The notes beneath the pieces were generated by a model that saw only the letters and a list, made by a program, of their open reading frames with translations, was not told the origin of the DNA and ran no database searches. Source: Pseudomonadota bacterium (GTDB lineage Bacteria; Pseudomonadota; Gammaproteobacteria; Acidiferrobacterales; Acidiferrobacteraceae). Taken from it: a DNA stretch of 64,000 bases. This document shows, piece by piece, positions 1-64,000 of the stretch (positions within the stretch are counted from its first letter, which is position 1; each line of letters starts with the position of its first letter). The position numbers were made by a program, and so were the translations under genes. The stretch spans positions 1 through 64,000 of the forward strand of contig JAKAXM010000001.1 in NCBI GenBank assembly GCA_021816625.1, written 5' to 3'.

Positions 1-17
1 GCCGGGCGCACCAACAA

Positions 18-39
18 AAAGGGCCCCCGAAGGGGCCCT
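18..39 (-). terminator. Intrinsic terminator of the small heat-shock gene
   Basis: An 8-bp perfect stem, AGGGCCCC at 20-27 and GGGGCCCT at 32-39, with a CGAA loop. Read on the minus strand it is followed by a run of five T. It lies about 40 bases past the stop of the minus-strand sHSP gene, so it is a good rho-independent terminator for that transcript. Confidence 0.8.
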
Positions 40-76
40 CGTGGGGCGGGCGGGGCTAGGCCCCGACCGACGGACC

Positions 77-523
77 TCAAGACACCGTGATCTTCTTTGG
101 CTTGACCTCTTCTGCCTTTGGCAGGATGAGTTCAAGGACACCGTCCTTGTAATTGGCCGCCACCTTCTTCTCGTCGATGTGCGAACCGAGCCGCACGCTG
201 CGGGTCAATTTACCGTAGCAGCGTTCCTCGCGGATCACGCGATCACCGGCCTTTTCCTCATGCTGGCGTTTCACTTCACCGCAGATCGTCAGCACCCCTT
301 CGGCGAGCGTGATGTCGATGTCTTCACGGCTCACCCCGGGCATGTCCATACGGATCACGTATTCATTATCGCGCTCCGTCACATCCATGGCCGGTACTAC
401 TCCGGCCGGCGCACCGTCTGGTTTGCGGCGCAGCGGGCGGAAGAAGCCCTCCAAAAGGTTGTCCAGTTCGTCGTTTACGAGCGTCCAGCCCGTGTTAGTG
501 GGGGTTTGCATCAATCCTGCCAT
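77..523 (-). CDS. Hsp20/alpha-crystallin family small heat-shock protein
   Basis: ATP-independent holdase chaperone of the cytoplasm, 148 residues, the usual length of bacterial class A sHSPs. The alpha-crystallin domain occupies roughly residues 45-140: it begins with the VPAMDVTE stretch, contains the DMPGVSREDI turn, and ends in the conserved A-x-x-x-x-G-V-L-x-L signature (ANYKDGVLEL). The C-terminal tail is short and lysine-rich. The start is the ATG at 523, 8 bases after AGGAGG; a GTG three codons upstream lies inside the ribosome binding site and is rejected. The gene is monocistronic, with a near-consensus sigma-32 promoter at 575-604 and a terminator at 18-39, so heat-shock control by RpoH (encoded at 47.4 kb) is expected. 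Confidence 0.93.
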   Translation of the reverse strand: MAGLMQTPTNTGWTLVNDELDNLLEGFFRPLRRKPDGAPAGVVPAMDVTERDNEYVIRMDMPGVSREDIDITLAEGVLTICGEVKRQHEEKAGDRVIREERCYGKLTRSVRLGSHIDEKKVAANYKDGVLELILPKAEEVKPKKITVS

Positions 524-574
524 AACAATCACCTCCTGAGAATGAGTGGCGGGGCCAGGCCCCGGTACAGGCCC

Positions 575-604
575 TAATGTGGGGGTAAGCGGGGGATTTT
601 CAAG
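575..604 (-). promoter_or_regulatory. Sigma-32 (RpoH) type promoter of the sHSP gene
   Basis: On the minus strand the -35 CTTGAAA (598-604) is separated by 13 bases from CCCCACATTA (575-584), close to the RpoH consensus CTTGAAA-N11-16-CCCCATnTA. It lies about 50 bases upstream of the sHSP start. The match is seen in the sequence; use by RpoH is inferred. Confidence 0.75.
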
Positions 605-1103
605 AGCGGCGGCCGGCCGACATTACCCGCTGGAGCGGCCGCGGCGTTGCCTTGCGGGCGGACCGCTGCGGGGCCCTTTACAGGCCCCCATCGGCGTCTT
701 CCCCGCCTTCGGCACGGGTCGCGCCCCGAGGCCGGTCGCCCATCACGCCCCGGGTCCCAACACCGGCCCGGCACGCCGGCCGCCGGAGACGGCCGGCAGA
801 TCCCACATGGCTCTATTCCGCCTTTTAACCCGCCGATTCAGGCGATTTTTTTTACCTCCCCATCTCACACTTTAATGGCAGTATTTCGTTATATATTTAC
901 GTTGTAATAGACAGGCTTCCGTCACAGTCTCCGAGTTCCGTAAAAATATTTTCTTTTTCACTGACCTATATCAGTGCCTGGCGTCCATAACCATGGTGTT
1001 TTAGCGTGGCGACAGTATGCTCCAAATACGCGCTATCGTATTTTTCTATGCGCTTCATAAACGCGGCTTTTATTATACTTCCGCTCCCGTCGAATTTATG
1101 GTG
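605..1103. other. Intergenic region with a structured GC-rich part and an AT-rich part
   Basis: No convincing gene. The first part is very GC-rich and holds plus-strand dyads (GGGGCC/GGCCCC around 673-691; GCCGGCC at 775-781 with GGCCGGC at 791-797). A short stem CGCC-GATTCA-GGCG (831-844) is then followed almost at once by eight T (846-853), which resembles a plus-strand intrinsic terminator although no plus-strand gene precedes it. The stretch from about 840 to 1100 is strongly AT-rich and contains the dyad CACTGA-N6-TCAGTG (959-976). A small non-coding RNA ending at 853 is possible but unproven. Confidence 0.35.
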
Positions 1104-1172
1104 TTGCCGTATTTCGTCTACGGTCCTATAGTCCCCAAAGGCCGCGGGTATTGGGGCACCCCCATCATGCAA
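966..1172 (-). CDS. Possible small hypothetical protein
   Basis: A 68-codon reading frame starting with TTG, in the AT-rich segment between the sHSP gene and the CBS gene. Its composition is protein-like (an FDGSGSIIKAAFMKRIEKYD stretch predicts helix) and unlike the arginine/proline-rich nonsense of most shadow frames here. Against it: no clear ribosome binding site, and it overlaps a candidate plus-strand promoter at 1104-1132. I recognise no family. It could be a real small protein, a decayed gene fragment or chance. Confidence 0.22.
   Translation of the reverse strand: MHDGGAPIPAAFGDYRTVDEIRQHHKFDGSGSIIKAAFMKRIEKYDSAYLEHTVATLKHHGYGRQALI
1104..1132 (+). promoter_or_regulatory. Candidate sigma-70 promoter for the CBS-ATPase pair
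   Basis: TTGCCG (1104-1109), a 17-base spacer, and TATAGT (1127-1132), followed about 130 bases later by the CBS-domain gene. Plausible housekeeping promoter giving a long leader. Confidence 0.4.
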
Positions 1173-1265
1173 ATAGGCCTAGTCCTGCGCTGCGCCGCGC
1201 CGCCTGCGGGCCCTTGGGGGCCATCCCCGCGCGCGCCGGACCGCCCACCCACCTGGAGATACGCC

Positions 1266-1757
1266 ATGATCGTCAAAGATGTCATGACTACTCGAATAAA
1301 AACCGTAAGCCCAGACAGCGCCCTGCGTGACGCCGCCACCTTGCTCGGGTTCTACCATATCAGCGGGTTGCCCGTGATAACCGAGGATGGAACCCTGGTA
1401 GGCCTGATATCCGAGAAAGACATACTGCGCGCCTTCTACCCAAAGATCGATAACGCCATCGAGCTCGCGGCGGCGGTGGAGTTCGGAGACCTCGACGTCG
1501 AGTTTCGGGATGCCATGGATTCGCCGGTCCGCAACTGGATGACGACCCATGTGTTCACCGTTGGGCCCAACGAACCAATATTGCGCGCGGCCGCCATCAT
1601 GATTGCCCACAAGGTCCGGCGCGTCCCGGTCACGACCGGAAAGATACTCGTGGGCCTGCTCAGCATAGGCGATGTCCATAAAGCGGTTTTAAAGGAGACA
1701 TTCGATCGCAAGCTTGGGCAAAGCGGCGCCATTTCTCACCTAAAGCCTAGATCCTAA
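1266..1757 (+). CDS. CBS-domain pair protein
   Basis: A 163-residue protein made almost only of two CBS domains (about residues 1-60 and 85-145), which usually bind adenosyl ligands and act as an energy or nucleotide sensor. Both repeats carry the DVMTT/NWMTT start and the VGL(I/L)S turn. The start is the ATG at 1266, with GGAG eight bases upstream; the frame is open further 5' but without start signals. It lies 51 bases upstream of the proton-ATPase gene on the same strand, so the two are probably co-transcribed. A role in tuning the ATPase is inference; stand-alone CBS pairs are also common without any functional partner. Confidence 0.88.
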   Translation: MIVKDVMTTRIKTVSPDSALRDAATLLGFYHISGLPVITEDGTLVGLISEKDILRAFYPKIDNAIELAAAVEFGDLDVEFRDAMDSPVRNWMTTHVFTVGPNEPILRAAAIMIAHKVRRVPVTTGKILVGLLSIGDVHKAVLKETFDRKLGQSGAISHLKPRS

Positions 1758-1808
1758 TGGGCCTTGCGCCACAAGCCGATGAACCGAACGAGTCTTAAGG
1801 AGGGTGTA

Positions 1809-4169
1809 ATGGGTCAAGCCGTCAATGAAACAAGCGTTCCGGAAAGCCAAAAGCCGGCCGGGTTGAGCAGCACGGAAGTCGCACAGCGCTTAGCGCAGTA
1901 TGGTCCCAATGTTATTGCCGAGGATCGACCCAATCCCTTGAAGCTCTTTCTGAAAAAGCTCTGGGGACCGGTACCCTGGATGCTGGAAGCGACCTTGGTG
2001 CTCGAGCTTATCATGGGGAACCGGATCGAGGGTCTTATCATCGGGTTCTTGCTCGTATTCAACGCCATTCTTGGGTTCATGCACCAGCAAAAGGCCCAGA
2101 ATGCGCTGAACATGCTGCGTACTCGCCTGCAGATCATGGCACGCGTGCGGCGCGATGGCGTTTGGAAGCAGGTGGCGTCGGCAGAGCTGGTTCCCGGCGA
2201 CTACGTGCATCTGCGCGTGGGAGATTTTGCGCCGGCCGACCTGACTTTAAACGAAGGGCAGGTTCTGGTGGACCAATCGGCCCTGACTGGGGAGTCCGTG
2301 CCGGTCGAGCGCGAGCCGGGAGAGAGCGTTTACTCGGGGTCGGTATTGCGGCGAGGTGAGGCGAGCGGGACCATAACGGCAACCGGCAGTAGGAGCTTCT
2401 TTGGTAAGACCGCCGAGCTCATGAGAGGGGCGGGGAGCCGGGGGCATGCCGAGGAGCTCGTGATGTCGATCGTGCGCTATCTGCTGCTCATGGACGGCGT
2501 ATTGGTCGTAGCGATCTTGGTGTATGCCGGGATGACGGGCCTGCCCCTCATGAAGGTCATGCCCTTTGCGCTCATCCTGTTGGTCGCATCGGTGCCGGTG
2601 GCCTTGACCGCAACCTTTACACTGACAAGCGCGGTTGCTTCCCTGGATCTGTCGGGGCAAGGGGTGTTATTGACCCGCCTGGCCGCCATCGAAGAATCGG
2701 CGGCGATGGATGAGTTGTGCAGCGACAAGACCGGGACGCTTACTTTGAACGAACTGACCTTATCGGCGCTACAGGCGGCCGATGGTGTGGATGACGACAC
2801 GCTGCTGCTCATGGGGGCACTCGCGAGCGACGAACGGACCCAGGACCCACTCGATAAGGCCATACTGACCCGGCTGGCCGCCCGGAACATCGCGCTCCCC
2901 CCAAAGACGGGCTTTACTCCCTTTGACCCAAGCACCAAGCGGTCGGAGGCGACCTTCCTGCGCGATGGTCAGACCTGGCGCGCCGTCAAGGGCGCCCCGC
3001 ATGTCGTAGCGAAACTTGCCGGGGTGGATGGGGCGTTTTGGGAGGCCGGGATCGCCGATCTGGCGGCGAGCGGCGCCCGCGTCCTAGGGATCGCGGCGGG
3101 GATAGGCGACGCTTTGCGGTTTCAGGGCCTGATCGCGCTGTCCGACCCCCCGCGCCCGGAGGCCCGCGGCATCATTGCCGAACTGCGTAAACTCGGGGTA
3201 CGGGTGCGCATGGTAACGGGCGACAGCGTCGCCACGGCCCGCGTAGTGGCAGCGGAACTCGGCATGGAGGGGGCGCTCGTGGGGGGGCGCGACGAGATTG
3301 CGAGCGGCACGATCTGCGACATCTACGCCGGGGTCTACCCGGAGGACAAGTATCGGCTCGTCCAGACCTTCCAGCAGGCCGGACACACGGTCGGGATGAC
3401 CGGCGACGGCGTCAACGACGCCCCGGCCCTCAAGCAGGCGGAGGTCGGGATCGCGGTGGCTACGGCCACCGATGTCGCCAAGGCGGCGGCGAGCATGGTG
3501 CTTACGGATTCCGGTCTCAAGGGGGTAGTGGAGGCCGTAAAGACCGGGCGCCGGGTCTATCAGAGGCTCTTGACTTACACCCTCAACAAGATCGTAAAGA
3601 CCATCCAGGTCGCGGTGTTTTTAAGCGTCGGCCTCATCGTATTTCGGCATTTCGTGGTCACACCGCTCTTGGTCTTGCTGCTGCTCTTTGCAAACGACTT
3701 CGTGACCATGTCGATCGCCAACGACAATGTGCGGGTATCGCCCACACCCGATATCTGGAACGTAAAGGTCTTGATCAAGACATCGGTCGTCATCGCCATT
3801 GCCTGGCTCATCTACATATTCGCGGTCTTCGGGGTCGGTCGGGACGTCATGGGTCTGCCCATCCCCACGCTGCGCACCCTAAGCTTCCTGGGCCTCGTGT
3901 ATTCCGGGCTGTCTAACGTACTGCTGGTACGGGAACGATCCTACCTATGGTCTTCGCGGCCTGGCACATACCTTATGACGGCCATCGGGGGCGATGTCGT
4001 CATGGTATCGCTGCTTGCGCATTACGGGGTGTTTGGCATGGCGCCCGTCGCCTGGTCTTACGTCGCCATCCTGCTGGCCTTCACGGTCGTCTACGTCGCC
4101 CTACTGGATCTCATCAAGGTACCGCTCCTGCGTACGCCCGCCGGGCCGTCGGCCAGCGCGGTTTCCTAG
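1809..4169 (+). CDS. Plasma-membrane type H+-transporting P-type ATPase (P3A family)
   Basis: A 786-residue P-type ATPase that should expel protons from the cytoplasm at the expense of ATP. Visible parts: N-terminal cation-transporter segment (about 15-75), actuator loop with TGES (160-163), phosphorylation motif CSDKTGTLTLNE with the phosphorylated Asp at about 306, and a hinge with TGDGVNDAPALK. About ten membrane spans are expected, with M4 around ILLVASVPVALTATF. The DxxCSDKTGTLTLNE form and the overall length match the fungal/plant-type proton pumps found in some bacteria and archaea, not Ca2+ or heavy-metal pumps; there is no N-terminal metal domain. The start is the ATG at 1809 behind AAGGAGG. 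In an acidophile this pump would help hold cytoplasmic pH, probably with the CBS protein upstream. Confidence 0.9.
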   Translation: MGQAVNETSVPESQKPAGLSSTEVAQRLAQYGPNVIAEDRPNPLKLFLKKLWGPVPWMLEATLVLELIMGNRIEGLIIGFLLVFNAILGFMHQQKAQNALNMLRTRLQIMARVRRDGVWKQVASAELVPGDYVHLRVGDFAPADLTLNEGQVLVDQSALTGESVPVEREPGESVYSGSVLRRGEASGTITATGSRSFFGKTAELMRGAGSRGHAEELVMSIVRYLLLMDGVLVVAILVYAGMTGLPLMKVMPFALILLVASVPVALTATFTLTSAVASLDLSGQGVLLTRLAAIEESAAMDELCSDKTGTLTLNELTLSALQAADGVDDDTLLLMGALASDERTQDPLDKAILTRLAARNIALPPKTGFTPFDPSTKRSEATFLRDGQTWRAVKGAPHVVAKLAGVDGAFWEAGIADLAASGARVLGIAAGIGDALRFQGLIALSDPPRPEARGIIAELRKLGVRVRMVTGDSVATARVVAAELGMEGALVGGRDEIASGTICDIYAGVYPEDKYRLVQTFQQAGHTVGMTGDGVNDAPALKQAEVGIAVATATDVAKAAASMVLTDSGLKGVVEAVKTGRRVYQRLLTYTLNKIVKTIQVAVFLSVGLIVFRHFVVTPLLVLLLLFANDFVTMSIANDNVRVSPTPDIWNVKVLIKTSVVIAIAWLIYIFAVFGVGRDVMGLPIPTLRTLSFLGLVYSGLSNVLLVRERSYLWSSRPGTYLMTAIGGDVVMVSLLAHYGVFGMAPVAWSYVAILLAFTVVYVALLDLIKVPLLRTPAGPSASAVS

Positions 4170-4186
4170 GAGACGATGCGGGATCG

Positions 4187-4214
4187 GTCCGGGCCTGCGC
4201 AGACGGGCCCGGAC
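4187..4214. terminator. Hairpin between the convergent ATPase and hslU genes
   Basis: GTCCGGGCC (4187-4195) pairs with GGCCCGGAC (4206-4214) across a 10-base loop. It sits in the 54-base gap between two convergent stops, where a shared terminator is expected. No T-run follows on either strand, so it may act with Rho or only as a 3' stabilising hairpin. Confidence 0.45.
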
Positions 4215-4223
4215 ACCCTCCGG

Positions 4224-5567
4224 CTAGAGGATGTAACGCGCGAGGTCCTCGTTGCCGGCCAGCGCCGAGAGGTGACTGTCGACATAGGCCGCGTCGATCG
4301 CGACACTCGTGCCACCCTTGTCTGGGGCCTCGTAGGATACCGTCTCCAGGAGGCGTTCCATGAGGGTGTGCAGTCTGCGCGCCCCAATGTTTTCAGTGCG
4401 CTCATTGACCTGAAAGGCAAGCTCTGCCAGACGCCGCACGCCGTCGACCCGAAACTCAAGACCGAGCCCCTCGGTCGCAAGGAGTGCCGCGTACTGCTCG
4501 GTGAGTGACGCATGCGTGTCCTTGAGGATACGCTCGAAGTCGTCGGCCGTAAGGGCATCGAGTTCGACCCGAATCGGCAAACGCCCCTGCAATTCCGGGA
4601 TGAGATCCGAAGGCCGAGCGACATGGAAGGCACCCGAGGCGATAAACAAGATGTGATCGGTGCGGACCATGCCGTACTTGGTGGTGACGGTCGACCCCTC
4701 TATGAGCGGCAAGAGATCCCGTTGCACGCCCTCCCGCGAGACTTGCGGCCCCTGACCTTCGCCGTGGCCCGCAATCTTGTCGATCTCGTCAATAAACACG
4801 ATTCCGTGCTGCTCGACCCGCTCGATGGCCCGCGTCTTCAGCTCGTCTTCATTGACGAGCCGCCCCGCCTCTTCCTCGGTTGCGAGCCGCATAGCCTCCC
4901 GCACCTTGACCTTGCGCAGCTTGGTGGACTTGTTGCCGAGACTCTGGAATATGCCCTGGAGCTGGCTCGTCATCTCTTCCATGCCAGGAGGGGCGAATAT
5001 CTCGACACCCGCCGGCGCGCCCCGCAGTTCAATCTCGATCTCGGTGTCATCGAGCTCACCCATGCGCAGGCGCTGCCGAAAGCGCTGGCGCGCCGCATTG
5101 TCTTCGTGATGGGCGGCCTGGTGGGTCATGGAGTAGGGGCTCTCGCGCACCGGCGGCACAAGGGCATCCAAGACCCGCTCTTCGGCCGCGTCTTCTGCCT
5201 TGGCGCGTACGCGCTCCATCTCCTGCGAGCGCATCATCTTTACGGCAATCTCGACGAGATCCCGCACGATGGAATCCACGTCGCGCCCGACGTAGCCCAC
5301 CTCCGTGAATTTGGTGGCTTCGACCTTAAGGAACGGGGCGCGCGCCAATCGCGCGAGCCGGCGGGCGATCTCCGTCTTCCCGCAGCCCGTCGGCCCGATC
5401 ATGAGAATGTTCTTCGGGGTAATCTCGGCGCGCAGCTCGGCGTCGGCGACCTGGGCACGCCGCCAGCGGTTGCGCAGGGCAATGGCAACCGCGCGCTTGG
5501 CCGCGGCCTGGCCCACGATATGGCGATCCAATTCCTGTACGATTTCCCGCGGCGTCATTTCCGACAT
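4224..5567 (-). CDS. hslU: HslU, ATPase subunit of the HslVU protease
   Basis: AAA+ unfoldase ring that recognises and feeds substrates to the HslV peptidase in the cytoplasm. 447 residues, the family length. Near the N-terminus is the [17 protein letters not shown] segment; Walker A is [12 protein letters not shown], Walker B is FIDEIDKI, and the C-terminus ends in the conserved LARYIL tail that docks into HslV. The start is the ATG at 5567, whose A is shared with the TGA of hslV (TGATG), so translation is coupled. A TTG one codon upstream is also possible. Proteolysis of misfolded proteins places it in the heat-shock group with lon, sHSP and rpoH in this window. Confidence 0.97.
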
Positions 5568-6109
5568 CAAGGGCGTCCTAGTTCTTCGATGGTGAGATTG
5601 TGATTGGTGTAGAGGCAGATGTCGCCGGCGATGTGCAGGGCTTTTTCGACGATATCCCGCGCGGAGAGGTCCGTGTGGGCCAGCAGCGCGCGCGAGGCCG
5701 CCTGTGCATAAGGCCCTCCCGAACCGATGGCGATCAGCCCATCTTCAGGCTCGATCACGTCGCCGCTCCCGGTCAGGATCAGCGAGGCGGTCGCGTCGGC
5801 GACGGCAAGCAGGGCCTCGAGACGCCGCAAGAGCCGATCGGTCCGCCAATCTTTGGCAAGCTCGACCGCGGCCCGCGTCAGCTGCCCCTGGTGTTTTTCA
5901 AGCTTGGCCTCGAAACGCTCAAACAGCGTAAAGGCGTCGGCCGTGCCCCCGGCAAAGCCGGCCAAAATACTGTCTTTGTAGAGCCGGCGGACCTTGCGGG
6001 CATTCGCCTTCATCACGATATGCCCCATGGTCACCTGGCCGTCGCCGCCGATGACAACATGGCCCCCGCGGCGCACCGATAAAATGGTCGTACCGTGAAA
6101 TGATTCCAA
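5567..6109 (-). CDS. hslV: HslV, peptidase subunit of the HslVU protease
   Basis: Proteasome-beta-like threonine peptidase, 180 residues. The catalytic Thr is the first of the TTILSVRR motif near the N-terminus; a short MESFHG propeptide precedes it, as in many proteobacterial HslV proteins. The [15 protein letters not shown] segment near residue 125 is a family signature. Start: a TTG at 6109 with GGGAGGGG just upstream; no ATG is available without losing the Thr. It forms a two-gene unit with hslU. A weak sigma-32-like pair (CTTGCCT at 6162-6168, N14, CTCCACAT) lies upstream on the same strand. Confidence 0.96.
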
Positions 6110-6174
6110 CGCCCCTCCCGGCCTCTGTCTGTTAGCCCCATGTGGAGGCGCGGGGCGGGAAAGGCAAGGGGGGG

Positions 6175-6363
6175 TCAGCGATAAATGAGGTAATTGTCGG
6201 TAGCGCGTCGGCCTTCATTCTGACGTCGACCGCCGCGATCGGGCTCCCAGCGCACCACCGTCCGGCGGTCGCCGCACGCGCGCCGCATCACGCGCCGCCG
6301 ATCGGGTCCACAATAAGTGCTCGTGCGTACCCGCCCCCGTAGCTGCGTAAAGCCTTCCTTCAT
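6175..6363 (-). CDS. Small arginine-rich protein with DRR repeats
   Basis: A 62-residue very basic protein with repeated D-R-R and R-R units (GPDRRR, CGDRRT, DRGGRR, EGRR). It has a very good start: the ATG at 6363 preceded by GGGGAGGGG. No domain is recognised. Short proteins with this DRR spacing occur in many gammaproteobacteria without a known function; nucleic-acid binding is a guess from charge. It lies between xerC and hslV on the same strand and may belong to that transcript. Confidence 0.6.
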
Positions 6364-6476
6364 GACCCCTCCCCGGTTGCGGCCTACCCCAACGGGGCAC
6401 GCTAGCATACTGCAGCGCTCGCTTCAATGTCCCGCCGAGGCGGCCCTAGGCGGCAGCCACGACGGCCGCAGCCCTG

Positions 6477-7367
6477 TCAGGGACGCTTGCGGCGCGCCCG
6501 CGGGTGGGTCTCGTCGTAGACGCGCGCGAGCTGCTGAAAGTCCAGGTGCGTGTAGATCTGGGTGGTGCTCAAGTGGGCGTGGCCGAGCAACTCCTGGACG
6601 GCACGTAGATCCTGACTCGACTGCAGGATATGGCTGGCAAACGAGTGGCGCAGCATATGGGGATGCAGGGGGACCGCAAGCCCCCGCGCACGCGCAAAGA
6701 CAGTAAGCCGCTTTTGGATGGCGCGCGGGCCTAGGGGCCGGCCACTACGCCCGGTGAAGACCGCACCGAAAGGACCCCCGCCTACGCGCAAGGGTAGCCA
6801 GGCCTTGAGGGCCTGCGCTGCCGCCGCACCCATGGGCACCAGCCGCTCGCGCCGCCCCTTGCCGGTCACCCGCACGAGCCCCTGAGCGAAATCGAGGTCC
6901 GCTAGGCGCAGGCCTGCGAGCTCCGCAAGACGCAGACCGGCCCCGTAGAATAGTTCGATCATGGCGAGATCCCGGGTCTCGAGCGCCGACTGCGGCGGCT
7001 GGGACAAAAGGCCTTGAAGCTCGTCGACCCGGAGGTCGTGGGGCAGTGCGCGGGGCGTGGCCGGGGCCTGGACGCCGCGAAAGGGGTTGGCCGGCAGACC
7101 GGCCTCCCGGTACAGGGTACGCGCCGCGGCCAGCGCCCGGGCTATGGTGCGGCCGCTACGTCCCTGGCGGCTTAGCCCCCCCACAAAGCGCCGCGCGAGC
7201 TCCTGGCTCAACGCCTGCGGTTGCGCGCAGCCTTGGGCGCGCGCAAAGCGCGCAAGCTCGGCCAGATCGCGGGCGTAGGCGGCAAGGGTATGCGCAGAAT
7301 AACGCCGTTCGAAGGCCAGCCGCTTGAGGCAGGCATCTATCGTGAGCGTCCAGGCATCCGCCGTCAC
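6477..7367 (-). CDS. xerC: Tyrosine recombinase XerC
   Basis: Site-specific recombinase that resolves chromosome dimers at dif together with XerD. 296 residues: N-terminal SAM-like core-binding domain (about 5-90) and a catalytic domain with Arg in GAGLRLAEL, the HMLRHSFASH box (H-x-x-R), and LGHAHLSTTQIYTHL holding the second His and the nucleophilic Tyr. The GTG start overlaps the stop of the DUF484 gene by four bases. The lptM-lysA-dapF-DUF484-xerC order is the conserved gammaproteobacterial context, so this is the housekeeping XerC and not a mobile-element integrase. Confidence 0.95.
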   Translation of the reverse strand: MTADAWTLTIDACLKRLAFERRYSAHTLAAYARDLAELARFARAQGCAQPQALSQELARRFVGGLSRQGRSGRTIARALAAARTLYREAGLPANPFRGVQAPATPRALPHDLRVDELQGLLSQPPQSALETRDLAMIELFYGAGLRLAELAGLRLADLDFAQGLVRVTGKGRRERLVPMGAAAAQALKAWLPLRVGGGPFGAVFTGRSGRPLGPRAIQKRLTVFARARGLAVPLHPHMLRHSFASHILQSSQDLRAVQELLGHAHLSTTQIYTHLDFQQLARVYDETHPRARRKRP

Positions 7368-8053
7368 GGCCGATCCAGATGGCGAGCCACCGCACGCATC
7401 AGCAACTCCCCCAGGCGACTCAAATACACCGTGCCGATACCGACCGGGAAATGTCCGGGGTCCTGGCTTCCAAAGACCAGAAGCCCGGACCGTACGGGGT
7501 CCCGTAAAGGGGTAAGGGCGACCGAGGCCACGCGGCCCTCATCGGCTCCCAGTAGTCCACGCACGGTGGCCAAGATGGTCTTGGGGCCACACAGCGGCCG
7601 GTCGCGGGCCAGTGCGAGCCCTTGCCTTAAGCGCGCATCATCGGGGGACACAAACTCGGCCCGGCCGTTCAAAGGCCCTCCGTCGATACCCAGCACGATC
7701 ACCACCGCATCCAACTTCAATTGGTTGCGCCCCAGGTCGTAGATGCTACCAAATACATCGTCAAGCGAGGCCGCGTCGATCAAGGCGACCGCGAGGCGGT
7801 GGAGCTTTTCGGACAGCGCGTCGTTCTCACGAGCGGTAGCGAGAAAATTCTGGCGTTCGCGATCGCGTAGCGCAAGCCGCTCGCGCAAAACGGCCACTTG
7901 TTTCTCGATGAGCGAGGTCGCAAGGCCGCGTCCCCGGTGCGGGATGCGCAGAACCTCGAGCAGGTCGTCGTGACGCTCGAAATAATCCGGGTTCTCGCGC
8001 AGGAGACGCGCCACCCCGGCCTCCCAGGAACGATCCTCAGTCGGTCCCTTCAC
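7364..8053 (-). CDS. DUF484 family protein
   Basis: About 229 residues, the usual DUF484 length. The family has an N-terminal helical segment (LLRENPDYFERHDDLLEVLRIPH) and a GAF-like C-terminal part; its function is unknown, but it is almost always found between dapF and xerC. The start is uncertain: GTG at 8053 has GAGGGG seven bases upstream and overlaps the 3' end of dapF by 17 bases, while ATG at 8071 or 8068 is also possible. A longer frame extends further into dapF without start signals. Confidence 0.88.
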   Translation of the reverse strand: MKGPTEDRSWEAGVARLLRENPDYFERHDDLLEVLRIPHRGRGLATSLIEKQVAVLRERLALRDRERQNFLATARENDALSEKLHRLAVALIDAASLDDVFGSIYDLGRNQLKLDAVVIVLGIDGGPLNGRAEFVSPDDARLRQGLALARDRPLCGPKTILATVRGLLGADEGRVASVALTPLRDPVRSGLLVFGSQDPGHFPVGIGTVYLSRLGELLMRAVARHLDRP

Positions 8054-8897
8054 AGCCCAACCCCTCATCATGGAACCAGCCTTCGTACACCCGGCATGCG
8101 GGCCCGCGCATCCAGACGGGACCGTGGCCGTCAAACTGGATGGTCAGCCGACCCCCGCGCAGCATGACCTCGACTAAGTCATCCAAGAGTCCGCGCTCGC
8201 GCCCGGCGACGACAGCCGCGCACGCGCCGCTACCGCAAGCTAGCGTCTCGCCGGCCCCGCGCTCATAGACGCGCAAACGAATGGTCCGACGGTTGATGAC
8301 TTGCATAAAACCGACGTTCACTCCCTCCGGGAACCGCGGGTGCCGTTCGATCAACGGCCCTTCCACGGCCACCGGGGCCTGCTCGACGTCGGAGACCACC
8401 TGCACCGCGTGCGGATTGCCAAGCGACAGCACCGTGATCTGCGCAACCCGGCTGCCGAGATTCAGGGCATACGAACGTTCTTCCCGATCGGCGAGGAAGG
8501 GAATGCTCGGCGGATCCCAGCGCACCGGCCCCATATTGACGAGCACATCGCCGTCCGCTTGTAGACTCAAGGCGATGACGCCGCCGGCCGTCCGAACCGT
8601 TATGGTGTCCTTGGTACTAAGCCCCTCGTCACGGACATAACGCGCAAAACAGCGTGCGCCGTTACCACACTGCTGGACTTCCCCGCCATCGGCATTGAAT
8701 ATCCGGTAGCCGAAATCCACCCCCGGTTCCGCTGCCGGCAAGACCACCAGGACCTGGTCACAGCCCACGCCGAAGTGGCGATCCGCGATCCGGCGAATAC
8801 GGGCGGGACTGAGATCGGGCATCTGCTCCAGCGCATTCAGGACTACAAAATCGTTGCCGAGCCCATGCATCTTCGTGAACCGCAAGGCCTGCGTCAT
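8037..8897 (-). CDS. dapF: Diaminopimelate epimerase
   Basis: Interconverts LL- and meso-diaminopimelate, the last step before lysine and the source of the peptidoglycan cross-linking residue. 286 residues. Both catalytic cysteines are present, in QQCGNGARC and ACGSGAC, and the N-terminus has the HGLGNDFVVL motif that forms part of the active site. The start ATG at 8897 overlaps the TGA of lysA by four bases. The last segment overlaps the 5' end of the DUF484 gene. Confidence 0.97.
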   Translation of the reverse strand: MTQALRFTKMHGLGNDFVVLNALEQMPDLSPARIRRIADRHFGVGCDQVLVVLPAAEPGVDFGYRIFNADGGEVQQCGNGARCFARYVRDEGLSTKDTITVRTAGGVIALSLQADGDVLVNMGPVRWDPPSIPFLADREERSYALNLGSRVAQITVLSLGNPHAVQVVSDVEQAPVAVEGPLIERHPRFPEGVNVGFMQVINRRTIRLRVYERGAGETLACGSGACAAVVAGRERGLLDDLVEVMLRGGRLTIQFDGHGPVWMRGPACRVYEGWFHDEGLGCEGTD

Positions 8898-10159
8898 AAC
8901 AGGGCCTCGCGCACGATGCGTTCGCCGCGCATGAGATCGGCGTAGGACTCACGCGTGCGCACCACATGAAACCTGGCCCCATCGACCAGGACCTCGGCGG
9001 CCCGGGGGCGGGCATTGTACTGGCTGCTCATGGCAAAACCGTAGGCCCCCGCGTCGAGAATCGCAAGAATATCGGCAGGTTCGATGGCGAGCTGCCGGCC
9101 GCGCCCCAAGACATCGGCGCTCTCGCAGACAGGACCGACCACGTCATAGGCGCAAGGGGTCTCGTGGCGCCGCAAAACGGCGCGCACCTCCTGCCAAGCC
9201 TCATACAGGGCCGGGCGTATGAGGTCATTCATCCCGGCATCCGTGATCGCAAACCGCCGCTCCTCGGTCTCCTTGATGTATTCGATCCGGGTCAGAAGCG
9301 CGCCACTCGCCCCTACAATGGCCCGACCAGGCTCCAAGATAAGTTCGATATCCTGAAGACCGTGGACCGCGAGGCGCTCTTTGATGAGTGCCATGTAAGC
9401 GGTCACGCTGGGCGGGTCTTCATCTCGGTACCGAATACCAAGGCCGCCGCCCACGTCAACGTGACGCAAGGGCAACCCCGCCTGCCGCAGGGCCAGGACC
9501 TCGGGAAGCACGCGGTCGAGGGCGTCGGCGAAGGGTCCGAGCTCGGTCAATTGAGAACCGATATGGCAATCGATGCCTATGAAGGCGAGATGAGGAAAAC
9601 GCGAGGCCTCACGATACCAGGCGATGGCCTCGGCCAAGGGAACGCCAAACTTGCTCTCCTTGAGCCCGGTCGCAATATAGGGATGGGTCCGCGCATCGAC
9701 GTCGGGATTGACACGCAAGGACACCGGCGCGCGCAGGCCCAGGGCCCCGGCCACGGCATTCAACCGCGCGAGCTCGGCGGCCGATTCGACGTTAAAACAG
9801 CGGATGCCGGCGGTGAGCGCACGCCGCATCTCGGCCTCTGTCTTACCGACCCCGGAAAAAACGATGCGCTCAGGCCGGCCGCCTGCCGCCAGCACCCGCT
9901 CAAGCTCGCCCTGCGAGACGATATCAAAACCTGCGCCCAGGTCGGCGAGGATAGCCAACAAGGCCAGGTTGCTGTTGGCCTTGACCGCATAGGCGATGAG
10001 TCCAGGCTGGGCGCCCAGGGCCTGTGCGAACGACCGGTAGGCCGTCACGAGGGCGGCGCGGCTATAGACGTAACACGGCGTCCCGATCTCTGCGGCAATG
10101 TCGGCCAGGGGGACCTGCTCTACGCACAGTCGGTCACCCACATAGTGAAAAGTACTCAT
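8894..10159 (-). CDS. lysA: Diaminopimelate decarboxylase
   Basis: PLP-dependent decarboxylation of meso-diaminopimelate to L-lysine. 421 residues, fold-type III. The PLP lysine is in YAVKANSN near residue 55; HIGSQ around 200, the phosphate-binding GGGLG, and EPGRAIV follow, and the active-site Cys is in GPVCESADVLG. The start ATG at 10159 overlaps the stop of lptM by four bases. It sits between the lptM lipoprotein and dapF in a translationally coupled operon for lysine and peptidoglycan precursors. Confidence 0.97.
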   Translation of the reverse strand: MSTFHYVGDRLCVEQVPLADIAAEIGTPCYVYSRAALVTAYRSFAQALGAQPGLIAYAVKANSNLALLAILADLGAGFDIVSQGELERVLAAGGRPERIVFSGVGKTEAEMRRALTAGIRCFNVESAAELARLNAVAGALGLRAPVSLRVNPDVDARTHPYIATGLKESKFGVPLAEAIAWYREASRFPHLAFIGIDCHIGSQLTELGPFADALDRVLPEVLALRQAGLPLRHVDVGGGLGIRYRDEDPPSVTAYMALIKERLAVHGLQDIELILEPGRAIVGASGALLTRIEYIKETEERRFAITDAGMNDLIRPALYEAWQEVRAVLRRHETPCAYDVVGPVCESADVLGRGRQLAIEPADILAILDAGAYGFAMSSQYNARPRAAEVLVDGARFHVVRTRESYADLMRGERIVREALL

Positions 10160-10290
10160 GGGTGACGCGCGGCGGCGGGCTGAGCGGCGGGGGCCGGAGC
10201 CGGCTTAGCGTGGGGCATATACAAGGGGCCTTCCTTACCGCAGGCCGTGATAGCGCACAGACACACAAGAATCATCCATCGGTAACTCAT
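10156..10290 (-). CDS. lptM: LptM/YifL-type small lipoprotein
   Basis: A 44-residue lipoprotein: MSYRWMILVCLCAITAC signal with the lipobox Cys, followed by the family hallmark GKEGPLYMP (consensus C-G-x-K-G-P-L-Y-x-P) and an Ala/Pro-rich tail. In E. coli the homologue assists maturation of the LptD translocon for lipopolysaccharide. The ATG at 10290 overlaps the TGA of the upstream dehydrogenase-like gene, and its own TGA overlaps the lysA start. It is too short for many gene callers, but the position between cyaY and dapF is conserved. Confidence 0.92.
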   Translation of the reverse strand: MSYRWMILVCLCAITACGKEGPLYMPHAKPAPAPAAQPAAARHP

Positions 10291-11366
10291 GACAGTTGCA
10301 AGACCACCTGACGCATCGCCCACTCCCGGGTCATATCCGCGAGACTCAACACCCCGGCGCATACCGATGCCCCGGGCTCCCCTGTCGCCGCCATCCATTT
10401 CCGCACAAGGGCCACGGCCGGCATGCAAAGGACCGACAGGCCGTCCTCAGGCGACACCAACGCCGCGCTGCGTGCAAGCGGCTGCCCCCCGCGTTCGCCT
10501 CGCAGCACCACACTCAATCCAAACGCGGCCTGGCCAAAGCGCGCGAGCCTCTTTTGGACGAAATGGAGCCCCTTCGCGAGACGCGCGAGATCGGCAATCA
10601 CCCCGAGGCGATTCAGAAAACCAAGGCAGACATGGCCATGATTCAAGACCGGTAGATCAAGACCGGTTCGATAGGTGACCGCCGCGCCGTAACGCTTGCT
10701 CAGAATCTCGATCTCAGGGGCATCGGTGACATAGAGCCGGCGCCTGCCAAACGGTGCGGGAAGGGTTACCATGCGGCCATGGGTGAAGGCCGGCACCTCA
10801 CGCGAGGCCCCGTGCTCATAGACGCATGCGCGTCGCCCCTGCGCCTCCAGCAAGGCCCGTACGCTCGCCAGTCCCCGCGGATTGCGGTTCCCAGACAACA
10901 TGGCCACCTCGATTTCCGTGATCGTATCGAAACCCGGCGCTACGGTCTCCACGAGAACGGAGGAGAAGGCCAAGGCCGAACCGGCCCCAGAAACAAGACA
11001 GGCGTGACCCTCGACCGCGCGCGAATGCAGGGCCTGGATGCCCAGTATATAAGACTTCTCGTCGGCCATGTCCACGTAATGGACCCCGCGGCGTGCGCAG
11101 CGCTCGGCCACGGCGTAATCGTGAGCGCGAAAAGGTCCGCACGTATTGACCACCGCGAATACGCCGTCCAGGGCCGCATTCAGCGATCCTTGCCGCTGGA
11201 TGTCGACCGCTACAAAGGGCAGACCGAGTTGCGCCGCTACGGCCGGTCCGCGCACCGTATCCCGACCCCCCAGCACACATTCCGCCTCCGGGTCGCGCAT
11301 CAAGAGCTCCGCTATACGCCGCCCGCAGGTGCCGTAACCGCCCAAGATCAGGATTTTCTTTGTCAT
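10287..11366 (-). CDS. Saccharopine dehydrogenase-like NAD(P)-binding protein
   Basis: A 359-residue protein with an N-terminal Rossmann fold (TKKILILGGYGTCGRRIAELL) and the NTCGPF and VHYVDMADE stretches typical of the saccharopine dehydrogenase/trans-acting enoyl reductase group. The start is the ATG at 11366, where the homology begins; the ribosome binding site is poor, and the longer open frame upstream is low-complexity. It overlaps lptM by four bases and so is the first gene of the lysA-dapF operon. A link to lysine metabolism is suggested by position only: bacteria using the diaminopimelate route do not need saccharopine dehydrogenase, and many family members act on other substrates. 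Confidence 0.82.
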   Translation of the reverse strand: MTKKILILGGYGTCGRRIAELLMRDPEAECVLGGRDTVRGPAVAAQLGLPFVAVDIQRQGSLNAALDGVFAVVNTCGPFRAHDYAVAERCARRGVHYVDMADEKSYILGIQALHSRAVEGHACLVSGAGSALAFSSVLVETVAPGFDTITEIEVAMLSGNRNPRGLASVRALLEAQGRRACVYEHGASREVPAFTHGRMVTLPAPFGRRRLYVTDAPEIEILSKRYGAAVTYRTGLDLPVLNHGHVCLGFLNRLGVIADLARLAKGLHFVQKRLARFGQAAFGLSVVLRGERGGQPLARSAALVSPEDGLSVLCMPAVALVRKWMAATGEPGASVCAGVLSLADMTREWAMRQVVLQLS

Positions 11367-11600
11367 GCGGCAAGGATAGAGGGTAAACCGCCGCCGACTC
11401 AAGGCATAGGCCGCGGGCGGCCCCGCCGCTATCCGGCCCGGTTTTGCCGCGGGGACCCGCACTGGCCTGTTCGTTTGGCCGCAAGCCCGCTACCATGGGC
11501 CCGACGGCCCCGGCGCCGGCCCTGTCCGCGGCGGATGGCCCCCGTGCCCGACGAGATGAACGGCGGTAGCGGCGCGACCGGCGTCGCCTAAGGAGCTACA

Positions 11601-11921
11601 GTGTTGAATGATGCGGAATTTGAAGACCGGTCGCGCGCGACCCTGGACACCATCGAACAAGCCCTCGAAGCCCATGCCCCCGACATCGACTACGAGACCG
11701 AAGACGAGATATTGACGCTCGAGTTCCCCGACGGGTCGCGCATCATCATCAACAAGCAGCGTCCCCTGCGGCAGATCTGGCTGGCCGCCCGCGCGGGCGG
11801 CTTTCACTACGACTACGACGCCGCGTCCGGAACCTGGTTGCGCGGAGGCGGCGGGGAACTCATCGCCGACCTCGAGACCTTCGCCAGCAGCCAGCTCCGG
11901 AAGCCCGTCCGTCTACGCTAA
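11601..11921 (+). CDS. cyaY: Frataxin-like iron-binding protein CyaY
   Basis: 106 residues, the length of bacterial frataxin. It modulates Fe-S cluster assembly by binding iron and the IscS desulfurase. The first helix is rich in Asp/Glu (EFEDRSRATLDTIEQALE), followed by the beta sheet with the signature IIINKQRPLRQIWLA. The start is a GTG at 11601 behind AAGGAG. It is divergent from the lptM-lysA operon, the same neighbourhood as in E. coli. Confidence 0.95.
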   Translation: MLNDAEFEDRSRATLDTIEQALEAHAPDIDYETEDEILTLEFPDGSRIIINKQRPLRQIWLAARAGGFHYDYDAASGTWLRGGGGELIADLETFASSQLRKPVRLR

Positions 11922-11927
11922 GCTTCC

Positions 11928-12209
11928 TCATTCCCAAATCTGGTCACGGTGGTGGATGAAGGCCCCGCGCTCCCCGCATTTAGGGCAGACAGACGTCTCA
12001 GCATCGTCGGCCAAGAGCTGGATGCCGTCGTGGTAACAAAGACTGCAGCGCGGCGTGGTCGCGTCGTCGACCCAGGTACTGCCGACCGAGTGGCAATTAT
12101 CACAAGAAAAAAGCCGCAGATAGGGGACCGGCATCCGGCCCCGCCCCAACCCCAGATCCCGCTCCTCATACCGGCAAGCGCGGCAGACAAAATCGACCTT
12201 ATGTCCCAC
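11928..12209 (-). CDS. Zinc-ribbon protein with four CxxC pairs
   Basis: A 93-residue protein with four metal-ligand pairs: CRAC, CDNC, CSLC and CPKC. They would make two zinc ribbons, or one large rubredoxin-like fold. I recognise no named family. It starts with a GTG at 12209 inside the 3' end of lon (11-base overlap), so it is translated from the lon transcript. It is convergent with cyaY, 6 bases away. A role linked to Lon substrates or to transcription is possible but unsupported. Confidence 0.72.
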   Translation of the reverse strand: MGHKVDFVCRACRYEERDLGLGRGRMPVPYLRLFSCDNCHSVGSTWVDDATTPRCSLCYHDGIQLLADDAETSVCPKCGERGAFIHHRDQIWE

Positions 12210-14595
12210 GGTCGCCAGCCCCCGGAAAGATCAAGGCCGCCACATCGCGGTAATGCTTGACGTAATGCAAAGTGAGGCCCTCACGGACATTTTCTGGTAA
12301 CTCCTCGAAATCGTTACGATTTGCCTCTGGGATTATGATCTCCGGGATCTTCACCCGGCGCGCCGCTATGATCTTTTCGCGGATGCCACCCACCGGCAGA
12401 ACATGTCCGGTCAGCGTGATCTCGCCGGTCATGGCAAGCGGACGGGTAATCCGCTTGCCGCGGGCGAGCGACAGTAGCGCGCTTGCGATCGTGACACCGG
12501 CGCTTGGCCCGTCTTTGGGGATCGCCCCGGCAGGCACATGCAAGTGCAGGGAGGCCTTGTCGAAAAAGTCCTCCGGGCAGCCATAGGCCCTGCAGTGCGA
12601 AGAGATGTAGCTATAAGCGATCTCGGCGGATTCGCGCATAACCTCACCTAACTGTCCCGTAATCTTGATCCCGCGGTTGGTCCGGTGCACCCGTGTCACC
12701 TCGATGTCGAGTATGGCACCCCCCATGGGCGTCCATGCGAGACCCGTCACCACCCCTACGCCACGCAAGGGCTTGATCGGCTGAAAGACAGGGCGATCGA
12801 GGTATTGCTCGAGATTACGCTTCCCGACCTTGATCGGCGGGGTCTTGCCATTGATCATGGCCACCACGGCCTTGCGGGCGATCGAGCCAAGCTTCTTTTC
12901 GAGACTGCGGACCCCGGCCTCGCGCGCATAGCCCTCGATGATCTCACGGATCGCCTGATCCTCGATGCGCAGCTGGCCGGGCTTCAGCCCGACCCGGTCC
13001 ATCTGCTTGGGCAAGAGATGGTGTTTGGCGATCGCCATCTTTTCGCTCGTGATATAGCCCGCGAGACGGATGACCTCCATGCGATCGAGCAAGGGCCTAG
13101 GGATGGTGTCGAGTTGGTTGGCCGTACAGACAAACAGGACCTTCGATAGATCGAAACGCAGATCCAAATAGTGATCCAGGAAGTCGACGTTCTGTTCCGG
13201 ATCCAAGACCTCGAGCAGGGCCGAGGCGGGATTCCCTTGATACGAAGACCCGATCTTGTCGATCTCATCGAGCATGATGATCGGGTTTGCGACACCCACC
13301 TCGCGGATGGCCTGTATGAATTTACCGGGCATCGCTCCGATATAGGTACGGCGGTGTCCCTTGATCTCGGCCTCATCGCGCATACCGCCGACAGAGAAGC
13401 GATAGAATTTACGCCCCAGGGACGAGGCGATCGATCGCCCGATCGAGGTCTTTCCGACCCCCGGGGGGCCGACCAACAAGAGGATGGAACCGGCCACCTC
13501 ACCTTTCATGGCACCGACGGCGAGAAACTCGATGATGCGATCTTTCACGTCATCGAGGCCATCGTGATCCTGATCTAGGATCGTCCGGGCCTGCTTCAGG
13601 TCGATCTTGTCGCTTGAGTACCGGCCCCACGGCAACATGGTCAGCCACTCGAGATAATTGCGGGTGACGGCATACTCGGGAGAACCCATCTCCAGTACTG
13701 CCATCTTTTGCAACTCCTCCTCGATGCGCTTGTCGGCGGCCTCGGGCAAAGCGAGCGTCTTGATGCGCTCGCGGAATACCTCGATCTCGGCGGTCCGGTC
13801 ATCCTTGGCAATACCGAGCTCCTTCTGGATGGCCTTTAGCTGTTCGCGCAGAAAAAATTGCCGTTGCTGCTCATTGATCTTTTCTTCGACGCGTTCGCTG
13901 ATGCGTGCCTGGGTCTTGGCGATCTCCAGTTCCTTTTTCAAAAGAAACAGGACCTTCTCGAGCCGGGGCTCGAGCGCCGTCGTCTTAAGGACGTCCTGTA
14001 GTTCCTCCTTGGTGGCGGTCGTAAGGCTCGCCGCAAAATCCGCGAGCCGGGACGGCTGATCGGGCCCAAAGCGGGTCAGGAAGAATTTGAGCTCCTCACC
14101 GTAGAGAGGATTGAGCGGCAAAAGCTCTTTTATCGTGTTGATCACCGCGACCGAATATGCCTTCGTCTCGTGGGTCTCGTGGCCTTCCGGTTCCGGGAAA
14201 TACCGTGCCCGAACGGCAAAGGGCCGCTCGCCCGAGACCCATTGCTCGATCCGGAACCGCTGCAACCCTTCGACGAAGATCTGCAATTTGTCATCATTCT
14301 GCACTACCTTGTGGATGCGGCATGCAGTCCCCATATCGTAGAAGTCGCTACTGACGACATCGGCGGCTTGATCCTTGCGAATCAAGACCAGTCCGAGGAC
14401 TTTATGGGGGGCCTCGGTGGCCGCCGCGATGGTAGATGTCCAGGGCTCCCGATCAAGCACGAGCGGAATGGCTTGCGCCGGGAAGAAGGGCCGGTTGGTG
14501 ATGGGCACGACAAGGAGCGTGGTCGGCAGAACATCGCCCGGGCGCGCCAGGGTCCCGCCGGAGGCGGACGTGGATGCGGGGTCGCTTGTAGTCAT
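12199..14595 (-). CDS. lon: ATP-dependent Lon protease
   Basis: Cytoplasmic AAA+ serine protease for damaged and regulatory proteins, 798 residues. N-terminal LON substrate-binding domain (LVVPITNRPFFPAQAIPLV onward), coiled coil with RLEKVLFLLKKELE, Walker A GPPGVGKTS, Walker B LDEIDK, and the protease domain with the catalytic Ser in KDGPSAGVT and Lys in LPVGGIREK. The start is set at the ATG at 14595, which gives an ordinary N-terminus; the frame is open to 14700 and ATGs at 14685 and 14700 are alternatives. A possible sigma-32 promoter lies at 14687-14718. Confidence 0.95.
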   Translation of the reverse strand: MTTSDPASTSASGGTLARPGDVLPTTLLVVPITNRPFFPAQAIPLVLDREPWTSTIAAATEAPHKVLGLVLIRKDQAADVVSSDFYDMGTACRIHKVVQNDDKLQIFVEGLQRFRIEQWVSGERPFAVRARYFPEPEGHETHETKAYSVAVINTIKELLPLNPLYGEELKFFLTRFGPDQPSRLADFAASLTTATKEELQDVLKTTALEPRLEKVLFLLKKELEIAKTQARISERVEEKINEQQRQFFLREQLKAIQKELGIAKDDRTAEIEVFRERIKTLALPEAADKRIEEELQKMAVLEMGSPEYAVTRNYLEWLTMLPWGRYSSDKIDLKQARTILDQDHDGLDDVKDRIIEFLAVGAMKGEVAGSILLLVGPPGVGKTSIGRSIASSLGRKFYRFSVGGMRDEAEIKGHRRTYIGAMPGKFIQAIREVGVANPIIMLDEIDKIGSSYQGNPASALLEVLDPEQNVDFLDHYLDLRFDLSKVLFVCTANQLDTIPRPLLDRMEVIRLAGYITSEKMAIAKHHLLPKQMDRVGLKPGQLRIEDQAIREIIEGYAREAGVRSLEKKLGSIARKAVVAMINGKTPPIKVGKRNLEQYLDRPVFQPIKPLRGVGVVTGLAWTPMGGAILDIEVTRVHRTNRGIKITGQLGEVMRESAEIAYSYISSHCRAYGCPEDFFDKASLHLHVPAGAIPKDGPSAGVTIASALLSLARGKRITRPLAMTGEITLTGHVLPVGGIREKIIAARRVKIPEIIIPEANRNDFEELPENVREGLTLHYVKHYRDVAALIFPGAGDRGT

Positions 14596-14686
14596 GAACA
14601 GGGTCGCTCGCCTCAAAGTTAAAGGGACCTGCGTTTTAATGGGGCCGCCGCCGCCGGCTTCAAGGCGGGGACCCTTATCGTTCATG

Positions 14687-14718
14687 TAAAGGGGTGGCAA
14701 TCGGTCCTGATGGTCAAG
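14687..14718 (-). promoter_or_regulatory. Possible sigma-32 promoter of lon
   Basis: Minus strand: CTTGACC (14712-14718), 17 bases, CCCCTTTA (14687-14694). Both halves resemble RpoH elements but the spacer is at the long end. If correct, transcription starts near 14680, which would favour the lon start at 14595. Confidence 0.35.
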
Positions 14719-14808
14719 CAGCCGGCGCCCCTGGTCAAGGGGCCAGCGATGGTCTTATCATGAATTGTACGGCGGATTGCGCAAGATACGCATAAGAGGC
14801 AGATGCCG

Positions 14809-15354
14809 ATGAGGACTTTCTGGATACTGGGCGGTCTTCTCCTGCTGGCCGGGTGCGCAACACCCGCACCCGAGGCCTTGCGTCAACCGGGCATCTCCCG
14901 GGTCACGGTAGCCGCGGCCCGCGCCCATCTCGCACCGACGGGGTCGCGGGTACGGTGGGGAGGTGTGATCGTCAAGGTCATAAACGCCCCGCACGCGACC
15001 TGGGTCCAGATCATTAGCAAACCCTTGCGCCATGACGGGCGGCCGCGGCGGGTACGATTCAGTGCGGGGCGCTTCCTCGCACGGGTGCCCGGATTTTTAG
15101 ACCCCGCGCTCTACGCCCCGGGACGCAAGATCACGGTCGTGGGGATATTCTCCGGTTACGAAAAGGACCCGATCGGGACCTACCTCTATGACTTCCCCGT
15201 GGTCCGTACCCTATCGGTTTACCTCTGGCGCCCGCGCCCGATCCGGCGCTATTACTACGCGAACCCCTGGCCCTGGGGCTGGGGTGTGGGTTTTGGACCC
15301 GATTTTGGTTGGGGTTGGCACGATGATGATGATGGGCCAGGCTTCGGGCCGTAA
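14809..15354 (+). CDS. Slp family outer-membrane lipoprotein (first copy)
   Basis: A 181-residue lipoprotein: signal MRTFWILGGLLLLAGC with a lipobox (LAGC), then the Slp domain (VRWGGVIVKV, the GRFLARVPGFLDPALYAPGRKITVVG block, YDFPVV). Slp proteins are outer-membrane lipoproteins induced by starvation or acid in enterobacteria; the precise role is unknown. The C-terminal tail is unusual, rich in Trp, Gly and Asp (about residues 155-181). The second of two near ATGs is chosen because it has GAGG nine bases upstream. A related copy follows 35 bases downstream. Confidence 0.88.
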   Translation: MRTFWILGGLLLLAGCATPAPEALRQPGISRVTVAAARAHLAPTGSRVRWGGVIVKVINAPHATWVQIISKPLRHDGRPRRVRFSAGRFLARVPGFLDPALYAPGRKITVVGIFSGYEKDPIGTYLYDFPVVRTLSVYLWRPRPIRRYYYANPWPWGWGVGFGPDFGWGWHDDDDGPGFGP

Positions 15355-15389
15355 CAGGCGCGCGTCCGGGAGACGAGGAGGAAGCGAGA

Positions 15390-15893
15390 ATGAGGCAGGG
15401 ACCGCTTAAGGTCTTGACGTCCGGACTCGCCACGGCCTGCGCCCTGGCCGGCTGCGCCGTACACCCCCGGCCCCGGGCGCCGCATGTCGATCGGCGGGTG
15501 GGGCTTGCCCAGGTGCGCGCCCATCCCCGGAGCACCCGGGGCGTCCGCGTGCGCTGGGGCGGCATGGTGGTGAGCGATCAGATCGGTCCGACCCACAGCA
15601 CGCTCACCATCCTCGCCTATCCCCTGAACGCGCAGGGGCGGCCTTTACTACGGCGCATGCCGCTCGGACGGTTCCAGGCAGTCAGTCATGGCTACCTAGA
15701 CCCCATACTCTTCGCCCAGGGACGCCTCGTGACCATCGTCGGGACGGCCGCCGGTACCCGCCCGGGCCTGATCGGTCAGGCGCACTACCTCTATCCGCGT
15801 CTCCATGTGCTCGCGACCCACATCTGGCGCCTCTATCCGCCTCGGCGGCGTTCGCCCTGGCGCTTTGGCTTTGGGATCGGTATCGGTCTCTAA
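15390..15893 (+). CDS. Slp family outer-membrane lipoprotein (second copy)
   Basis: A 167-residue lipoprotein, diverged duplicate of the preceding gene: lipobox LAGC near residue 22, then [10 protein letters not shown], a [30 protein letters not shown] block and YLYPRL. It lacks the Trp/Asp tail and ends in [10 protein letters not shown]. The ATG at 15390 has a strong AGGAGG. Its stop overlaps the stop of convergent purT by a few bases. Confidence 0.88.
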
Positions 15894-17098
15894 ACGGAAC
15901 TCGCGGGCTGGACTTCGACCAGGGACGCGCACTCCTGAGCCCGGCGCCGCGCGCTGTCGATATCGGGGGCCATGGCGAGCGCCACACCAAGACGCCGGCG
16001 CGTGTAACTCTCGGGTTTGCCAAAGAGTCGCAGCTTGGTGCCGGGTACCCGCAGGGCCGCGTCGATACCCGCAAAGCGCACGCCCACACCCGTCCCTGTC
16101 CCGTAAATGACGGCGCTCGCCGCCGGCCGCAGCAACTCGGTCGATACCGGTAGACCGAGAATAGCGCGCACATGCAGTTCGAATTCACTTTGATACTGAC
16201 TGGCGAGGGTCACAAGACCGGTGTCATGAGGGCGCGGACTCACTTCCGAAAACCAGACCTGGTCCTCGTTTACGAAGAACTCGCAACCAAAGATACCGCG
16301 GCCGCCGAGCGCCTCCGTGACCTTGGCGGCCATCTCGCGGGCCCGATAGAGGGCCTTCTCACTCATGGGCTGCGGCTGCCAGCTTTCCACATAGTCGCCC
16401 CGCTCCTGGCGGTGGCCGATGGGTTCGCAGAAGTGGGTCTCCACGACACCGCCCGGGCCGGCCGCGCGCACCGTAAGCAGCGTAATCTCGTACTGGAACT
16501 CCACGAAGGACTCGACGATGACGCGGGCCAGGGCGACGCGGCTCTTCTTTTGGGCCTCCTGCCAGGCCGCGATGAGCTCTGGCTCCGAGAAGGCCGTCGA
16601 CTGACCCTTGCCGGAAGATGACATAACGGGCTTTATCACGCACGGAAAACCGACGGTGGCGGCAGCCTCCCGCAGCTGCTCGAGGCTGCCGGCAAAGGCA
16701 TAACGCGATGTAGGGATCTTGAGCTCTTCGGCGGCAAGCCGGCGAATGCCCTCGCGATTCATCGTGAGAAATGCCCCGCGCGCCGTCGGAATGACCTCCG
16801 CCAAGCCCTCGTTCTCGATCTCCATGAGCGTCTCGGTAGCGATCGCCTCGAGTTCCGGCACCACAAAATCCGGCTGCTCGCGCGTGATCACATCCCGCAC
16901 CGCCTGGCCATCGCGCATATCGATCACATAGGCGCGATGCGCGACCTGATGGGCCGGGGCATTGGCATAACGATCAACGGCGATGACCTCGACGCCCAGC
17001 CGTTGCGCCTCGATCGCCACCTCCTTGCCAAGCTCGCCGCTGCCAAGCAAGAGCAGGCGTACGGCATCACGTGTAAGCGGGGTGCCCAAAACCGTCAT
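15890..17098 (-). CDS. purT: Formate-dependent phosphoribosylglycinamide formyltransferase PurT
   Basis: ATP-grasp ligase that converts GAR, formate and ATP to formyl-GAR in purine biosynthesis, bypassing folate. 402 residues, the family length. N-terminal [21 protein letters not shown] nucleotide-fold motif, central ATP-grasp domain ([15 protein letters not shown]), FGCEFFV and the [11 protein letters not shown] motif. The start is the ATG at 17098, six bases after GGAG. Confidence 0.96.
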
Positions 17099-17201
17099 GA
17101 GGGACTCCAAGAAACGCGGTAGGTATGATGGCCGGGCATCATACGCCCGGGCCCAGGCCTGTCAATTCTCCATTTCGCCGGCGACGGGCATGGCCCGCCG
17201 C

Positions 17202-17765
17202 TTAGCGGCGGCGCGCCGCCAGATGGGCGCACACCTCGGCGGTCGTGCCCGTCTCGCCCAGCCGCGGAAAGATCGCCGTCACGCTCTGCTCATGCGCCTC
17301 CCGGGAAAGGTCGGTCATGGCATCGATCGCGAGCGTGACATGAAAGCCCGCCTCATAGGCCTGACGAGCCGTCGATTCGACCCCTATGCTCGTCGCAATG
17401 CCGGCGAGCACCACCTGAGTTACCCCGCGTGCCCGCAAGGAGGCCTCGAGATCTGTGTGCGTAAAGGCGCCCCACGTCCGCTTGACCACGAACATGTCGT
17501 CCGGCGCGGCCGGCAGCTCGGGCATGAGCTCGTTCCAGCCGGGGGCGCGCGGTGCGTTAGCGCGCGACCGCTCCACACGTCCCGGCGCCGACCCGTTGAC
17601 CGTGACCCATACGACCGGTAGGCCATGCTCGTGAAAGGCCCGGGCGAGATCGCCGGCGCGCGTCACCACGGCCGTAGCCGGATGAGCCAGCGGCAGGCCT
17701 ACGATCCCCTTCTGAAGGTCGACCACGACCAGTGCGGTCATGGCGTCGATGACAGTTATTGGCAT
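17202..17765 (-). CDS. Isochorismatase-fold hydrolase lacking the catalytic cysteine
   Basis: A 187-residue single-domain cysteine-hydrolase-superfamily protein. The catalytic Asp (ALVVVDLQKG) and Lys (VVKRTWGAF) are visible. At the place where nicotinamidases have T-x-x-C the sequence is GIATSIGVESTARQA, with Gly instead of Cys, as in isochorismatases of the EntB/PhzD kind and in a common uncharacterised hydrolase group. A C-to-G change makes amidase activity unlikely and leaves vinyl-ether hydrolysis as a possibility. Substrate unknown; no siderophore or phenazine genes nearby. Confidence 0.85.
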   Translation of the reverse strand: MPITVIDAMTALVVVDLQKGIVGLPLAHPATAVVTRAGDLARAFHEHGLPVVWVTVNGSAPGRVERSRANAPRAPGWNELMPELPAAPDDMFVVKRTWGAFTHTDLEASLRARGVTQVVLAGIATSIGVESTARQAYEAGFHVTLAIDAMTDLSREAHEQSVTAIFPRLGETGTTAEVCAHLAARRR

Positions 17766-17820
17766 GATTTACGGTCCTCACGAAAACCATCAAGGGTGCG
17801 CATCGCACTGCGGCGGGCAT

Positions 17821-18660
17821 TCATCCTGCCGCGGCGTCCGGCGCCGCCCGACAGGCCACCTCGAACGCTTCAAACCAGAGCGCCTCGCTCATCGCGAAGG
17901 CCTGGTTCAAGGCCTGGCGCCGCCGGAAGACGTCCATGGCCCACGGCCGCTGCGCCGCGGCAAACGAGCGGTCCGTGCCGTCCTGCAAGGCAGCGAGGAT
18001 CCGGTCGTAGGCATCCCCGGCACGGCGGACGGCAGTCACCGACCGCGATAGGGTGTCGTGCCGCAGCCGCTGTTCGTGCAGGGGCTGCGGGTGGAGATAA
18101 GCCCCGGCGTTGCGCGCGATAAGGGCGAGATTAAAAACCGCGTCCTCGGCAAAGTCCAGATCCTCGGAAAACCGGAGGGGGCCTACGACTTCGCGGCGGA
18201 AGACGGGCCAGAGACTTTGGCTCACCGCCGCCAAGAAGGAGGGTTCATGATGGCCGGCCCGGGGCGCGTCCCAATAGACCCCCTCCGGTCCCTGACCCGA
18301 TGCGGCGCGAAAACGAACGTTATCGAGGGCGATGCCCCACTCCTGCGCGCGTGGCACCAAGCGACTGAGCTTGTCCCGATACCAGACATCATCGCTATCT
18401 AAAAAGGTAACGAACGGCTGCAGTCCTCGGGCGAGTCCGACGTTACGCGCCGCGGCGGGTCCGGAGCGGGGTTTGGCCGTGCGCAGACATATGAGTCGCG
18501 GGTCGCGCGGCAAGAGCGAAGCATAATCACAAAGATCGTCCGCAACAATGACGAGTTCCCAGTCCGCATAGTCTTGATCCCGGACCGAATCCACGGCATC
18601 GACGATCGTCGCGGCGGCGTGCAAGGCCGGCATGATGACGGTGACGGTACCCGCGCTCAT
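17821..18660 (-). CDS. Family 2 glycosyltransferase
   Basis: 279 residues with a GT-A fold: VTVIMPALHAAATIVDAVDSV opening, acidic FLDSDDVW (DxD metal site) near residue 90, and the DLDFAEDAVFN segment as a likely catalytic-base region. It would transfer a sugar from a nucleotide sugar to an unknown acceptor. The start is the ATG at 18660 (a TTG three codons upstream is possible). No other polysaccharide gene is adjacent, so acceptor and pathway cannot be named. Confidence 0.85.
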   Translation of the reverse strand: MSAGTVTVIMPALHAAATIVDAVDSVRDQDYADWELVIVADDLCDYASLLPRDPRLICLRTAKPRSGPAAARNVGLARGLQPFVTFLDSDDVWYRDKLSRLVPRAQEWGIALDNVRFRAASGQGPEGVYWDAPRAGHHEPSFLAAVSQSLWPVFRREVVGPLRFSEDLDFAEDAVFNLALIARNAGAYLHPQPLHEQRLRHDTLSRSVTAVRRAGDAYDRILAALQDGTDRSFAAAQRPWAMDVFRRRQALNQAFAMSEALWFEAFEVACRAAPDAAAG

Positions 18661-18826
18661 GGCATGCAAACGCCCGCGACCCTAAGCCGCCCGCAAGGTG
18701 GCCGCGGACGCCACGCGTCTCGCCCGCCCCCAGTCACCGCGGTCATAGAGGACTATTCACTCAGGCCTTCCCCTTCACCGGCGATTGACTATAATAAAAA
18801 CTAGAGGATCGTGTTAGGAGGTTATC

Positions 18827-19342
18827 GTGACGCCGACTCTCTACCAGTTCTTTCATCGCCATGTCCAGCATGGCTTCGGGCGCGTCGGCATCACCGAACC
18901 TGCGACCGTCGCCTACGTAAGCGATCTGCTGACGCGCTTTGCCCGCACGGAAGCCCTCTACCCCTTCAATGACCAGGAACAGCGTCCACTGACCACGCTC
19001 GTGCAATTCCTGCGGGAACAGCGCGTGGCCGACAAGGACGACCGCGGCCACGCCATCGTGGTGGTCCGCCATCTCGCGGAATACACGCTCTTCATGAGCG
19101 GCTTTTTCCGCGAGCGGCTGCGCGCGCGTGGCCAGTTGTCGTACTACGCAGACCACGGCCGCAGCGCCTATGGACAGACCGCGGACTTTGAAAAGAACGG
19201 CAAACGCGCGCAGGTCTACCGGCGCCTCAAATACGACTTCGCCCGGGTCGCGGAGGCCTTGGACGATATCCGCCATCACCAATTTCCGCTCACGAACGAC
19301 GGGCCGGGCGAACGGACGCTGGCTGCACTCTGGCGCCGTTAG
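18827..19342 (+). CDS. Conserved hypothetical protein
   Basis: A 171-residue soluble protein, mostly helical by appearance, with motifs ARTEALYPF, HLAEYTLFMSGFF and DHGRSAYGQ. I recognise no family. It starts with GTG at 18827 behind an excellent GGAGG and has a TATAAT box at 18790-18795. It is convergent with the algR-like gene (5-base gap) and divergent from the glycosyltransferase. Histidines are frequent in the middle, compatible with metal binding, but this is not established. Confidence 0.72.
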   Translation: MTPTLYQFFHRHVQHGFGRVGITEPATVAYVSDLLTRFARTEALYPFNDQEQRPLTTLVQFLREQRVADKDDRGHAIVVVRHLAEYTLFMSGFFRERLRARGQLSYYADHGRSAYGQTADFEKNGKRAQVYRRLKYDFARVAEALDDIRHHQFPLTNDGPGERTLAALWRR

Positions 19343-19347
19343 GGGCG

Positions 19348-20079
19348 CTAACGGCGCGCCCAGCGACGGACGGCGGCCGCATGGCGGCGGCTCACCGCTA
19401 AGCGCTTGTCGAGGCCCTTCAAGGTCACGTGCCAGGTGCCACTGCTGTCTTTCTCGATACCGCTGATATAAGGGGTCGCGACGAGCGCATTGCGGTGAAT
19501 GCGCAAAAAGCTGTCGCCAAACTCGCGTTCGAGATTGACAAGCGAGTCCTCGATCAGGTGTTCCTCGGATGTGGTCCTTACGGTGACGTATTTGTTGTCG
19601 GCCAAAAAGTAGAGAACGTCTTGGACCGGGACCAAGCGGATATTTCCGCGCAGATGGACGCTCAAATGCGTCCGCACGACAGGCGACTCCTGTGCCTGGT
19701 TCAGGTCTTGCAATTGCTGGAGCGTGAGCTTGCCAGCCTTACTCAAGGCCTTGGCGAGCCGGTCCTTACGTATCGGCTTTAAGAGATAGTCGACGGCATT
19801 GACCTCGAAGGCGTCGAGGGCATGCTGATCGTAAGCCGTAGTAAATATGACGCCCGGGGGCGTATCCAAGCCCATGAGATGCATGGCTGCTTCCAGACCA
19901 TCCATGCCGGGCATACGGATATCCATGAGTAGCACATCGGGGTTCAGGCGCTCGGTCTGCTCTATGGCCTCGCTGCCGTTCATGGCCTCGCCCACGACCG
20001 TATGCTCGCCAATTTCCCCTACCAGTTCCCGCAACCGATCCCGTGCCAGTTTCTCGTCGTCAACGATCAGGACCTTCAT
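19348..20079 (-). CDS. algR: LytTR-type response regulator, AlgR-like
   Basis: 243 residues: receiver domain (1-120) with the acidic pair VDDE, the phosphorylated Asp at about residue 53 (LLMDIRMPG) and the LLKPI lysine, then a LytTR DNA-binding domain (about 140-240). In Pseudomonas AlgR controls alginate and type IV pili. Gene order supports orthology: sensor directly upstream and argH divergent. The start is the ATG at 20079 after AGGAGG; the frame upstream is open but lacks signals. Confidence 0.92.
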   Translation of the reverse strand: MKVLIVDDEKLARDRLRELVGEIGEHTVVGEAMNGSEAIEQTERLNPDVLLMDIRMPGMDGLEAAMHLMGLDTPPGVIFTTAYDQHALDAFEVNAVDYLLKPIRKDRLAKALSKAGKLTLQQLQDLNQAQESPVVRTHLSVHLRGNIRLVPVQDVLYFLADNKYVTVRTTSEEHLIEDSLVNLEREFGDSFLRIHRNALVATPYISGIEKDSSGTWHVTLKGLDKRLAVSRRHAAAVRRWARR

Positions 20080-20117
20080 TACGTCCCTCCTCTGTTCCGC
20101 AGGCATCGCTGTCTCTC

Positions 20118-21197
20118 TCATCGTGCGCTCTCCGCTAAGATTCTATCCCCCTGGTTCTTTACAATCGGCATCTTTATTTTGACGTGATATTGATCGCCTT
20201 CCTCGAAAGTCTGCAGGGATGCCGCTTCGAAGAAGTGCGAGGCAAGCCGTTGCCGGATATTGTCCATTGCGATCTTGTTGCCGCGGCCGTGAGCGTGTTT
20301 GCGTACCTCCGGGACCGGATTACTGATGAGGATGTTCAAGGTACCCCCGTTGTCGCCCCATAGCTCGACCCTGACCACGCCTCCGCCGAAACGCGGCTCT
20401 ATCCCGTGATATATGGCGTTTTCCAACAAGGGTTGCAAGGTCAATGTGGGAATAAGGGCATTACGCGGTACATTACTCACCGTCCAGTGGACCTGGAGAC
20501 GGTCCCCAAGGCGCAATTTTTCGATCTCGAGATATTGCCGGGATATCTCCTGCTCAGCGGAGATCGGTACCAGTTTGCGGGCATCGGCCAAAAGCACCCG
20601 GAAGAGGTCGGCCAAATCCTGCAGGGCCGCCTCGGCGCGCGGCGGGTCGCTACGGGTAAGGCTTGCGATGCTATTCATGCTATTGAACAGAAAATGCGGC
20701 CGTATGCGCGACTGCAGGGCCTGGATGCGCGCCTCCTGCTCGAGTTTGGCGTCGATCTGGGCCTTATGCGACACAAACAGGTAGCGCAGCCCCAATAGCA
20801 TGACGATCGAACCGATGAGGACGCTGTGGACGAGCAGACTCATCTGCCATACCGGTGAGCGCGTGGGCAATACCCCCGCGAAATAGAGCCCGTTGATGAG
20901 GCCTTCGGTCACGGCCACGAGCGCGACCAGCATCAGGGCTATGACGACCAGGGACCCCACGATTGCCGATAGCTTGCGCAAGGCCTGATTGAGGAGCCGC
21001 AAAAGTCCGAGGCTTACCACGGCGACCGTCAGGGTATAGGCCGACAGAAAAAGAAAATTGCGCCATGCGATAACCCCGAAGGAGTTGGTCGACGCGATCG
21101 TAAAGATGACCGCGATGGCCTCGGCCATGAGCAACACCTTGGCCGCAATGGCAAGCGACCCGAAATCAGGGAGGAAGTAGCTGGTCGAATCCTTCAT
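20118..21197 (-). CDS. algZ: LytS/AlgZ-type sensor histidine kinase
   Basis: 359 residues: about five membrane spans in the first 150, then a His-kinase domain with RPHFLFNSMNSIASL (phosphorylated His in PHFLFN) and the N box LLENAIYHGIEP near residue 260. Partner of the LytTR regulator 38 bases downstream; together homologous to AlgZ(FimS)-AlgR. The ATG at 21197 has AAAGG upstream. An intrinsic terminator in its presumed leader (21266-21298) is noteworthy. Confidence 0.92.
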   Translation of the reverse strand: MKDSTSYFLPDFGSLAIAAKVLLMAEAIAVIFTIASTNSFGVIAWRNFLFLSAYTLTVAVVSLGLLRLLNQALRKLSAIVGSLVVIALMLVALVAVTEGLINGLYFAGVLPTRSPVWQMSLLVHSVLIGSIVMLLGLRYLFVSHKAQIDAKLEQEARIQALQSRIRPHFLFNSMNSIASLTRSDPPRAEAALQDLADLFRVLLADARKLVPISAEQEISRQYLEIEKLRLGDRLQVHWTVSNVPRNALIPTLTLQPLLENAIYHGIEPRFGGGVVRVELWGDNGGTLNILISNPVPEVRKHAHGRGNKIAMDNIRQRLASHFFEAASLQTFEEGDQYHVKIKMPIVKNQGDRILAESAR

Positions 21198-21198
21198 G

Positions 21199-21511
21199 GA
21201 TACCTTTCACTGGGCATCGGGCCTTGGTCGTCCGTGAATGGAAGCAGGCCTGCTAGATTACCAGGAAAAAAGGGCCCCCGAGTCATCCTCGGGGGGCCGG
21301 CAACCCCGGGCCGGCATTTCGGGGTGGGGGTGCATAAGGAGAGTCCGGCCCAGGCACTACGAGGAAACCTTAGTCGACCGACGGCAGGCCCTCAACCGAT
21401 CACCGATGACCGGGAGCCGGCGACGGATAAGTGGCGGAAACGCCGCCGCCGCTCTTAACGTGGAAGCGGCCCTTGGGTACTATGGGCGCACCTTACTAGC
21501 CGAGCACCCCC
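21199..21511. other. Divergent algZ/argH intergenic region
   Basis: About 310 bases. It holds a minus-strand intrinsic terminator (21266-21298), and a perfect 12-bp palindrome AGCAGGCCTGCT at 21243-21254 between it and algZ. No gene is apparent, and no strong sigma-70 promoter could be assigned by eye. Confidence 0.5.
21266..21298 (-). terminator. Intrinsic terminator in the algZ leader region
   Basis: GGCCCCCGAG (21273-21282) pairs with CTCGGGGGGCC (21288-21298), one bulged G. On the minus strand it is followed by six T (21266-21271). It lies about 70 bases upstream of algZ in the direction of algZ transcription, with no minus-strand gene before it. It could stop antisense transcripts from argH or attenuate algZ. 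Confidence 0.7.
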
Positions 21512-22915
21512 ATGTCTGCGTCCGACAAGGCCTGGAAAGGCCGTTTTGCCGAGCCCACCGATGCCTTCGTCGAGGCCTTCACGGCCTCGGTGGCCTTCGA
21601 TAAGCGATTGTATCGGCACGATATCGCCGGTTCGATTGCCCACGCCCGCATGCTGGCCCAGGTGGGCATCCTGACACAAGATGAGGCCGAGGCGATTGCA
21701 GCGGGCCTTGCGGCGATCCAAGCGGATATCGAGGCCGGGACCTTCATATGGTCGGTGGCGCGCGAGGATGTGCATATGAACATCGAGGCGGCCCTAACCG
21801 AGCGCATAGGGGAGGTTGGAAAAAAGCTTCATACGGCCCGCTCGCGCAACGATCAAGTGGCCACGACCGTACGGCTCTACCTGCGCGACGGCATAGACGA
21901 GCTCGGCGCCGGGCTGCGGGGTCTCGCGGCGGTCTTCTTAAGGCTCGCTGAGCGCGAGGCCGAGACCGTCATGCCCGGCTTTACCCATCTCCAGGTCGCG
22001 CAGCCCGTGACCTTAGGCCACCACATCCTGGCCTGGTTTGAGATGATCACGCGGGACGCGGAGCGCTTGATCGACGCCCGCAAACGCGTGAACGTCATGC
22101 CCTTGGGGGCAGGCGCTCTGGCGGGCACGAGCTTTCCGATCGACCGGGACATGACGGCCCGCGCCCTCGGTTTCGCGCAGCCTGCCGAAAACTCCCTGGA
22201 TGCGGTCTCCGACCGGGACTTCGTCATCGAGTTTGCGGCGGCCGCAGCCCTTATCATGGTGCACCTGTCACGCATGGCCGAAGAACTCGTGCTCTGGTCG
22301 ACGCCCCAGTTTGGGTTCATCGAACTCGCCGACGGCTTTTGCACGGGGTCATCCATCATGCCGCAAAAGAAAAATCCGGACGTCCCCGAGCTCCTGCGCG
22401 GCAAGAGCGCGCGGGTGATCGGAAATCTCACCGCCCTGCTCGTACTCATGAAGGGCCAGCCGCTTGCCTATAACAAGGACAACCAGGAGGACAAGGAGCC
22501 GCTCTTCGACACCCTCGATACGGTCCGGGACTCGGTGCGGGCCCTGACGGAATTGCTGCCCGCGACCACCTTTCATCGCGAGCGGATGCGGCGCGAGGCC
22601 CTGCGCGGCTACCCGACGGCCACCGATCTTGCCGACTATCTCGTGCGTCGCGGGCTCGCCTTCCGGGACGCCCACGAGGCTGCGGCCCGCGCCGTGCGGC
22701 TTGCGATAGAACGCACAGCCGACTTGGCAGAATTGCCGCTCGCAGACCTCAAGACCTGCTCACCGCTCATCGAAAACGACGTATTCGCGGCCTTGACGAT
22801 TGAGGGCTCTCTGGCGGCCCGGGACCACCGGGGCGGAACCGCCCCCCGGCAGGTACGGGCCGCCATCACGCGCGGCCAGGAACGACTGGCCGCCCTGGCC
22901 GCGCTGAGCCCTTAA
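21512..22915 (+). CDS. argH: Argininosuccinate lyase
   Basis: Last step of arginine biosynthesis: argininosuccinate to arginine and fumarate. 467 residues, family length. Signature [12 protein letters not shown] around residue 285 with the flexible catalytic-serine loop; the [11 protein letters not shown] motif near residue 110 binds substrate. The ATG at 21512 has no strong ribosome binding site nearby. It is divergent from algZ-algR, as in Pseudomonas. Confidence 0.97.
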
Positions 22916-23310
22916 AAGAGGTTGAAGATGTCGCTTACGATGTCGTCGGCGGCCGCGAAACCTGCGCCCATGCCCAGGCCGCTCACAAGCGAACCCAGAA
23001 AACCGCTGCCGGCACCGGCCTGCGGCTGATTGGTCCAGCCACGTGACGCGGCGACATTGCCCTGACCGCCAAGATTCATCTCAAGCTGCTGTATGTACTG
23101 GGCCATCTGCTGGATGAGCATGGTCGCGTTCTGGGACTGATTTTGCATGGCCAGCGCGATCTCGCGGAGATCCATGGCCCATTCGCGGCCCGTCGTCGCA
23201 TCCGGCGCCGCGGCTGCTAGCTTCTGCGCAAAGGCCTGCAACTTCTGCACCGTCATCTGCGTCTGCTGCTGCACCTGAGCCAACTGATTTTCTGCCTGCT
23301 GATAATCCAT
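22912..23310 (-). CDS. Glutamine-rich small protein with hydrophobic glycine tail
   Basis: 132 residues. The first 80 are a Gln-rich helical stretch (repeated QxxQxxQ spacing, coiled-coil-like); the last 35 are Gly/Ala-rich ([15 protein letters not shown]) ending in acidic [11 protein letters not shown]. The layout resembles DUF2076-type proteins, but I am not certain. The second ATG (23310) is chosen since GGAGG lies nine bases before it. It is convergent with argH with overlapping stops. Function unknown. Confidence 0.68.
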
Positions 23311-23484
23311 CGCGTTCATCCTCCGAAATTCGACAGCCCGGCCATTGCTCCAGGCCGCCTATGAGACCGCCCCCGCACCCGTTAAGTTCCAGGGTGGGTT
23401 GGGGGGCGAGCTGATGGGCTAAAGCGTCTCATGGGGCGCGCGAGCGCGCAAGATGGGCGAGCACAAGCCCCCTTAATGACGTTT

Positions 23485-24900
23485 TTACGAGGGCGAGAAA
23501 CCGTCGCGGATCAAAGACGGCGTGGTCGCCGGGGCCTCGTCTTCCCGCGACAGGACCTCCAAAGAGCGGCCGCTCGGTTCGGGTAAGGTAAGTTGGGTCA
23601 GAATGAGCCCGAGGAGCGAGACGCCGGAGGCAAACAGCATGGCCCCCTTCAACCCACCCGCCTGACTTATGAACGGGAACAGAAAGGTGCCCAGAAAGGC
23701 ACCGAGTTTGCCGATGCCCGCGGCCAGACCATGACCCGTGGCCCGCGCGCCGGTCGGAAACACCTCGGCGGGCATGACGAAGGTCGTGCAATTGGGGCCG
23801 AATTCCGTGAAAAAGAAGCTCATGCTATAGAGGAGGAGGAAGGGCAGGGCCTCGCGCGTAACATGCGGCCATAGGGCTATGAGGCCAAAGCTTAGGGCCA
23901 TAATCCCGAAACCGAGCATCTGCAGGCGCCGGTGCCCAACCCGGTCGATCAGGAGAATGGAGGCGATATAGCCCGGTACCGCGGCTAGGGCGAAGATGAT
24001 GAGGGCCCAGGCCGTGCCGTGCTCAGGACCCGCACCGGGAGCGAGCATGCCGATGATCTGGGGCGTGGATATGACGTTCCCATAGAAGGCGTAGTCGAGC
24101 AGGAACCAACTGCCGGCCGTACCCAGTATCAAGATCAGGTTACGCCGGTTGCCGAGGAAGGTGGCAAGCGAGATCTTGCGCGGCCGCGTGGTCGCCCCCG
24201 CGCTTGCGAGCTGGCCCTGCGAATAGATCGCCATCTCGCGGGCCGCGAGCTCGGACTGACCACGCACGAGCGCCGTATAGCGCGGAGACTCGGGCATGGT
24301 CCGGCGCAGATAGAGGACCGCGAGCGGCGGCAAGGCGCCCAGACCCAGCATGAGGCGCCAGATATTTTCGTGATCGAGGCCTGCGGCCTGCAAGGTGAGC
24401 GCCACGACAGGGCCAAAGACGAGCCCCACCCCCTGCATGCCGAATACCAGCGACACGAGCGAGCCCCGTTCGCGGGCATTGCTGTATTCGGCCATGAGCA
24501 CAGCGCTCATCGGGTAATCGCCGCCGATGCCAAAGCCCAGGACCAGACGAAAGACGAGGAGCCATGTGAAATCCGGGGCAAAGGCGCAGGCCACGGCCCC
24601 GAGCACCATCAAGGCCGCCTCGAGACCATAGATCGTTTTGCGGCCGATGAGGTCGGCGAGGCGCCCGAAGGTGAGCGCCCCCAGAAAGGCCGCGAAAAGC
24701 GAGCCGCTACCCAAGAGCCCGATTTGGGCCGGGGTCAGATGCCACTCGGGCTTTAGATAGACAAGCGCCATACCGATGATGAAGAGGTCATAGGCGTCGG
24801 TGAAAAAGCCCATCCCGGCGGTCACCGCCGCGCGCATATGGAAAAAGCTCACGGGCGCCCCATCGAGCGCCTTCAAGATCGAGGCTCGGTCTTCGGCCAT
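23485..24900 (-). CDS. MFS transporter, phosphate:H+ symporter-like
   Basis: 471 residues, 12 predicted membrane spans. The motif GFFTDAYDLFIIG in span 1 is typical of Pho84-type phosphate:H+ symporters; GRLADLIGRKTIYG is the MFS motif A, and GIGGDYPMSAVLMAEY in span 4 also fits the family. It probably imports phosphate (or a related anion) with protons across the inner membrane. The ATG at 24900 has AAGGAG. A phosphate-type porin lies 2 kb away, but not in the same operon. Confidence 0.85.
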   Translation of the reverse strand: MAEDRASILKALDGAPVSFFHMRAAVTAGMGFFTDAYDLFIIGMALVYLKPEWHLTPAQIGLLGSGSLFAAFLGALTFGRLADLIGRKTIYGLEAALMVLGAVACAFAPDFTWLLVFRLVLGFGIGGDYPMSAVLMAEYSNARERGSLVSLVFGMQGVGLVFGPVVALTLQAAGLDHENIWRLMLGLGALPPLAVLYLRRTMPESPRYTALVRGQSELAAREMAIYSQGQLASAGATTRPRKISLATFLGNRRNLILILGTAGSWFLLDYAFYGNVISTPQIIGMLAPGAGPEHGTAWALIIFALAAVPGYIASILLIDRVGHRRLQMLGFGIMALSFGLIALWPHVTREALPFLLLYSMSFFFTEFGPNCTTFVMPAEVFPTGARATGHGLAAGIGKLGAFLGTFLFPFISQAGGLKGAMLFASGVSLLGLILTQLTLPEPSGRSLEVLSREDEAPATTPSLIRDGFSPS

Positions 24901-25143
24901 ACCAGTCTCCTTGCCACGTCGTGGCGGATGCATTGTTAAGGGTAGCGAGCGCCCGGGGTTCCCGGACGATCTCTATGCTCGCGGCCTTACGTGACACCAG
25001 CATGACGGCAGGAGTGCGGGGGTGGTATGGTCGAGCGCGAGGCCCGGCCGGCAGGGGCCCGCGAAATCCGTTAGACTCTGGGCCTTAAAACCGGCCGCCC
25101 AACGCCCCCGCGTCCGACCCAAGCGCGCTGCGCAGGAGAACCC

Positions 25144-25494
25144 ATGAGCTGTTTCGATGATCTGACCCAAAAACTGGCCCACTTCGCCAAAGAGCGCGAC
25201 TGGGAACAGTTTCATTCACCGAAGAACCTGGCCATGGCCCTCATTGTCGAGGCGGGCGAGCTCGTCGAACAGCTGCAGTGGCTGAGCGAGGAAGAGACCC
25301 GGAGACTTTCACCCGAGCAACACGAGGCGGTGAGCGAGGAAGCGGCGGATGTACTGCTCTACCTCTTGCGCTTCGCCGACCGCCTGCAGATCGATCTCGA
25401 GCGCGCCGCCTGGGCGAAGATCGAGAAAAACGCCGCCAAATACCCGGCCGACAAGGTCCGCGGCAGTGCCCGCAAATATACGGATTACCTGTGA
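25144..25494 (+). CDS. MazG-like nucleotide pyrophosphohydrolase
   Basis: 116 residues with the all-alpha MazG fold: NLAMALIVEAGELVEQLQWL carries the E-x2-E metal ligands, followed by the EEAADVLLYLLRFAD E-x2-D motif. It resembles the dCTP pyrophosphatase (RS21-C6) type that removes non-canonical or excess NTPs/dNTPs. CAGGAG precedes the ATG. Its TGA overlaps the GTG of rlmJ by four bases. Confidence 0.9.
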   Translation: MSCFDDLTQKLAHFAKERDWEQFHSPKNLAMALIVEAGELVEQLQWLSEEETRRLSPEQHEAVSEEAADVLLYLLRFADRLQIDLERAAWAKIEKNAAKYPADKVRGSARKYTDYL

Positions 25495-26288
25495 ATTACC
25501 GACACGCCTTTCACGCCGGCTCCGCGGCCGACGTCCTAAAACACGTCGTCCTCCTCGAGACCCTCGCGCTAGCGACTTACAAACCAAAACCCCTATTCGC
25601 CCTCGACACCCACGCCGGCGAAGGCCTCTACCGGCTGGCAAGCGGCGGCGAGGCCGATGAGGGGATAAAACGCCTGTGGGATCGGCGCCGGGAGTGGCCG
25701 GAGCTTGCGGCCTATTTCGCGGTGGTGGGACGCTTCAACGGCACCCAGCTTAAGAATTACCCGGGCTCGCCGCTCTTCATCAGCGAAAGCCTACGCGCCG
25801 GTGACCGCTTCGTGGCCGTCGAGGAGGCGCCGCCCGCCCACGCGGCCTTGCAAGAGGTGCTGCGCGCGCCCCACAGCCAGATCTTTCTCGGGGACGGCTA
25901 CCAGGGCCTGAAGGCGCTCCTGCCCCCGCGCGAACGGCGCGGCGTCATATTGATAGACCCCCCTTACGAGCGCCTCACCGAACGCAGCGCCCTGCTCGGC
26001 GGCCTAAAGACCGCGCTCGAACGCTTCCGGCAGGGGATCTATCTCGTATGGTACCCCATCAAAGACCCTCGTGACGCCGAGCGGCTGGTCGCGGTGCTCG
26101 CACCGCTTGGGGAACACCTGTGCGTGGAGCTGCTCACGTGGCCCGCCGATGTGCGCAGCCGCCTGAACGGATCTGGGCTATTCATCCTAAACCCCCCCTA
26201 CGGCCTCAAAAAAAGAATGGGCGAGGTCGTGCCGACCCTCGCCCATATCCTGACCCGCGACGGTACTCCGCGTTACCGCATCCGCTAG
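25491..26288 (+). CDS. rlmJ: 23S rRNA (adenine2030-N6)-methyltransferase RlmJ
   Basis: 265 residues, SAM-dependent. Begins with the family hallmark MNYRHAFHAGSAADVLKHVVL; the catalytic motif IV is IDPPYE near residue 160, and a second N/DPPY is near the C-terminus. It methylates A2030 of 23S rRNA before ribosome assembly. The true start is the GTG at 25491 overlapping the MazG-like stop; the frame is open further upstream but out of family. Confidence 0.94.
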   Translation: MNYRHAFHAGSAADVLKHVVLLETLALATYKPKPLFALDTHAGEGLYRLASGGEADEGIKRLWDRRREWPELAAYFAVVGRFNGTQLKNYPGSPLFISESLRAGDRFVAVEEAPPAHAALQEVLRAPHSQIFLGDGYQGLKALLPPRERRGVILIDPPYERLTERSALLGGLKTALERFRQGIYLVWYPIKDPRDAERLVAVLAPLGEHLCVELLTWPADVRSRLNGSGLFILNPPYGLKKRMGEVVPTLAHILTRDGTPRYRIR

Positions 26289-26797
26289 GGATTGACCTCG
26301 ATGTAACCGTGCTGCTCGAGCCAGATGATGCGCGCGACGGCACCGGCGTTCACCTTCACATTGGGCAAGAGCTGCTTATTGCCCCAGTGATGGGCCCGCA
26401 TGGTGACCCCGCATTCCTCGATATCGACGCCCTTGTGGAAGAGGGCCTCGATCTGTCCCTTGTAGGGATTACCCGTCCGCACATGCATAAAGCGGTCATA
26501 GGCCTTGTCGTTCAAGAGCATATAACCATCGGCCCCCTGGAAGACCGCATCGATCTTCCAGCGGGTATGGTCGCGCGTGAACTTGGCCAACATCATGCGC
26601 AGCTGCGACAGGCCGACCGGTTCCTTGGTATGTGGAATAAACACCGGATGATCCATATTGAAGACCACCTTGGCGTGCGTAAGCCGCACCGGGATCTGGA
26701 TATGGATCGTGTGCCAGTGCGCCGCACCCTCGACGGCCAGTGCCGGGGCACTGACCGCGAGGAAGGACAACGCTGTCCATAAACTGCCTTTTTTCAC
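26285..26797 (-). CDS. Exported DsrE-family protein (distal copy)
   Basis: 170 residues with a signal peptide (MKKGSLWTALSFLAVSAPALA). The DsrE-like domain keeps one cysteine in IEECGVTMRAHH and the family ending (VKVNAGAVARIIWLEQHGYIEVNP region). DsrE-fold proteins carry sulfur on a conserved Cys or bind small ligands; exported ones are uncharacterised. GTG start at 26797 with AAGGAGG. It lies 27 bases after the porin gene and shares its direction with a second DsrE-like gene upstream. Confidence 0.78.
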   Translation of the reverse strand: MKKGSLWTALSFLAVSAPALAVEGAAHWHTIHIQIPVRLTHAKVVFNMDHPVFIPHTKEPVGLSQLRMMLAKFTRDHTRWKIDAVFQGADGYMLLNDKAYDRFMHVRTGNPYKGQIEALFHKGVDIEECGVTMRAHHWGNKQLLPNVKVNAGAVARIIWLEQHGYIEVNP

Positions 26798-26824
26798 GTA
26801 CCCTCCTTAACCTTCAATCATCCC

Positions 26825-28237
26825 TTAGAATATCAGGGTCGTCTGGACGGCGATCACATTGTCCTTGGCACCCGCAATCGCCGAGGCGTTGTTTTGCCCA
26901 ACCGCTCCCCCCGCAACGGACGACAAATGCGGCACGTCGATGCTGTTGATGGCGTAGTTCACCGTGACCCGCGCCATGGGCGAGAAGTAATACTGGACGC
27001 CCAGGGTCGTGGTCTTGAAGATGCGCTCGAGACCGGGGTTGTTGGTCATGCGGTCATACTGATCATAGCGGGCCTCGAGGTCCCAGTTCTTGGTGACGAA
27101 GAAACCGGTCTCGATATAACCGCCCACCGCGGCATTGTTGGCGCCGGGATAGAGGGTCTCCTGGCAGAGCGGCGAATTGTTTGCGCAGCCCGTACCGCTC
27201 GCAGGGGCGCTGAAGGCCGCCGGCGCCAGTATCCAGCCGGTGCCGCGCATGATCTCGCCCGTCACCCGCAAGGCCCCCGGCTGCATGAAGCCCGTGCGAA
27301 TCTGGGCGCCGAGGCCGTAGCGCTTGAAGGTGTATTTCTGGCGTTGAAAGCCTCCGGTCGTCGCCCCGGTCGTGCTCACATTGAGCGCCTCATGTCCGAG
27401 GTGGTCCCAGACCCAGGCCGTGACCCCGGCCTGATGCGGGCCCTTGCTGTGATGGAAGATATAGGATTCCTGGAGACGCCCGTAATAGCTGGCGCTATTG
27501 GTCTGGGCGTTGGCATAGAGCGGCGAGCCGTTGCCGATCATGGCGGCATAGGCGAACTGCCAGGGGCCGGTATTGAACCAGTCGAAGACCTGCACGCCCT
27601 GGTCGCGGCCGGCGTCTATGGGCGCGGCCTGCACGGCATAGGCCCCAGGTACACCCGTCTCCGCGATCGCGTTGTTCGAACCGATGAACTGATTCTGGAT
27701 CAACTGCCCGCTGACATTGGTGAAATTGATGTAGTCGAAATCGGGTATGCCCTGCAAGACCTCCTCGGGACCCGGGGTCTTGAAGAGGCCCACGCGCACC
27801 CGCGCACCCGGGATCTCATTGAAGGTTACCGAGGCGTCGGTGAGCCGGGGCGTATAGGTCCCATTGGCGTTCGTGTACTGATTGTTACCGAACTCGGCCA
27901 TGATGAAATAGTCGATCTTGTTACTGATCGGCAGGACCGTGCCGCGCACCGCGATGCGCGCGCGCTGGATATTGAAGCTGCTGCTGGAGGTATCCTGGGG
28001 CGCGACCTCGTTGAATTTCGGCACCGAACCATTATAAGGAGCCGCGGGGCCGGCCAGTCCGTTGACCGCCGAACCGCCGCTGTCTTGATAGGTGGGCTGT
28101 ATGAAACCGAACACCCGGTAGGGGGCGGCGATGCCGCTTGGTTCCGTGCCTTGGAGTTGGAACCAGTTGGTGGCGTGTGCACCCCCCGTGAAGCACGCAG
28201 CGGCCACCGCCGCCGCCAGTAACGACTGTTTTTTCAT
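26825..28237 (-). CDS. Phosphate-selective porin O/P-like outer-membrane protein
   Basis: 470 residues with a cleavable signal (ends GGAHA) and a C-terminal aromatic-rich strand ending in Phe (TLIF), the signal for BAM insertion. Alternating strands such as RIAVRGTVLP, KIDYFIMAEFG and GARVRVGLFKTP fit the OprO/OprP-type 16-strand porin family; anion selectivity for phosphate or polyphosphate is inferred. The ATG at 28237 follows AGGAGG. It is sandwiched between two exported DsrE-like genes in one apparent operon. Confidence 0.85.
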   Translation of the reverse strand: MKKQSLLAAAVAAACFTGGAHATNWFQLQGTEPSGIAAPYRVFGFIQPTYQDSGGSAVNGLAGPAAPYNGSVPKFNEVAPQDTSSSSFNIQRARIAVRGTVLPISNKIDYFIMAEFGNNQYTNANGTYTPRLTDASVTFNEIPGARVRVGLFKTPGPEEVLQGIPDFDYINFTNVSGQLIQNQFIGSNNAIAETGVPGAYAVQAAPIDAGRDQGVQVFDWFNTGPWQFAYAAMIGNGSPLYANAQTNSASYYGRLQESYIFHHSKGPHQAGVTAWVWDHLGHEALNVSTTGATTGGFQRQKYTFKRYGLGAQIRTGFMQPGALRVTGEIMRGTGWILAPAAFSAPASGTGCANNSPLCQETLYPGANNAAVGGYIETGFFVTKNWDLEARYDQYDRMTNNPGLERIFKTTTLGVQYYFSPMARVTVNYAINSIDVPHLSSVAGGAVGQNNASAIAGAKDNVIAVQTTLIF

Positions 28238-28300
28238 GAACTCCTCCTAGATGGGACTGCTCTTTTTTAATGTTTTATTCAAGCCGCCGTTACGATCTCG

Positions 28301-28750
28301 TTACGGACGGATGTAATTCCAGCCTTCACTCTCCCGGCGCATGATCTCGATCACGCCACCCGGAACCACGTGGGACACCGGGTTCAGGTCGGCCTTCGTC
28401 AGATGTAGCTTCATCATCGTATTATGGCAGGCCGCGAACTCGACCCCTTCGGCATGCAGACTCTGAATCATCTTCGAATGCACGTTATTCTTCAAGAGCA
28501 GCCGCAAGCCCGGGCCGAAGGCCACGATCTCCAGCTGCACCTTGGTCGGCCCAAAATACTTGAGAACATTGGCCGCGTTGGCGAGCACGAGCTCCTGCTC
28601 TTGCGCCGAACCGTTGCTGATCTGAAACACCACACGATGGGTCGCGAAGGCGTGGCTTTGCAGACCCGCGTAGCTCGGGGCCGCACAGGCCAGGAAGACG
28701 AGAACGGCAAACGCCGCTACGAACCGCTGCTGAATCGCTTGATACCTCAT
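28301..28750 (-). CDS. Exported DsrE-family protein (proximal copy)
   Basis: 149 residues: signal peptide (about residues 1-28, ending PSYAG), then a compact DsrE domain. The conserved Cys is in FAACHNTM, followed by the typical KADLNPVSHVVPGGVIEIM and GWNYIRP ending. It is closer to the DsrE/COG1416 consensus than the distal copy. The ATG at 28750 has GAGGAG nine bases upstream. First gene of a likely dsrE-porin-dsrE operon; function in periplasmic sulfur handling is inference. Confidence 0.82.
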   Translation of the reverse strand: MRYQAIQQRFVAAFAVLVFLACAAPSYAGLQSHAFATHRVVFQISNGSAQEQELVLANAANVLKYFGPTKVQLEIVAFGPGLRLLLKNNVHSKMIQSLHAEGVEFAACHNTMMKLHLTKADLNPVSHVVPGGVIEIMRRESEGWNYIRP

Positions 28751-29250
28751 ATCACATTGCTCCTCTGGTGGGTTTTGATAAATATCCATTTGTTATCGCA
28801 CAGGGCCCCGTCCGCCCCGCCGTTCGTGAACGCGATAGCACGCGGTGCGGCGGTCTATCAGCAACTGCTTCATTTCCTTGTGTGTCGAAAGACTTTATAA
28901 CAGGAACACAGCGGACATGGAACCAGTGGGCGCCCGCCGGGAGGTCGTAGGTGCGGTCGGTGACAGTGCTCGAGCGGTGCGGGGCGCGGCGGTTCATGAC
29001 GGGGGTGATCGCACAAGGCGCCCGGCCGGGACGCCGGTGACTCGCATCAGGACATCGAGAGGCCCGCGCCGGTGGTCGACGGCGGTCGGGAAGCGCGGGC
29101 ATGGCGAGCGCGGATGGAGGGGGGGGCCGCGGCGGGCTAGCGCACCGCGGTACGGCGCCGGAGCCGACGCGCCGGCGGCGGCTTCGGTTTGCGTAAGCCG
29201 CGCCAATTTCTTACGATGACAAGTCCAACACCCCATCACCCGGACCCTCC
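28751..29250. other. Divergent intergenic region between the porin operon and hemC
   Basis: 500 bases without a supported gene. The part next to the DsrE gene is AT-rich (28740-28920) and likely holds that operon's promoter; the rest is very GC-rich, with a candidate hemC promoter at 29189-29217. Confidence 0.5.
29189..29217 (+). promoter_or_regulatory. Candidate sigma-70 promoter of hemC
   Basis: TTGCGT (29189-29194), 17 bases, TACGAT (29212-29217), about 33 bases before the hemC start. Four of six matches to each consensus hexamer. Confidence 0.45.
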
Positions 29251-30183
29251 GTGACCACATTGCATCTCGGGACCCGCCAGAGCGCCCTGGCCTTATGGCA
29301 AGCGACCCATGTCCGCGACCGCCTCACAGCCCTGCACCCGGGCCTTGACGTCGTGATCGTGCCCATGACGACGGAAGGCGATCGCCAGCTCTCCGGACCG
29401 CTGCTCGCCGCAGGCGGCAAGGCCCTGTTTACGAAAGAGCTCGAGCAGGGCCTGCTGGAAGGACGTATCGACATCGCCGTTCATTCCATGAAAGATGTCG
29501 TGGCCGAATTGCCCGCAGGCCTGGAGATCGGCGCCATCCTCGCCCGCGAGGATCCGCGCGACGCGTTGGTCTCGCTTCTGGGCGTAAGCACCATCGCCGC
29601 ACTCCCCGCGGGCGCCCGGATCGGCACGGCGAGCCTGCGGCGGAGTTGTCAACTGCGCGCACTGCGTCCCGACCTGGCCATCCAAAACCTGCGCGGCAAC
29701 GTGAACAGCCGGCTCGCGCGGCTCGATGCCGGGGAATTCTCGGCGATCATCCTGGCCGCCGCGGGCTTGAAGCGCCTGGGCCTCGCCGCCCGCATCAGCG
29801 GCTACCTGCGCCCCGAAGAGAGCCTGCCGGCGGCGGCCCAGGGGGCGGTAGGTATCGAGTGCCGGAGCGGAGACGACCACGTCCGCGCGCTCATAAGCCC
29901 CCTCCACCACCACCCGACGGCCTTGTGTGTGGACGCCGAGCGGGCCGTGACGGCGCGGCTTGCCGGCGGCTGCCGCCTCCCGATCGCCGCCTTCGCGGCC
30001 TTGGATGGCGACCAATTGACTATCCGCGGCCTGGTCGGGGAGCCGGACGGCACGCACCTCATCCGCGCAAGCCATGTTGGCCCCATGACCACGGCCCAAT
30101 CCTTGGCCCAAGCGGTGGCGGGCGACCTGCTGGCGCAAGGGGCCGGGGCCATCATCGAGCGGCTCCTGAAGGACGGGACGTGA
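29251..30183 (+). CDS. hemC: Porphobilinogen deaminase (hydroxymethylbilane synthase)
   Basis: Polymerises four porphobilinogens into hydroxymethylbilane in tetrapyrrole synthesis. 310 residues, family length. GTRQSALALWQA at the N-terminus, VHSMKDV near residue 77, RGNVNSRL, and the dipyrromethane-cofactor Cys in AGGCRLPIAAF near residue 243. Start GTG at 29251; the ribosome binding site is poor. Its TGA overlaps the GTG of hemD by four bases. Confidence 0.96.
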   Translation: MTTLHLGTRQSALALWQATHVRDRLTALHPGLDVVIVPMTTEGDRQLSGPLLAAGGKALFTKELEQGLLEGRIDIAVHSMKDVVAELPAGLEIGAILAREDPRDALVSLLGVSTIAALPAGARIGTASLRRSCQLRALRPDLAIQNLRGNVNSRLARLDAGEFSAIILAAAGLKRLGLAARISGYLRPEESLPAAAQGAVGIECRSGDDHVRALISPLHHHPTALCVDAERAVTARLAGGCRLPIAAFAALDGDQLTIRGLVGEPDGTHLIRASHVGPMTTAQSLAQAVAGDLLAQGAGAIIERLLKDGT

Positions 30184-30965
30184 GCGCCCTGGCCGGCCTT
30201 ACGATCCTCGTGACCCGGCCTGCCGCGCAGGCACAGGCCTTGGTGGACAAACTGGCCGCGGCCGGCGCCCGTCCCGTTCCCTTCGCGGCCGTCGAGATCG
30301 CCGCGCCCCGCGACATCGAGGCCCTAAAGGCCGTCATGATGCGGCTTACGGACTTCGACTGGGCGATCTTCATAAGCCCCAACGCCGTCGCCCAGGCCTT
30401 CAACTGGCTCCAGGGCTGGGGCCAGGCCTGGCCCGCCACGGTTCGGATCGCGGCCATCGGCAAAGGCAGCGCTCGGGAATTGAAGCGCGTAGGCCACCCG
30501 GAGGCCCTGGTCCCCACCGGACGGTTCGACAGTGAGTCTTTACTGGCCATGGACCCTTTGCAGGACGTTGCGGGCAAGGCCATACTGATCGTGAGGGGCG
30601 AAGGCGGCCGGGAGCTTTTGGGGGACACCCTGAAGGCCCGCGGCGCGCACATCGAATACGCCGAATGTTATCGCCGCACCGCGCCCTCGGCGGATGTGTC
30701 GGTGCTGCTGCGCCTGTGGGCCCGCCAGGGCATGGATGCCGTGCTGTTGACGAGCGTCGAGGGCGTCCACCACCTCTACGGGGCGCTCGGGCATGTGGGG
30801 CGCCAATGGCTCGTGCGCACGGCGCTTGTGGTCGCGAGCCCGCGGATCCGCGAGGCCTGCGTGGCGCTCGGCCTGCAGGGCCCGATAGTGGTTGCCTCCG
30901 GCGCCGACGACGAGGCCCTGATCGCCGCTTTACTTTCCTGGCGCGCCGGCCAAAACCCCCTATAA
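30180..30965 (+). CDS. hemD: Uroporphyrinogen-III synthase
   Basis: Closes hydroxymethylbilane to uroporphyrinogen III with inversion of ring D. 261 residues with the two-domain fold; weakly conserved family, recognised by LTILVTRPAAQA, DWAIFISPNAV, the IAAIGKGSAREL stretch, VLLTSVEGV and the GPIVVASGADDEAL end. Start GTG at 30180 overlapping the hemC stop. It is followed by hemX, the standard gammaproteobacterial order. Confidence 0.93.
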   Translation: MSALAGLTILVTRPAAQAQALVDKLAAAGARPVPFAAVEIAAPRDIEALKAVMMRLTDFDWAIFISPNAVAQAFNWLQGWGQAWPATVRIAAIGKGSARELKRVGHPEALVPTGRFDSESLLAMDPLQDVAGKAILIVRGEGGRELLGDTLKARGAHIEYAECYRRTAPSADVSVLLRLWARQGMDAVLLTSVEGVHHLYGALGHVGRQWLVRTALVVASPRIREACVALGLQGPIVVASGADDEALIAALLSWRAGQNPL

Positions 30966-30989
30966 TCGCTAAAACAACAAAGAGTCCCC

Positions 30990-31994
30990 ATGGCTGACGA
31001 AACCGATAAGATCCCCGTGCCCGCCCCCTCCGCGCGGCCGCGGCCGACCCGCTCTGTGACCGGCGGGCTCGCCCTGCTCTTGTCGCTCGTCGCGCTGATC
31101 GGAGTCGTGTACCTCTGGTACCTCATGTCCTACAAATCCGATGTCGTCGGCATCGACGTCGCCCACCGGCTACAGACCCAAGGCCAAAGGCTTGCCCGCA
31201 TCGACACGGAGCTGCAGGCGTTAAAGCAGGAGCGGCAGGCAGACCAGCGGCTCCTGCGGACGGTCGAACGCCGCGAGGAATCCCTGGCCAACCGCCATCA
31301 GGGCGGACATCACTTTGAGGTGCGCGCGGCCGAAGACCTGCTGCTCATCGCCAATGACCAGCTCCGCTTCGAGCACGATGTGCCGCTTGCGCTTCTCGCG
31401 CTCCACCAAGCAGAGCGCACGCTCCGGCGCCAAGCGGATCCACGGCTGCTGCCGGTGCGTACCGCCATCCTCCAGGAGATCCTGCGTCTGAAGGCCGTGC
31501 GCAGCACCCACACCTCGACCATGGCATTGGAGCTCGTGGCGCTCGCCCACAGCGTACAGACCTTACCGCTCGCCGTTCCCCGGCCGCTGACGAGGAAACC
31601 GGCGCAAGCGCCCCAGCGCGTAGCCGAACCCTTTTGGCGGCGGGCCGTCCATGGCATCTGGCAAGACTTCACCACACTGATCCGCATTCACAAGATCCCG
31701 ATCCACGAACAGGCCCTGCTCGCGCCCAAACGCGCCTATTTTCTGCGCCAGAACCTTGCCCTGCGTCTCTATGCGGCACAGCTCGCCCTTCTCGAGCACC
31801 ACCCGGCCGTCATGCGTGCCGACCTCGCGGCCTCCGCGGCCTGGGTGACGCAATATTTCGATGGCCACAGCCGATCGGTTCAGACGGTGCTTGCGCACCT
31901 ACACGAGCTGCAGGCCAAGACCGCAAAGCTCGCCTGGCCCGACATCTCCCATTCGCTGCATCTGCTGCGCGCCCTGGCGCGTACGGGCTCATGA
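30990..31994 (+). CDS. hemX: HemX-like membrane protein
   Basis: 334 residues. Low-complexity N-terminus, one membrane span (GLALLLSLVALIGVVYLWYL, about residues 30-50), then a long periplasmic coiled-coil and helical domain. Although often annotated as uroporphyrinogen-III methyltransferase, it has no methyltransferase motif; its role in heme synthesis is unknown. The stop overlaps the hemY start by four bases. Confidence 0.9.
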   Translation: MADETDKIPVPAPSARPRPTRSVTGGLALLLSLVALIGVVYLWYLMSYKSDVVGIDVAHRLQTQGQRLARIDTELQALKQERQADQRLLRTVERREESLANRHQGGHHFEVRAAEDLLLIANDQLRFEHDVPLALLALHQAERTLRRQADPRLLPVRTAILQEILRLKAVRSTHTSTMALELVALAHSVQTLPLAVPRPLTRKPAQAPQRVAEPFWRRAVHGIWQDFTTLIRIHKIPIHEQALLAPKRAYFLRQNLALRLYAAQLALLEHHPAVMRADLAASAAWVTQYFDGHSRSVQTVLAHLHELQAKTAKLAWPDISHSLHLLRALARTGS

Positions 31995-33208
31995 AGACGC
32001 TAGCCGGCATCGTGGCCTTGCTGGCCGCCACGGTGCTCGTCACCCTAGCGGCCCTGCACAACCCGGGCTACGTCCTCATAGAACGCAGCCCCTGGAGCGT
32101 GGAGATGCCGCTCACCTTGTTTGTGCTGCTGCTCATCGCCCTCGTCATATTGCTTTATGGCTTACTGCACCTGACCATACGCCTGTTGCGCCTCCCAAGG
32201 GACGTCGGCCGCTGGCGCATCGACCGGCGTTTGCGTCATCAGCAAAAGGCCCTGCACACGGGGCTTGCTAAGTTCCTGGAAGGCGACTACGGCGCCGCCG
32301 AGAAGGATCTCGTGGGCGACCTTAAGGGGGATGACGTGCCGGGCGTGCACTTTCTCGTGGCGGCATGCGCGGCCCAAGGGCAAGGGCACAAGGAACAGCG
32401 CGACCGGTACCTGACACAGGCGCAGCGCGCCCCAGGGCTCGCGCTCGCCGCAGGCCTTCTGCAGGCCCATCTGCACGAAGCGGCCCGCGAATTCGAGCGC
32501 GGGCTTGCCACCCTGAATGCCTTGCGGATCACGCACCCCGGCAATCGCACGGTGCTACGCCTGCTCGCCCAACGGGCACGTGGCTTGCGCGACTGGACGG
32601 CAGTTACGCAGCTCGCACCGGAACTGCGCCGCTACAAGGCCATGGAGCCGGCCGCGATCGATGAGATCGAACGCGATGCGCACCGCCAACTGCTGTTGCT
32701 CGCCGGCCCCGCGGGGGGTCGCGAGGTGTGGCAGGCAATACCGCGCGTGCACCGCCAGCATCGCGCCTTGGTCGCCGTCCAGGCACGCCATCTGATCCGG
32801 GAGGGCGCCTTCGAAGACGCCGAGCAACTGCTGCTGCCGGCCTTGCGGCATGAGCTCGACGACGAACTCCTGGGGGTGTACGGGGAACTGCGGGGCAGCG
32901 ACAGCCTGCGCTTCCTGTCGCACGCCGAATCTTGGCTTAAGACCCACCCCCAGAACCCGGCGCTCTTGCTGTGCGCAGCCAAGCTCGCCCAGGCGGCGAG
33001 CCTGCCCGGCAAGGCCCGCGAATACGCCGAGCGTTGTGCGCGCCACAACCCGCCAAACGAGGCGTATGCGGAGCTCGCGACGCTCATGGAACAGCTGGGA
33101 GACGACGCGCGGGCCCGCGAGTACTGCCGGCGCGGGCTCGACCTCCAAAAAACCCGCAGCGACCGGCCGCGCACCGATGGTTTGCTCGCGACCATCCTCC
33201 GCAGCTAG
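31991..33208 (+). CDS. hemY: HemY protein (TPR-containing, heme biosynthesis cluster)
   Basis: 405 residues: two N-terminal membrane spans (AGIVALLAATVLVTLAAL and TLFVLLLIALVILLYGLLHL), HemY_N domain, and a cytosolic TPR array. The proteobacterial HemY is not the protoporphyrinogen oxidase of Gram-positives; it is thought to organise heme-synthesis enzymes at the membrane. The ATG at 31991 overlaps hemX. Last gene of hemCDXY, convergent with the CDF gene. Confidence 0.92.
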   Translation: MKTLAGIVALLAATVLVTLAALHNPGYVLIERSPWSVEMPLTLFVLLLIALVILLYGLLHLTIRLLRLPRDVGRWRIDRRLRHQQKALHTGLAKFLEGDYGAAEKDLVGDLKGDDVPGVHFLVAACAAQGQGHKEQRDRYLTQAQRAPGLALAAGLLQAHLHEAAREFERGLATLNALRITHPGNRTVLRLLAQRARGLRDWTAVTQLAPELRRYKAMEPAAIDEIERDAHRQLLLLAGPAGGREVWQAIPRVHRQHRALVAVQARHLIREGAFEDAEQLLLPALRHELDDELLGVYGELRGSDSLRFLSHAESWLKTHPQNPALLLCAAKLAQAASLPGKAREYAERCARHNPPNEAYAELATLMEQLGDDARAREYCRRGLDLQKTRSDRPRTDGLLATILRS

Positions 33209-33237
33209 GGACTCATCCAGGTCGTCGGGGCGGCCGT

Positions 33238-34194
33238 TTAGCGGCAGGGGTGGATGGGGATCACGGTACGTCCGCGGGGTCCGGGGGCTGTCATAACCTC
33301 CGGTTGTAAGGTCACATGATCGATATCGAAGCGATCGTGCAGCAACCCCTGCATGGCGTCCAGTAGCTCCGGCCACCGTCCCGGATCATCGAGCACGACA
33401 TGCGCCGATAGCGCGAGCCGGCCCGAGGATAGGGTCCAGATGTGCAAATCGTGCACCGATATCGCCCCCGGGGTCGCGGCGAGGGCCTGACCGACGCTGC
33501 GCAGATCGAGATGGCTTGGGACCCCTTCCATAAGGATATTAATGGTCTCGCGCAGGAGCTGCACCGTGGAGTAGAGGATGAGTCCCGAGATGACGAGCGA
33601 CAGGATCGGATCGATCGGCAACCATCCGGTAAAGAAGATCACGGCACCCGCGACCAACGCAGCCGCCGAACCCAAGAGGTCGCCCAGCACATGCAGGATG
33701 GCGCTGCGGGTGTTCAGGGTGTGGCGTTCCTGACTGAGGACATACACGATGCCACCGTTGACGAGGAGACCGAGGGCTGCGACCGCCATGACGGCCCCAC
33801 CAGCTACCGGTTGGGGGTGCTGCAGTCGGCCGATGGCGGCCACGACGATGGCGATCACGACCCCGAGCAACACGAGGCCGTTTAGAAAGGCCACTATGAT
33901 CTCGGTACGGGCAAAACCGTAGGAGTGGCGCGCCGACGGCGGGCGGCGGGCAATGCGTAGGGCGAACAGGGACAAGCCGAGCGCGAGCGTGTCAGAGGCG
34001 ACATGGCCGGCGTCGCTCAACAGGGCCAAAGAATGGGTGAGAAGCCCCGTGACGCCCTCGATCACTGCAAAGAGGCCCGTCAATAAGAGCGAGACGCGCA
34101 GGCCGCGGCCTTCCGGTCCTGCGTGGTCGGCGTGGCCATGGTCATCATGGTGATGGTGATGGGTATGGCCGTGATGCGCATGATGCGCGCTCAT
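33238..34194 (-). CDS. Cation diffusion facilitator (zinc/cobalt/cadmium exporter)
   Basis: 318 residues with six membrane spans. The first 26 residues are extremely His-rich (HHHHHDDHGHADH), likely a metal-sensing or -loading tail. Span 2 carries HSLALLSDAGHVASD with the transport-site HxxxD; span 5 has HVLGDLLGSA with the second HxxxD, so Zn2+ (and possibly Cd2+/Co2+) selectivity is expected, CzcD/ZitB type. The C-terminal cytoplasmic domain is present. The ATG overlaps the stop of the reductase gene by four bases. Confidence 0.92.
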   Translation of the reverse strand: MSAHHAHHGHTHHHHHDDHGHADHAGPEGRGLRVSLLLTGLFAVIEGVTGLLTHSLALLSDAGHVASDTLALGLSLFALRIARRPPSARHSYGFARTEIIVAFLNGLVLLGVVIAIVVAAIGRLQHPQPVAGGAVMAVAALGLLVNGGIVYVLSQERHTLNTRSAILHVLGDLLGSAAALVAGAVIFFTGWLPIDPILSLVISGLILYSTVQLLRETINILMEGVPSHLDLRSVGQALAATPGAISVHDLHIWTLSSGRLALSAHVVLDDPGRWPELLDAMQGLLHDRFDIDHVTLQPEVMTAPGPRGRTVIPIHPCR

Positions 34195-35204
34195 AGGGGG
34201 GTGGGATCCTGGGCGTACTCGAAGGCGTCATAATAGAAGGCCTCGGGCGGCAGACCGTGATCGACTAATAGCTGTTTGGCGGCCGTGATCATCTTTGGTG
34301 GCCCGCTCGCATAGACCTCGCGGCCCGCCAGATCGGGAAAATCGGCCACCACGGCCTCTTGGACATAACCCGTCCGCCCCGTCCAGCCCGTCGGGGGCCG
34401 CGACAGCACGGGCGTGTACTGGATGGGCTCGTGGGTCGCCGCCCATGTGCACGCGAGGTCGTGCAAATAGAGGTCTGCGCGCGTACGAGCCCCCCAGTAG
34501 AGATGCAGGGGCCGCCGTCCATGACCTGCCAAGGCCTGCTCGACGATCGCCTTCATCGGCGCGAAACCCGTGCCGGCGGCCATCAGGATAACGGGCTTGT
34601 CGGAATCATCGCGCAGAAAGAACGTACCCAGTGGTCCCTCGAAGCGCAATAAGGCACGTTCCTGCATGGCGTTGAACACGTGACCTGAGAACAGTCCGCC
34701 CGGGACATGGCGGACGTGGATCTCGAGCAGTTCGTCCTGGCCGGGCGCATTGGCGAGCGAGTAGCTGCGGCGCCGGCCGTCTTTCAAAAGGATATCGATG
34801 TACTGACCCGCCAAGTATTGAAGCCGCTCGTTTTGCGGCAGCTTCAAGAAAAGGCGCATGACATCGGCGGCGAGTTTCTCCATGCGCGCGACGCGGCAGG
34901 GCAAGGTCTTTATGATGATGTCCTTCGCGATACCGATCTCACGGGCCTCGATAACCACGGGACCGCTCGGCACGGCGCGGCAAAAAAGCGCGAGCCCGGC
35001 GGCCTTTTCAGTCTCGCTCAAGGCCTTGCCCTCATAGCGACCATGGGTCACGGTGCCGGCCATGATCCGCCCCTTACAGGTCCCGCAGGCGCCGTTACGG
35101 CAACTGTAGGGCAGATGGAAGCCCTCGCGCAGCGCGGCCTCGAGTATGGTCTCTCCGGGCGCGGTCTCGTACTCATGGCCGCTGGGCTCGATTCGGACTT
35201 TCAC
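34191..35204 (-). CDS. 2Fe-2S ferredoxin:NAD(P)H reductase, CDP-6-deoxyglucoseen reductase-like
   Basis: 337 residues in three parts: N-terminal plant-type 2Fe-2S ferredoxin with CRNGACGTC and the fourth Cys in LFCRAV; FAD-binding domain with RRSYSLANAP; NAD domain with MAAGTGFAPMKAI and the CGPP-like YASGPPKM end. It transfers electrons from NAD(P)H to a partner oxygenase or dehydrase; none is adjacent. The start is a GTG at 35204. It is translationally coupled to the CDF exporter. Confidence 0.88.
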   Translation of the reverse strand: MKVRIEPSGHEYETAPGETILEAALREGFHLPYSCRNGACGTCKGRIMAGTVTHGRYEGKALSETEKAAGLALFCRAVPSGPVVIEAREIGIAKDIIIKTLPCRVARMEKLAADVMRLFLKLPQNERLQYLAGQYIDILLKDGRRRSYSLANAPGQDELLEIHVRHVPGGLFSGHVFNAMQERALLRFEGPLGTFFLRDDSDKPVILMAAGTGFAPMKAIVEQALAGHGRRPLHLYWGARTRADLYLHDLACTWAATHEPIQYTPVLSRPPTGWTGRTGYVQEAVVADFPDLAGREVYASGPPKMITAAKQLLVDHGLPPEAFYYDAFEYAQDPTPL

Positions 35205-35311
35205 GGGTCACCGTTCCTGATGCAGAAGTGTCCCCTATTGTCCCTAAAAGGCCCGCCCCGCGAAAGGTGGGCATTCCCCCTTTCGGATCACGCGATCCCA
35301 GGCCCCCGCTT

Positions 35312-35335
35312 ATCCGGGCGGCGAGCCGCCCGGAT
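35312..35335. repeat. Perfect 11-bp inverted repeat between divergent genes
   Basis: ATCCGGGCGGC (35312-35322) and GCCGCCCGGAT (35325-35335) with a two-base centre. It lies just upstream of the candidate promoter of the ABC exporter operon and between that operon and the reductase-CDF operon. It could be a regulator-binding dyad or a DNA hairpin; there is no T-run for a terminator. Confidence 0.6.
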
Positions 35336-35338
35336 GCG

Positions 35339-35367
35339 TTGACAAAACGGCATGCCCGGCCTTTAAT
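35339..35367 (+). promoter_or_regulatory. Strong candidate sigma-70 promoter of the Gld-type ABC operon
   Basis: Consensus TTGACA (35339-35344), 17-base spacer, TTTAAT (35362-35367), 33 bases before the ABC ATPase start. It directly follows the 24-bp dyad. Confidence 0.65.
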
Positions 35368-35400
35368 GCCGGCTATGCAAAACGAGGCCCCGATCAGGAT

Positions 35401-36342
35401 ATGAGTCGTTCCGAGGTCCTCGTCGAGACCGATGCCGTGAGCCGTTACTACGGGAAATCCGTGGCGGTGGCCGATATGAGCTTTGCCATACGACGCGGCG
35501 AGGTTTTGGGTTTTCTCGGACCCAATGGCGCCGGTAAGACCACCACTATGCAGATGCTGACCGGCAATCTCGCCCCCTCCAAGGGCCGCGTGCTCATCGC
35601 CGGCCACGACATGCAGACCGCGCCCGAACAGGCCAAGCGTCATCTCGGTTATCTGCCGGAACATCCGCCCCTCTACCGGGACATGACAGTCGACGAATAT
35701 CTCGACTACTGCGCCACCCTGCACAGCATACCGCGCAAGGGGCGCAAGGCCGCGCGCGAACGCGCCAAGGCCCGTTGCGGGTTGACGGAGGTCGGCGGCC
35801 GTCTTACGGCCAATCTGTCGAAAGGTTTTCAGCAGCGCGTGGGGCTTGCGCAGGCCATCATTCATGAACCCGACGTCGTGGTGCTCGATGAGCCCACTGT
35901 GGGCCTGGACCCGATCCAGATCCGCGAGGTCCGCGGTTTGATCCGCGAACTGGGCGAAGACCGGGCGGTGATCCTGTCGACGCACATCCTCTCCGAGGTG
36001 CAGGCGAGTTGCGACCGCGTCCAGATCATCCACCGCGGCCAGCTCGTGCTCAATGAAGGGATCAAGGAGTTGGCCGCGCGCATGGAATCCCAGGTCCTGA
36101 TCGCCGCCTTTCGCAAAACGCCCGACCAAGGCCTGATTCAGGGCTTGGCGGAGGTACGATCGGTGGATGTTCTGGAGGACAGACGGCTGCGCATCACCCA
36201 TGAGCCGGGCCGCGATCCGACGGATGCGCTTGTGCGTCTTTCCGTTGCCCAAGACTGGGGCCTCTATGAGATCAATCCGGAACAGTCGTCGCTGGAATCG
36301 GTCTTCGTCGAACTGACCGGCGCGGCGGCCGAAACATCATGA
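35401..36342 (+). CDS. ABC transporter ATPase, GldA-like
   Basis: 313 residues. Walker A GPNGAGKTTT near 45, Q-loop, signature LSKGFQQRVG near 140, Walker B VVVLDEPTVG and H-loop STHILSE. C-terminal extension of about 90 residues as in the gliding-motility GldA/NosF-like exporters. It energises the membrane protein encoded next, overlapping by four bases. The start ATG at 35401 has a weak ribosome binding site. Confidence 0.9.
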   Translation: MSRSEVLVETDAVSRYYGKSVAVADMSFAIRRGEVLGFLGPNGAGKTTTMQMLTGNLAPSKGRVLIAGHDMQTAPEQAKRHLGYLPEHPPLYRDMTVDEYLDYCATLHSIPRKGRKAARERAKARCGLTEVGGRLTANLSKGFQQRVGLAQAIIHEPDVVVLDEPTVGLDPIQIREVRGLIRELGEDRAVILSTHILSEVQASCDRVQIIHRGQLVLNEGIKELAARMESQVLIAAFRKTPDQGLIQGLAEVRSVDVLEDRRLRITHEPGRDPTDALVRLSVAQDWGLYEINPEQSSLESVFVELTGAAAETS

Positions 36343-37094
36343 TACGGGCCATCGCCGGGCGCGAGTGGCGCGCGCTGTTTTTGTCGCCACTCGCCTTCAT
36401 CATCCTCGGGGTCACCCAAGTCATCCTCGCACGGCTCTTTCTGGGCCATGTGAATCTCTTTTTGATGCTGCAAGGGCGGCTCGCGTCGCTCCCCAATGCC
36501 CCAGGCCTTACGACCCTCGTGGCTACCCCCCTGCTTGGCAACACCGGGGTGCTGCTCTTGCTCATAACCCCCCTTGCCACCATGCGCCTAATCGCAGACG
36601 AGCGGGCCCAGCGTACCTTGCCGCTACTCTACTCGGCGCCGTTGTCGAGCACCCAGATCGTGCTCGGTAAATATCTCGGGATACTCGGATTCTACGGTGT
36701 CATAATCCTGATGAGTCTCGCCATGCCGCTTTCGCTGTTGCTGGGTGGCGAGCTTGACTGGGGCACCCTCAGCTGCGGCCTGCTCGGCCTCGTCCTGCTC
36801 GCGGCGACCCTGGCCGCCATCGGACTTTTCATGTCGACGCTCACGCGTCACCCGGCGGTAGCCGCGATGGCAACCTTTGGCGCCGTGTTCTTCCTGTGGA
36901 TCGTCGATTACGCCGGCCACGCGCGCGGCGCGGGCGGGGCCGTGGTCGCCTATCTCTCGATCGTCAATCATTACGAACCGTTCCTGCGCGGCTTGTTCGA
37001 TACCTCCAATGTCGCCTATTACCTGGGTCTAACCGTCACCTGCCTCCTCTTCAGCGTGCGTAGGCTCGAACTCGACCGGGTGAGCGTGCGATGA
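36339..37094 (+). CDS. ABC-2 type permease, GldF-like
   Basis: 251 residues, six membrane spans. N-terminus ends in a short cytosolic REWRALFLSPLAFI entry helix typical of ABC-2 permeases. Part of the four-gene exporter with the ATPase upstream and the GldG-like and DUF4340 genes downstream, all overlapping by four bases. Substrate unknown: such exporters are common in bacteria that do not glide. Confidence 0.88.
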   Translation: MIRAIAGREWRALFLSPLAFIILGVTQVILARLFLGHVNLFLMLQGRLASLPNAPGLTTLVATPLLGNTGVLLLLITPLATMRLIADERAQRTLPLLYSAPLSSTQIVLGKYLGILGFYGVIILMSLAMPLSLLLGGELDWGTLSCGLLGLVLLAATLAAIGLFMSTLTRHPAVAAMATFGAVFFLWIVDYAGHARGAGGAVVAYLSIVNHYEPFLRGLFDTSNVAYYLGLTVTCLLFSVRRLELDRVSVR

Positions 37095-38416
37095 CGGCCG
37101 CACGACTCTTTCAGGCGGGCGGCCGCGCACTATTCGTGGCGCTCTGGCTCATCGTGATCACTCTCGCGTTGTATGCCGCGGCGCGCTTTCGCTACACGGC
37201 CGACTGGACGGCGACCGGCCGCAACAGCCTGAGCGCGCCGAGCCGCGCGATCGTAAAGGCCCTGCGCGGTCCCGTCGACATCATAGTTTTCGCCCATGGT
37301 GCGCGGCCGCGCCGGGCGCTGGCCGCGCTCATCACCAAATACCGCCGCGTCGACCCCGCCATCCATTTGCGCTTCATCAATCCCGACCGGCATCCGGCGC
37401 TGGTCCGCCGCCTAGGCATCCGCTTCAACGGCGAGATCGAGGTGCGTTATCAGGGGCGCCAGGCCCTCGTCTTGAGTCCTACCGAGACCGGGGTCACGAA
37501 TGAGCTTGCGAGCCTCGAACGCACGGGCGTGCGGCGCCTCACGTTTTTTGTGGGCAACGAGGAACGTAAGATCGATGATGGCTCGGTCCTGGGCCTGTCG
37601 GTCTGGGGCCGACAGCTACGGGCGCGCGGCTTCCATGTGACCACCTTCAACCCCGGCGCCGGCAAACCCTGGCCTCTCCATCCGGGCATCGTGGTCCTGG
37701 CCGATCCGCGCGTACCCTTTCTGCCAGGTGAGCTTACGCATCTGCAGGCCTTTATCAAAGGCGGCGGGGACCTGCTCGTCTTGCTCGAACCCGGAGACCA
37801 TGCCGGACTCGCGCCCCTGCTTGCGCCGCTCGGGCTTCATGTACGGCGCGGTTTCGTGGTGGACCCGGCCTCGAGCCTGCTTACCGGGGCAAGCCCCGCC
37901 TTCATCGCCGTCCACCAGTACCCAAACCGCGGTCCGGCCCGCGGCCTGCGCCTCGTCACGGTGTTCCCGACCGTCAGCGCCTTGCGTATCGGACAAGAGG
38001 GCGCCTATCGCGTGCGTCCCGTCCTGACTACGGGCAATGACGCCTGGACACAGATCGCACCCCTCCAGGGACTCGTTGCACCGCCAGCGGGGGTTAAACC
38101 CACCGTGCTCACGCTCGGGGCCGGGATCGAAGCCAAGACCGGCGGCGCACAGCGCATCGTCGTGCTGGGAGACACGGACTTTCTATCGAACAGTTACATC
38201 GGCGAAGGCGGCAACCTGGCCTTGGCCATGAACCTCGCCAACTGGATGGCCCACGATGAGGCCTTTATCAACCTCCCCAACCGCGCCTCGCCCGATCTAA
38301 CCTTGACGCTCACAAGCGGCGAAGAGGACGTGATTGCCTTGGGCTTTCTCGTCGCCTTACCGCTCGCTTTGTTGGGCGGCGGCGTCGCCACCTGGTGGCG
38401 GAGACGGCGCCTGTGA
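37091..38416 (+). CDS. GldG-like ABC auxiliary protein
   Basis: 441 residues with one N-terminal span (about 10-35) and one at the extreme C-terminus (about 415-435). The large external part has the GldG/ABC-auxiliary fold (VDIIVFAHG, GGDLLVLLEPGDH, VVLGDTDFLSN), a periplasmic domain that presumably joins the permease. ATG overlaps the permease stop. Confidence 0.86.
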   Translation: MTAARLFQAGGRALFVALWLIVITLALYAAARFRYTADWTATGRNSLSAPSRAIVKALRGPVDIIVFAHGARPRRALAALITKYRRVDPAIHLRFINPDRHPALVRRLGIRFNGEIEVRYQGRQALVLSPTETGVTNELASLERTGVRRLTFFVGNEERKIDDGSVLGLSVWGRQLRARGFHVTTFNPGAGKPWPLHPGIVVLADPRVPFLPGELTHLQAFIKGGGDLLVLLEPGDHAGLAPLLAPLGLHVRRGFVVDPASSLLTGASPAFIAVHQYPNRGPARGLRLVTVFPTVSALRIGQEGAYRVRPVLTTGNDAWTQIAPLQGLVAPPAGVKPTVLTLGAGIEAKTGGAQRIVVLGDTDFLSNSYIGEGGNLALAMNLANWMAHDEAFINLPNRASPDLTLTLTSGEEDVIALGFLVALPLALLGGGVATWWRRRRL

Positions 38417-39294
38417 ACGCCAAGGGCCGGGCGCTCACGAATGCCGCGTTGCTGCTGGCGGCAATCGCCCTGGGCGCGCTGGTCTGGAATCGGCCACAGC
38501 ACCGGCCGCCACGTGCGCGGCCACCGCTCGCCGCCCTCGCCCCGCATCGCATCACGGACATCACGATCACACGTCCCGGCCACCCCATGATCCGCTTGCA
38601 GCGCGCCGGCACAGGCTGGCTCCTCGAGCGGCCCTTCAAGGCGCGCGCCGACCGATTCCGCGTGGAGGCCTTGACCGATATCGGCACGGCCCGGCCAAGC
38701 GACCGGTTTCCGGCGCCCCAGACCTCGCTCGCCGGCTTTGGGCTGGCGCCACCGATGGCGGTGGTGAGCTTCGGGCATCAGCCGATCGCCATAGGACGGC
38801 GGCGGCCGTTCGGCGACCTCCGCTACGTCCGCGTGGGCAATACCATAGCGCTCGTACCCGCGGAGATCATCCATCCGCGGCGCCTGACCAGCGATAGCTT
38901 CGTCAGCACGCGGCTGCTCGGCTCCCGCGTGCATCCCGTGGCCTTCACCTTGCCGCGCTTCCGGGTGGTCCGTCACCATGGTGTATGGGGGCTCGACCCG
39001 AATCCGCCGGGGCTCTCCCATGACCGCATCAACGCCTTCGTCGACAAGTGGCGCTACGCCCGGGCGCTGGCCGTGACCCGCTACCACGGGGCGCGGCCCA
39101 TCGGGCAGGTCGTGATCCGCTACGAGCAAGGAAGCCTCAAAAAGGCCGCGGCAACGCGTACCCTGGTCATCGACATCATCGCCACCCACCCCGAGTTACT
39201 CTTGGTGCGGCGCGACCAGGGGCTCGAATACCACTTCCCCGAACAGGTCGGGGACCAGCTGCTGCACATGGGGCGGCATGCCGGAGCTTCCTGA
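38413..39294 (+). CDS. DUF4340 domain protein
   Basis: 293 residues: an N-terminal span (NAALLLAAIALGALVW) and a beta-rich external region with FGLAPPMAVVSF and the RRPFGDLRYVRV pattern of DUF4340. This domain usually follows GldG-like proteins in the same exporter. The start is taken as the GTG at 38413, giving the same four-base overlap as the rest of the operon. Its 3' end overlaps mutM by 17 bases. Confidence 0.82.
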   Translation: MNAKGRALTNAALLLAAIALGALVWNRPQHRPPRARPPLAALAPHRITDITITRPGHPMIRLQRAGTGWLLERPFKARADRFRVEALTDIGTARPSDRFPAPQTSLAGFGLAPPMAVVSFGHQPIAIGRRRPFGDLRYVRVGNTIALVPAEIIHPRRLTSDSFVSTRLLGSRVHPVAFTLPRFRVVRHHGVWGLDPNPPGLSHDRINAFVDKWRYARALAVTRYHGARPIGQVVIRYEQGSLKKAAATRTLVIDIIATHPELLLVRRDQGLEYHFPEQVGDQLLHMGRHAGAS

Positions 39295-40099
39295 GGTCGA
39301 GACCACGCGCCGCGGTCTGCACCCCTGGCTCGTAGGCGCCCCCATCGCCGAGCTTGTCGTGCGCGAGCCGCGTCTGCGCTGGCCGATCGACCCGGATCTT
39401 GGCGACACCCTGCGCGGACGCACGGTTCGCGACGTGCTGCGGCGCGGAAAATACCTGCTCCTTACCCTCGATACGGGCGGCGCGCTCATCATTCACCTCG
39501 GCATGTCGGGCAGCCTGACCTTGGCTCCACCGGGCACCCCACCTGGGCCTTTAGAGCCCTTCGATCTCGTATTCGGCCACGATCGGGGGCTGTGCGTGCG
39601 CATGCGCGACCCGCGCCGCTTCGGGGCCCTGCTCTACAGTGATCGCCCGCTCGCCCACCCCTTGCTCGCGAGCCTCGGCCCGGAGCCCCTGGAGACCGGA
39701 TTTAGCGGCAGCTACCTCTGGCGGCGGGCCCGCGGCCGCACCATCGCCATCCGCGATTTCCTGTTAAATGGGCAGATCGTGGCCGGTATTGGCAACATCT
39801 ACGCCAACGAGGCGCTCTTTGGCGCTGGCATTCACCCCCACCGCGCCGCCGGACGCATCAGCGCGCCGCGCTACGATGCGCTCGCGCACGCCATCGTAAC
39901 CGTGCTCGAAGGCGCCATCGCCGCGGGCGGCACAACCTTGAAGGACTTTGCCCATAGCACCGGCCGGCCGGGGTACTTTCAGCAGCAGCTCAAGGCCTAT
40001 GGCCGCTCCGGCGCCCCCTGCCCCCGCTGCCCCGGGATGATCGTCCGGCTCACCGGCGGGGCGCGCAGCGCGTATTATTGTCCCGGATGCCAGCGTTAG
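39278..40099 (+). CDS. mutM: Formamidopyrimidine-DNA glycosylase
   Basis: Base-excision repair enzyme removing 8-oxoguanine and FapyG, with AP-lyase activity. 273 residues; N-terminal catalytic PELPEVETTRRGL (Pro as nucleophile after Met removal), HLGMSG, and a C-terminal zinc finger CPRC...CPGC. It overlaps the DUF4340 gene by 17 bases, so it is translated from the exporter mRNA. coaD, often its neighbour, is 4 kb downstream. Confidence 0.96.
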   Translation: MPELPEVETTRRGLHPWLVGAPIAELVVREPRLRWPIDPDLGDTLRGRTVRDVLRRGKYLLLTLDTGGALIIHLGMSGSLTLAPPGTPPGPLEPFDLVFGHDRGLCVRMRDPRRFGALLYSDRPLAHPLLASLGPEPLETGFSGSYLWRRARGRTIAIRDFLLNGQIVAGIGNIYANEALFGAGIHPHRAAGRISAPRYDALAHAIVTVLEGAIAAGGTTLKDFAHSTGRPGYFQQQLKAYGRSGAPCPRCPGMIVRLTGGARSAYYCPGCQR

Positions 40100-40166
40100 C
40101 GCGAGACTTGGCCTATAATTGTTTCCCTTAAGAAGGGCGGGAGACCGGGGACGGTCGGGGGTGATC

Positions 40167-42095
40167 ATGGGTCAGACGGCGATAGAAGAGCGATTTGAGG
40201 CGTACGGGCAGTGGCGGCGCAGTCTCGCCTCGGCCCTGCAAGAACTCCGCGGATGGCTTTCCGACCGCGCCCTGAATCAACCGCAATCGGACGGCCGACT
40301 CGACCGCATGCTCGGCACTTTGCAGGACGACCGCCTCTATCTGGCGTTCGTGGCCGAGTTCTCACGGGGCAAATCCGAGCTCATAAACGCCATATTCTTC
40401 GGGGCCCAGGGCCTGCGCGTCCTGCCCTCGAGCGCGGGGCGAACCACAATGTGTCCAACCGAACTATTCTACGAGACGGGCAAGCCGCCGAGCCTACGGC
40501 TTTTACCCATCGAATCACGGCGCAACGGGGCCACCGTCGCGGAATTCAAGGGTTTCCCCGATGAGTGGCAGACCATCCCGCTCGATATCACAGACCCCGT
40601 CGGCATGGCCGCGGCCTTCCGGCATATCGCCGAGGTCAAGACCGTAGCGGCCGAAGAGGCCCGCGCCCTCGGTCTGACGGTAAGCCATGACATCACCAAG
40701 GCCGGGGCTACGGTCAGCGCCGAAGGCCAGGTCGAGATCCCGAAGTGGCGCTACGCGCTTATCAATTTTCCCCACCCCCTGCTGGCCGAGGGCCTGGTCA
40801 TCCTCGATACCCCTGGCCTAAACGCCCTGGGTGCAGAGCCCGAGCTTACGCTGAACACGCTGCCGAACGCGCACGCCGTCTTGTTCGTCCTGGCCGCCGA
40901 TACCGGCGTGACCCAATCCGAGATCACGGTATGGCGGGAGCACATCGCAAGCAGCCATAAGGGGCGCCTCGTGGTTCTAAACAAGATCGATGGGCTTTGG
41001 GACGACCTGCGGCAGAGCGCCGAGGTCGATTCCGAGATCGCCCGTCAGGTCGCAGAGACTGCCCGCTACCTAGGGGTGGAGAGCGCGCGCATCTACCCCG
41101 TGTCCGCCCAAAAGGCCCTGGGCGCCAAGGTCCGGTCAGACCAGGCCCTCGAGGAGCGCAGCGGGATAAAAGCGCTCGAACACGCGCTGGCCGATGAGCT
41201 CCTGCCGGGCAAAGGCGGACTCGTGGCGCAAACGGTAGCACGCGAATTCGATGAGGTCGAAGCGAGCGTCGAGCGGGTCATAAACCAGAGGCTGCAAGGA
41301 CTGCGGGAACACTGGGGGGAGTTGAGTGGATTGAACGGCAAGAACATGGACGTGATCGAGCACATGATGACCAAGGTGCGCGCCGACAAGGCCGAATTCG
41401 ATCGCAGCCTGCAACGCTTTCACGCAACCCGCACGATCTTTGCGCAGCAAAGCGCGGCGCTCTACGCCAAGATCGGCCTCCGGCAACTGGATACGGTCAT
41501 TGCCGAAACCAAAAAGAGCATGGAAAAGAGTCTGACCACGGGCGGCCTCAAGGCGGCCATGCAGGCGTTTTTCTCCTACGCGCGGGGGCGCATGGAGGAA
41601 ATTACCGACGATTCCCAGCAGATCAAGACACTCATGGACGGCGTGTACCGGAAGTTTCAGGAAGAGCACGGGCTTGCCAATATCAAGCCGACGGCGTTTT
41701 CAGTCATGCGTTACCTACGGGAAATCAAACGCCTCCAGGAAAAACACGAGCAGTTCATGGGCGGCCTGTCGCTGATCATGACCGAGCAAAAATCCGTTGT
41801 GCGCGGTTTCTTCGAATCGGCCGTGAACAAGATCAGGGCCATCTATGTAAGTGCGAATCGCGACGCCGACGATTGGTTGCGCGACATGATGGCCCCCATG
41901 GAATCCCAGGTCCGCGAACACCAGGCCCAGCTGCGGCGCCGCCTGGAGAGCATAAAGCGCATCCATCAGGCAAGCGACACGCTGGAGACGCGCATGGCGG
42001 AATTGAAACAGGTCCTGGAGGAGATCGGCGATCAGCATCGGGCCGCACACGCCGCGTTTCGGCGCATACGCGCCCACCTCGACGCGGCCCCTTAA
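40167..42095 (+). CDS. Dynamin-like GTPase
   Basis: 642 residues. P-loop in the dynamin form VAEFSRGKSELINAI (about residues 65-80), G3 ILDTPGLN near 215, G4 LNKIDGL near 270; C-terminal half is helical and coiled-coil, predicted to form a stalk. Membrane-remodelling GTPases of this type are often paired; here there is only one. The ATG at 40167 has GGGGGTG upstream. A TATAAT box lies at 40114-40119. It is followed 4 bases later by a ClC gene, suggesting co-transcription. Confidence 0.87.
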   Translation: MGQTAIEERFEAYGQWRRSLASALQELRGWLSDRALNQPQSDGRLDRMLGTLQDDRLYLAFVAEFSRGKSELINAIFFGAQGLRVLPSSAGRTTMCPTELFYETGKPPSLRLLPIESRRNGATVAEFKGFPDEWQTIPLDITDPVGMAAAFRHIAEVKTVAAEEARALGLTVSHDITKAGATVSAEGQVEIPKWRYALINFPHPLLAEGLVILDTPGLNALGAEPELTLNTLPNAHAVLFVLAADTGVTQSEITVWREHIASSHKGRLVVLNKIDGLWDDLRQSAEVDSEIARQVAETARYLGVESARIYPVSAQKALGAKVRSDQALEERSGIKALEHALADELLPGKGGLVAQTVAREFDEVEASVERVINQRLQGLREHWGELSGLNGKNMDVIEHMMTKVRADKAEFDRSLQRFHATRTIFAQQSAALYAKIGLRQLDTVIAETKKSMEKSLTTGGLKAAMQAFFSYARGRMEEITDDSQQIKTLMDGVYRKFQEEHGLANIKPTAFSVMRYLREIKRLQEKHEQFMGGLSLIMTEQKSVVRGFFESAVNKIRAIYVSANRDADDWLRDMMAPMESQVREHQAQLRRRLESIKRIHQASDTLETRMAELKQVLEEIGDQHRAAHAAFRRIRAHLDAAP

Positions 42096-42099
42096 AGGC

Positions 42100-43428
42100 G
42101 TGCGGCACTCGTGGCGGCCGGTGCGCCGCTTCCGCGGTCTGTTGCGGCGGCGCCACTGGGCGTTGCGTCTGGTGTTCTGGGGCGGCGCGGTCCTAGTCGG
42201 CCTATCGGCGGTCGCACTCACGGAGCTTGGCAACCTCGCGAACCAGAGCTTTCTCGCCCTCTACGAGCATTGGCCGTGGGCCCCGTTCATCGTAAGTCCC
42301 GCTGGGCTTGTGGCCTCCTTGTGGCTTACCCAGCGGTTTTTCCCGGGTGCCCAGGGCAGCGGCATCCCGCAAGTCATCGCCGCACTGTCCACGCGGGGCG
42401 GCGAATCACCGACCCGGCTTTTATCGGTGCGCATCGCCGTAGGCAAGATCATGCTGACGACGCTTGGTCTATTCGCCGGGGCCTCGATCGGCCGGGAAGG
42501 GCCCACCGTCCATGTTGGGGCCTCCGTGACATCGGCCGCCGGGCAACTCGCCGGGATCAAGCGCGCGCGGCTGGAGCGGGCCCTGATACTGGCGGGCGGC
42601 GCGGCAGGGATCGCGGCCGCCTTCAATACCCCGATCGCCGGCATCATGTTCGCGATCGAAGAACTCGCGCGCGGCTTCGAGGAGCACGCGAGCGCCACCA
42701 TTATCATAACCATCCTGATCGCCGGGCTCACGGCGGTCGCCGTCGAGGGCAACTACACCTATTTCGGAGTGACCGTGGCGACACTGGCGCCCCGGCAATG
42801 GTTCATCGTCCCGGCGTGCGGCATCGTCGGCGGGCTGGCCGGGGGGCTCTTTAGCCGGCTGATCCTGGACCTGGGGGCCCGGCTGCGCACGGTCGTGGCA
42901 ACGCACCCCTACCGGCTCGCGCTGAGCGTGGGTTTTTTGATCGCCACGCTTGGCGCCCTCTCGGGGGGCAGCTCGTTTGGGACGGGCTACCCCCAGGCCC
43001 GTGCCCTGGTCCTCGGTAACGCCCACCTGCCCTGGTTTTTCCCGGTCACGAAATGGCTGGCGAGCCTTGCCTCTTACCTGAGCGGGATCCCCGGCGGACT
43101 CTTTGCGCCGGCGCTCGCGACCGGCGCGGGCCTAGGGGCCGACATCGGCCGCTTCTTCCCGAACGCGCCCTTGCAGGCCGCGGTCATATTGGGAATGGTG
43201 AGCTATTTGAGCGGCACGGTGCAGACGCCCATTACCGCCTTCGTAATCGTCATGGAGATGACCGCCAACAACACCATGCTGTTCCCGCTCATGGCGGCGG
43301 CCTTCGTGGCGACCCTCACCTCGCGACTCCTGTGCGAGGAACCGATATACCAGGGTCTGGCGCGGCGGCTCGTGGAGCGCGCGCAGACCCGGGCCGTGGC
43401 CGCCGAGGAGTACGATGGGCCCGCCTAA
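42100..43428 (+). CDS. ClC family chloride channel or Cl-/H+ antiporter
   Basis: 442 residues, about 18 helices. Chloride-site motifs are all visible: GSGIPQ, GREGPTVHVGA with the gating Glu, and GIPGGLFAPALATG. A Glu pair in FAIEELARGF corresponds to the internal proton-pathway Glu of the E. coli antiporter, so exchange, not a simple channel, is likely. ClC antiporters help resist acid in enterobacteria. GTG start at 42100. It overlaps rsmD by 14 bases. Confidence 0.9.
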   Translation: MRHSWRPVRRFRGLLRRRHWALRLVFWGGAVLVGLSAVALTELGNLANQSFLALYEHWPWAPFIVSPAGLVASLWLTQRFFPGAQGSGIPQVIAALSTRGGESPTRLLSVRIAVGKIMLTTLGLFAGASIGREGPTVHVGASVTSAAGQLAGIKRARLERALILAGGAAGIAAAFNTPIAGIMFAIEELARGFEEHASATIIITILIAGLTAVAVEGNYTYFGVTVATLAPRQWFIVPACGIVGGLAGGLFSRLILDLGARLRTVVATHPYRLALSVGFLIATLGALSGGSSFGTGYPQARALVLGNAHLPWFFPVTKWLASLASYLSGIPGGLFAPALATGAGLGADIGRFFPNAPLQAAVILGMVSYLSGTVQTPITAFVIVMEMTANNTMLFPLMAAAFVATLTSRLLCEEPIYQGLARRLVERAQTRAVAAEEYDGPA

Positions 43429-43981
43429 ACGATCGCGTGTACGCGTGATCGCCGGCCAGTGGCGCGGGCGGCGCCTCGACTTTCCGGCGGCACCGGGCTT
43501 GCGGCCGAGCCCCGACCGGGTCCGAGAGACCCTCTTCAACTGGCTCGCCGGCACCATCGCCGGGGCCCGTTGCCTCGATCTCTTCGCAGGCTCGGGCGTG
43601 CTCGGCTTCGAGGCCTTGTCGCGCGGCGCAGCGCAGGTCACCCTGGTCGACAACAACGTAACCGTGGTCTCGGCGCTGCGCGCGACGCAAAAGACCCTGG
43701 GGGCGGACGGCGCCACCCTGATCGCGGCCGATGCACTGGCCTTCATAAAGGGTCTAGCCCCCCGGTCCTTCGATATCATCTTCCTGGATCCGCCCTTTGG
43801 GACGACACTCTTAGCCGATGCATTGACGGCCATCCTCGCCGGTGACATCGTGACGCCCGGCGGCCTTCTCTACATCGAGACCGCCCACTCTTTACCCCGT
43901 GCGCTGCCACCCGGCCTGCGTTGGCATCGCACAAGTCAGGCAGGCGCCGTCGCCTTCGGCCTGGCCGCGCGCCTTTTGTGA
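43415..43981 (+). CDS. rsmD: 16S rRNA (guanine966-N2)-methyltransferase RsmD
   Basis: 188 residues, SAM-dependent. RVIAGQWRGRRL opening, SAM motif LDLFAGSGVLGFEALSRGA and catalytic LDPPFG. Modifies G966 of 16S rRNA. Upstream of coaD and ftsY as in many gammaproteobacteria. Confidence 0.95.
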   Translation: MGPPKRSRVRVIAGQWRGRRLDFPAAPGLRPSPDRVRETLFNWLAGTIAGARCLDLFAGSGVLGFEALSRGAAQVTLVDNNVTVVSALRATQKTLGADGATLIAADALAFIKGLAPRSFDIIFLDPPFGTTLLADALTAILAGDIVTPGGLLYIETAHSLPRALPPGLRWHRTSQAGAVAFGLAARLL

Positions 43982-43990
43982 GGACAGCCC

Positions 43991-44751
<761 letters not shown>

Positions 44752-44757
44752 AGACCC

Positions 44758-45732
44758 ATGGCGCTGTTTCGTAAGGCGTCAGACGACAAGGCCGCCAAAC
44801 CGGGGCTCTTGGGCCGGCTCAGCGAGCGCCTAGGGGCCACGCGCCGAGCCTTAAGCGACAACGTAGGTCAGCTGTTGCGCCGCAAACGGGCGCTGGATGC
44901 AGGGCTGCTAGACGAACTCGAGATCGCGCTCATAACGGCGGACTTAGGAGTGGCTACGGCCAGCGCCGTCATGAGCGATATCGCGCGCCGAGTGTCACGC
45001 CAGGAGCTTGGCGACGCCGATGCCGTCTACGGGGCCTTGCGAGAGGTCCTCTACGAGATAGCACGTCCCTGCGAACGGCCGTGGCCGGGCGGCGAACGGC
45101 CGCTCGTGGTACTCATGGTCGGCATAAACGGTGCCGGCAAGACCACCACTATCGGTAAGCTCGCAAGCCGACTCAAGGGCATGGGGCAATCCGTACTACT
45201 CGCCGCCGGCGACACCTTCCGGGCAGCCGCCATCGAACAACTCGGCGAATGGGCCCGGCGCGCCGACGTCCCCATGATCAGTCAGCCACGGGGCGCGGAT
45301 GCCGCAGCGGTCGCCCACGACGCGCTTCAGGCGGCGCGCGCCCGCGGGATCGATACCTTACTTATCGATAGCGCCGGCCGCCTGCACACCCAGACCGGGC
45401 TCATGGACGAACTCGTCAAGATCAAGCGGACGCTTGCGCGCCTGGAACCCCGCGCACCCCATGAGATCATCCTTACCCTGGATGGAGGGATCGGTCAGAA
45501 TGCGCTCATGCAGGTCGAGGAGTTCCACAAGGCCGTCGGGGTCACGGGCCTGTGCGTAACCAAGCTCGACGGCACCGCCAAGGGCGGCGTGATATTTGCT
45601 CTCGCCAAGCGCTTCGCGCTACCCCTCTATTTCGTGGGCGTCGGCGAGTCGGCGGAAGACCTGCGGCCTTTCGAGGCCCGCGCCTTCGTCGATGCGGTAT
45701 TACCCGCGGAGACCGATCGTGATCGAGTTTAG
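44758..45732 (+). CDS. ftsY: Signal recognition particle receptor FtsY
   Basis: GTPase that docks SRP-ribosome complexes at the membrane. 324 residues, short form lacking the long acidic A domain of E. coli. N domain (about 20-100), then GTPase motifs GINGAGKTTTIGKLA, DTFRAAA, DSAGRL and TKLDGTAKGG. Overlaps ftsE by 14 bases. Confidence 0.96.
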   Translation: MALFRKASDDKAAKPGLLGRLSERLGATRRALSDNVGQLLRRKRALDAGLLDELEIALITADLGVATASAVMSDIARRVSRQELGDADAVYGALREVLYEIARPCERPWPGGERPLVVLMVGINGAGKTTTIGKLASRLKGMGQSVLLAAGDTFRAAAIEQLGEWARRADVPMISQPRGADAAAVAHDALQAARARGIDTLLIDSAGRLHTQTGLMDELVKIKRTLARLEPRAPHEIILTLDGGIGQNALMQVEEFHKAVGVTGLCVTKLDGTAKGGVIFALAKRFALPLYFVGVGESAEDLRPFEARAFVDAVLPAETDRDRV

Positions 45733-46378
45733 CCACGTCTTCAAGCGCTACCCACTCGGGACCGAGGCGCTGAGCGACGTGAGTTTCACGCTGGCCAAAG
45801 GCGAGATGGCGTTCCTGACCGGCCCCTCCGGCGCCGGCAAGAGCACACTGCTAAGGCTCGTGTGCCGGCTGGAGCGGGCAACACGGGGGCGTATCGTGGT
45901 AAACGGCCATGACGTGAGCCGTTTAAGCCCCCGCCGGCTACCCTATCTGCGCCGGGAAATCGGCGTCGTCTTTCAAGACAATCGGCTGTTAAACGACCGT
46001 ACGGTCTTCGACAACGTCGCGCTGCCGCTGTTCGTGGCGGGCATGACCGGCGAGGACGTCCGGAAACGGGTATGGGCGGCGCTCGACAAGGTCGGGCTGC
46101 GCGGCCGGGAACGCGCCTATCCGCTGGCGCTGTCCGGCGGCGAACAACAGCGCGTCGGGATCGCCCGCGCCCTGGTCCATCGGCCGCCGCTGCTCATTGC
46201 CGACGAGCCGACTGGTAACCTGGATGCGAAGCTCTCCGACGACATCATTGATTTGTTCCGGGAATTCAATGATCACGGGGTCACGGTCTTGATCGCGACC
46301 CACGAGCTGCGACACCTGGAACGACTGCGCAAACGCGTCATCCGCCTGGGCCATGGCCATATGGTCGATGCGGCATGA
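45719..46378 (+). CDS. ftsE: Cell-division ABC ATPase FtsE
   Basis: 219 residues. Walker [10 protein letters not shown], signature [10 protein letters not shown], Walker [10 protein letters not shown]. With FtsX it regulates murein hydrolases at the septum. The GTG at 45719 lies within the last codons of ftsY; the upstream open frame is a shadow. Confidence 0.95.
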
Positions 46379-47271
46379 AGGCCTACCTCGGCCGCCACGC
46401 GCAGGTGTTCATGCGCACCCTGGGGGATTTTGCGCGCAGTCCGGCCGCTACGCTGCTCACGGTCGCCATGATCGGCGTCACCCTTATGCTGCCCACGGGC
46501 CTTTATGTGGCGCTCTTGAACCTGCAACGCCTAAGCCATCACTGGCAGCCACGGGGCTCGCTGACCGTCTATCTGAAACGGCATACGGACACGCGGGCTA
46601 CGGCCGCGCGGCTCGACGCGCTCCCGGGAGTGGCCGCCAGCCGCTACATATCCCCTGAACAGGGCCTGCAGGAGTTGCGAACGAGGGCACGGCTGCGCGT
46701 GGCCGTAGGGATCTTACGCCACAACCCGCTGCCGGCGGTCGTCATACTGCGTCCCCGGTCGCAGACGGCCCATGCGGTTGCAGCGCTCGCCCGCCAGGTG
46801 GCGACCTTGCCCGGGGTGGCCCATGTCGAGTCGAACTTCACCTGGTTGCGCCGCCTGGATGCCGTGCTCGCCCTCGGTCATCGCGCCGTAGCCATCCTTG
46901 CGGCCCTGCTGGGGCTCGCCCTTGTCCTCATTCTCGGGAACACGACACGCGCAAGCGTTGCGAGCCGGGCCGCCGAGATATCCGTCGTACGTCTGGTCGG
47001 GGGAACCAACGCCTTCATCCGGCGTCCCTTCCTGTACGCGGGCGCCTTGGCCGGGGGCCTAGGTGCACTCTGCGCCCTCATCTTCCTGGAGCTCGCGCTC
47101 TGGGCCCTCGACGGACCCGTCCAGAGGCTCGATACCCTCTACGGCTCCGCGTACAAACTCGTGGGGCTCGGCGCCGGTCAGGCTCTAGGCCTACTCGCCT
47201 TAGGCGCCGGGCTCGGATGGCTGGGGGCCCGCATCGCGGTCGGACACCAGTTGCGCCGGGATCAGGGCTGA
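46375..47271 (+). CDS. ftsX: Cell-division membrane protein FtsX
   Basis: 298 residues, four membrane spans (about 30-50, 175-195, 225-245, 265-285) with a large periplasmic loop after the first, as usual for FtsX. Overlaps ftsE by four bases (ATGA). Confidence 0.94.
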   Translation: MKAYLGRHAQVFMRTLGDFARSPAATLLTVAMIGVTLMLPTGLYVALLNLQRLSHHWQPRGSLTVYLKRHTDTRATAARLDALPGVAASRYISPEQGLQELRTRARLRVAVGILRHNPLPAVVILRPRSQTAHAVAALARQVATLPGVAHVESNFTWLRRLDAVLALGHRAVAILAALLGLALVLILGNTTRASVASRAAEISVVRLVGGTNAFIRRPFLYAGALAGGLGALCALIFLELALWALDGPVQRLDTLYGSAYKLVGLGAGQALGLLALGAGLGWLGARIAVGHQLRRDQG

Positions 47272-47303
47272 AGATCCGCCACGCGGGGAACTTTCATGGG
47301 GCA

Positions 47304-47330
47304 TTAGCACTCTTACGCCGAGAATGCTAA
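47304..47330 (+). promoter_or_regulatory. CIRCE operator (HrcA site) upstream of rpoH
   Basis: TTAGCACTC (47304-47312), 9-base spacer, GAATGCTAA (47322-47330): the CIRCE inverted repeat TTAGCACTC-N9-GAGTGCTAA with one mismatch. It lies 41 bases before rpoH and overlaps a possible promoter (TTAGCA, N18, TAAGAT). HrcA should bind here and repress rpoH at normal temperature. Confidence 0.85.
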
Positions 47331-47371
47331 GATTCTGTGTAGGTCGATACGGACAGTCGAGGGGGTAAATC

Positions 47372-48241
47372 ATGGCCATGCAAACCTTGCCAGTCGCGGT
47401 CAACATCAGCGCTGAAGGCGGTCTTGCGCATTATGTGCGCCTTGCCAATGCCGCGCCGGTCCTGGACGCGGCCCAGGAACGGGAGTTGGCCCTCGAATAC
47501 CGCGAACACAATAACCTGGAGGCGGCGCGCCTGCTCGTGCTGTCCCAACTGCGCTATGTGATCCGCGTGGCGCGGGCCTTCGCAGGCTATGGATTGCCGC
47601 AGGCCGACTTGATTCAGGAAGGCAATATCGGACTCATGAAGGCCGTGAAGCACTTCGACCCGGCCCACGGGGTGCGGCTCGTCTCGTTCGCCGTCCACTG
47701 GATCCGGGCGGAGATCTACGACTACATCCTGCGCAACTGGCGGATCGTGAAGGTGGCGACGACCAAGGCGCAACGCAAGCTCTTCTTTAATCTGCGTCAA
47801 TCCCGGGCCCGCATCGGCTGGATGAACGAGGGCGAGATATCGAACCTCGCTGCTGACCTCGACGTCCCGCCGGAGACGGTAAAGGAGATGGAATCCCGGA
47901 TGGCGAGCACCGACATCCCCTTCGACGCCCAAGACGAGGCTGACGAAGAGGAGTTTCGGTCATCGCCGGCGGGTTTTCTCCAGGACATGCGCTACAACCC
48001 CGAAAGCCTGCTCACGCATGCCGACGCCGAGGCTTCGCAACAGGACCGCCTGCAAAACGCCCTGGTAGCGCTCGATGGCCGCAGTCAGGATATCATCCGC
48101 AGACGCTGGCTCGCCGCAGACAAACCGACCCTGCACGAGCTTGCGGCCGAATACGGAGTGTCTGCGGAACGTATCCGACAGATCGAGAAAAAGGCCCTGG
48201 ATACCATGAAAGGCGTCCTGCTCGCCCCCGAACCCGCGTAA
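47372..48241 (+). CDS. rpoH: RNA polymerase sigma-32 factor RpoH
   Basis: 289 residues. Region 2 with YGLPQADLIQEGNIGLMKAV, the RpoH box QRKLFFNLR near residue 132 that distinguishes it from other sigma-70 factors, and region 4 helix-turn-helix HELAAEYGVSAERIRQIEKKA. Directs transcription of heat-shock genes, likely including sHSP and perhaps lon and hslVU here. GAGGGGG before the ATG. Carries its own CIRCE operator; follows ftsX as in E. coli. Confidence 0.97.
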   Translation: MAMQTLPVAVNISAEGGLAHYVRLANAAPVLDAAQERELALEYREHNNLEAARLLVLSQLRYVIRVARAFAGYGLPQADLIQEGNIGLMKAVKHFDPAHGVRLVSFAVHWIRAEIYDYILRNWRIVKVATTKAQRKLFFNLRQSRARIGWMNEGEISNLAADLDVPPETVKEMESRMASTDIPFDAQDEADEEEFRSSPAGFLQDMRYNPESLLTHADAEASQQDRLQNALVALDGRSQDIIRRRWLAADKPTLHELAAEYGVSAERIRQIEKKALDTMKGVLLAPEPA

Positions 48242-48252
48242 CCCATCCGGCC

Positions 48253-48831
48253 TCAGGCGGCCGCCGACGGTAAGCGGCGGGCAGGATTCCCGAGCACCGT
48301 AGACCCGTCGGGCACCGCCTGTATGACCACCGACCCCATCCCGACGATGCAGTTGGCCCCGACATCGGCGCCGATAACGGCGGCTTCGCCGATCCACGTG
48401 TTGGCCCCGATGATGACGCGCTCTACCGAATCGCGGCTACGCACCCCTTCGGCGGCCGAGCCATGGTAGTGGAGGCCCGAGGTCACTGAGACCCGGCTTG
48501 CGATACGCACCGCCGGCCCGATGTCGACGAGCCCCAGGACACAATAGGCGCCTATCCCCGCCCGCTCCTGGACCCGCGCGCCCCGTTTCGAGAAGTAGCT
48601 CCCGAATTGCACGACCGCCCCGGTCGCAAATTCCGCCAAAGTACGGCGGTAGTACGCGCCGCGGGCGGCGGTGCCTAGGGCCCCGGGAACGAGGGCCAGG
48701 GCCTGTGCCCCGAGCATATAGAAGTCGTCCCGGGGACCGTCCAGAAAGGCGAGGGCCACGAACGGCAGTGCGGTCAGGGCCCCCAAGGCCTCAAGCAGCG
48801 GTCCGAGAACGGCCTTGATGCCGCGACTCAT
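48253..48831 (-). CDS. Left-handed beta-helix (hexapeptide) acyltransferase
   Basis: 192 residues. N-terminal membrane-leaning helix (GALTALPFVALAFL), then hexapeptide repeats (VQFGSY, ARVQERAGIGAYCVLGLVDIGPAVRIASRVSV, GANTWIGEAAVIGADVGANCIVGMGSVV) and the typical GNPARRL end. Transfers an acyl group to an unknown sugar or amine. The start is the ATG at 48831, just after the stop of the GNAT-like gene, with a poor ribosome binding site. Last gene of the aa:CP-ligase cluster. Confidence 0.86.
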   Translation of the reverse strand: MSRGIKAVLGPLLEALGALTALPFVALAFLDGPRDDFYMLGAQALALVPGALGTAARGAYYRRTLAEFATGAVVQFGSYFSKRGARVQERAGIGAYCVLGLVDIGPAVRIASRVSVTSGLHYHGSAAEGVRSRDSVERVIIGANTWIGEAAVIGADVGANCIVGMGSVVIQAVPDGSTVLGNPARRLPSAAA

Positions 48832-48833
48832 AG

Positions 48834-49835
48834 TCAAAACACATCAAGATAAAACCCGCCGACTTCCTCCGGCAGCGTGAGGACTTCGCTGCGCAAAGGG
48901 GCAAGCAACAAGCGCAGCTTGCGGGGCGCGGCCCGGAACCCGAGCCTACGAAAGGGCGACATATCCGCATAGCCCGTGTCCGGTATCATGACCGCCTCGA
49001 CCCCCTGGGCTAGCACCGTACGCAGCACCGTATCAACGAAGGCCGCGCGCGTCACTGTGTCGAGCCGGCCAAACGCGACGCTCTCGACATACGCGTTCAG
49101 GCCTACGCGGCCCGCCACTACCGGCAAGACCGCGACGCTCAAAAGCCCCTGCACGGCCCCGCCGGTCTCGTAGACGTAGGTCTGGATCCGCGGTCGCGTC
49201 CGCAAGGTGAAGTCCACGTCCTCGCGCGCAACGACCTTGGCCAGATCGACCTCGGTGCCAGCCTCGGACAAAAGCTCAAAGGCGCGGGCCTCATCGTCCT
49301 GCCGGTAGCGGCGCACACCGGGCAGCACCGCCGTGCTAAGGCGCCCCCGCACGATAGGCGCCACGCCCGCCAGGTAGCGGAAATTGTGGATCGGACGCAT
49401 ACGCAGGCCCCGTGTCCCAAAAGACCGCGCGACCGTCTGATTGACGGGGGTGCCGGCCACAGTGACGGCCAGATACAGGTCATAACCCCGGTTCCGGGCC
49501 CGATCCACCATAAGACCTTGCTGGCGGTCGCTCAAGTGGTGACGGCGGTAGCGATGGGAGACGGTAAAGAAACTTGCGAATACCGCGGAGTATACTGTGT
49601 CGAACACGCGTACGCGCAGCGGAATAAACGCAAGGTATGCGGCCAGATCGCCATTCTTCGCGCGTAAGCCCGACGCCATCGTAGGGTCACCGGTCGGCCT
49701 CAGGATATGCATGGCCAAAAGGTCGGGCTCGTAGAGCCAGCACGGAGGCGTCCAATTGGCCCGCATCAAAGCGCTGGCGGCCCCAAGGTCCGGGGCCTCG
49801 ACTTCGTTGAAGAATTCAATGGGTTCAATATTCAT
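48834..49835 (-). CDS. GNAT-fold acyl/acetyltransferase-like protein
   Basis: About 333 residues. A long GNAT-like protein with motif SVAVLPV and HRYRRHHLSDRQQGLMVDRARNRGYD (acyl-CoA binding-like loop R-x-x-H/G-L-S). The start is unclear: the first ATG in frame after the upstream stop is at 49835 but lacks a Shine-Dalgarno; a strong AGGAGG sits 37 bases earlier, beside an ATG in another frame that encodes only 14 codons. Homology looks complete from 49835. Function likely acyl or aminoacyl transfer, inferred from neighbours. Confidence 0.68.
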   Translation of the reverse strand: MNIEPIEFFNEVEAPDLGAASALMRANWTPPCWLYEPDLLAMHILRPTGDPTMASGLRAKNGDLAAYLAFIPLRVRVFDTVYSAVFASFFTVSHRYRRHHLSDRQQGLMVDRARNRGYDLYLAVTVAGTPVNQTVARSFGTRGLRMRPIHNFRYLAGVAPIVRGRLSTAVLPGVRRYRQDDEARAFELLSEAGTEVDLAKVVAREDVDFTLRTRPRIQTYVYETGGAVQGLLSVAVLPVVAGRVGLNAYVESVAFGRLDTVTRAAFVDTVLRTVLAQGVEAVMIPDTGYADMSPFRRLGFRAAPRKLRLLLAPLRSEVLTLPEEVGGFYLDVF

Positions 49836-49917
49836 GGCAAACGTGAACGGGCGTTGCCGCCGGTTCCATTCCTCCTCTCGTCGACAATAGCTTTTAAAAA
49901 GGGGTACCCAGCCTTGC

Positions 49918-51096
49918 CTACAGTCGGCGAATAGCGTTATCGACAAGCTCTGCCGTCCGCTCCAGGCCATGTTGACAAAAACAAGCATACAAAAGACGTT
50001 CGAGCCCAAAGGCCGCGCAACCCGTATGGACGGCCTCGCCATGAGCGCTTTGAATGTCGAATCTCGTTCCAAAGAACCGCTCGTGGTAATTGAAAGAGGC
50101 GCACGCGATCGCCTCCCCTGGCGCGGTATCGACCTTGAGTTCGTACTTCAGATCATTGGCGAGCTGAAAGAACCGTAGGGACGGAAAATCGCTTGCGAAA
50201 AACGGGTCGCACGCCGTTTCGAGCCGCGCCGACAGATCCAACATGTCGACCAGTCGCCAAACCGCATTGATCGCCCGCTCGCGCGCTTGTAAGACGGCTT
50301 CTCGGTCACCCAGCCATACGATCTCGCGCATGGAAAACTCCCATAGCCGATCGAGACCCGCCAAGTTTTTAGATTCGTAGCGAAAACATCGGCCATTGGC
50401 CGTGTAGGTCGAGACCACACCGCTCGCGATCTTCCGGTTCATGAGCGCACCGTAGGTGTGATAACACAGGGCAGGCGAGAGACAATGCTCGGGCGGCGCG
50501 ATCTCGCTCACATCCTGAAAGGTAGGGTTCTCGCCTTGCCGGTGCCGCTGTCCGAAACTTTCGATGGCCGAAAAGTCCTCATTTAAGTGAACGGCGAAGG
50601 TAACGGAGTGCGCAAAAGACGTGAAGTAGCCGGCCCGCCGCAACCAATCGCTTGGCACCATGGCGTTGTAGGAGTGCTGGCGGGCCTGGAACTCGCGCAC
50701 GGCCAGCCGCTCCAGGGCGCCATCTAGGCGACTCAAAAGGCCCATGAACTCGCCGCTACGCGCAACCGCCCCCGGACCCGACGCCCACACATCACCGCGA
50801 TCGGTAAGCCGTGTCCAGGCATCGAGCGTGAAGCCTCCGTCTGCGCGCGATCGATCGCGCAGCACCTTTGGCGTTACCGACAGGCGCTCAACCTGCATCT
50901 TCTCGATGAGTTGCTCGAGCTTCGTGGCCACATCGCCGCTCGCGGTCGGCCCCGCCAGATCGATCTCAAGGCAGTTCGAGTCGGCTCGATATCGGGATTT
51001 TATAATCGCCGTGTCGCAATAACACGCCCGCTTGGCGATCTCCACACACACATCCGCGGGAAGCTTCGCCGATAACGGAATCGCGAGAGTTTCCAT
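49918..51096 (-). CDS. Class II aminoacyl-tRNA-synthetase paralogue, amino acid:[carrier protein] ligase-like
   Basis: About 392 residues (ATG at 51096 with AAGGA upstream; ATGs at 51126 and 51138 are possible). It resembles the atypical seryl-tRNA synthetase paralogues that load amino acids on a phosphopantetheine carrier protein instead of tRNA. Motif 2 is CFRYES, motif 3 is FGLERLL, and three likely zinc ligands are visible: Cys in SPALCYHTY, Glu in RLWEFSMRE and Cys in VHTGCAAFG. The tRNA-binding domain is absent; a novel N-terminal domain of about 90 residues (LPADVCVEIAKRACYC start) is present. Expected products: aminoacyl-adenylate then aminoacyl carrier protein. Neighbours are GNAT and hexapeptide acyltransferases, which could use the activated amino acid. 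Confidence 0.8.
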   Translation of the reverse strand: METLAIPLSAKLPADVCVEIAKRACYCDTAIIKSRYRADSNCLEIDLAGPTASGDVATKLEQLIEKMQVERLSVTPKVLRDRSRADGGFTLDAWTRLTDRGDVWASGPGAVARSGEFMGLLSRLDGALERLAVREFQARQHSYNAMVPSDWLRRAGYFTSFAHSVTFAVHLNEDFSAIESFGQRHRQGENPTFQDVSEIAPPEHCLSPALCYHTYGALMNRKIASGVVSTYTANGRCFRYESKNLAGLDRLWEFSMREIVWLGDREAVLQARERAINAVWRLVDMLDLSARLETACDPFFASDFPSLRFFQLANDLKYELKVDTAPGEAIACASFNYHERFFGTRFDIQSAHGEAVHTGCAAFGLERLLYACFCQHGLERTAELVDNAIRRL

Positions 51097-51150
51097 AGCC
51101 AGTTCATCCTTGACAATGAAGGTCATCAGGCCTGGCATCCCGCCTAGCCT

Positions 51151-51188
51151 GCGTGACTCACGCTAGCGCAGGGCCCCACCTTCGTCAA
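51151..51188 (-). promoter_or_regulatory. Candidate promoter with overlapping dyad for the aa:CP-ligase cluster
   Basis: Minus strand: TTGACG (51183-51188), 17 bases, TAGCGT (51160-51165). The perfect dyad GCGTGA-C-TCACGC (51151-51163) overlaps the -10 element, a typical repressor site arrangement. It separates this cluster from the secretion operon upstream. Confidence 0.5.
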
Positions 51189-51201
51189 TCGGCCACTTGC
51201 G

Positions 51202-52623
51202 CTAGGGGGGGCAAGGAGCTGGATTGAACGACGTGCTCAAGGCCCATGTAAACGTCTGTGTGTTGCCAGCGGCATCGGTCATACTGACCACGATGGGTGA
51301 GGCCAAGGGTGGTAAGAGCGAGACGTTCCATCCCCCCGCTGCGTCAATATTGATCGGGACTCCATTGGCAACACCGCTTATAACACCCGACAGATCTTGC
51401 CATTGCCCTGCGACCAGTACCGAGGTAACCAGGGGCGCAAACGTCGCCACACAGGCCGCGGGCGGGGTGTTGTCCACGCCTATCGCGGTCTGATAGACCG
51501 CACTCTCCGCAGCCGGATCCGTGGCACTCACGATGAGGCTATTGACCCCATCGCCGAAGGCCTCGGTGTCGATCGTAAAGCCAAAGGCCGGGTCGGCCGT
51601 GAGGGTCTGATAGGCCTGCCCATCCACGGCTACCGTGATCGCCACCGGGAGGGCATAGGGGTCCGTCACCGACCCTGTCACCGTCACGGCTCCGTGGACC
51701 CAATCCGGCAAAGGGGCAACCGATAGGGTGAGCGGCTGTGTGGCGTAGGCCGGCGCCGGCGCCGCACCAAAGAGCGCGGAATCCGATTGGGCTACGGCGC
51801 GATCGTAGGCCAGTAGCGCTAGGGCATCGGGGCCCGCCAAGCTGTCGGGCGAATCCGCAGGCGCGTTGGCCTCAGCTGCCGCCAAGGCGTCCGCGAGACC
51901 CTGGCGGTAGGTATCGGTCGTGAGCGCAGTGCTGCCGAGCATAATGGCTCCAGCGGCACCGGCGCCGTTCAAAAGGCCATCGTTAGCCAGATCATCGGCC
52001 ATGGCTTGCGCGAGCAACTCACTGCCTTGGCCTGCCTCGTGGGCGATGCGCGCCAAGGCCGCCAGAACCAAGCCGTAATGGGCCGTGGCGCCCACGGCCA
52101 GGGGCGTCGGGCCGCCGTCCGGCAGTTCCACGAGGGTCGTAGCTGGGTCAAACCCAAGCCACGCGCTGAAATTGGTCTCGGCCACCGCTAGCGCCGGCCC
52201 CACCCCCAGGCCGCGTTTCTCTAGGAAGGCGACGTCGGCGGCCTGCGCGGTCGATAAGTCCGTGACGGCCACCGTAACGGAGGCACCTGGCGTGTAGGAA
52301 AATATTCCCTGCAAGGTCCCCGAGTTCACGGTTGCGGCGTTTGTGCCGGCGTACGAACCCCCGCGTGCCATAATGACCAGCGGACCTGAGACACCGCTCA
52401 GCGGCAGCGTAAACCGACCATTGTCATCCGTACGCGTGGCTCCGACAGGCCCCTGCGGTCCCGTCACGAGCACGCTCGCGCCGGCCACCGGCGCCCCCCC
52501 TATAACAAAGCCCGTGACAAGACCTGCGGGCAATACAGGCGGCGGGTCCGGGTTGCCAAGTTGGCATGCGCTCAAAAAGAACGGTAGCACCGGAAGCAAG
52601 CGACAAAAAACGCAGGTCTTCAA
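51202..52623 (-). CDS. Large lipoprotein with carboxypeptidase-regulatory-like/Ig-type domains
   Basis: 473 residues: lipobox LSAC near residue 20 then a proline stretch; a carboxypeptidase regulatory-like beta domain (about 30-90, VIGGAPVAGASVLVTGPQG); a helical middle (about 120-300) with Ala-rich segments; Ig-like domains near the C-terminus (VTVTGSVTDPYALPVAITVAVDG). Start is the TTG at 52623, five bases after GGAGG and overlapping the stop of the outer-membrane gene by four. Last gene of the secretion-like operon; likely surface-anchored. Could be an adhesin or a structural partner; not a typical VirB7, which is far shorter. Confidence 0.78.
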   Translation of the reverse strand: MKTCVFCRLLPVLPFFLSACQLGNPDPPPVLPAGLVTGFVIGGAPVAGASVLVTGPQGPVGATRTDDNGRFTLPLSGVSGPLVIMARGGSYAGTNAATVNSGTLQGIFSYTPGASVTVAVTDLSTAQAADVAFLEKRGLGVGPALAVAETNFSAWLGFDPATTLVELPDGGPTPLAVGATAHYGLVLAALARIAHEAGQGSELLAQAMADDLANDGLLNGAGAAGAIMLGSTALTTDTYRQGLADALAAAEANAPADSPDSLAGPDALALLAYDRAVAQSDSALFGAAPAPAYATQPLTLSVAPLPDWVHGAVTVTGSVTDPYALPVAITVAVDGQAYQTLTADPAFGFTIDTEAFGDGVNSLIVSATDPAAESAVYQTAIGVDNTPPAACVATFAPLVTSVLVAGQWQDLSGVISGVANGVPINIDAAGGWNVSLLPPLASPIVVSMTDAAGNTQTFTWALSTSFNPAPCPP

Positions 52624-53174
52624 AATAACCTCCAAAGCACCGTCATGGTGACCGTCGATATGCGCGTAGGAAAACCCGTCTGGCTTGTTATGTTCACAGA
52701 CCAGTTCCGGCTCAAGGGGACCGATAATTCCGCGCCCAAGGTAAGATCGTTTTGGCTGACGGCGGGATAGGCGCCAACACCAAATCCCGCGCCATCGACC
52801 GGCACGCGATCATCAAACCGGTAATGCGATACCCCTATCCCCAGGCCCAACCAGGGGCGTATCCGGTAGCTAAACGGCAGGCGCCGCTGCCACACGAGCA
52901 AGCCCTCAGTTTCGCGGCCCCGCTCGCTCAATCCCCCAGCCCCCGCCCGCGTCGCGAATTGGCCGACGCCAACGTCGAACACCAAGCGGCGGCCAACACC
53001 CGTCGTGCGACTCCATTGTGTCAAGAAGCGCCAGCCGAGGACTGGCTCGGCAGAGCGGGTGCCCGGGACCAATCCGGCATCGACGCCGCCCCCAACAGAG
53101 AGTCCCCAGGCGCAGGCCGGTTTCGGTAACAAGAACAGACAGGCGATACCAAGCAACGCAGACGACGTTCTCAT
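52620..53174 (-). CDS. Outer-membrane beta-barrel protein in the secretion operon
   Basis: 184 residues with signal peptide (ends PACAW) and an eight-strand-like barrel pattern: alternating GLGIGVSHYRF and LTLGAELSVPL, C-terminal LWRLF. Probably a small barrel of the OmpW/PagP-like size. It follows the VirB10-like gene with only two bases between stop and ATG. Barrel partners are not part of standard type IV systems. Confidence 0.72.
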   Translation of the reverse strand: MRTSSALLGIACLFLLPKPACAWGLSVGGGVDAGLVPGTRSAEPVLGWRFLTQWSRTTGVGRRLVFDVGVGQFATRAGAGGLSERGRETEGLLVWQRRLPFSYRIRPWLGLGIGVSHYRFDDRVPVDGAGFGVGAYPAVSQNDLTLGAELSVPLSRNWSVNITSQTGFPTRISTVTMTVLWRLF

Positions 53175-53176
53175 GG

Positions 53177-53902
53177 TTATGTGCCTTTTTGGGTTTGGAC
53201 ATAGGCGTTTTGCGCCGGCACGTACAAGATTCGGCGCGGCAGATGCCAGCGGCTTGCGGCATTTACAGTGCTGGTTCCGACCTGCCCCAAGGCTGCCGAT
53301 GTCACCGAGGATTGCGCACTCAAGGCCCCGATAGCGGCATCGACCCCTTCCACGACGGATCGCGCAAAGGCGGCGACTACGGTTTTGCGCCGATGACCCA
53401 GCGCATAGCCGCGCAGTCCCAGGCTGCGGTCACGGGCAAAGACCACGGCGCTAAAGGGGATGTGCAGGCCGTTTGGGAATACGGCCTCGCTTATCCGAAA
53501 CTGCACATGCCCGGAACGTACGCCGTCTTCATGGGCGAGCAGGCGGGTACCCGTTGGCAAGACGCCATAGCGGCCGTGAACGGCCCTGCGCACATGAAAA
53601 ACTACCAAGGCGCGGTCTTGGTCGGTCAGTTCGTGGCGCAAAGTCACCGCTACCCACGAGCCGGGCCGCAGGCCCAAGACCGCCGGCACAGACAGCGCAA
53701 GCGGCGGACGCGCTGCCACCTTGGCGACCCAAAACGGCAGAATGGGGACCTGTTTTCCTTGCAGGTGCCGTATGCGCACCGGGGCGGTGGCGGCACCGCC
53801 CATCACACCCAATATCCGCGCGAGAAGCGAAGCGGGCCGCGGTGCCTGGTGCGCGAGGCCCCGGACCACAGGACCCACCGGCGGCGGTGCGACGGCTACC
53901 AT
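53177..53902 (-). CDS. VirB10/TraB-like type IV secretion component (short)
   Basis: 241 residues. The beta-rich C-terminal core of VirB10 is present: LRPGSWVAVTLRHEL, a GVLPTGTRLLAHE turn, and FPNGLHIPFSAVVFARD. It lacks the N-terminal membrane anchor and proline-rich region of full-length VirB10 (usually about 400 residues). ATG at 53902 overlaps the VirB9-like stop by seven bases; the frame upstream is open. In a conventional system this protein forms the outer-membrane core complex with VirB7 and VirB9. Confidence 0.68.
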   Translation of the reverse strand: MVAVAPPPVGPVVRGLAHQAPRPASLLARILGVMGGAATAPVRIRHLQGKQVPILPFWVAKVAARPPLALSVPAVLGLRPGSWVAVTLRHELTDQDRALVVFHVRRAVHGRYGVLPTGTRLLAHEDGVRSGHVQFRISEAVFPNGLHIPFSAVVFARDRSLGLRGYALGHRRKTVVAAFARSVVEGVDAAIGALSAQSSVTSAALGQVGTSTVNAASRWHLPRRILYVPAQNAYVQTQKGT

Positions 53903-54654
53903 GAAACGCGCACCAGGCCCGCGATCGTAGTCACCAACAAATGCCAGCGCGCAACGGGCTGCGACGGCGGCGTAATGGCGAGGGCGCAATTCTGGTGACC
54001 GGCGACAGGCGCGGTACAGGCAAGCCGCCCCGGAACACGCCGCCACTTGTGGTGGCCACGATAGAGTTGGACGCCCTCACACAAAGGGCCGCCGGTTCCT
54101 GCGCTCGAGAGTGCGAAACCCAATATCGCAAGCTTAGGCATGACCAGGAATCGCCGGACCCAAACGCGCACGGCTTTGCGGCCGGCATGGGCCTGCCGTT
54201 CCTTTCTGATCCGGGAACGCCGTATGGGCGCAAACGCCGCGTACGCCCACGCGCGGCGCCAGGGCGATAACCGCACGCGCGGTGGGGCGGGTGGCGCTGG
54301 CGGTCGCGGCGGCACGGTGAAGACCACATCACTCGTATAATCACCGCCAAGCCTCGTCGTACACACGAGAAGCGAGACCGCATAGGGGCCAACGCCCAGA
54401 AACATATTTCCGCAGTAGCGATGATGCGCGCCGCGCACGGCGGTAATGAGGATACCGGATAGCCCCAGATGGACCGCCTGGAAGTATGGGTTTGTGATCG
54501 CAAAATGCAAAGACCCCGCCAATGCGCGCGGGAAGAGCAAACGTAAACCGAGATTGGGGACAACAGCTGCCGTCACGGCTGTATAGGGCGCTAGCACCAC
54601 CACGCGCTCGGTTGGTACAAATGGTCGCAAAGGGGACGGAAGCGGCGGTATCAT
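53896..54654 (-). CDS. VirB9/TraK-position protein of the secretion operon
   Basis: 252 residues without a clear signal peptide. An N-terminal beta-rich domain (about 10-115), a Pro-rich linker (PPRPPAPPAPP), and a basic C-terminal domain with CEGVQLYRG. Assigned to VirB9/TraK by its place between TraE-like and TraB-like genes and by the two-domain plan; direct sequence similarity is weak by eye. ATG overlaps the preceding stop by four bases. Confidence 0.5.
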   Translation of the reverse strand: MIPPLPSPLRPFVPTERVVVLAPYTAVTAAVVPNLGLRLLFPRALAGSLHFAITNPYFQAVHLGLSGILITAVRGAHHRYCGNMFLGVGPYAVSLLVCTTRLGGDYTSDVVFTVPPRPPAPPAPPRVRLSPWRRAWAYAAFAPIRRSRIRKERQAHAGRKAVRVWVRRFLVMPKLAILGFALSSAGTGGPLCEGVQLYRGHHKWRRVPGRLACTAPVAGHQNCALAITPPSQPVARWHLLVTTIAGLVRVSW

Positions 54655-55223
54655 AACTGGCGAATAGCCACGATTTCGATGCCGGCGGTATTGCGCATGC
54701 TTCGCGCGACGCTGCGTTCCGTAAGCAAAAGAGAGAACCCCTGGCGACGCGTCTTGCCATCGGGCAGCACAAAATGGATCACCCCGGATAGACGTACAAG
54801 CCATACTCGTCCGGACCTGCGCAAGACGCGCGGCCGCCGGGAGCCATCATCGAAACGGACCCAGGAGCGCAGCCCAGCTAAGCGCACTCGCGCCAGATAG
54901 GCCGTTTTCTTCAGGGCAGCGACCGTGGCCTCACGCAGAGGATCGGCCATCATATCGAGGGCCTGCACGTAATCGGGAACTATGGTGGCGCTGTTGGCAC
55001 TCAAATAATCGCGGACAAAGCGCATGGAGGACGCAAGGATATCGCGATGCGAGCGGCGGATTGCGCTCAACCACTCCATGCGGCCGAGGATCGTGCCGCT
55101 ACGGCTTACCGCGACGACTGGCGGCGTGCGCCACAGCAGCACAGCTGCGAGTACAACAAAGGCGAGCGCCGCACCCCCGAAAAATAACCACCCAAGGAAC
55201 GCGTAACGGGCCAGGCGCTGCAT
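54651..55223 (-). CDS. VirB8/TraE-like inner-membrane component
   Basis: 190 residues: one N-terminal span (YAFLGWLFFGGAALAFVVLAA) then a periplasmic domain (about 50-190) similar in size and plan to TraE of the F plasmid. Start ATG at 55223 with AGGG seven bases upstream; the frame begins earlier within the VirB6-like gene. It would nucleate the inner-membrane complex. Confidence 0.65.
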   Translation of the reverse strand: MQRLARYAFLGWLFFGGAALAFVVLAAVLLWRTPPVVAVSRSGTILGRMEWLSAIRRSHRDILASSMRFVRDYLSANSATIVPDYVQALDMMADPLREATVAALKKTAYLARVRLAGLRSWVRFDDGSRRPRVLRRSGRVWLVRLSGVIHFVLPDGKTRRQGFSLLLTERSVARSMRNTAGIEIVAIRQL

Positions 55224-55257
55224 CAACAGACCCTGGGGGCCGTGTGCGCCGCGCCTA

Positions 55258-56343
55258 TCAGCGCCGCGAAAAATCGTCGGAATCATCCGATAGCTCCGGC
55301 CCATCGAAATCGGGCTTTAGATAATTCGTACGGGGGACGCGGCCGTCGCGTGAAACGGGCCAGTAATCAGGGTCGCTCGGTATATGGAGGACGGGCATGC
55401 GCCGTGGCTTTACCGATAAGACATCGGTGTCGCGATCGCGGTACCAGCGCACGGCGGCAACGCTTGCGCTGGTCGTGGCATGATCCAGGATGGCAGCCCC
55501 CTGGGTAACTCGCCCGAGGTAGGGCTCAACGAGACTGCGGCCCGCCCCGGCGTTCTCGACCAGCACCGCCGTTACGTAAGGCGCCGCAATCAGAACGGCC
55601 GCCAAGACGAGGTTCAAGATCGTAAACAGCATATGGGCATAGACGGTCATGTAATCGCTTCGCCCCAATAATCCCTGGAGGGTCGCTACCGCATGGGTGA
55701 AGATCGGCGCAAAAACCGCAAGCAATAAGGCCTGGACGATGGGCCATAGGACAAAAAATCCCATCAGCTTTGCAAAACCGCGTAGCAGGGAAAAATTGCG
55801 GCTCACGGCAAGCGGCAACGCGATGAGGCCATAGAGAAAACTGAACTCATAGCCTATGGCCTGGGCGATCCGCAGTAGCACCTCGAGGAAGGTCGTCACG
55901 ACGAGGGTCGTGTAATAGATGAACACGGTGGTCAAACGCAGCGGCAGGGCGTTGACCTCCTTGATGGTGGCCCACAGGCCGCTCGGACCGTGATTGGCAA
56001 CCGTGAGCAAGGCGGCCATCTGCGTGGCAACGAGCGACAGGGAGCCTATCCTCGCCATCGCCCCATAAAGGGCATTCAGATAATGCACGATGAGGTCGCC
56101 GGCGGAGAAATAGATCAATAGGCCGACACCCCAGGCGGCGACGTCGCGTAGCGCCCGAGCCAATTGACCGCTACCGGCGATGGCGTCGAGCTGGGCCTCA
56201 AGAAGCCTCGTGTATAAGGCCACTACGAAAAGCGAAGGCGTCACCGTGCGCATCATGAGATCCGCAACGGGCCTACCCTCCCGAAAGACCCCACGCGGGG
56301 ACAGGTAGCGCAGCAAGTCGGCCACGAAGTACAGGCCGGTCAT
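55258..56343 (-). CDS. VirB6/TrbL-like polytopic membrane protein
   Basis: 361 residues with five or six hydrophobic spans (for example MFTILNLVLAAVLIAAPYVTAVL and VGLLIYFSAGDLIV). Such polytopic proteins form the inner-membrane channel. Short hydrophilic C-terminus (RDTDVLSVKPRR onward). ATG overlaps the VirB5-like stop by four bases. Confidence 0.72.
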   Translation of the reverse strand: MTGLYFVADLLRYLSPRGVFREGRPVADLMMRTVTPSLFVVALYTRLLEAQLDAIAGSGQLARALRDVAAWGVGLLIYFSAGDLIVHYLNALYGAMARIGSLSLVATQMAALLTVANHGPSGLWATIKEVNALPLRLTTVFIYYTTLVVTTFLEVLLRIAQAIGYEFSFLYGLIALPLAVSRNFSLLRGFAKLMGFFVLWPIVQALLLAVFAPIFTHAVATLQGLLGRSDYMTVYAHMLFTILNLVLAAVLIAAPYVTAVLVENAGAGRSLVEPYLGRVTQGAAILDHATTSASVAAVRWYRDRDTDVLSVKPRRMPVLHIPSDPDYWPVSRDGRVPRTNYLKPDFDGPELSDDSDDFSRR

Positions 56344-56963
56344 GGGGTGCCTGCAAAGGCCCGGTAGAGATGCGCCGACTCCGCAGGCAGCCGCCGGGCG
56401 TTATGACGCTCGGCCGCCTGACGGATATGGCGGCGGGCCGCGGCGCGGGCGTTTTGGGCGGCCAGCGCGGCGAGAGTCACGGTGGACCGGGCCGTGATAT
56501 CACGGCTGCTACGCGCACCCAGGTCGAGGGCCGAGCGACGAGCGTCATGGCGTACGCCGCGAGCCAGCCAATCCAAACGCCGTAGCCGCTCGATCCGGCG
56601 CGCTTGCTGATGATAGTAACCGTCGAGGTCGGACCAGCGGCGGCCGGTGCTACGCGCGGCTTCGAGCCACCGCCCCATCGACGCCGGGACACCACGGGGC
56701 ACAGGCAGTGCCGCATAGCGCGCGAGCCCTCGGCTCGCAACGACACGGATATCTTGCTGTTCGGTCTGCAAAGTGGCCTCCACGGCCTGCATCCTGCGAA
56801 CCTCGCTTAAGACCCCGTGGTAGAGCCCTACGACCTGATCAAACAGGCTGATCAGCTCGGCATGGACGGGGGGATCGAAGGTGATATCCCCGACTCCCAG
56901 AAAGGCGTGCGCGCTCGCTCCCCCGAGCAGCCACAGCAGGCCGCCAAACACATAGCGTCTCAT
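56340..56963 (-). CDS. VirB5/TrbJ-like periplasmic helical protein
   Basis: 207 residues with a signal peptide (ends ASAHA). The mature protein is almost entirely helical with frequent arginine; about residues 50-80 form a coiled coil (VRRMQAVEATLQTEQQD). Helical bundle and place between VirB4 and VirB6 match VirB5-type minor pilins. ATG overlaps the VirB4-like stop by four bases. Confidence 0.62.
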   Translation of the reverse strand: MRRYVFGGLLWLLGGASAHAFLGVGDITFDPPVHAELISLFDQVVGLYHGVLSEVRRMQAVEATLQTEQQDIRVVASRGLARYAALPVPRGVPASMGRWLEAARSTGRRWSDLDGYYHQQARRIERLRRLDWLARGVRHDARRSALDLGARSSRDITARSTVTLAALAAQNARAAARRHIRQAAERHNARRLPAESAHLYRAFAGTP

Positions 56964-59275
56964 GGGGTTGCCCCCTTAATCCGCGCCAGACGCAGGAGTG
57001 GATCGCGGATATCGCGGCCGACCGCCTCCTTGGCGGCGAGACCCGTAGGCGTCGTATCGGCGAGCGTTAGCAGTGGCTCTGGGAAGGTAAGCCGCAGGGC
57101 GTAATAATCAGGCCCCACGGACCGTACCGCCGGCCGCCACGGCAGGTTTAAGGGAAACGGGAGATGCTTCCATATATGAAGCGCACGCGCCGGCATGCCG
57201 ATACGGCTTGCGATATCTTCCCAGCCATCGTTCCTGTAGAGGAGGGATCGCATGGGCATGGAATTCACGATCTCCTTTTCCATGACATCGATCTCCGCAA
57301 GACCCTGGGTGACGATGTCGATGGCCGCCGCCTCCTTGCGGCCCATGCGGGCGATCTCGGACACGAGTCGTGACATGACCTGCGGCGCATGCGCTACGAA
57401 ACGATGGATCTCATCGAGCAGGACGCGCGCCGGGGTGCGGTGCGCGAAGGCCAGGTTCAGGAAACGCAGACACAAAAACACGAGATAGAACGTGAGGAGT
57501 TTGGGGCTTGCCCGATCAACCTCTTTGAGATCGACGCCGCATATACCTGTACTGATCTGAACGTTGTCGTGGCTTGCAAATAGGCGGCCTTCCGGGGTAT
57601 CGAGAAAGCTATGGAGATTGGCCGCCATCCGCCGCGCGGCGTCCGCCTGCTCGGGGCTTGCGCTGCCCGACGCTTCTAGCGTGCCCAGAAAGTCGACGAG
57701 GCCTGGGTTGGGCCCTATGTCAACATCGTAGAGTCGCTGCAGGGCCGCAGCGCCGGCCGCCATTTCATGAAAGTCCAGAACCGTGCGGCCGTCCGTCAGG
57801 ATAAAGGCAAGGATGTTCAAGGTACCGGAGGCCAGTAGCGGGTCGAGACCCGCAGCGCCTACGGAGCGGGGCGGCAGGGGATTGACAGCCGCCGTACTTG
57901 GGTCGAGGCAGGTGTAGATCCCGCCCAGACCCTCCACCACCCAGCGATACGTCGCTCCGATCTCGAGCACATACCAGTCGATACCAAACGGGTAGGTCTC
58001 GACGATGGTCGCGACCTTGTCGACCCCCTTGCCGGCTCCGGTCATGGCCACGGTAAAGCCGTGCGCGACAACCTGGTGCGAGTAATCAAACGATACGGCC
58101 TGGCGCGCGAGGCCCAGACGCAGGGACTCGGGGTAGGGCGATCCGGAACGGAACGTCTGCCAGGGAGCCATGGCTGCGATCTGCGCGGAATGGTCAGGAC
58201 GCCACAAGGGTGACCGGTAGCCTTGCCCCGGCTGGGAGGCCCGGAAAAACGGCAACTGGATAAACTGATCATCGCGAGGCCGTCCGCCCTGGCCCCGCAA
58301 CAACTCACACAGGCGATCTACCTCGGCATCGGGAACGTCTGTGAGATCCCCGCATACCATGTAGGCATTGCGATGGACCTGCCAATCGTTGTCGGACACG
58401 GCCTGCCGGAAACCCTGCATCTCCCGCAACATGGCGACCTGGCGCTCGCGCCCCTTATGGGCCATGGCCCCCTGGGCAAGGCGGTCGGCCCGCTCCGAGG
58501 CGCGCAAGGCCTGTTCGGTATCGGCCGCCATGACGATCTGGCTTATGTGTAGGGGCATGGCAAGCGAGGCGATCGGCAATACCCAGGCCGGGTACACATC
58601 GGGATAGAGGTGCAGATACCAAACGCGCAGGGTACGGCGTTCTATGCTGAGGTTGCCCTGGGCTTGCGTGGGTGGCACCGCAATGAGCTGCTCGGCCAGG
58701 GACAGCCACGGGTCGACCGCCGAGAGCGCGGGGCTTCGATCGTAGCTTTTCTGGATAAGGTGGACGTAGTCAAGAGCGCTTGCGATCCGACCCCCGGGCA
58801 AAAGACTGGCAAGATGCGATGCGAGCTCCTCGAGGTCTTGGGCACGCAAGCTCTGAGCCCCTAGCGCCGGACGCGGTATTGCGCGGCGCGCGCCCGGCAA
58901 GCGTCCCACAATCAAGGCGACCGTGTTCACAAGAAAGCGGGGGGCCAGATGCTCGGCGATAGCCACCCGCATCGCCGCCGCAAAAGCGCTGGGACGGGAG
59001 GCGTTTTTGTAGTGCGCGAGATACGCGTGCGCCGGATCGTCGCAAGGCTCGCGCCATAAATGGCACTCGACCCAATAATCGCGCGGCAGCCGCCGCAATA
59101 GCTCTTCAGCAAGGGACCACTGGTGGGCGCGGCCCGCCGCATCCTCGAACTCCGCGTCGACGCCCGTCCACAGGATGGCGATCGAACACGCCCCATCGCC
59201 GTGGGCAATGACATGTTCCCCAAGCGTGTGGGACCACGTATAGACGTCACAGTAGCGGCGCGCCCCTAGAGCCAT
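56960..59275 (-). CDS. VirB4/TraC-like secretion ATPase
   Basis: 771 residues, soluble. The N-terminal half (about 1-390) holds the VirB4-like oligomerisation region; Walker A VAMTGAGKGVDK at about 409-420 and Walker B RVLLDEIHRF at about 617-626. In Walker A the Ser/Thr after the Lys is Gly, as in some VirD4-type coupling proteins. AGGAGG precedes the ATG at 59275, which overlaps the upstream stop by ten bases. The only energy-providing protein in the operon. Confidence 0.86.
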   Translation of the reverse strand: MALGARRYCDVYTWSHTLGEHVIAHGDGACSIAILWTGVDAEFEDAAGRAHQWSLAEELLRRLPRDYWVECHLWREPCDDPAHAYLAHYKNASRPSAFAAAMRVAIAEHLAPRFLVNTVALIVGRLPGARRAIPRPALGAQSLRAQDLEELASHLASLLPGGRIASALDYVHLIQKSYDRSPALSAVDPWLSLAEQLIAVPPTQAQGNLSIERRTLRVWYLHLYPDVYPAWVLPIASLAMPLHISQIVMAADTEQALRASERADRLAQGAMAHKGRERQVAMLREMQGFRQAVSDNDWQVHRNAYMVCGDLTDVPDAEVDRLCELLRGQGGRPRDDQFIQLPFFRASQPGQGYRSPLWRPDHSAQIAAMAPWQTFRSGSPYPESLRLGLARQAVSFDYSHQVVAHGFTVAMTGAGKGVDKVATIVETYPFGIDWYVLEIGATYRWVVEGLGGIYTCLDPSTAAVNPLPPRSVGAAGLDPLLASGTLNILAFILTDGRTVLDFHEMAAGAAALQRLYDVDIGPNPGLVDFLGTLEASGSASPEQADAARRMAANLHSFLDTPEGRLFASHDNVQISTGICGVDLKEVDRASPKLLTFYLVFLCLRFLNLAFAHRTPARVLLDEIHRFVAHAPQVMSRLVSEIARMGRKEAAAIDIVTQGLAEIDVMEKEIVNSMPMRSLLYRNDGWEDIASRIGMPARALHIWKHLPFPLNLPWRPAVRSVGPDYYALRLTFPEPLLTLADTTPTGLAAKEAVGRDIRDPLLRLARIKGATP

Positions 59276-59535
59276 GATGCCTCCTGCGCTATGAGGTTGC
59301 CGTGGAGGGAACTAATCCAATAGGTGCGCGCAAAGACGATGTCGTCGCCGAGAAACAGGAAAACAATTCCGATCGGCAAGGCGGCAAGCGCCACCGCCAG
59401 GGCAACGATCGAGGCGAGTCCGGGCAGCACGACTGACGACAATATTCCGGTGGCCGTGACAAGACTTGCCATCGTCGCACCAAGCGGAAGCCCTAATATG
59501 CGCACCGGTGCGAGGCGCTTATTAAAGGCGGTCAT
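59266..59535 (-). CDS. VirB3/TraL-like small membrane protein
   Basis: 89 residues, two spans (about 23-42 and 45-65: VALAVALAALPIGIVFLFLGD). Typical of VirB3/TraL/TrbD proteins that sit beside VirB4. ATG at 59535 overlaps the pilin-like stop by four bases. Confidence 0.68.
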   Translation of the reverse strand: MTAFNKRLAPVRILGLPLGATMASLVTATGILSSVVLPGLASIVALAVALAALPIGIVFLFLGDDIVFARTYWISSLHGNLIAQEASWL

Positions 59536-59840
59536 GAGCCGATCACGAGGGCCGCGATGCCATAGGCGCTCGCTGCCAATATGAGACCTATGACGCTTCC
59601 AACGACATAACTTTTTCCGCGTTCTCCCTGGCCGCTCGCAAAATAGCCAGCGCCGATCAGGATCCCCATGATGGCCAGTATGCTGACGATCAAAGAGATA
59701 ATGTCAGTTATGGCATGCGCGCGCTCCTCGATAGTGATCCGTAAATCAGAACCTTGGGCATAACCAGGAAGGCGCATCATGGCAGACGGACGGCTTTTGT
59801 CTGTGGCGATTTGCGGACTAAAGACCTTGGCATAGATCAC
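59532..59840 (-). CDS. VirB2/TraA-like pilin candidate
   Basis: Up to 102 residues, start uncertain (GTG at 59840 or ATG at 59780). Two hydrophobic segments (IISLIVSILAIMGILIGAGYF and VGSVIGLILAASAYGIAALVIG) separated by a short basic loop GERGKSYV, the plan of VirB2/TraA pilins. First gene of the secretion operon. Confidence 0.62.
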   Translation of the reverse strand: MIYAKVFSPQIATDKSRPSAMMRLPGYAQGSDLRITIEERAHAITDIISLIVSILAIMGILIGAGYFASGQGERGKSYVVGSVIGLILAASAYGIAALVIGS

Positions 59841-60003
59841 CCCCTTGCAAGTGTGGTCATGTTACGTAGGCACAAAGGGCGTGAATATTCGGCAAATCAC
59901 GGGGGAAGGGCGCCGTGGGCGCAGGCCTCCGTTATCGTGAGCGTAGGTCTAAAACGGACCCAGGGGTCCGAGACAAGGCTTGGGGGTATCAGAGAGGGCT
60001 ATT

Positions 60004-60025
60004 GCAAGGCCCCGCGGGGCCTTGC
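60004..60025. terminator. 22-bp perfect palindrome between bioC and the secretion operon
   Basis: GCAAGGCCCCG and its exact complement CGGGGCCTTGC without spacer (60004-60025), 27 bases after the bioC stop on the minus strand. No T-run follows. A Rho-assisted terminator or an operator are both possible. Confidence 0.45.
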
Positions 60026-60051
60026 CCGTATGGGGGGGGGAAGGGCCGGTT

Positions 60052-60903
60052 CTATAGGGGTTTTATGGGTATGGTCGGACGTCCACTGCGCACGGCGGGC
60101 CCCGGGGCCCCAGAGGCGCCAACCCAGGCCTGACCATAGACGACCTCGTAGGTCAAAGGCAGGCGGCCATCACGCCGGAAGGTCTCGTAGGAGTCGATGA
60201 AGCGGCGATAGCGCGCCTTGCCGGTCAGTCCGGCAAAGCGCGCCTGGTGCGCGTTATGGGCGCCGATTCTCTTTAGATCGCGCAAGGCCTTGCCGGGGGC
60301 ATCATAGGTCAGCGTATAGCGCTCGACATCTAAAACAGGATCCGCAAAACCCGCGGCCAGGAGCAAATCTCCCAGATCGTGCATATCGACAAAGTTGTGG
60401 ACATGAGGCCTATCGTCCACCTGCGCCCAAGCGGCACGAAGCTCAGTCAGGGTGTCGGGACCGAAGGTCGAGAACATTAGTACACCATGGGGACGCAAAA
60501 CGCGGCGGAACTCAGCGAATGCGCGTACGGGATCCATCCATTGAATGGCCAGATTCGAGTAAAGGCAGTCGACGCTGCCGGCAGGCAGTGGCAGGGTCTG
60601 CCCATCAGATGCCCACAAAAGGACGGGGCGCCAAAATCCCCGCCGGCTGGTGGCGCGCTTGACCATGCCAGGGGAAATGTCGCAGGCCCATATACGACTA
60701 TGCCGGAAATGTTGACGCAGGGCCGGCAGCGCGTAGCCGGTACCCGTCCCTACGTCGAGCACGGTAGCGGGTGCGATGCGCAGCCACTGGAATCGACTCA
60801 CGAGCTCATCTGCGACCGTGCGCTGTAAGACCGCGGCCTCGTCGTAGTCGGCCGCGGCCCGATCGAAACTATGCCGGATCGAGGTCGGACTTAAGTCAAT
60901 CAC
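60052..60903 (-). CDS. bioC: Malonyl-ACP O-methyltransferase BioC
   Basis: 283 residues, SAM-dependent; methylates malonyl-ACP to start the pimeloyl chain for biotin. SAM motif VLDVGTGTGYALP and the SFDRAAADYDEAAVLQ opening. GTG start at 60903 overlaps the bioH stop by eight bases; the frame is open upstream. C-terminal tail GASGAPGPAVRSGRP is longer than usual. Confidence 0.93.
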   Translation of the reverse strand: MIDLSPTSIRHSFDRAAADYDEAAVLQRTVADELVSRFQWLRIAPATVLDVGTGTGYALPALRQHFRHSRIWACDISPGMVKRATSRRGFWRPVLLWASDGQTLPLPAGSVDCLYSNLAIQWMDPVRAFAEFRRVLRPHGVLMFSTFGPDTLTELRAAWAQVDDRPHVHNFVDMHDLGDLLLAAGFADPVLDVERYTLTYDAPGKALRDLKRIGAHNAHQARFAGLTGKARYRRFIDSYETFRRDGRLPLTYEVVYGQAWVGASGAPGPAVRSGRPTIPIKPL

Positions 60904-61615
60904 GCAGGAACTCCCGGATGGCCTGTGTGCAGGTGTCGGCCGCCGACAAAAACGGGGCGTGGCCGCGACCGGCCTCCACACGGCGGGCCTGGGGGACGTG
61001 GGCCGCAAGCCACCGGCTGGCGCCATCCGGCACGATCGTGTCGCCGGCGCCATGTAAGACCAGGGTGGGCACCAGCAACGCGGAGACCTGCGGCCGCAAA
61101 TCGGTGGTCCGAAGAACAGCGAGTCCTTCGGCGAGCGCCGCGGGGCTTGCGGCGCCGCCGGTACGGATGTCCGCGGTCAGGGCACGGATCTGGTCGCGGC
61201 CGCGCGGGCCTGCCTGCAGGGCCAAGAAACGGGCCACAGTGGCGGAAGGATCGCAGGTGAGATCCGCGGCGAAACCCGTAAAGACGGAGTCGCTTACGCC
61301 AAACGGCCAATCGGGCCTTTGCGTGAAGCACGGGGTCGCTGCGACCAGGATCAGATGGCTTACCGCGTCCGGATAGGTCGCCGCCAATGTGAGCGCTACG
61401 AGCCCCCCCAGAGACCAGCCGAGCCACGCATGGCGCCCGGGATGGGCGGCGACAAGGGCTGCGGCCAGGGCAGCTGGGTCGAGGGCCCCGGGGGCGTAGG
61501 GCGCGCCGCCGTGGCCGGGCAAATCGAGTGACGACACCGCAAATGGTAAGGCGGCCTCAAGGGGGGCAAAGACGCGGCGATTCAGGCCCCAACCATGCAG
61601 AAGGTAGAGCGTCAC
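60896..61615 (-). CDS. bioH: Pimeloyl-ACP methyl ester esterase BioH
   Basis: 239 residues, alpha/beta hydrolase. LLHGWGLN, nucleophile GWSLGGLVAL (Ser), Asp in HGAGDTIVP and His in AGRGHAPF. Removes the methyl group once the pimeloyl chain is complete. GTG start at 61615 overlaps the bioF stop by four bases. Confidence 0.95.
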   Translation of the reverse strand: MTLYLLHGWGLNRRVFAPLEAALPFAVSSLDLPGHGGAPYAPGALDPAALAAALVAAHPGRHAWLGWSLGGLVALTLAATYPDAVSHLILVAATPCFTQRPDWPFGVSDSVFTGFAADLTCDPSATVARFLALQAGPRGRDQIRALTADIRTGGAASPAALAEGLAVLRTTDLRPQVSALLVPTLVLHGAGDTIVPDGASRWLAAHVPQARRVEAGRGHAPFLSAADTCTQAIREFLRD

Positions 61616-62781
61616 AGGCGGTCCTTGGTGTAGGTTTCCAAGGAAGCGAGGAGCCGCGCCACATCGTCCGCGGAATGGGCCGCAGACAGCGCCACGCGCA
61701 GCCGCGCGGCCCCGACCGGCACGGTCGGGGGGCGTACCGCCAAGACGAGGAGACCCTGGCGGCGCAGAAATTCGCTGGCCCTAAGCGCCGCGTGGGCGTC
61801 CCCCATGACCACGGCCTGAATCGGTGTGCACGACGGCAAGACGGTAAGGCCCACGGCCTGCGCGCCCGCACGAAACTCCTCGATGCGCTGACGAAGCGCT
61901 GTGCGCCGGTGCTCTTCGGCGCGGATGATGGCGAGGCTTGCCTGAGCCGCGGCGGCGACCGCGGGCGGCAGGGCGGTCGTATAGATATAAGGCCGACCGA
62001 TCTGTATCAGGGCCGCCACGACCTCGGCGCTCGCTGCGACGAAGGCCCCGAAGACCCCGAATGCCTTGCCGAGCGTGCCCATATGCACAAGGCGCGGCAT
62101 AAACGCGAGGCCCTGGGCGGCCGCACTGCCTCGGCCGCCAGGACCCACTACCCCAAAGGCATGGGCATCGTCGACGATCACACCGGCGCCGTGGTCCGCG
62201 GCGAGCGCGATCAGACCCGGGATGTCGGCCATGTCGCCATCCATGCTAAAGACCCCATCGGTGGCAATGAGCCCCCCCGGGGCCGCGCCCTCCAGGGCAT
62301 CCCGCAGGCCCGCGAGATCCCGATAACGACGCCGCTGCGCCTGCGCGAGACGCACGGCGTCCAATAAAGAAGCGTGATTGCGTCTATCCTCCCAGACAAG
62401 GGTATGGCGTGTCGCAAGTGTTGTGATGAGCGCGAGGTTGGCCATATAACCTGTGGAAAACAACAAGGCCTTGGGACTGCCGACAAAATCGGCGAGCTGC
62501 TCCTCGAGCTCGTGATGGACTCGGGTGTGGCCGCCCAAGAGATGCGCCGCGCCGGCGCCCACACCATAACGCCGCGCACCGGCACAAAAGGCCTCGTGCA
62601 CGCGCGGGTCGTTGGCAAGGCCCAGGTAATCATTACTGGAAAAACTGAGCAGGGTCTGGCCATCCACCCGCACCCACGGACCGGTCGGCGACTCGCGAAT
62701 CTCGCGCTGGCGCCACAGGCCCTGCCGCTCCCGCGCCCGCAGGAGCGGCCGCAGCATCGCGGCAAAAGGATCATCTGGCAT
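61612..62781 (-). CDS. bioF: 8-amino-7-oxononanoate synthase BioF
   Basis: 389 residues, PLP-dependent; condenses pimeloyl-ACP or -CoA with alanine. SNDYLGLA, SGYMANLA-like FSTGYMANLAL, DDAHAFG and the PLP Lys in MGTLGKAFGVFGAF. The ATG at 62781 has GAGG nine bases upstream; the longer open frame is unsupported. First gene of bioF-bioH-bioC; bioB and bioD are not in this window. Confidence 0.95.
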   Translation of the reverse strand: MPDDPFAAMLRPLLRARERQGLWRQREIRESPTGPWVRVDGQTLLSFSSNDYLGLANDPRVHEAFCAGARRYGVGAGAAHLLGGHTRVHHELEEQLADFVGSPKALLFSTGYMANLALITTLATRHTLVWEDRRNHASLLDAVRLAQAQRRRYRDLAGLRDALEGAAPGGLIATDGVFSMDGDMADIPGLIALAADHGAGVIVDDAHAFGVVGPGGRGSAAAQGLAFMPRLVHMGTLGKAFGVFGAFVAASAEVVAALIQIGRPYIYTTALPPAVAAAAQASLAIIRAEEHRRTALRQRIEEFRAGAQAVGLTVLPSCTPIQAVVMGDAHAALRASEFLRRQGLLVLAVRPPTVPVGAARLRVALSAAHSADDVARLLASLETYTKDRL

Positions 62782-62860
62782 GGGGCCCAGCCTCGCTTGG
62801 AAGCCGCCAAGCATACGTGGGAAGCGCGCCTGGATAAAGGCGGGGGCCGACTTTCGGTCG

Positions 62861-62889
62861 TTGGGGCTTAAGTCCCGACCGGCTATGGT
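62861..62889 (+). promoter_or_regulatory. Candidate promoter of the small outer-membrane gene
   Basis: TTGGGG (62861-62866), 17 bases, TATGGT (62884-62889), 29 bases before the ATG of the downstream gene. Confidence 0.35.
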
Positions 62890-62917
62890 GGGCGATCGCC
62901 CGCAAGGAGGATTTGCT

Positions 62918-63568
62918 ATGAGGACGCACCTGGCCACGGCTGTGCTCGCAACGAGCGCCCTGGTGCCTGCCTGGGCTGGTATCGCGCTCAGCGCAAGCGG
63001 CGGCACGCTGGGCCTCGGGCTTGCATTGAGCATCCCCGTGATCCCGCGTACCTTTTACGTCCGTCTGCTCGGCAACGGCGGCCACCTGACACGACACATG
63101 ACCACCGACGGGCTGAACTATCGCGCTCGGGCGCATTTTCGTAACGCCGCCTTATTGGGAGACTATTACCCCTTCGGTGGCGTATTCCACGTAAGCGGGG
63201 GAGTCTACTACGACGACAACCGGGTGGATCTCGCGGCCACATCGGTAAACGGAACCTACACCATCAATGGCATGACGGTGCCCGCGTCTGCGGTGGGCCC
63301 TGTGACCGGCACCGTGACCTACGCACGCTTCGCGCCTTATCTCGGCCTCGGTTTCACCAACGACGCCCAACCCGGGCCAGGCGTCGCCGTAGGCCTCGAT
63401 CTGGGCGTGATGTGGGACCGTCCCACAACGACCTTGTATGCCCCGGGTGCTGCTGGCAATCCGACGCTGTCGGCAGACTTGGCGGCGACCCGCGCCCAGA
63501 TCGAACACCAGGCCAATCGTCTCAAGGCTTACCCGGTCGCTTCCCTGAGCCTCGGTTACCGGTTCTAG
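62918..63568 (+). CDS. Small outer-membrane beta-barrel protein
   Basis: 216 residues with a signal peptide (MRTHLATAVLATSALVPAWAG). Alternating strands (FHVSGGVYYDDNRVDL, FAPYLGLGF, GVAVGLDLGVMW) and a C-terminal Phe (SLGYRF) indicate a small barrel, resembling OmpW/OmpA-fold proteins. Strong AGGAGG at the ATG. Function unknown. Confidence 0.85.
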   Translation: MRTHLATAVLATSALVPAWAGIALSASGGTLGLGLALSIPVIPRTFYVRLLGNGGHLTRHMTTDGLNYRARAHFRNAALLGDYYPFGGVFHVSGGVYYDDNRVDLAATSVNGTYTINGMTVPASAVGPVTGTVTYARFAPYLGLGFTNDAQPGPGVAVGLDLGVMWDRPTTTLYAPGAAGNPTLSADLAATRAQIEHQANRLKAYPVASLSLGYRF

Positions 63569-63575
63569 CGATTGG

Positions 63576-64000
63576 CTAGGGCGCCGTGGGGGCGTTTGCC
63601 AGGCGCTCCTCGACAAACTGGGCAAGCGGGGGACTCAAGGGACACGACTGGGCCTTACGCCAGGCCTTACGGGCACGAGCGGCGTGACCGGCCTTCATGT
63701 CCGCAACTCCAAGCCCGACCCATAAGGCCCCATCGCGAGGGAAACGGGCAAGACCCGCTTCGTAGGCCGAGATCGCCCGGGTCCCGCGGCCGGCCGCAAC
63801 CCACGCCGCGGCGAGCAAGGCCCAATAAGACGGCTTGTCGGCAGCCGCCGCGGCAATAGGCGCCAGGGCGGCCGCGGCCGCGGCTGGTCGCCCCTGCCTT
63901 AAATCGAGCTGCGCCCACAATATCACGGCCGACACCGACCCCGGGTGTGCCTGCAAGGCCGGACGCAGTGCCGCCCGGGCCGATGCGAGCCGCCCCCCTT
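63576..64000 (-). CDS. Tetratricopeptide-repeat protein, C-terminal part
   Basis: At least 141 codons, open to the window edge. Repeated 34-residue helical units (ALLAAAWVAAGRGTRAISAYEAGLARFPRDGALWVGLGVADMKAG) fit TPR consensus positions (W4, G8, A20, P32-like). Convergent with the outer-membrane gene. The N-terminus and any other domains are outside the window. Confidence 0.8.
   Translation of the reverse strand, partial: GGRLASARAALRPALQAHPGSVSAVILWAQLDLRQGRPAAAAAALAPIAAAAADKPSYWALLAAAWVAAGRGTRAISAYEAGLARFPRDGALWVGLGVADMKAGHAARARKAWRKAQSCPLSPPLAQFVEERLANAPTAP

Follow-up and report, generated by a model that had tools for sequence, protein, structure and literature searches.

A 2025 review lists Ptl, Brucella VirB, ComB and Trw as type IV secretion systems (T4SSs) without VirD4 (PMC12857230). 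The ComB system of Helicobacter pylori has a VirB2-4/6-10 set and is devoid of VirB11 and VirD4 (PMC12857230), and Bartonella Trw is likewise a T4SS locus without a coupling protein (T4CP), for which a pilus function was proposed (PMC2883598). The archaeal Ced/Ted systems are domesticated conjugation machinery (PMC9905601); they differ from the system described here in being archaeal, in working in the import direction, in having no relaxase and in having fewer components. In Patescibacteria a chromosomal T4SS is found clade-wide, with the T4CP usually encoded far from virB4 (PMC12102498); that system differs in its machinery of the monoderm type and in a mostly absent relaxase. A block homologous to that of the present report, VirB2-B3-B4-B5-B6-B8-B9-B10-barrel-lipoprotein, is carried by the circular 107-kb plasmid of Tenderia electrophaga (CP013100) and by related gammaproteobacterial elements. 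On the Tenderia plasmid the T4SS lies at 65-79 kb (L033) and its genes are all annotated 'hypothetical'; PLSDB describes the plasmid as 'mobilizable', with a MOBP relaxase and no MPF type. No report of the ten-gene block was found in the literature searched, and a paper on the mobile elements of Acidiferrobacter is silent on type IV secretion, conjugation and relaxases (PMC8889020).

The window, i.e. the whole stretch of DNA analysed, covers positions 1 to 64,000 of contig C26 in a 2.19-Mb genome of the Acidiferrobacteraceae (G000; 52 contigs, 99% complete). A sequence-only reading had described ten minus-strand genes at 51202-59840 between ordinary flanking genes. All ten open reading frames are present there, tightly overlapping, with bioC, bioH and bioF on one side and ftsX and rpoH on the other. 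The features are as follows.

60052..63033, minus strand: bioC, bioH and bioF, upstream flank, neighbours kept in many relatives, outside the system
59532..59840, minus strand: VirB2-like pilin (Pfam TrbC 1e-4; conserved part from 59780)
59266..59535, minus strand: VirB3-like small membrane protein (position; one relative matches VirB3 weakly, E 0.011)
56960..59275, minus strand: VirB4/TraC ATPase, 771 aa (NCBIfam TraC-F 2.6e-13; motif alignment)
56340..56963, minus strand: VirB5-like helical secreted protein with signal peptide (position, alignment)
55258..56343, minus strand: VirB6-like polytopic membrane protein (position, hydropathy, alignment)
54651..55286, minus strand: VirB8 (AlphaFold pLDDT 85; Foldseek top matches VirB8/DotI/TrwG)
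53896..54654, minus strand: VirB9, no signal peptide (AlphaFold pLDDT 86; Foldseek X. citri VirB9, 1.3e-8)
53177..53902, minus strand: VirB10 C-terminal domain protein, no signal peptide (Pfam TrbI 2.2e-6; CagY 0.0025)
52620..53174, minus strand: putative outer-membrane beta-barrel (signal peptide, terminal aromatic residue, alignment)
51202..52623, minus strand: surface lipoprotein, lipobox LSAC (CarboxypepD_reg-like and Ig-like domains, Pfam, sub-cutoff; alignment)
46375..48241, plus strand: ftsX and rpoH, downstream flank, neighbours kept in relatives, outside the system

The overlaps measure 4 bp for pilin/VirB3, VirB4/VirB5, VirB5/VirB6, VirB8/VirB9 and barrel/lipoprotein, 10 bp for VirB3/VirB4, 7 bp for VirB9/VirB10 and, taking the VirB8 start at 55286, 29 bp for VirB6/VirB8; the VirB10/barrel junction is a 2-bp gap without overlap. 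The true starts of VirB8, VirB9, VirB10 and the lipoprotein lie later than those of the longest open reading frames. A programmed frameshift fusing VirB8, VirB9 and VirB10 was considered and dropped, since the overlaps fit plain coupled translation and no slippery site was seen at the junctions read. As had been stated of it, the block contains no relaxase, VirD4, VirB11 or integrase gene, and no integrase gene was found beside it either. There are no tRNA or Rfam matches within the 64-kb window, and a promoter scan was uninformative. The bioC-virB2 interval contains no common extra gene in the copies examined, with GNAT or bioD in some. At the window edge a TPR-like protein (63576-63998) is encoded near a secretin-like gene just outside (G000:C26:65509-66441); the two may be part of a cluster related to type IV pili or type II secretion.

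That the block is a T4SS core is confirmed by profiles for VirB4, VirB10 and VirB2 and by predicted folds for VirB8 and VirB9. The Pfam scores for TrbC (VirB2) and TrbI (VirB10) are below the curated cutoffs. VirB3, VirB5 and VirB6 were not firmly matched by profile searches, and with this weak profile support their putative identities rest on position, size and hydropathy. VirB4 has the Walker A motif GAGKG (near 58020-58045) and the Walker B motif LLDEIH. A GKG ending recalls VirD4/TraG coupling proteins; it replaces GKT/S in nearly all members of the subfamily, including the plasmid-borne ones, and was for this reason rejected as a sign of inactivity. VirB4 gave a weak alignment with F TraC by hhalign; kinship to F-type (MPF_F) systems was tried and set aside, the hhalign comparisons with single F TraE and TraK sequences being insignificant. 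VirB11 is absent from F-type systems. Its lack, which had been listed with the other genes missing from the block, is unexceptional, as H. pylori ComB is likewise without it (PMC12857230).

VirB8 and VirB9 were folded because they gave no useful sequence match, and structure prediction (AlphaFold, Foldseek) confirmed both folds. The VirB8 model matches R388 VirB8, DotI, TrwG and VirB8 structures, with a target TM of up to 0.78. The VirB9 model consists of two beta domains; its best match is the VirB9 chain of the X. citri core complex, and its N-terminal domain fits TrwF/VirB9 with an rmsd of 2.4 over 103 columns. When the PDB was searched by sequence, neither the barrel nor VirB4, VirB8 or VirB9 matched a T4SS entry. 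VirB9 and VirB10 are without a signal peptide in every member of the Acidiferrobacteraceae examined (53177-54654; loci L051-L066), their starts being fixed by the conserved gene overlaps, and relatives outside the family keep these signal peptides. This is difficult to reconcile with a functional outer-membrane complex. Each full-length VirB9 of the family contains four cysteines, which the mature part of the 45-49% identical relatives does not have. In the VirB9 model each cysteine pair, 80/97 and 212/223, is on or adjoining neighbouring strands, which suggests an oxidising compartment. The pilin is 72-88% identical within the family. That of the window has no signal peptide, which is present in all 16 family relatives (N-termini compared; 59777-59840); its absence in this genome is ascribed to local decay or an assembly fault.

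The ten-gene order recurs in 16 relatives beside bioFHC, rpoH-ftsX or both, one of the copies being cut by a contig end inside VirB9. For all ten genes dN/dS is between 0.03 and 0.29 in the close pairs tested, with the lowest values for the pilin and VirB4, and by this measure all ten are under purifying selection. The same order in 16 further genomes, together with these values, means that the block is not a product of chance. VirB4 is present as a single copy in 17 of 18 family genomes (12 of the 13 of good quality), the T4SS-negative member being G384. The family VirB4s form one well-supported clade with unresolved deeper branching. Relatives of the T4SS were detected in 8 of 369 genomes in an even sample of the class, the window's genome included, and in a 398-genome sample of the phylum only in the window's own genome. 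The ten-gene block is a vertically inherited chromosomal locus and not a mobile element; that it is no conjugative or integrating element had already been proposed from the sequence, and the missing integrase and the same locus in 16 relatives bear this out. Decay of an old conjugative element into a relic would fit the signal peptides missing from the window's pilin, VirB9 and VirB10 and the broken lipoprotein gene of one relative, but it is a very improbable explanation, given that the single-copy VirB4s are free of internal stops and dN/dS is low in all ten genes.

Relatives that are about 45-49% identical in VirB4 are found on plasmid-like DNA with an adjoining coupling protein. Five plasmid- or element-like relatives (two copies in G022, and those of G206, G036 and the Tenderia plasmid) have a VirD4-like gene just upstream, and most of the VirD4-bearing plasmid-like relatives also carry partition genes (ParAB). 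These five make it probable that the T4SS type originated as a machine for DNA transfer. The Tenderia-type elements differ from the chromosomal block in their plasmid or element setting, in having their own VirD4/TraG-like T4CP just upstream and in keeping the signal peptides of VirB9 and VirB10. The T4SS type went unrecognised by standard typing on the Tenderia plasmid, and some plasmids classed as 'mobilizable' may carry a transfer machine of their own. No relatives of VirB4 or of the T4CP were found in viral contigs. Distant chromosomal copies of the T4SS are present in two small genomes, G006 (L031-L032) and G003 (L029-L030); in G006 a 998-aa relative of the lipoprotein and a 2500-aa exported-looking protein are encoded nearby.

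The barrel is conserved in plasmid-borne relatives; the Tenderia plasmid copy has the barrel and the lipoprotein, and some other copies have the barrel. The idea that these two proteins may replace the outer-membrane part did not stand as a peculiarity of the locus, since homologues also occur with plasmid-borne relatives equipped with a coupling protein of their own. The barrel and the lipoprotein thus belong to the T4SS type. In one relative the lipoprotein frame is interrupted (L063:7428-8831; 247 aa versus about 470), and a Nitrosomonadales contig (L008:12707-15617) carries two tandem lipoprotein genes and a small extra open reading frame between VirB10 and the barrel.

The operon had been called relaxase-less. 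This is correct for the block and incorrect for the genome, which encodes a relaxase of the MOBQ family and a coupling protein of the TrwB type at another conserved chromosomal site. The two genes are divergent, span G000:C50:39655-42041, outside the window, and are as follows.

G000:C50:39655-41268: VirD4/TrwB-type coupling protein (TrwB_AAD_bind 3.7e-12, above cutoff)
G000:C50:41346-42041: MOBQ relaxase (MobA_MobL 5.7e-23)

An absence of a T4CP was at first supported by negative results with a plasmid T4CP query and with TraG-D_C; it was overturned by TrwB_AAD_bind after the MobA_MobL search had led to the second locus, and the earlier negatives were failures of sensitivity. TrwB_AAD_bind is over the cutoff in all five T4CPs scanned. 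The MobA/MobL search matched in G000:C50, G207, G371, G369 and G381, and reading of the same site added G377 and G380, so that the divergent pair is syntenic in 7 genomes of two genera; this count excludes the T4SS-negative G384, whose contig ends inside mpl, and G383, whose contig ends inside polA. Named by sequence character, the neighbours of the pair are an AsmA-like and a methyltransferase gene to one side and acetolactate-synthase-like, dsbA-like, mpl, rnd, engB and polA genes to the other. In the one-contig genome G369 both loci are on one replicon, about 0.4 Mb apart if circular. The T4CP has a Walker A motif (GGIGSGKTTS), a Walker B motif (DEYQ) and one N-terminal hydrophobic stretch near residues 80-105, its dN/dS is 0.13-0.17, and it is distant kin (hhalign E 6e-9) to the T4CP beside the plasmid-borne T4SS. 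The relaxase is short and resembles 4ht4, a nicking enzyme of solved structure (1.8e-21); Tyr24 and His120/122/130/132 are invariant in 7/7, and a dN/dS of about 0.4 in most pairs indicates fast evolution. Searches of the window's genome with the named families detected neither a further coupling protein nor a relaxase of the MOBP or MOBF type. The region between the two genes contains a CCCGATA/TATCGGG inverted repeat or part of it (L097:915-963, with the same place in L090, L092 and L095), which is not distinctive; this conserved stretch is a candidate oriT or regulatory site. In mob modules of small plasmids, such as Aquicella lusitana plasmid 5 (LR699118) and pRA2, a relaxase is likewise divergent to a T4CP of the same subfamily. 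Plasmid 5, with the same divergent layout and a Ti-type relaxase, is the closest plasmid arrangement found. These modules differ from the chromosomal pair in being plasmid-borne, in their much longer relaxase and in residing on plasmids without a T4SS.

The two loci together hold the protein classes of conjugation apart from VirB11 and VirB1, neither of which was seen at the two loci. The explanation proposed here, which is given an even chance of being right, is a chromosomally fixed two-locus DNA-export system of the conjugation type. The block would be the mating-pair-formation half of a conjugation-type T4SS (pilus, envelope channel and outer-membrane adhesion proteins), captured into the chromosome of an ancestor of the Acidiferrobacteraceae and inherited vertically since, and the VirD4/TrwB-type T4CP and MOBQ relaxase would be the DNA-processing half, fixed at the second site. 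The relaxase would nick a chromosomal origin, and its complex with the DNA would be docked by the coupling protein on the channel of VirB4 and VirB10. A pilus of VirB2 and VirB5, together with the lipoprotein and the barrel, would hold a neighbouring cell, to which chromosomal DNA or a co-resident plasmid would be passed. In this reading the system is a T4SS of a sequence type barely recognised by existing profiles and domesticated together with a separate mob module.

The tie between the T4SS and the T4CP/MOBQ locus is one of co-occurrence only. Because this co-occurrence is without a negative control, the main rival remains an adhesive or biofilm pilus, in which the T4SS keeps only pilus building, as was suggested for Bartonella Trw, and the T4CP/MOBQ pair is left over, without any tie to it, from a mobilizable plasmid that had integrated. 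The operon is without a coupling protein, and a T4SS that lacks one can act as a builder of pili (PMC2883598, PMC12857230). Constraint on the pilin equals or is second to that on VirB4, the operon includes a large Ig-like lipoprotein, and neither a cognate T4CP nor any of the three relaxase families looked for was found in G003 and G006, which hold the two other chromosomal copies. However, an intact T4CP under constraint, and a relaxase that keeps all its catalytic residues in 7/7 genomes of two genera, would be odd for a dead remnant; moreover, unlike Bartonella Trw, the locus has one conserved pilin gene in place of variable copies, and the genome has a T4CP. A function as a pilus alone is considered rather unlikely. 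Still less probable is a protein secretion system, in which the T4SS and the distant T4CP deliver effectors or toxins to other bacteria. Related machines are known that need a T4CP for the export of proteins, and the second locus supplies a T4CP; yet this T4CP is paired with a relaxase, no effector or immunity genes were seen beside either locus, and the free-living acidophilic lifestyle offers no particular host.

ComB hands DNA to ComEC. An import of DNA resembling that by H. pylori ComB or archaeal Ced would agree with a subunit set near that of ComB and a locus without VirB11 and VirD4 (PMC12857230), and archaea do have domesticated import T4SSs (PMC9905601). However, none of the 11 family genomes tested has ComEC, which the same search did find in 4 other Gammaproteobacteria and in 10 of the 14 genomes used as controls. 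DprA gave weak, partial and mostly sub-cutoff matches in family genomes, one short match in G377 passing the cutoff, and is apparently lacking from the family. The missing ComEC and the apparently missing DprA make ComB-like uptake highly unlikely, as do the VirB5-like protein and the T4CP and relaxase encoded elsewhere in the chromosome.

Returning to the two-locus export system, a more far-reaching form of it is regarded as doubtful: the family, lacking ComEC and apparently DprA, would keep domesticated two-locus conjugation as a core-genome trait for chromosomal exchange, with an acid-adapted outer-membrane complex and periplasmic subunits without a classical signal peptide. Nearly all members of this acid-loving family (Acidiferrobacter and kin) carry the T4SS as a fixed part of the chromosome, and, with ComEC lacking, it can be tested directly how the Acidiferrobacteraceae recombine. 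As a rule conjugation belongs to mobile elements; if the proposal is true, it would in this bacterial lineage have turned into a housekeeping trait, as happened with Ced/Ted in archaea.
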